NCBI GenBank assembly: GCA_022560555.1
Contig: JADFSZ010000076.1
Span: forward strand, 1 to 8,283
Direction of reading: 5' to 3'
DNA: 8,283 bases
Origin: JADFSZ01 sp022560555 [NCBI: PVC group bacterium]
Lineage (GTDB): Bacteria > GCA-001730085 > JADFSZ01
A program made the translations under genes and the position numbers. The notes under the pieces are model-generated. The model worked only from the letters and a program-made list of their open reading frames with translations. It did not search any database and had not been told where the DNA came from. The stretch's first letter is position 1, and each line of letters begins with the position of its first letter. This document shows positions 1 through 8,283 of this stretch, piece after piece.

Positions 1-136
1 CCATTCCTTCATGCGATTCTGTACCGGCCTGAAGAATTATAAGAAACTTTTGATGGCTATCATCGCTTTCAAGTAAACCTGGCAAGAATATGCCTGCGGT
101 AAAGATCACAACTAAAATACATATCCATTTTTTCAT
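1..136 (-). CDS. N-terminal fragment of a putative exported DsrE-like protein (runs off the window)
   Basis: The start codon is ATG at 136, preceded by AAAGGAAG about 7 nt upstream; the 3' end is cut off by the window edge, leaving 45 codons. Residues 1-21 have a Lys-Lys start followed by a hydrophobic stretch (WICILVVIFTAGIFL), like a signal peptide or membrane anchor. From about residue 29 the chain reads QKFLIILQAGTESHEGM, which resembles the first beta strand and loop of DsrE/DsrF-like small sulfur-relay-fold proteins. The family assignment rests on this short stretch only and is from memory of the fold. It lies downstream of guaB on the same strand. Without the inserted IS, the two genes would be about 83-90 bp apart, so they could once have been cotranscribed. 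It could be another alpha/beta exported protein. Confidence 0.5.
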   Translation of the reverse strand, partial: MKKWICILVVIFTAGIFLPGLLESDDSHQKFLIILQAGTESHEGM

Positions 137-180
137 AATACACTTCCTTTATTGATGTTTAGTATTTGATTTTGATATCT

Positions 181-203
181 ATTTACGATTTACCATTTAC
201 TAT
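181..203. repeat. Heptad repeat array ATTTACN, left part (interrupted by the IS)
   Basis: Three consecutive 7-bp units, ATTTACG, ATTTACC and ATTTACT, run from 181 to 201 and continue with AT at 202-203. The IS begins at 204. The array continues in the same 7-bp phase on the other side of the IS, at 933-946. It lies between the dsrE-like gene and guaB. Confidence 0.8.
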
Positions 204-219
204 GGCTCTAGACTAGCAA
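204..219 (+). repeat. IS terminal inverted repeat, left
   Basis: GGCTCTAGACTAGCAA is the exact reverse complement of 917-932. It lies 11 bp beyond the transposase stop codon, marking the 3' end of the element relative to the transposase gene. Confidence 0.9.
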
Positions 220-230
220 AACTGTAGGAA

Positions 231-890
231 TCAGTATCTTTTTTGGTATATCAGAGCCTCAAGTTCTTTGACTAAAGTAACATGTTTTTTATTCCAACGC
301 CATTCACATTCTTTGAGATGGAGATGGAAGTTATGTTTATAACCATTAAACTTGCTTAACCGACGTTTAGTGAAGCTCCAGAAGGCTTCAATACCGTTAA
401 TGCAAGCGCGTTTGTAACGAAATCTTTTTCCATGGTTAACACGATAATGTTTATCGTAACCAACGTCAACTAAACCATCGTAACCGCTCCATTGATCTGT
501 ATGTAAAATGCTCTTTGGATTGATTTTACCGACGATAATAGCTCGCAATGTCTTTCTGTTACAGTTGGGCACGATTTCGGTATAAACACGGCCGCCTCGT
601 TCGTAAATGCCAAAGACTGGCTGGCGATGTGTGCCGCGTCCACGTTTAGTAGGGATGCCCCGGGCTCTACGTGGACCAAAATAACTTTCATCGGCTTCAA
701 CTGTTCCGAGAATATGATTAAATTCTCGGGTTTGATAATCAAAGATCGTTTGACGAAAGATGTTATAGTAACGGTTAACTGTATTGCGATTGAGGCGTAC
801 TAAATACGCTGTTTTAGTGGCCTCAATATCAATGCAAAAGTACTCAATAATTTTTTTGATCTTATATCTTGATAACTTATTTTGTATCAT
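231..890 (-). CDS. IS1595-family (IS1016/ISXO2-like) DDE transposase
   Basis: This 219-aa protein catalyses cut-and-paste-type movement of its own element. Residues 1-50 form a helix-turn-helix-like DNA-binding region containing the phrase LVRLNRNTVNRYY. The ISXO2-like catalytic domain follows: D67 in VEADESYFGPRR, a GRGT-HRQPVFGI segment, D132 in HTDQWSGYDGL, and the third acidic or Asn position in INGIEAFW (N165 or E168), followed by basic KRRL. The C-terminal LHLKECEWRWN motif is typical of the family. Length matches the shorter IS1016-like members, which lack the extra N-terminal zinc-binding region of longer ISXO2-like members. The start is ATG at 890, as the ATG at 909 meets a stop within four codons; the SD is weak. 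There is no frameshift, so the gene appears functional. It reads in the same direction as guaB and the dsrE-like gene. Confidence 0.93.
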   Translation of the reverse strand: MIQNKLSRYKIKKIIEYFCIDIEATKTAYLVRLNRNTVNRYYNIFRQTIFDYQTREFNHILGTVEADESYFGPRRARGIPTKRGRGTHRQPVFGIYERGGRVYTEIVPNCNRKTLRAIIVGKINPKSILHTDQWSGYDGLVDVGYDKHYRVNHGKRFRYKRACINGIEAFWSFTKRRLSKFNGYKHNFHLHLKECEWRWNKKHVTLVKELEALIYQKRY

Positions 891-916
891 TGGCTTCTAG
901 CCTAACATGCTACGTC

Positions 917-932
917 TTGCTAGTCTAGAGCC
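917..932 (-). repeat. IS terminal inverted repeat, right
   Basis: TTGCTAGTCTAGAGCC is the exact reverse complement of 204-219. It lies 26 bp upstream of the transposase ATG, so any promoter of the transposase must be in this end or outside the element. Confidence 0.9.
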
Positions 933-946
933 TTACTATTTACTAT
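933..946. repeat. Heptad repeat array, right part after the IS
   Basis: TTACTATTTACTAT continues the ATTTACT heptads interrupted at 203. Joining 203 to 933 gives five in-phase heptads followed by ATG TGC. Removing one 7-bp copy as a target duplication gives four. The array ends only 9 bp from the guaB stop codon. Confidence 0.75.
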
Positions 947-955
947 GTGCTGCTT

Positions 956-2449
956 TTAAATGCTTTCCTTATTGTAATCATAAAGATCATGTATGCCGCC
1001 CTCCTTTTGAGAAGCCGGTGTTCGCATTTCCATTCTTAACGTCTCTTTATCAAGTCCTTGATGAACTTCAGCGAGAGAATTATATCCCAAATCCTGAAAA
1101 CCATGGCATACGCCTTTGGCCAAATAGGGAATAAAATCCCCCAGTGCCCCCCGATCAATCACACTTCCGGAAACCCCTTGCGCAACACGGATAGTTTCTT
1201 GATCAGCCAAATACCGTTTGGCCCCTCCGGATTTCATGGCGTCTTTCGATGCCATCCCGCGGTATCGCTTTAATCTCAAACCCGTCTTATAGTAGTATTC
1301 ACCCGGCGATTCTTCGGTTCCGGCCAGAAGCATCCCCATCATGACAGCGGAAGCTCCTAGTGCGAGAGCTTTGACGATATGGGACATACTGGCTATTCCT
1401 CCATCCGCTATGACGGGAACACCATGTTTCCGGGCTATGGACGCTGTCCTATAAACGGCTGTGGCCTGAGCCCGCCCCACAGCCATGGTCTCTTGAGTCG
1501 TACATATCGATCCCGGGCCCATTCCTATCCTTAATCCGTCAACACCCTTTTTGATGAGATTTTCGGCCTGATTCATCGTAACAACGTACCCCCCGATGAT
1601 ATCAACAGAATCCTTGTGTTTGTTTTTGATATAATCGATCATCTCATAGGCAAAAAGCGAGTCCCCTTGAGCCGCATCCACAACCAAAACATCCGCTCCG
1701 GCCTCGACAAGCGCGTCCACTCGCTCGTGATCACTTTCGCGGGTTGAGATGGCAGCTCCCACGATCAGTTGTTTGTTCTTATTTTTAGAGGCAAGAGGGT
1801 ACGAACGGTTAAGCAAAAGGTCATGCCGTGACACCAGGGCAACGAGATTATAATCTCTGTCAACAATAGGAAGTTTCCCTTTTTTAGACGTTCGTAATAG
1901 GTCATTCGCTTCTTCCAGGCTAAGTCCTTTTTGACCCACTATGAGATTTTCGCTCATCACTTCTTTAAGCGGACGATTTCGATTCGGCTCAAAATCAATG
2001 TCCCTATTTGTCACGATCCCCAGCAGCTTTTGACCCACTTCACCTTTTTCGGTAATGGGAACCCCCGAAAAGTGGTATTTAAGCTTAATCTTCTCTATAT
2101 CGCTAATAGTATGATCCGGGGAAAGCACAACCGGATCCGTAATAAAACCGTTTTCGAACCGCTTGACTTGTTTAAGCATTTCCACTTGACGCTCAAGTGT
2201 ATTGTTAAAATGAAGAATGCCGATCCCTCCCAAAAGAGCCATGTAAATGGCCATCTTCTCTTCCGTAACAGTATCCATAGGGGATGAGCAAAACGGGAGG
2301 GATAAAGCAATATTACGGGTCAGCTGTGTTTTTAGACTAACGTTATCAACAGCAAAGTGAATATGTCCGGGCAGAAAAATCAGGTCATCGTAGGTATAAC
2401 TATGATGTCCGGAAAAAAACTCTTGTGCACCACATCCGTCCTGCTTCAT
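956..2449 (-). CDS. guaB: Inosine-5'-monophosphate dehydrogenase, eukaryotic-like sequence type
   Basis: Cytosolic enzyme, 497 aa, oxidising IMP to XMP with NAD+, the committed step of GMP synthesis. Order (numbering from ATG 2449): N-terminal barrel with SSPMDTVTE (about 55-63); a CBS-pair insertion at about 104-221; then AAQGDS with D258, R307 in LRIGMGPGS, catalytic C316 in SICTTQE, the IADGG phosphate site, the flap with the R412-Y413 dyad, VAQGVSG with Q424, and the C-terminal EGGIH that in the family helps bind K+. The phrases TRNIALSLPFCSSPMD, FENGFITDPVVLSP, KKGKLPIV and RSYPLASK follow human IMPDH more closely than E. coli GuaB. The start is ATG 2449 because AGGAG lies 6 nt upstream and the alignment to human IMPDH fits; an in-frame GTG at 2536 would put the promoter inside the gene. 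Full length, with no defect seen. Identity is nearly certain; the origin of the sequence type is inference. Confidence 0.97.
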   Translation of the reverse strand: MKQDGCGAQEFFSGHHSYTYDDLIFLPGHIHFAVDNVSLKTQLTRNIALSLPFCSSPMDTVTEEKMAIYMALLGGIGILHFNNTLERQVEMLKQVKRFENGFITDPVVLSPDHTISDIEKIKLKYHFSGVPITEKGEVGQKLLGIVTNRDIDFEPNRNRPLKEVMSENLIVGQKGLSLEEANDLLRTSKKGKLPIVDRDYNLVALVSRHDLLLNRSYPLASKNKNKQLIVGAAISTRESDHERVDALVEAGADVLVVDAAQGDSLFAYEMIDYIKNKHKDSVDIIGGYVVTMNQAENLIKKGVDGLRIGMGPGSICTTQETMAVGRAQATAVYRTASIARKHGVPVIADGGIASMSHIVKALALGASAVMMGMLLAGTEESPGEYYYKTGLRLKRYRGMASKDAMKSGGAKRYLADQETIRVAQGVSGSVIDRGALGDFIPYLAKGVCHGFQDLGYNSLAEVHQGLDKETLRMEMRTPASQKEGGIHDLYDYNKESI

Positions 2450-2455
2450 CAAAGA

Positions 2456-2460
2456 CTCCT
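2456..2460 (-). promoter_or_regulatory. guaB ribosome binding site
   Basis: AGGAG on the minus strand, 6 nt before ATG 2449. It is the best SD in the minus-strand block and decides the start against the upstream in-frame GTG at 2536. Confidence 0.8.
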
Positions 2461-2495
2461 CATGCCCTCTATAGTCACACCATATAAGGTTGCGT

Positions 2496-2524
2496 ATTAT
2501 ACGGGGATTTCTATTGGTGGACAA
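2496..2524 (-). promoter_or_regulatory. sigma70-type promoter of guaB
   Basis: On the minus strand TTGTCC (2519-2524) is followed by a 17-bp spacer and a perfect TATAAT (2496-2501). The predicted start of transcription is near 2489, giving a leader of about 40 nt to ATG 2449. Its place between the 261-aa gene and guaB indicates guaB can be transcribed on its own. Confidence 0.7.
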
Positions 2525-2573
2525 GGAAATATTCACCCGGATGGTCTCATCCCTATTGGGGGCGATTTGAAGC

Positions 2574-3359
2574 TTAGGACTTGCTCAAAATCCGCTTAAG
2601 ATCAAACGTAAAACTGGGAGAAATAATTTCCAGCTCACGCACGGCATCTTTTAAGCATTTCTCATTTTGGCAGGTGTGCTTTTTCTTCCACGCGCTGTAG
2701 GCATCCAAAAACTGATCCGTTTTTTTCTCAATGACCAGTTCATGGGCATATTGTTTCAGGGAATCCAGAAACCCATCAAATTTCGTGTCACACATTTGAT
2801 CAAAGAATGAGAAAAACTCCCGTTTCATCTTGATCATGATTTCTAAATATTCTTCAAAATCCTCCGAAAGCTTATCCAAGGCATCACAAATACCTGTTTG
2901 TTTGCGGTAAACCTTATGATGGTACGTGGACGCAAGCTCATAATAAATCTTCCCACGACCCTGAAAAGCCCGGTATTTTTGGGGATTCGAAACACGGCCC
3001 CTCTTGTCACGCAAATGAAAGATGTCAAACATAGAAAGAGACATGATAATATTATCGGCATTTGTTTTGTAAATAAGATATTTCACAAAATTATCGCGAC
3101 AATTTTCAATCTTTGTCACTAATTCCGCGTCCGTCATAAAAATATATTTTATGTTTCTTTCCTGCGCTTTAGGGTCCGTCAATGACAAAAGGAGGCTCGC
3201 GATATAGACATCCACATCATCTCGAAATTTTTGATCATCGGATTTGCCGCAGGCGATACGGGATTTGAGGAGGATACTGACAATATAACCAAAAGCAAGT
3301 TCTCTTTCTTGCTTGGTCAAATCATACACCTTGACCTGTGTTATGTGGGAAGCGCTCAT
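2574..3359 (-). CDS. Uncharacterised, probably soluble helical protein, 261 aa
   Basis: I do not recognise this family. There is no signal peptide and no clear membrane segment. The chain looks largely alpha-helical and charged, with aromatic-rich stretches: IIMSLSMFDIFHLRDKRGR in the middle, then FQGRGKIYYELASTYHHKVYR, then an acidic/amphipathic segment (KLSEDFEEYLEIMIKMKREF) that could pack as a helical bundle. A C-x5-C pair (CQNEKCLKDAV context) lies near the C terminus. Two adjacent ATGs exist at 3362 and 3359. AAAGG lies 3 nt before the first and 6 nt before the second, so 3359 is preferred. It has its own promoter (3437-3465) and is followed after 124 bp by guaB with another promoter, so a functional tie to guaB is not shown. 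Codon use looks ordinary and the reading frame is clean, so the gene is probably real. Confidence 0.75.
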   Translation of the reverse strand: MSASHITQVKVYDLTKQERELAFGYIVSILLKSRIACGKSDDQKFRDDVDVYIASLLLSLTDPKAQERNIKYIFMTDAELVTKIENCRDNFVKYLIYKTNADNIIMSLSMFDIFHLRDKRGRVSNPQKYRAFQGRGKIYYELASTYHHKVYRKQTGICDALDKLSEDFEEYLEIMIKMKREFFSFFDQMCDTKFDGFLDSLKQYAHELVIEKKTDQFLDAYSAWKKKHTCQNEKCLKDAVRELEIISPSFTFDLKRILSKS

Positions 3360-3436
3360 CATAAGCCTTTACATGAAAAATGATTAATAAAGCTCACTTA
3401 CGATATGCCACATTTTCAATGATTATGTCAACATGT

Positions 3437-3465
3437 ATTATATATTATAAAACGTAGCTAGGCAA
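3437..3465 (-). promoter_or_regulatory. sigma70-type promoter of the 261-aa gene
   Basis: On the minus strand TTGCCT (3460-3465), a 17-bp spacer and a perfect TATAAT (3437-3442). The predicted transcript starts near 3431, with a leader of about 70 nt. A second TATAAT (3444-3449) overlaps, and a lone TTGACA (3426-3431) sits just downstream without a good -10. Confidence 0.6.
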
Positions 3466-3499
3466 GAAATAAAACGAAAGACATTGGAAACGTTTTCCT

Positions 3500-4042
3500 T
3501 TATGTCCCGGAAGACCGCAGTTGTTTACAATAAATCCGGCGTATCTCGAAAAAAAATTTGTGGTAATGAGGCTCGGTAAAATCCGGATATGTCCATGGTA
3601 AAGTTTCAAATTTCTTATTCTGATAAAGCAAAGTGACCTCTCCGTAGATATTATCGCCGAGATAAATACGATGGCTATAATCTTTTGTGGAGGCAAGAAC
3701 AATTTTTGACAGTGTCAAATATCCCGGATCAATGTTAAAGCGACGCGAAAAATTTTCGCCCCTGTCCGCAAAATCCTTCTCGATCCTATTTGAGTACTGC
3801 TTTGTTTGAGCTAATTTGTCCGGATAAATTAGTTTCTCAAAACTAAAAAACACTTTCGAGAGCGATGGGCCCATCTCATGCTCATAATAGTCCGTTTGAG
3901 TAAAAGAAAAAACCGGGCTTTCCAAATCAATACCCCCCCATTTATTTATCAGTTTGTCTTTAAGCCCGCACAAATCGTTCCCGGGGCTGAAAATAATTCC
4001 GGTGAAAAATTTGACGGCTTGCGGCGCGCTCGGAATGCCCAT
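3500..4042 (-). CDS. DUF4416 family protein
   Basis: 180-aa protein with the recognisable DUF4416 pattern: an N-terminal QAVKFFTGIIFSPGND strand, GGIDLESPVFSFTQTDYYEHEMG, then SFEKLIYPDKLA, RRFNIDPGYLTLSKIVLASTKDYSHRIYLGDNIYGEVTL, and the C-terminal LPWTYPDF followed by YHKFFFEIRRIYCKQL. The function of this family is unknown to me; it is a small soluble domain found in several deep bacterial lineages. The start is placed at ATG 4042 (MGIPSAPQAVKF), where the conserved domain begins. A TTG at 4099 would add 19 hydrophobic residues not expected for the family. No good SD is seen before 4042. The start lies 74 bp after tRNA-Val, and no convincing separate promoter was found, so readthrough from the strong tRNA promoter is possible. 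Confidence 0.85.
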   Translation of the reverse strand: MGIPSAPQAVKFFTGIIFSPGNDLCGLKDKLINKWGGIDLESPVFSFTQTDYYEHEMGPSLSKVFFSFEKLIYPDKLAQTKQYSNRIEKDFADRGENFSRRFNIDPGYLTLSKIVLASTKDYSHRIYLGDNIYGEVTLLYQNKKFETLPWTYPDFTEPHYHKFFFEIRRIYCKQLRSSGT

Positions 4043-4116
4043 GATTAAAATAATGATTGAAGATGAATGAATAAAACTAAAAGTCAATGTGTAATTCAAT
4101 CAACGGTTTTATAAAA

Positions 4117-4190
<74 letters not shown>

Positions 4191-4252
4191 ATTCCAATAA
4201 ATAATGACAAATGAAACATATTCATTTTTCCTTATTCATTGAATTGTGGCCG

Positions 4253-4281
4253 ATTATAGACTCGGCCCCATGGGATGTCAA
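4253..4281 (-). promoter_or_regulatory. Perfect-consensus sigma70 promoter for tRNA-Val
   Basis: On the minus strand TTGACA (4276-4281), an exact 17-bp spacer and TATAAT (4253-4258), 12 of 12 consensus bases. Predicted start near 4246, about 55 nt before the mature tRNA 5' end. This strength fits a stable-RNA gene. Confidence 0.85.
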
Positions 4282-4309
4282 CACAATGAGAGGCGTCACG
4301 AAGACAAAG

Positions 4310-4358
4310 CAAATAAAACAATGTTCTTGAATCCCCTCTTTGGGCGCCTTCAAAGAAC
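4310..4358 (-). terminator. Hairpin with T-rich tail, possible minus-strand terminator
   Basis: GTTCTTGAA (4323-4331) pairs with TTC-A-AAGAAC (4349-4358, one bulged A), and CCC/GGG can pair inside. Read on the minus strand the hairpin is followed by ATTGTTTTATTT. It sits just upstream of the tRNA promoter and would end a minus-strand transcript arriving from about 4500. The tail is not a pure T run, so the call is tentative. Confidence 0.35.
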
Positions 4359-4373
4359 CCTATTTATGTTTTG

Positions 4374-4507
4374 GATCAACTCCTCCGGGGATCAGAAAAA
4401 GGGTTTCAGCACCCCGGCATATCTTGGTTTGTTCACCTTTTATTTTTTGCGGGATACATCCCCCTTTCACAGGCGGGGGCCTAGAGCCCTACGGGGCAAC
4501 GTTGATC
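4374..4507. other. Structured non-coding segment closed by GATCAAC/GTTGATC, possible RNA gene or leader
   Basis: The segment is bounded by a 7-bp complementary pair: GATCAAC (4374-4380) and GTTGATC (4501-4507). Inside are CCGGGG-atca-GAAA-aaggg-TTTC-agca-CCCCGG (4385-4416), GGGA-taca-TCCC (about 4451-4462), CCCCC/GGGGG around tttcacaggc, and GGGC/GCCC (plus strand GGGCCTAGAGCCC). It is more GC-rich and more self-complementary than the surrounding intergenic DNA and has no protein-like frame. I could not match it to tmRNA, SRP RNA, RNase P RNA, 6S RNA or a known riboswitch. The strand is undecided: the minus strand has a possible terminator beyond it (4310-4358), while the plus strand has a TATTTA box 7 nt before the first arm. 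Confidence 0.35.
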
Positions 4508-4693
4508 AATAAAAAAATTTCTCTTCTCGTACTTGAAGTTATCGCCAAAGATCAGAACCATAAAATAGCGATAAAGGTTAACCGCATCATGACAAACATA
4601 GTCCGAACAAGCATCCGTGTCGACACATTCGGCAATCCTGAAAATGGCCGCTTGATTCAAGAAAATATATCCCGCTATGTATACAGCGCATAA
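4502..4693 (+). CDS. Possible small protein, 63 aa
   Basis: This is a low-confidence call. From TTG 4502 the frame reads KKISLLVLEVIAKDQNHK, then IAIKVNRIMTNIVRTSIRV, then DTFGNPENGRLIQENISRYV and YSA, ending at TAA 4691-4693. Composition and codon choice resemble the real genes nearby, whereas the same frame before 4500 is not protein-like. There is no good start: TTG 4502 has only GGGG 5 nt upstream and lies inside the closing stem of the structured segment, and an ATG at 4591 would give 34 aa with AAAGG 11 nt before it. I recognise no family. It may be a remnant of a longer gene. Confidence 0.3.
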   Translation: MINKKISLLVLEVIAKDQNHKIAIKVNRIMTNIVRTSIRVDTFGNPENGRLIQENISRYVYSA

Positions 4694-4733
4694 ATCCCGG
4701 TTTTAAATACCCCCCCCTTTCCTGAATATAGTA

Positions 4734-4739
4734 TATAAT
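4734..4739 (+). promoter_or_regulatory. Putative -10 box for the TPR gene, with an upstream C8 tract
   Basis: A perfect TATAAT lies 64 bp before ATG 4804. No -35 hexamer is seen at the right distance; instead a run of eight C (4710-4717) occupies that place. TTGACA at 4749-4754 is followed by no usable -10 box. AGGAG (4786-4790) is the likely SD, although it is 13 nt from the ATG, longer than usual. Confidence 0.4.
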
Positions 4740-4803
4740 CCTGACAAGTTGACATTTTTCGTAAATATTCGTCAATAGCAGCCCCAGGAGTACATCGAGT
4801 CCC

Positions 4804-6318
4804 ATGGCAGCATCCGAAGAAAATAAAGTCAAAGAAAATATGGTCTCGGAACTTTACGAAAAGGCTAAGGCGGCGTTTGAGCTGGAGAATTACGGCTATT
4901 CGATCGCTCTTTTTCGTAATGTCCTTTCGATTTATCCGGACTTTACAAAGGCGCGTCATATGTATCATTTAGCGATTATCCACCTCCAGGAATTTAGGAA
5001 GAATGTTCTTATTCATAATATCAAATCCGCTCTGCCATTCATCTTTTTTATTCTTAAAGGAAAGATTCTTTGTCTGATGAACGAAGAAATAAAATCTATT
5101 CATGAATTCGAAAGAGCTTTCGAACTTTTCCCCAGCGCTAAATGGATTCTATTCCTATCAGCGCAACTTGCCGAAAAAAATGAATTAGAAGACACAGCTA
5201 TTACGATTTACGATGAATTATCGGGCTTTAATTTTAAGACTTTTGAGTGTTACAAAATGATGGGGTTGATATTCCTTAAACGAAAAAATTTCGCCATGGC
5301 CCAGAAAAGTTTAAATAGCGCCATACTGCTAGAACCTCAGGACAAAGATGTTCTTCGAGCTATGAAGGATTTAGCGGCTCTCGGAACCATCGAATACGGC
5401 GGGTGGGAAAGTCAGGGCGATTTTACGGATAAAGTTAAGGACAAAGAACTCGCCGAAAAACTCAAAAAAGTTCAGTCGACGATTGGGAAGCAAACCACCG
5501 AGGACTTGAAGATAAAAGATTCAGATTTGGACAAAGAGCTTCAAGAGATGCTGCACCGGCTTAAAAATCAGCCCAATGACGCGCTAGCCATTCAGAAAGT
5601 CCGAAGCCTAACTCTTCCCCATGAGAAACTTTTATACGTGATTTCAACTTACGAATCCCTGATATCAAAAATTGAACCTACAGACGCCATGTATCGATTT
5701 TTAGCCGACATGAGCGGGAAAGCCGGACTTTGGCAAAAAGCCGAGTCCTTATATGACAAAGCTTATGAACTAACACAAGATCTAAACATTTTGGTTCTAA
5801 AACTTGAAAGCAGGATCCGTTTTATTCAGATGCAGCTTCAGGGCGGCTCCGACACGGGCAATGAAAACACATTATCAAAATCCGAACTAGAATCACTCGA
5901 ACAAGACACAAGCATCGAACTGATTCAAAAAAAAATGGAGCTGCATCCCAATGATACGGATCTGTATTTTCAACTTGGACAACTCTTTCTCAAAAAGGAC
6001 CTCCAAGATCAGGCTATCACTCAGTTTCAAAAATCTCTTGAAAGTCCCAAACTCCGGACTCAATCTCTTATGGCCCTTGGTCTTTGCTTCAAAAAGAAGC
6101 AGCTGTATGACCTTTCCAGAGAACAATTCGAAAAAGCCCTGGGACAGCTGACAACCATGGACACCACCAAAAAACACGTGCTGTATATGATTGGAGATAT
6201 CTCATTGAGAATGAATGATTTAGATAGAGCAAAATCCTATTTCAAGCAAATTTACGAGGTAGATATCTCCTACAAGGACGTCGCCATCAAGCTGGAGATG
6301 TTATACAAAAACAGCTAA
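4804..6318 (+). CDS. Tetratricopeptide repeat protein, 504 aa
   Basis: A probable protein-protein scaffold built from TPR helices; partners are unknown. Repeat-like units occur at about residues 15-48 (YEKAKAAFELENYGYSIALF), 93-125, 146-180 (MGLIFLKRKNFAMAQKSLNS), 292-325, 384-415 (LGQLFLKKDLQDQAITQFQK), 416-447 and 455-487. Between the two TPR blocks lies a linker, AMKDLAALGTIEYGGWESQGDF, followed by a charged helix (about 205-255). From memory this KDLAALGT-x-GGWE pattern recurs in TPR proteins of the PVC superphylum. Residues 71-92 (SALPFIFFILKGKILCLMN) are unusually hydrophobic, but two lysines/histidines flank or break the stretch, so a buried helix is as likely as a membrane segment. 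There is no signal peptide. Start ATG 4804 is the only in-frame start downstream of the last stop; M13 is an alternative without SD. A run of nine A (5927-5935) lies in frame. It precedes rplM by 89 bp. Confidence 0.88.
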   Translation: MAASEENKVKENMVSELYEKAKAAFELENYGYSIALFRNVLSIYPDFTKARHMYHLAIIHLQEFRKNVLIHNIKSALPFIFFILKGKILCLMNEEIKSIHEFERAFELFPSAKWILFLSAQLAEKNELEDTAITIYDELSGFNFKTFECYKMMGLIFLKRKNFAMAQKSLNSAILLEPQDKDVLRAMKDLAALGTIEYGGWESQGDFTDKVKDKELAEKLKKVQSTIGKQTTEDLKIKDSDLDKELQEMLHRLKNQPNDALAIQKVRSLTLPHEKLLYVISTYESLISKIEPTDAMYRFLADMSGKAGLWQKAESLYDKAYELTQDLNILVLKLESRIRFIQMQLQGGSDTGNENTLSKSELESLEQDTSIELIQKKMELHPNDTDLYFQLGQLFLKKDLQDQAITQFQKSLESPKLRTQSLMALGLCFKKKQLYDLSREQFEKALGQLTTMDTTKKHVLYMIGDISLRMNDLDRAKSYFKQIYEVDISYKDVAIKLEMLYKNS

Positions 6319-6330
6319 TCTCACAAAAAA

Positions 6331-6359
6331 TTGACAAAACCCTTCATCAATGTTATATT
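6331..6359 (+). promoter_or_regulatory. Promoter of the rplM-rpsI operon
   Basis: TTGACA (6331-6336), a 17-bp spacer, then TATATT (6354-6359), 11 of 12 consensus bases. The predicted start is near 6366, leaving a leader of about 42 nt. It begins 12 bp after the stop codon of the TPR gene, so the ribosomal operon does not depend on it. Confidence 0.8.
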
Positions 6360-6407
6360 GGGCGACCTTGTATCAAAATATCCTAAATTGAACTAACAGG
6401 CTTTATC

Positions 6408-6824
6408 ATGAGTCGATTACAAATGCAAGACCCCAAATGGTTTCTTATTGACGCGACCAACAAAAGAGTCGGCCGCTTGGCGTCAAAAATTGCCCATATT
6501 CTACAAGGCAAACACAAGTCCTCGTTTGCCCCAAATAAGCTCGATGAAGATCACCTCATCGTCATTAACGCGGAGAAAGTGGTCTTTACCGGAAAAAAGT
6601 GGGATCAAAAGGAATATATTCGTCATTCCGGCTACCTGGGTGGTCTCAAGAAGCGCTCAGCTTTGCAGGTCCTCAAGGATACACCGGAGCGCATACTCAC
6701 ACATGCGATTAAAGGGATGATTCCGAAAAACAAAATGGGACGACGGATCATGAAAAAAATCCGTATTTATAGCGGATCTGTTCACCCGCACCTAACACAA
6801 AAACCATCACAGATTCAACTATAA
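6408..6824 (+). CDS. rplM: Large-subunit ribosomal protein L13 (uL13)
   Basis: 138 aa, close to the usual 140-145. L13 binds 23S rRNA early in 50S assembly. Recognisable segments are [20 protein letters not shown] near the N terminus, [45 protein letters not shown], the conserved [20 protein letters not shown], and a C-terminal [13 protein letters not shown]. The N-terminal MSRLQMQD before the fold is slightly variable in the family. ATG 6408 has AGG 7 nt upstream; M6 is an unlikely alternative. rpsI follows after 16 bp, the classical bacterial order, so the two are cotranscribed from 6331-6359. Confidence 0.97.
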
Positions 6825-6840
6825 ATATAGGGGTCAGCCA

Positions 6841-7233
6841 ATGCCAACAGTCGTTTTTATAGGTACCGGCCGAAGAAAATCCGCTACAGCCAGGGTCCGT
6901 ATGTTCCCGGGCCGCGGCGAATTCAAAGTTAACAACTCCCCTTATGAGAAATATTTCCCGAACAAACTTCATCAAATGACTGTTATGTATCCTCTCAATG
7001 TCACTGAGACACTGGGAAAATATGATATTCTTGTTAAAGTCCAAGGAGGGGGGAATTCCGGCCAAGCCGGCGCTATTCGGCATGGCATCGCCCGCGCCCT
7101 TCTTAAAGCCGATGATACCCTGCGAGCCAGCCTCAAAAAAGAAAAGCTCTTAACACGAGATTCCCGCGTAAAAGAACGCAAAAAATACGGCCATAAGAAG
7201 GCCCGTAAAAGCTTCCAATTCTCCAAGAGATAA
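6841..7233 (+). CDS. rpsI: Small-subunit ribosomal protein S9 (uS9)
   Basis: 130 aa, exactly the usual bacterial length. S9 sits in the 30S head, and its C-terminal tail reaches toward the P-site tRNA. The sequence shows [20 protein letters not shown] near the start, the conserved [19 protein letters not shown] core, [20 protein letters not shown], and the invariant QFSKR C terminus. An AGGGG SD lies 7 nt before the ATG. Second gene of the rplM-rpsI operon. Its stop codon is followed after 4 bp by the heptad repeat cluster at 7238. A short internal GGAGGGGGG encodes Gly-Gly-Gly and has no separate role. Confidence 0.97.
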
Positions 7234-7237
7234 AACC

Positions 7238-7265
7238 GTAATTGGTAAATTGTAAATAGTAAATG
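7238..7265. repeat. Heptad repeat cluster GTAAATN, four units
   Basis: Units GTAATTG, GTAAATT, GTAAATA and GTAAATG are head to tail, i.e. the reverse complement of the ATTTACN units beside guaB. The last part plus one base (7252-7266) is an inverted copy, 14 of 15 bases, of 7338-7352. It starts 4 bp after the rpsI stop codon. Confidence 0.75.
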
Positions 7266-7270
7266 GCATT

Positions 7271-7290
7271 AAAAATCTTTTTGATTTTTT
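7271..7290 (+). terminator. Weak AT-rich hairpin with T tail, possible rplM-rpsI terminator
   Basis: AAAAATC (7271-7277) pairs with GATTTTT (7283-7289) around a TTTTT loop and runs into T. It has only one G-C pair, so thermodynamic strength is low. Its place 38 bp after rpsI fits a terminator. Confidence 0.35.
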
Positions 7291-7307
7291 CTAAAACCAT
7301 CCTATTG

Positions 7308-7313
7308 TATAAT
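7308..7313 (+). promoter_or_regulatory. Putative thyA -10 box
   Basis: A perfect TATAAT, preceded directly by TG, lies 50 bp before ATG 7363. The -35 region is only a T run; TTGATT at 7281-7286 is 21 bp away, too far for a standard spacer. Plausible but weak. Confidence 0.4.
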
Positions 7314-7323
7314 TTCGTTGTGC

Positions 7324-7352
7324 CGATTACCCAATACCCATTTACGATTTAC
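7324..7352. repeat. Degenerate heptad repeat cluster in the thyA leader
   Basis: CGATTAC, CCAATAC, then CATTTAC and GATTTAC (one extra C at 7338). Orientation is opposite to the cluster at 7238-7265 and the same as the array at 181-203. The last unit ends 10 bp before the thyA ATG, where an SD would normally lie. Confidence 0.65.
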
Positions 7353-7362
7353 TGCCTTTGAC

Positions 7363-8178
7363 ATGAAACAATATCTCGATCAAATACAACATATTCTTGA
7401 TCATGGGGAGTCACGTCCGGATAGAACAGGGACGGGAACTTTGTCGATATTCGGCTTGCAAACCAAATATGACCTGCGTCTTGGATTTCCTCTTCTCACC
7501 ACTAAAAAAGTTCTCTTTGATAGTGTAGCACGAGAACTTCTGTGGTTTTTGCGCGGTTCCACAAATATCCGGGACTCTCTCACTCAACACACCCCGATTT
7601 GGAACGCCTGGGCCGACAAAGAAGGCGAATTAGGTCCGATCTACGGTTATCAATGGCGTTTTTGGGAAAAGTTTACCTGGGATGAATCGCAACAACTCTA
7701 CAAAAAAACACATATCGATCAGATAAAAGATGCCATTCATCTCATCAAGCATGAACCATCATCCCGCAGGATTATTGTTAGTGCCTGGAACGTCGCGGAT
7801 CTGGATCGGATGGCTCTGCCGCCCTGTCACGCTTTTCTCCAATTTTATGCCAACAACAAACGTCTGGACTGCCAACTGTACCAACGAAGCGCGGATATGG
7901 CCCTTGGGGTCCCGTTCAATATTGCCAGTTACGCGCTTTTCTTGACTATGGTTGCCAACGAGTGCGATCTCACACCCGGGATATTTACCCATACTCTCGG
8001 CGACGCACATATATATCTCAATCATATTGAAGGGCTCAAAGCGCAAATAACACGAACGCCCATGGAGCTTCCTCGTATTGAAATTGCCAAAAAACCGTTT
8101 TTTGATATCCAGTTTGATGATATTAAGCTCATCAACTATCGACACCACGAATTCATCAAATTTCCTATAGCCGTATAA
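7363..8178 (+). CDS. thyA: Thymidylate synthase
   Basis: 271-aa cytosolic enzyme converting dUMP and methylenetetrahydrofolate to dTMP and dihydrofolate. From ATG 7363: [15 protein letters not shown], then DRTGTGT with phosphate-binding R21 as in E. coli, [17 protein letters not shown]135-R136 in [11 protein letters not shown], nucleophile C155 in [26 protein letters not shown] with N186, and GDAHIYLNH contacting the dUMP sugar. Slightly longer than E. coli ThyA (264 aa), mainly through an insertion near residues 102-115 ([13 protein letters not shown]). The ATG at 7363 is chosen because the protein aligns from it; the in-frame TTG at 7318 would add 15 unrelated residues coded by heptad repeat DNA. 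No SD is visible; the repeat cluster at 7324-7352 occupies that region. No active-site residue is missing. Confidence 0.97.
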
Positions 8179-8182
8179 ATAA

Positions 8183-8208
8183 TCATGTGACATGATCATG
8201 TATCATGA
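8183..8208. repeat. 26-bp interrupted palindrome after thyA, operator-like
   Basis: TCATG-tg-ACATGATCATGT-at-CATGA: a perfect 12-bp palindrome at 8190-8201, flanked by 5-bp matching arms at 8183-8187 and 8204-8208, so 22 of 26 positions are symmetric. It starts 5 bp after the thyA stop and overlaps a possible start codon (8205) of the next gene. There is no T run after it, so it is not a typical terminator. Confidence 0.5.
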
Positions 8209-8283
8209 ACTTAAATACAAAAAACAAGCAAACAAAAACAGACATGCCTAATTTACTCGCACCCAACCCGCTTTTTAAGGATT
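8205..8283 (+). CDS. N-terminal fragment of an unidentified gene downstream of thyA
   Basis: From ATG 8205 the frame stays open to the window edge: MNLNTKNKQTKTD, then MPNLLAPNPLFKD. The inner ATG at 8244, in the same frame, is the alternative start, and the hydrophobic/proline-rich text from there looks more like the beginning of a domain. Neither start has a clear SD. folA often follows thyA, but this N terminus does not resemble dihydrofolate reductase. The fragment is too short to name a family. Confidence 0.45.
   Translation, partial: MNLNTKNKQTKTDMPNLLAPNPLFKD

Follow-up and report, generated by a model that had tools for sequence, protein, structure and literature searches.

Two facing arrays of a dispersed GTAAATN heptad family between rpsI and thyA in a PVC group bacterium

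The two clusters of seven-base repeats that lie between rpsI and thyA in the window (the whole stretch of 8,283 nucleotides that was analysed) are tentatively read here as facing copies of a dispersed, non-coding repeat of gene borders that spread by copying and not by slippage in place, a reading to which a probability of roughly 0.4 is attached. The family to which they belong, GTAAATN or, on the other strand, ATTTACN, is real and dispersed; its word is apparently new and its layout is known. In the genome that carries the window, the arms of the family occur singly or in inverted pairs and point into the spacer from the edge of a gene, in most cases from a stop codon. Such arms would have spread through the copying of short intergenic DNA, in the manner of REP or MITE sequences, and would persist where insertion is tolerated, at the 3' ends of genes. 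For this genome, the mobility of the arms is a proposal drawn from sequence comparison.

Arrays in the Window

The window corresponds to contig C45 in a genome (designated G000) that comprises 1.66 Mb in 222 contigs and is ~92% complete. Profile matches identify rpsI (Ribosomal_S9, PF00380; positions 6841-7233, plus strand) and, downstream of it, thyA (Thymidylat_synt, PF00303; 7363-8178, plus strand), the start of the latter being the ATG at 7363, picked by hand from the list of open reading frames (ORFs). Both clusters are contained in the 129-bp gap between these genes. Arm 1 (7238-7266, plus strand; sequence, tandem-repeat, pattern, and ORF evidence) reads GTAATTG-GTAAATT-GTAAATA-GTAAATG-G; 4 nt separate its first base from the rpsI stop codon and GTAAAT lies on the coding strand. 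Arm 2 (7324-7352, minus strand; sequence, pattern, and ORF evidence) reads GATTACC-CAATACC-CATTTAC-GATTTAC, with the left two units degenerate, and ends 10 nt short of the thyA ATG. The stretch between the arms (7267-7323, assigned to no strand; sequence, spacer comparison, and site scan) is AT-rich. Positions 7252-7266 match the reverse complement of 7338-7352 at 14 of 15 bases, with 71 bp between them, so that the inverted clusters described in an earlier note on this DNA, one after rpsI and one before thyA, are where that note had placed them. Dinucleotide shuffles of the window (n = 200) gave 0 matches to either pattern, versus 2 observed for three tandem units and 5 for two. The same note had placed a weak terminator and a TATAAT in the 71-bp stretch. 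A bare TATAAT is indeed present in the spacer, at 7308-7313; the terminator did not hold up, as a scan of 7150-7420 found neither a terminator-like nor a promoter-like site, and an intrinsic terminator (a G+C-rich stem with a run of T) at the rpsI-thyA gap was rejected on the result of that scan. Elsewhere in the window, palindrome-like, overlapping repeats (ATCATGT) follow thyA at 8182-8208, a minus-strand ORF at 2574-3362 (262 aa) has no Pfam match at E 0.001, and a DUF4416 protein (PF14385; 3500-4042) is encoded near a tRNA-Val (4116-4191) and a TPR protein (4804-6318).

The first array of the window, which neighbors a guaB-like IMP dehydrogenase gene (PF00478 profile match; 956-2452, minus strand), is split by an insertion sequence (IS). 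Its left half (181-203, minus strand; tandem-repeat and pattern evidence) reads ATTTACG-ATTTACC-ATTTACT-AT and thus ends in TTACTAT, and its right half (933-946, minus strand; sequence, ORF, and IMP dehydrogenase match) reads TTACTAT-TTACTAT, starting with the duplication of that word. Between the halves lies an IS1595-family element of 729 bp (204-932, minus strand; terminal repeats and profile match) with a transposase at 231-890 (DDE_Tnp_IS1595, PF12762, E 3e-28) and inverted terminal bases that match at 18 of 19 positions. The 7-bp TTACTAT flanks it on both sides; target duplications of IS1595 elements are usually 8 bp. When rejoined without the element, the array reads ATTTACG ATTTACC ATTTACT ATTTACT ATG, i.e., four ATTTAC units, and its position would be 9 nt from the guaB stop codon, as that of 933-946 is now, with GTAAAT on the guaB coding strand. 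Of the three clusters with a 7-bp period that had been described in the window, the periodic arrays are confirmed, and the two pieces at 181-203 and 933-946 are a single array parted by the IS. Arms of the family can therefore take up insertion sequences, as this array shows.

Distribution and Orientation in the Genome

A pattern search of the whole genome recovered three tandem ATTTACN units at 19 places, compared to 1 for the reversed pattern, and two tandem units at 57 places, compared to 6. In the fetched array loci, both sets of control matches (1 and 6) lie entirely within GTAAAT arrays, where they arise because the seventh base of an array chances to fit the reversed pattern. The control outside of arrays is therefore nil, and the comparison understates the excess. 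The earlier note had proposed a dispersed family and had named a lack of enrichment elsewhere in the genome as what would speak against it; enrichment is what was found, and it favors the copying reading. The 57 places group into 27 clusters, of which 7 carry two-unit arrays on both strands (8 if cluster C25, with one relaxed arm, is included). In all paired clusters, strict or relaxed, GTAAAT is on the left and ATTTAC is on the right. The other 20 clusters (19 if the relaxed pair is counted among the pairs) have a two-unit array on a single strand only.

To relate arrays to genes, the DNA around every array place in G000 was fetched and genes were called with a home-made hexamer model; this caller set the rpsI start at 6976 instead of 6841, and distances to start edges are rough. 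A total of 31 of 35 arrays were scored, the remaining 4, among them the IS-split array of the window, having no gene call on one side. In 27 of the 31, the closer of the two gene edges lies 5' of GTAAAT, and in 4 it lies on the opposite side (p 3.4e-5, a nominal value, as are all p values here, given that the two arms of one pair are not independent). The tabulation of position and orientation that the earlier note had called for thus reveals arrays that mostly read from the gene edge into the spacer. Of the 27, 7 adjoin start edges and 20 adjoin stop edges, the distance to the stop being 3-13 nt for 14 of the 20; it should be noted that distances are negative in five of the 27. Moreover, none of the 31 arrays lies between divergent genes, although divergent spacers make up 24.8% of intergenic bases in comparison contigs (117 spacers of 60-600 nt). 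Orientation and the avoidance of divergent spacers also favor spread by copying. A role of GTAAATN in supplying TAA in all three frames after a stop codon would suit the arms at stop edges, although arms at start edges and heptamers lacking a stop triplet would not fit it, and it was set aside.

Seventh Base, Flanks, and the Slippage Alternative

Less probable than copying, and improbable in itself, is that the arrays are simple sequence repeats grown by slippage, in which each slip of the polymerase adds a further copy of seven bases, one of the options that the earlier note had listed. For the majority of bacterial genomes examined, heptamers are reported to be the most frequent of the long simple repeats (Mrazek 2007, as quoted in PMC4679880), and slippage was proposed by Mrazek and co-workers in 2007 as the cause of the heptamer excess (as quoted in PMC4692102 and PMC4679880). 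Period 7 also stands out in G000 whatever the sequence, a point in favor of slippage: among 60 other contigs of this genome (357,006 readable bases; 12 contigs all N and two cut at 20 kb), 9 arrays of period 7 scored at least 12, compared to between 0 and 4 arrays at any other period in the range 4-18, with the maximum of 4 at period 14. This survey sampled motif-free contigs, passing over those already seen to carry the motif, e.g., C31, C101, C111, C121, C118, C158, and C164. Tandem repetition of period 7 above chance, as looked for in LSSRs, is thus seen both in the GTAAATN family and in heptads of any sequence. Other period-7 words in G000 include CCGAACT, CTGTNNN, CGATAAN, AACTGGA, AACTGAA, AGCGTTT, and GTAAACN, and other heptads occur near GTAAAT arrays. 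Autocorrelation at lag 7 stands out in the motif loci alone (0.337); the first unselected intergenic sample gave 0.276 at lag 7, 0.280 at lag 9, and 0.295 at lag 2. By eye, facing AGCGTTT and ACGCT-type runs were noted on C128, as was a CTGTNNT array with a 42-bp higher-order repeat that adjoins a GTAAAT array (L048:3862-3971).

A slip copies the seventh base along with the other six. In the 38 genome-wide runs of at least two exact GTAAAT words (57 steps), however, the seventh base is the same as that of its neighbor in 14 of 57 steps, versus 17.5 in shuffles, a deficit that is not significant (P as few 0.18; P as many 0.89). Neighbors therefore share this base no more often than by chance, which argues against whole-heptad slippage, and the identical units that slippage leaves in LSSRs are not what these runs contain. 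Internal seventh bases are G or C in 43 of 57 cases, against an intergenic G+C content of 0.386 in the first unselected sample, and C/G alternation along the runs is slightly above that in shuffles (21 versus 15.9, P 0.06). An uncopied, G/C-rich seventh base thus disfavors slippage, which also leaves the gene-edge orientation of 27 of 31 arrays without a reason.

The sequences that border the runs resemble one another between loci over the adjacent 10 nt, both left and right (0 of 500 shuffles as high), based on 31 of 38 runs on the spacer side and 29 of 38 on the gene side, the rest having a further exact unit there. At 11-20 nt on the gene side the likeness is borderline (33 of 500 shuffles), and there is none farther out. 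Arms share a layout of approximately ACC or a degenerate unit (GTWATTC), then two to four GTAAAT words spaced by one base, mostly G or C, and then G(T/C)(T/A)AAAA. Shared flanks together with seventh bases that are not shared support copying. Nonetheless, degenerate units (GTAATTC, GTTATTC, GTTAATG) are frequent in the 10-nt flanks, and the likeness may in part reflect decayed repeat units, which slippage would also leave; the degenerate units beside the runs fit the decay of older arrays.

Comparison with Other Genomes

The three-unit pattern was present in 12 of 386 genomes, which belong to many families and include G000. The reversed control was approximately as frequent in G065, G213 (2 versus 2), and G251 (4 versus 3); runs of ATTTACC alone would yield such control matches, an explanation checked in G000. 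In G001, the only relative from the phylum of G000 that was compared, rpsI is in a different setting, with neither thyA nor an array next to it over the stretch that was read, so that an empty site, which would bear on copying, is not readable there. Among the thyA loci of named genomes (32 loci, 206 kb, best identity 60%), no period-7 array scoring at least 12 was found.

Three of the genomes bear directly on how arrays arise. G272, an unrelated genome, carries a 108-bp element in which GTAAATNx3 and ATTTACNx3 face each other near the ends, as the arms do in the window (L152-L161). This unit has 16 matches, among which are 10 full-length copies at 88-100% identity, and its multicopy state supports copying; its core is conserved and its spacing nearly fixed, whereas cores differ in G000. 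In G271 (149 matches), the heptad GTAAATN forms long perfect runs, for which slippage looks apt. The orientation rule is followed by 1 of 16 arrays in G271, by 3 of 4 in G251, and by 5 of 6 in G272; the heptad of G271 is oriented the other way, and the rule is therefore not universal, which weakens the case for copying. Long perfect GTAAATC runs were noted in G271 at L136, L168, and L170, with GATGGAC runs elsewhere, and a hairpin, GGTAAACGCATT...AATGCGTTTACC, is present near one long run.

G251 contains 20 period-7 arrays, made up of perhaps ten distinct words, within 60 kb that were picked because they bear the motif. It shares a genus label with G114, and three proteins of the two are 96-97% identical. 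Over three stretches of DNA, two are mostly 92-95% identical and the third (L182) is partly at 73-79%. Of the orthologous spacers, 15 of 19 rows yielded an identity (in the other 4, one gap was <20 nt or absent). Seven of the 15 carry a period-7 array in G251, and their identities range from 0.39 to 0.68; among the other 8, which lack one, 4 align at >0.9 and 4 at 0.44-0.66. Where the flanking genes are at least 89% alike, all 4 array-bearing spacers align at 0.39-0.59. Further, a GTAAAT unit of 75 bp is found again elsewhere in G251 at 89% identity, and G114 has a match of 65 bp to it (81.5%) that does not lie on the orthologous contig. Recurrence of a unit at other sites, and spacers that fail to align, are consistent with copying. 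Against this it should be noted that the stretches were picked for bearing the motif, and show spacer turnover there and not in G000, and that half of the 8 array-free spacers also aligned poorly. Among the papers listed in a literature search, none dealt by its title with the turnover of such array-bearing spacers.

Known Heptamer Systems and the Binding-Site Alternative

Short, dispersed heptameric arrays are familiar from cyanobacteria as STRR sequences. These, which the earlier note had called to mind, are the same kind of repeat with words other than GTAAATN, and closer matches are found in Xanthomonas (PMC4692102) and Geobacter metallireducens (PMC2700814). In Xanthomonas, the arrays described are tandem heptamers GGGAATC (variable, GGGANTN) of 2-26 units that are mostly intergenic, with one site per strand in 70 convergent pairs in Xcc and 75 in Xac; of 186 and 183 sites in total, 8% and 7% lie between divergent ORFs, and the mean distance is 28 nt to the 5' ORF and 160 nt to the next (PMC4692102). 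Nostoc arrays are of GGGGA(C/T)T (PMC4692102). As in that account, GTAAATN arrays are tandem heptamers with variable places that form opposite-strand pairs close together (7 of 27 clusters, or 8 with the relaxed pair) and lie nearer the 5' ORF (27 of 31) and rarely in divergent spacers (0 of 31), the last two on home-made gene calls. Xanthomonas arrays, in contrast, are G-rich, capable of forming G-quadruplexes, and far more numerous. GTAAATN has no G tract, and the shared layout would therefore not stem from quadruplexes. In G. metallireducens, the so-called global regulator binding sites of classes 1-3 have 3-5 tandem repeats of 7-9 bases per site; those of classes 1 and 2 form opposite-strand pairs at variable distance, the outer repeats of class 1 are poorly conserved, and IS elements are reported near some (PMC2700814), compared to an IS inside the first array of the window. 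The Geobacter words differ (MTYCTGA, GTTGCTYN, TCTCCGTS), and another repeated sequence occupies the proBA gap in G. sulfurreducens (PMC2700814). Similarly, Beggiatoaceae have intergenic direct repeats of TAACTGA, an exact heptamer with one inverted repeat and only rare repetition of related heptamers; strong orientation to gene edges is shared with GTAAATN, but 147 of 170 sets point to start codons (PMC4679880), whereas GTAAATN arms are mostly at stop edges. A literature search by the letters of the family returned no title on GTAAATN or ATTTACN and one on heptanucleotide repeats of fission yeast. Given the opposite-strand heptamer pairs already published for Xanthomonas and Geobacter, GTAAATN is a known kind of repeat.

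The Geobacter authors read paired sites as binding sites and proposed IHF/HU binding, for the Geobacter sites only (PMC2700814). By analogy, a DNA- or RNA-binding protein could read GTAAAT every seven bases, with pairs looping or bending the DNA, an explanation about as improbable as slippage. Six fixed bases and one variable base would be the trace of a spaced binding word, and the arms are short (2-4 units) and oriented. However, searches with exact GTAAAT partly build in the fixed bases, and the units that directly border the runs show variation at each of the six positions; the variable base is G/C-rich; each of the other period-7 words (CCGAACT, CTGTNNN, AACTGAA, AGCGTTT, CGATAAN) would need a reader of its own; and GTAAAT has no known reader protein. 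The turnover of array-bearing spacers between close relatives of another group (G251 and G114) likewise speaks against conserved binding sites.

RNA Folding, Whole Mobile Elements, and Transposases

That the two arms form an RNA hairpin at gene ends, acting as a terminator, a protector of mRNA 3' ends, or an attenuator, is quite unlikely, even though arms mostly follow stop codons. For the eight paired units, all 16 strand folds are below those of shuffles (z -0.6 to -6.2), 7 of 16 with z under -3, and in the plus-strand folds of C111 and C215b GTAAAT pairs with ATTTAC. The window itself folds at z -2.6 (plus strand) and -3.5 (minus strand). In its plus-strand RNA, a stem of the two 14/15 stretches was rejected, as the lowest-energy fold does not join one to the other and leaves 7331-7352, most of arm 2, unpaired; for the hairpin option of the earlier note the folds are thus mixed evidence, and the search for a terminator-like site speaks against it. 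Moreover, the spacer-side seventh bases of facing arms would be complementary in just one of the 7 strict pairs, 20 of 27 clusters are on a single strand, and 15 array-bearing spacers of GTAAAT loci have a mean z of -1.0, with 2 of 15 under -3.

Equally unlikely is that 7238-7352 as a whole is one miniature mobile element, with the arms as its ends and the spacer as its cargo, as had been suggested for a unit of 115 bp. The element of G272 has exactly this structure (GTAAATNx3, core, ATTTACNx3) in 10 full copies, so that such elements exist there, with both the terminal inverted repeats and the shared core of a MITE. In G000, however, the cores of the eight paired units are 34-142 bp long and unlike one another (1 of 28 comparisons at ≤5/200 shuffles), the window spacer at 7267-7323 resembles none of the other spacers, and single-strand clusters outnumber pairs. 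Since cores differ and flanks are alike for ~10 nt, the repeated thing is the arm and not a 115-bp unit, which was rejected for G000 on these grounds. Some copies do share more than the arm. In a gapped comparison of whole loci, C25 and C113 share 71% identity across 129 bp that take in the arms, which partly fits a MITE; C185 and C187 are 85% alike over 68 bp, and C42 and C55 are 74% alike over 115 bp. The same comparison brought out two other dispersed repeats near arrays in G000. One is a separate repeat of ~90 bp with CTTCGGGATGCCGAAG and TTCATTCGGCAT (L046:2846-2938 and L109:18259-18351, 1447-1519), one copy of which is beside a GTAAAT array; the other is a 73-bp stretch that is 81% alike between L044:936-1007 and L062:2346-2418, each ~100 bp past a GTAAAT array on the spacer side.

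For the preferred reading, spread of arms by copying, the unshared cores also mean that G000 gives no sign of the movement of a whole element, and no transposase is tied to the arms. REP sequences are palindromes of 20-40 bp, many with a GTAG or CGTC tag (two large superfamilies), that go with a RAYT transposase. GTAAATN arms resemble REP/BIME sequences, which are known IS targets (PMC1525189), in their extragenic dispersal; a single arm, by eye, is not palindromic, and no Y1 transposase flanked by the repeat is present in G000, where the three Y1_Tnp matches are on contigs without a two-unit array (C102, C27, and C37). A profile search of G251, G271, and G213 gave no Y1_Tnp match, and a RAYT was rejected as the mover of arms there. 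Similarly, RVT_1 had no match in 7 of 8 genomes searched, G000 included, and 1 match in G272, on which a reverse transcriptase was rejected as the writer of the arrays.

A further, quite improbable suggestion is that an unknown process writes heptad arms into intergenic DNA from gene edges, with different lineages writing words of period 7, or of 10-11, at the same sites. Such a process could copy a six-base word over and over, adding one untemplated, G/C-prone base at every junction, or could insert such words repeatedly. One orthologous gap is occupied by facing GTAAAT/ATTTAC heptads in G251 and, in G114, by facing GGTTAA-like arrays (score 23.5 at period 10). In G114, L248 bears facing arrays near 18720-18950 and 9400-9710, with periods of 10 (GGTTAA followed by 4 variable bases) and ~11 (GATATA-like), and in both gaps the G251 orthologue has facing period-7 arrays, which fits the writing of different words at the same sites.

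Implications

In the window, the arms are probably without a dedicated job, and they may weakly fold the rpsI-thyA transcript. More generally, the GTAAATN family permits two checks of slippage, namely whether the variable base is copied and whether the arrays are oriented to genes, on an AT-rich word that is unable to form quadruplexes. Both go against it, and the strongest general point to emerge is that whole-heptad slippage accounts for neither the uncopied, G/C-rich seventh base nor the orientation, suggesting that copying slips by DNA polymerase are not the whole story here. The facing layout with unrelated words in Xanthomonas, Geobacter, and G000 hints at a common cause.
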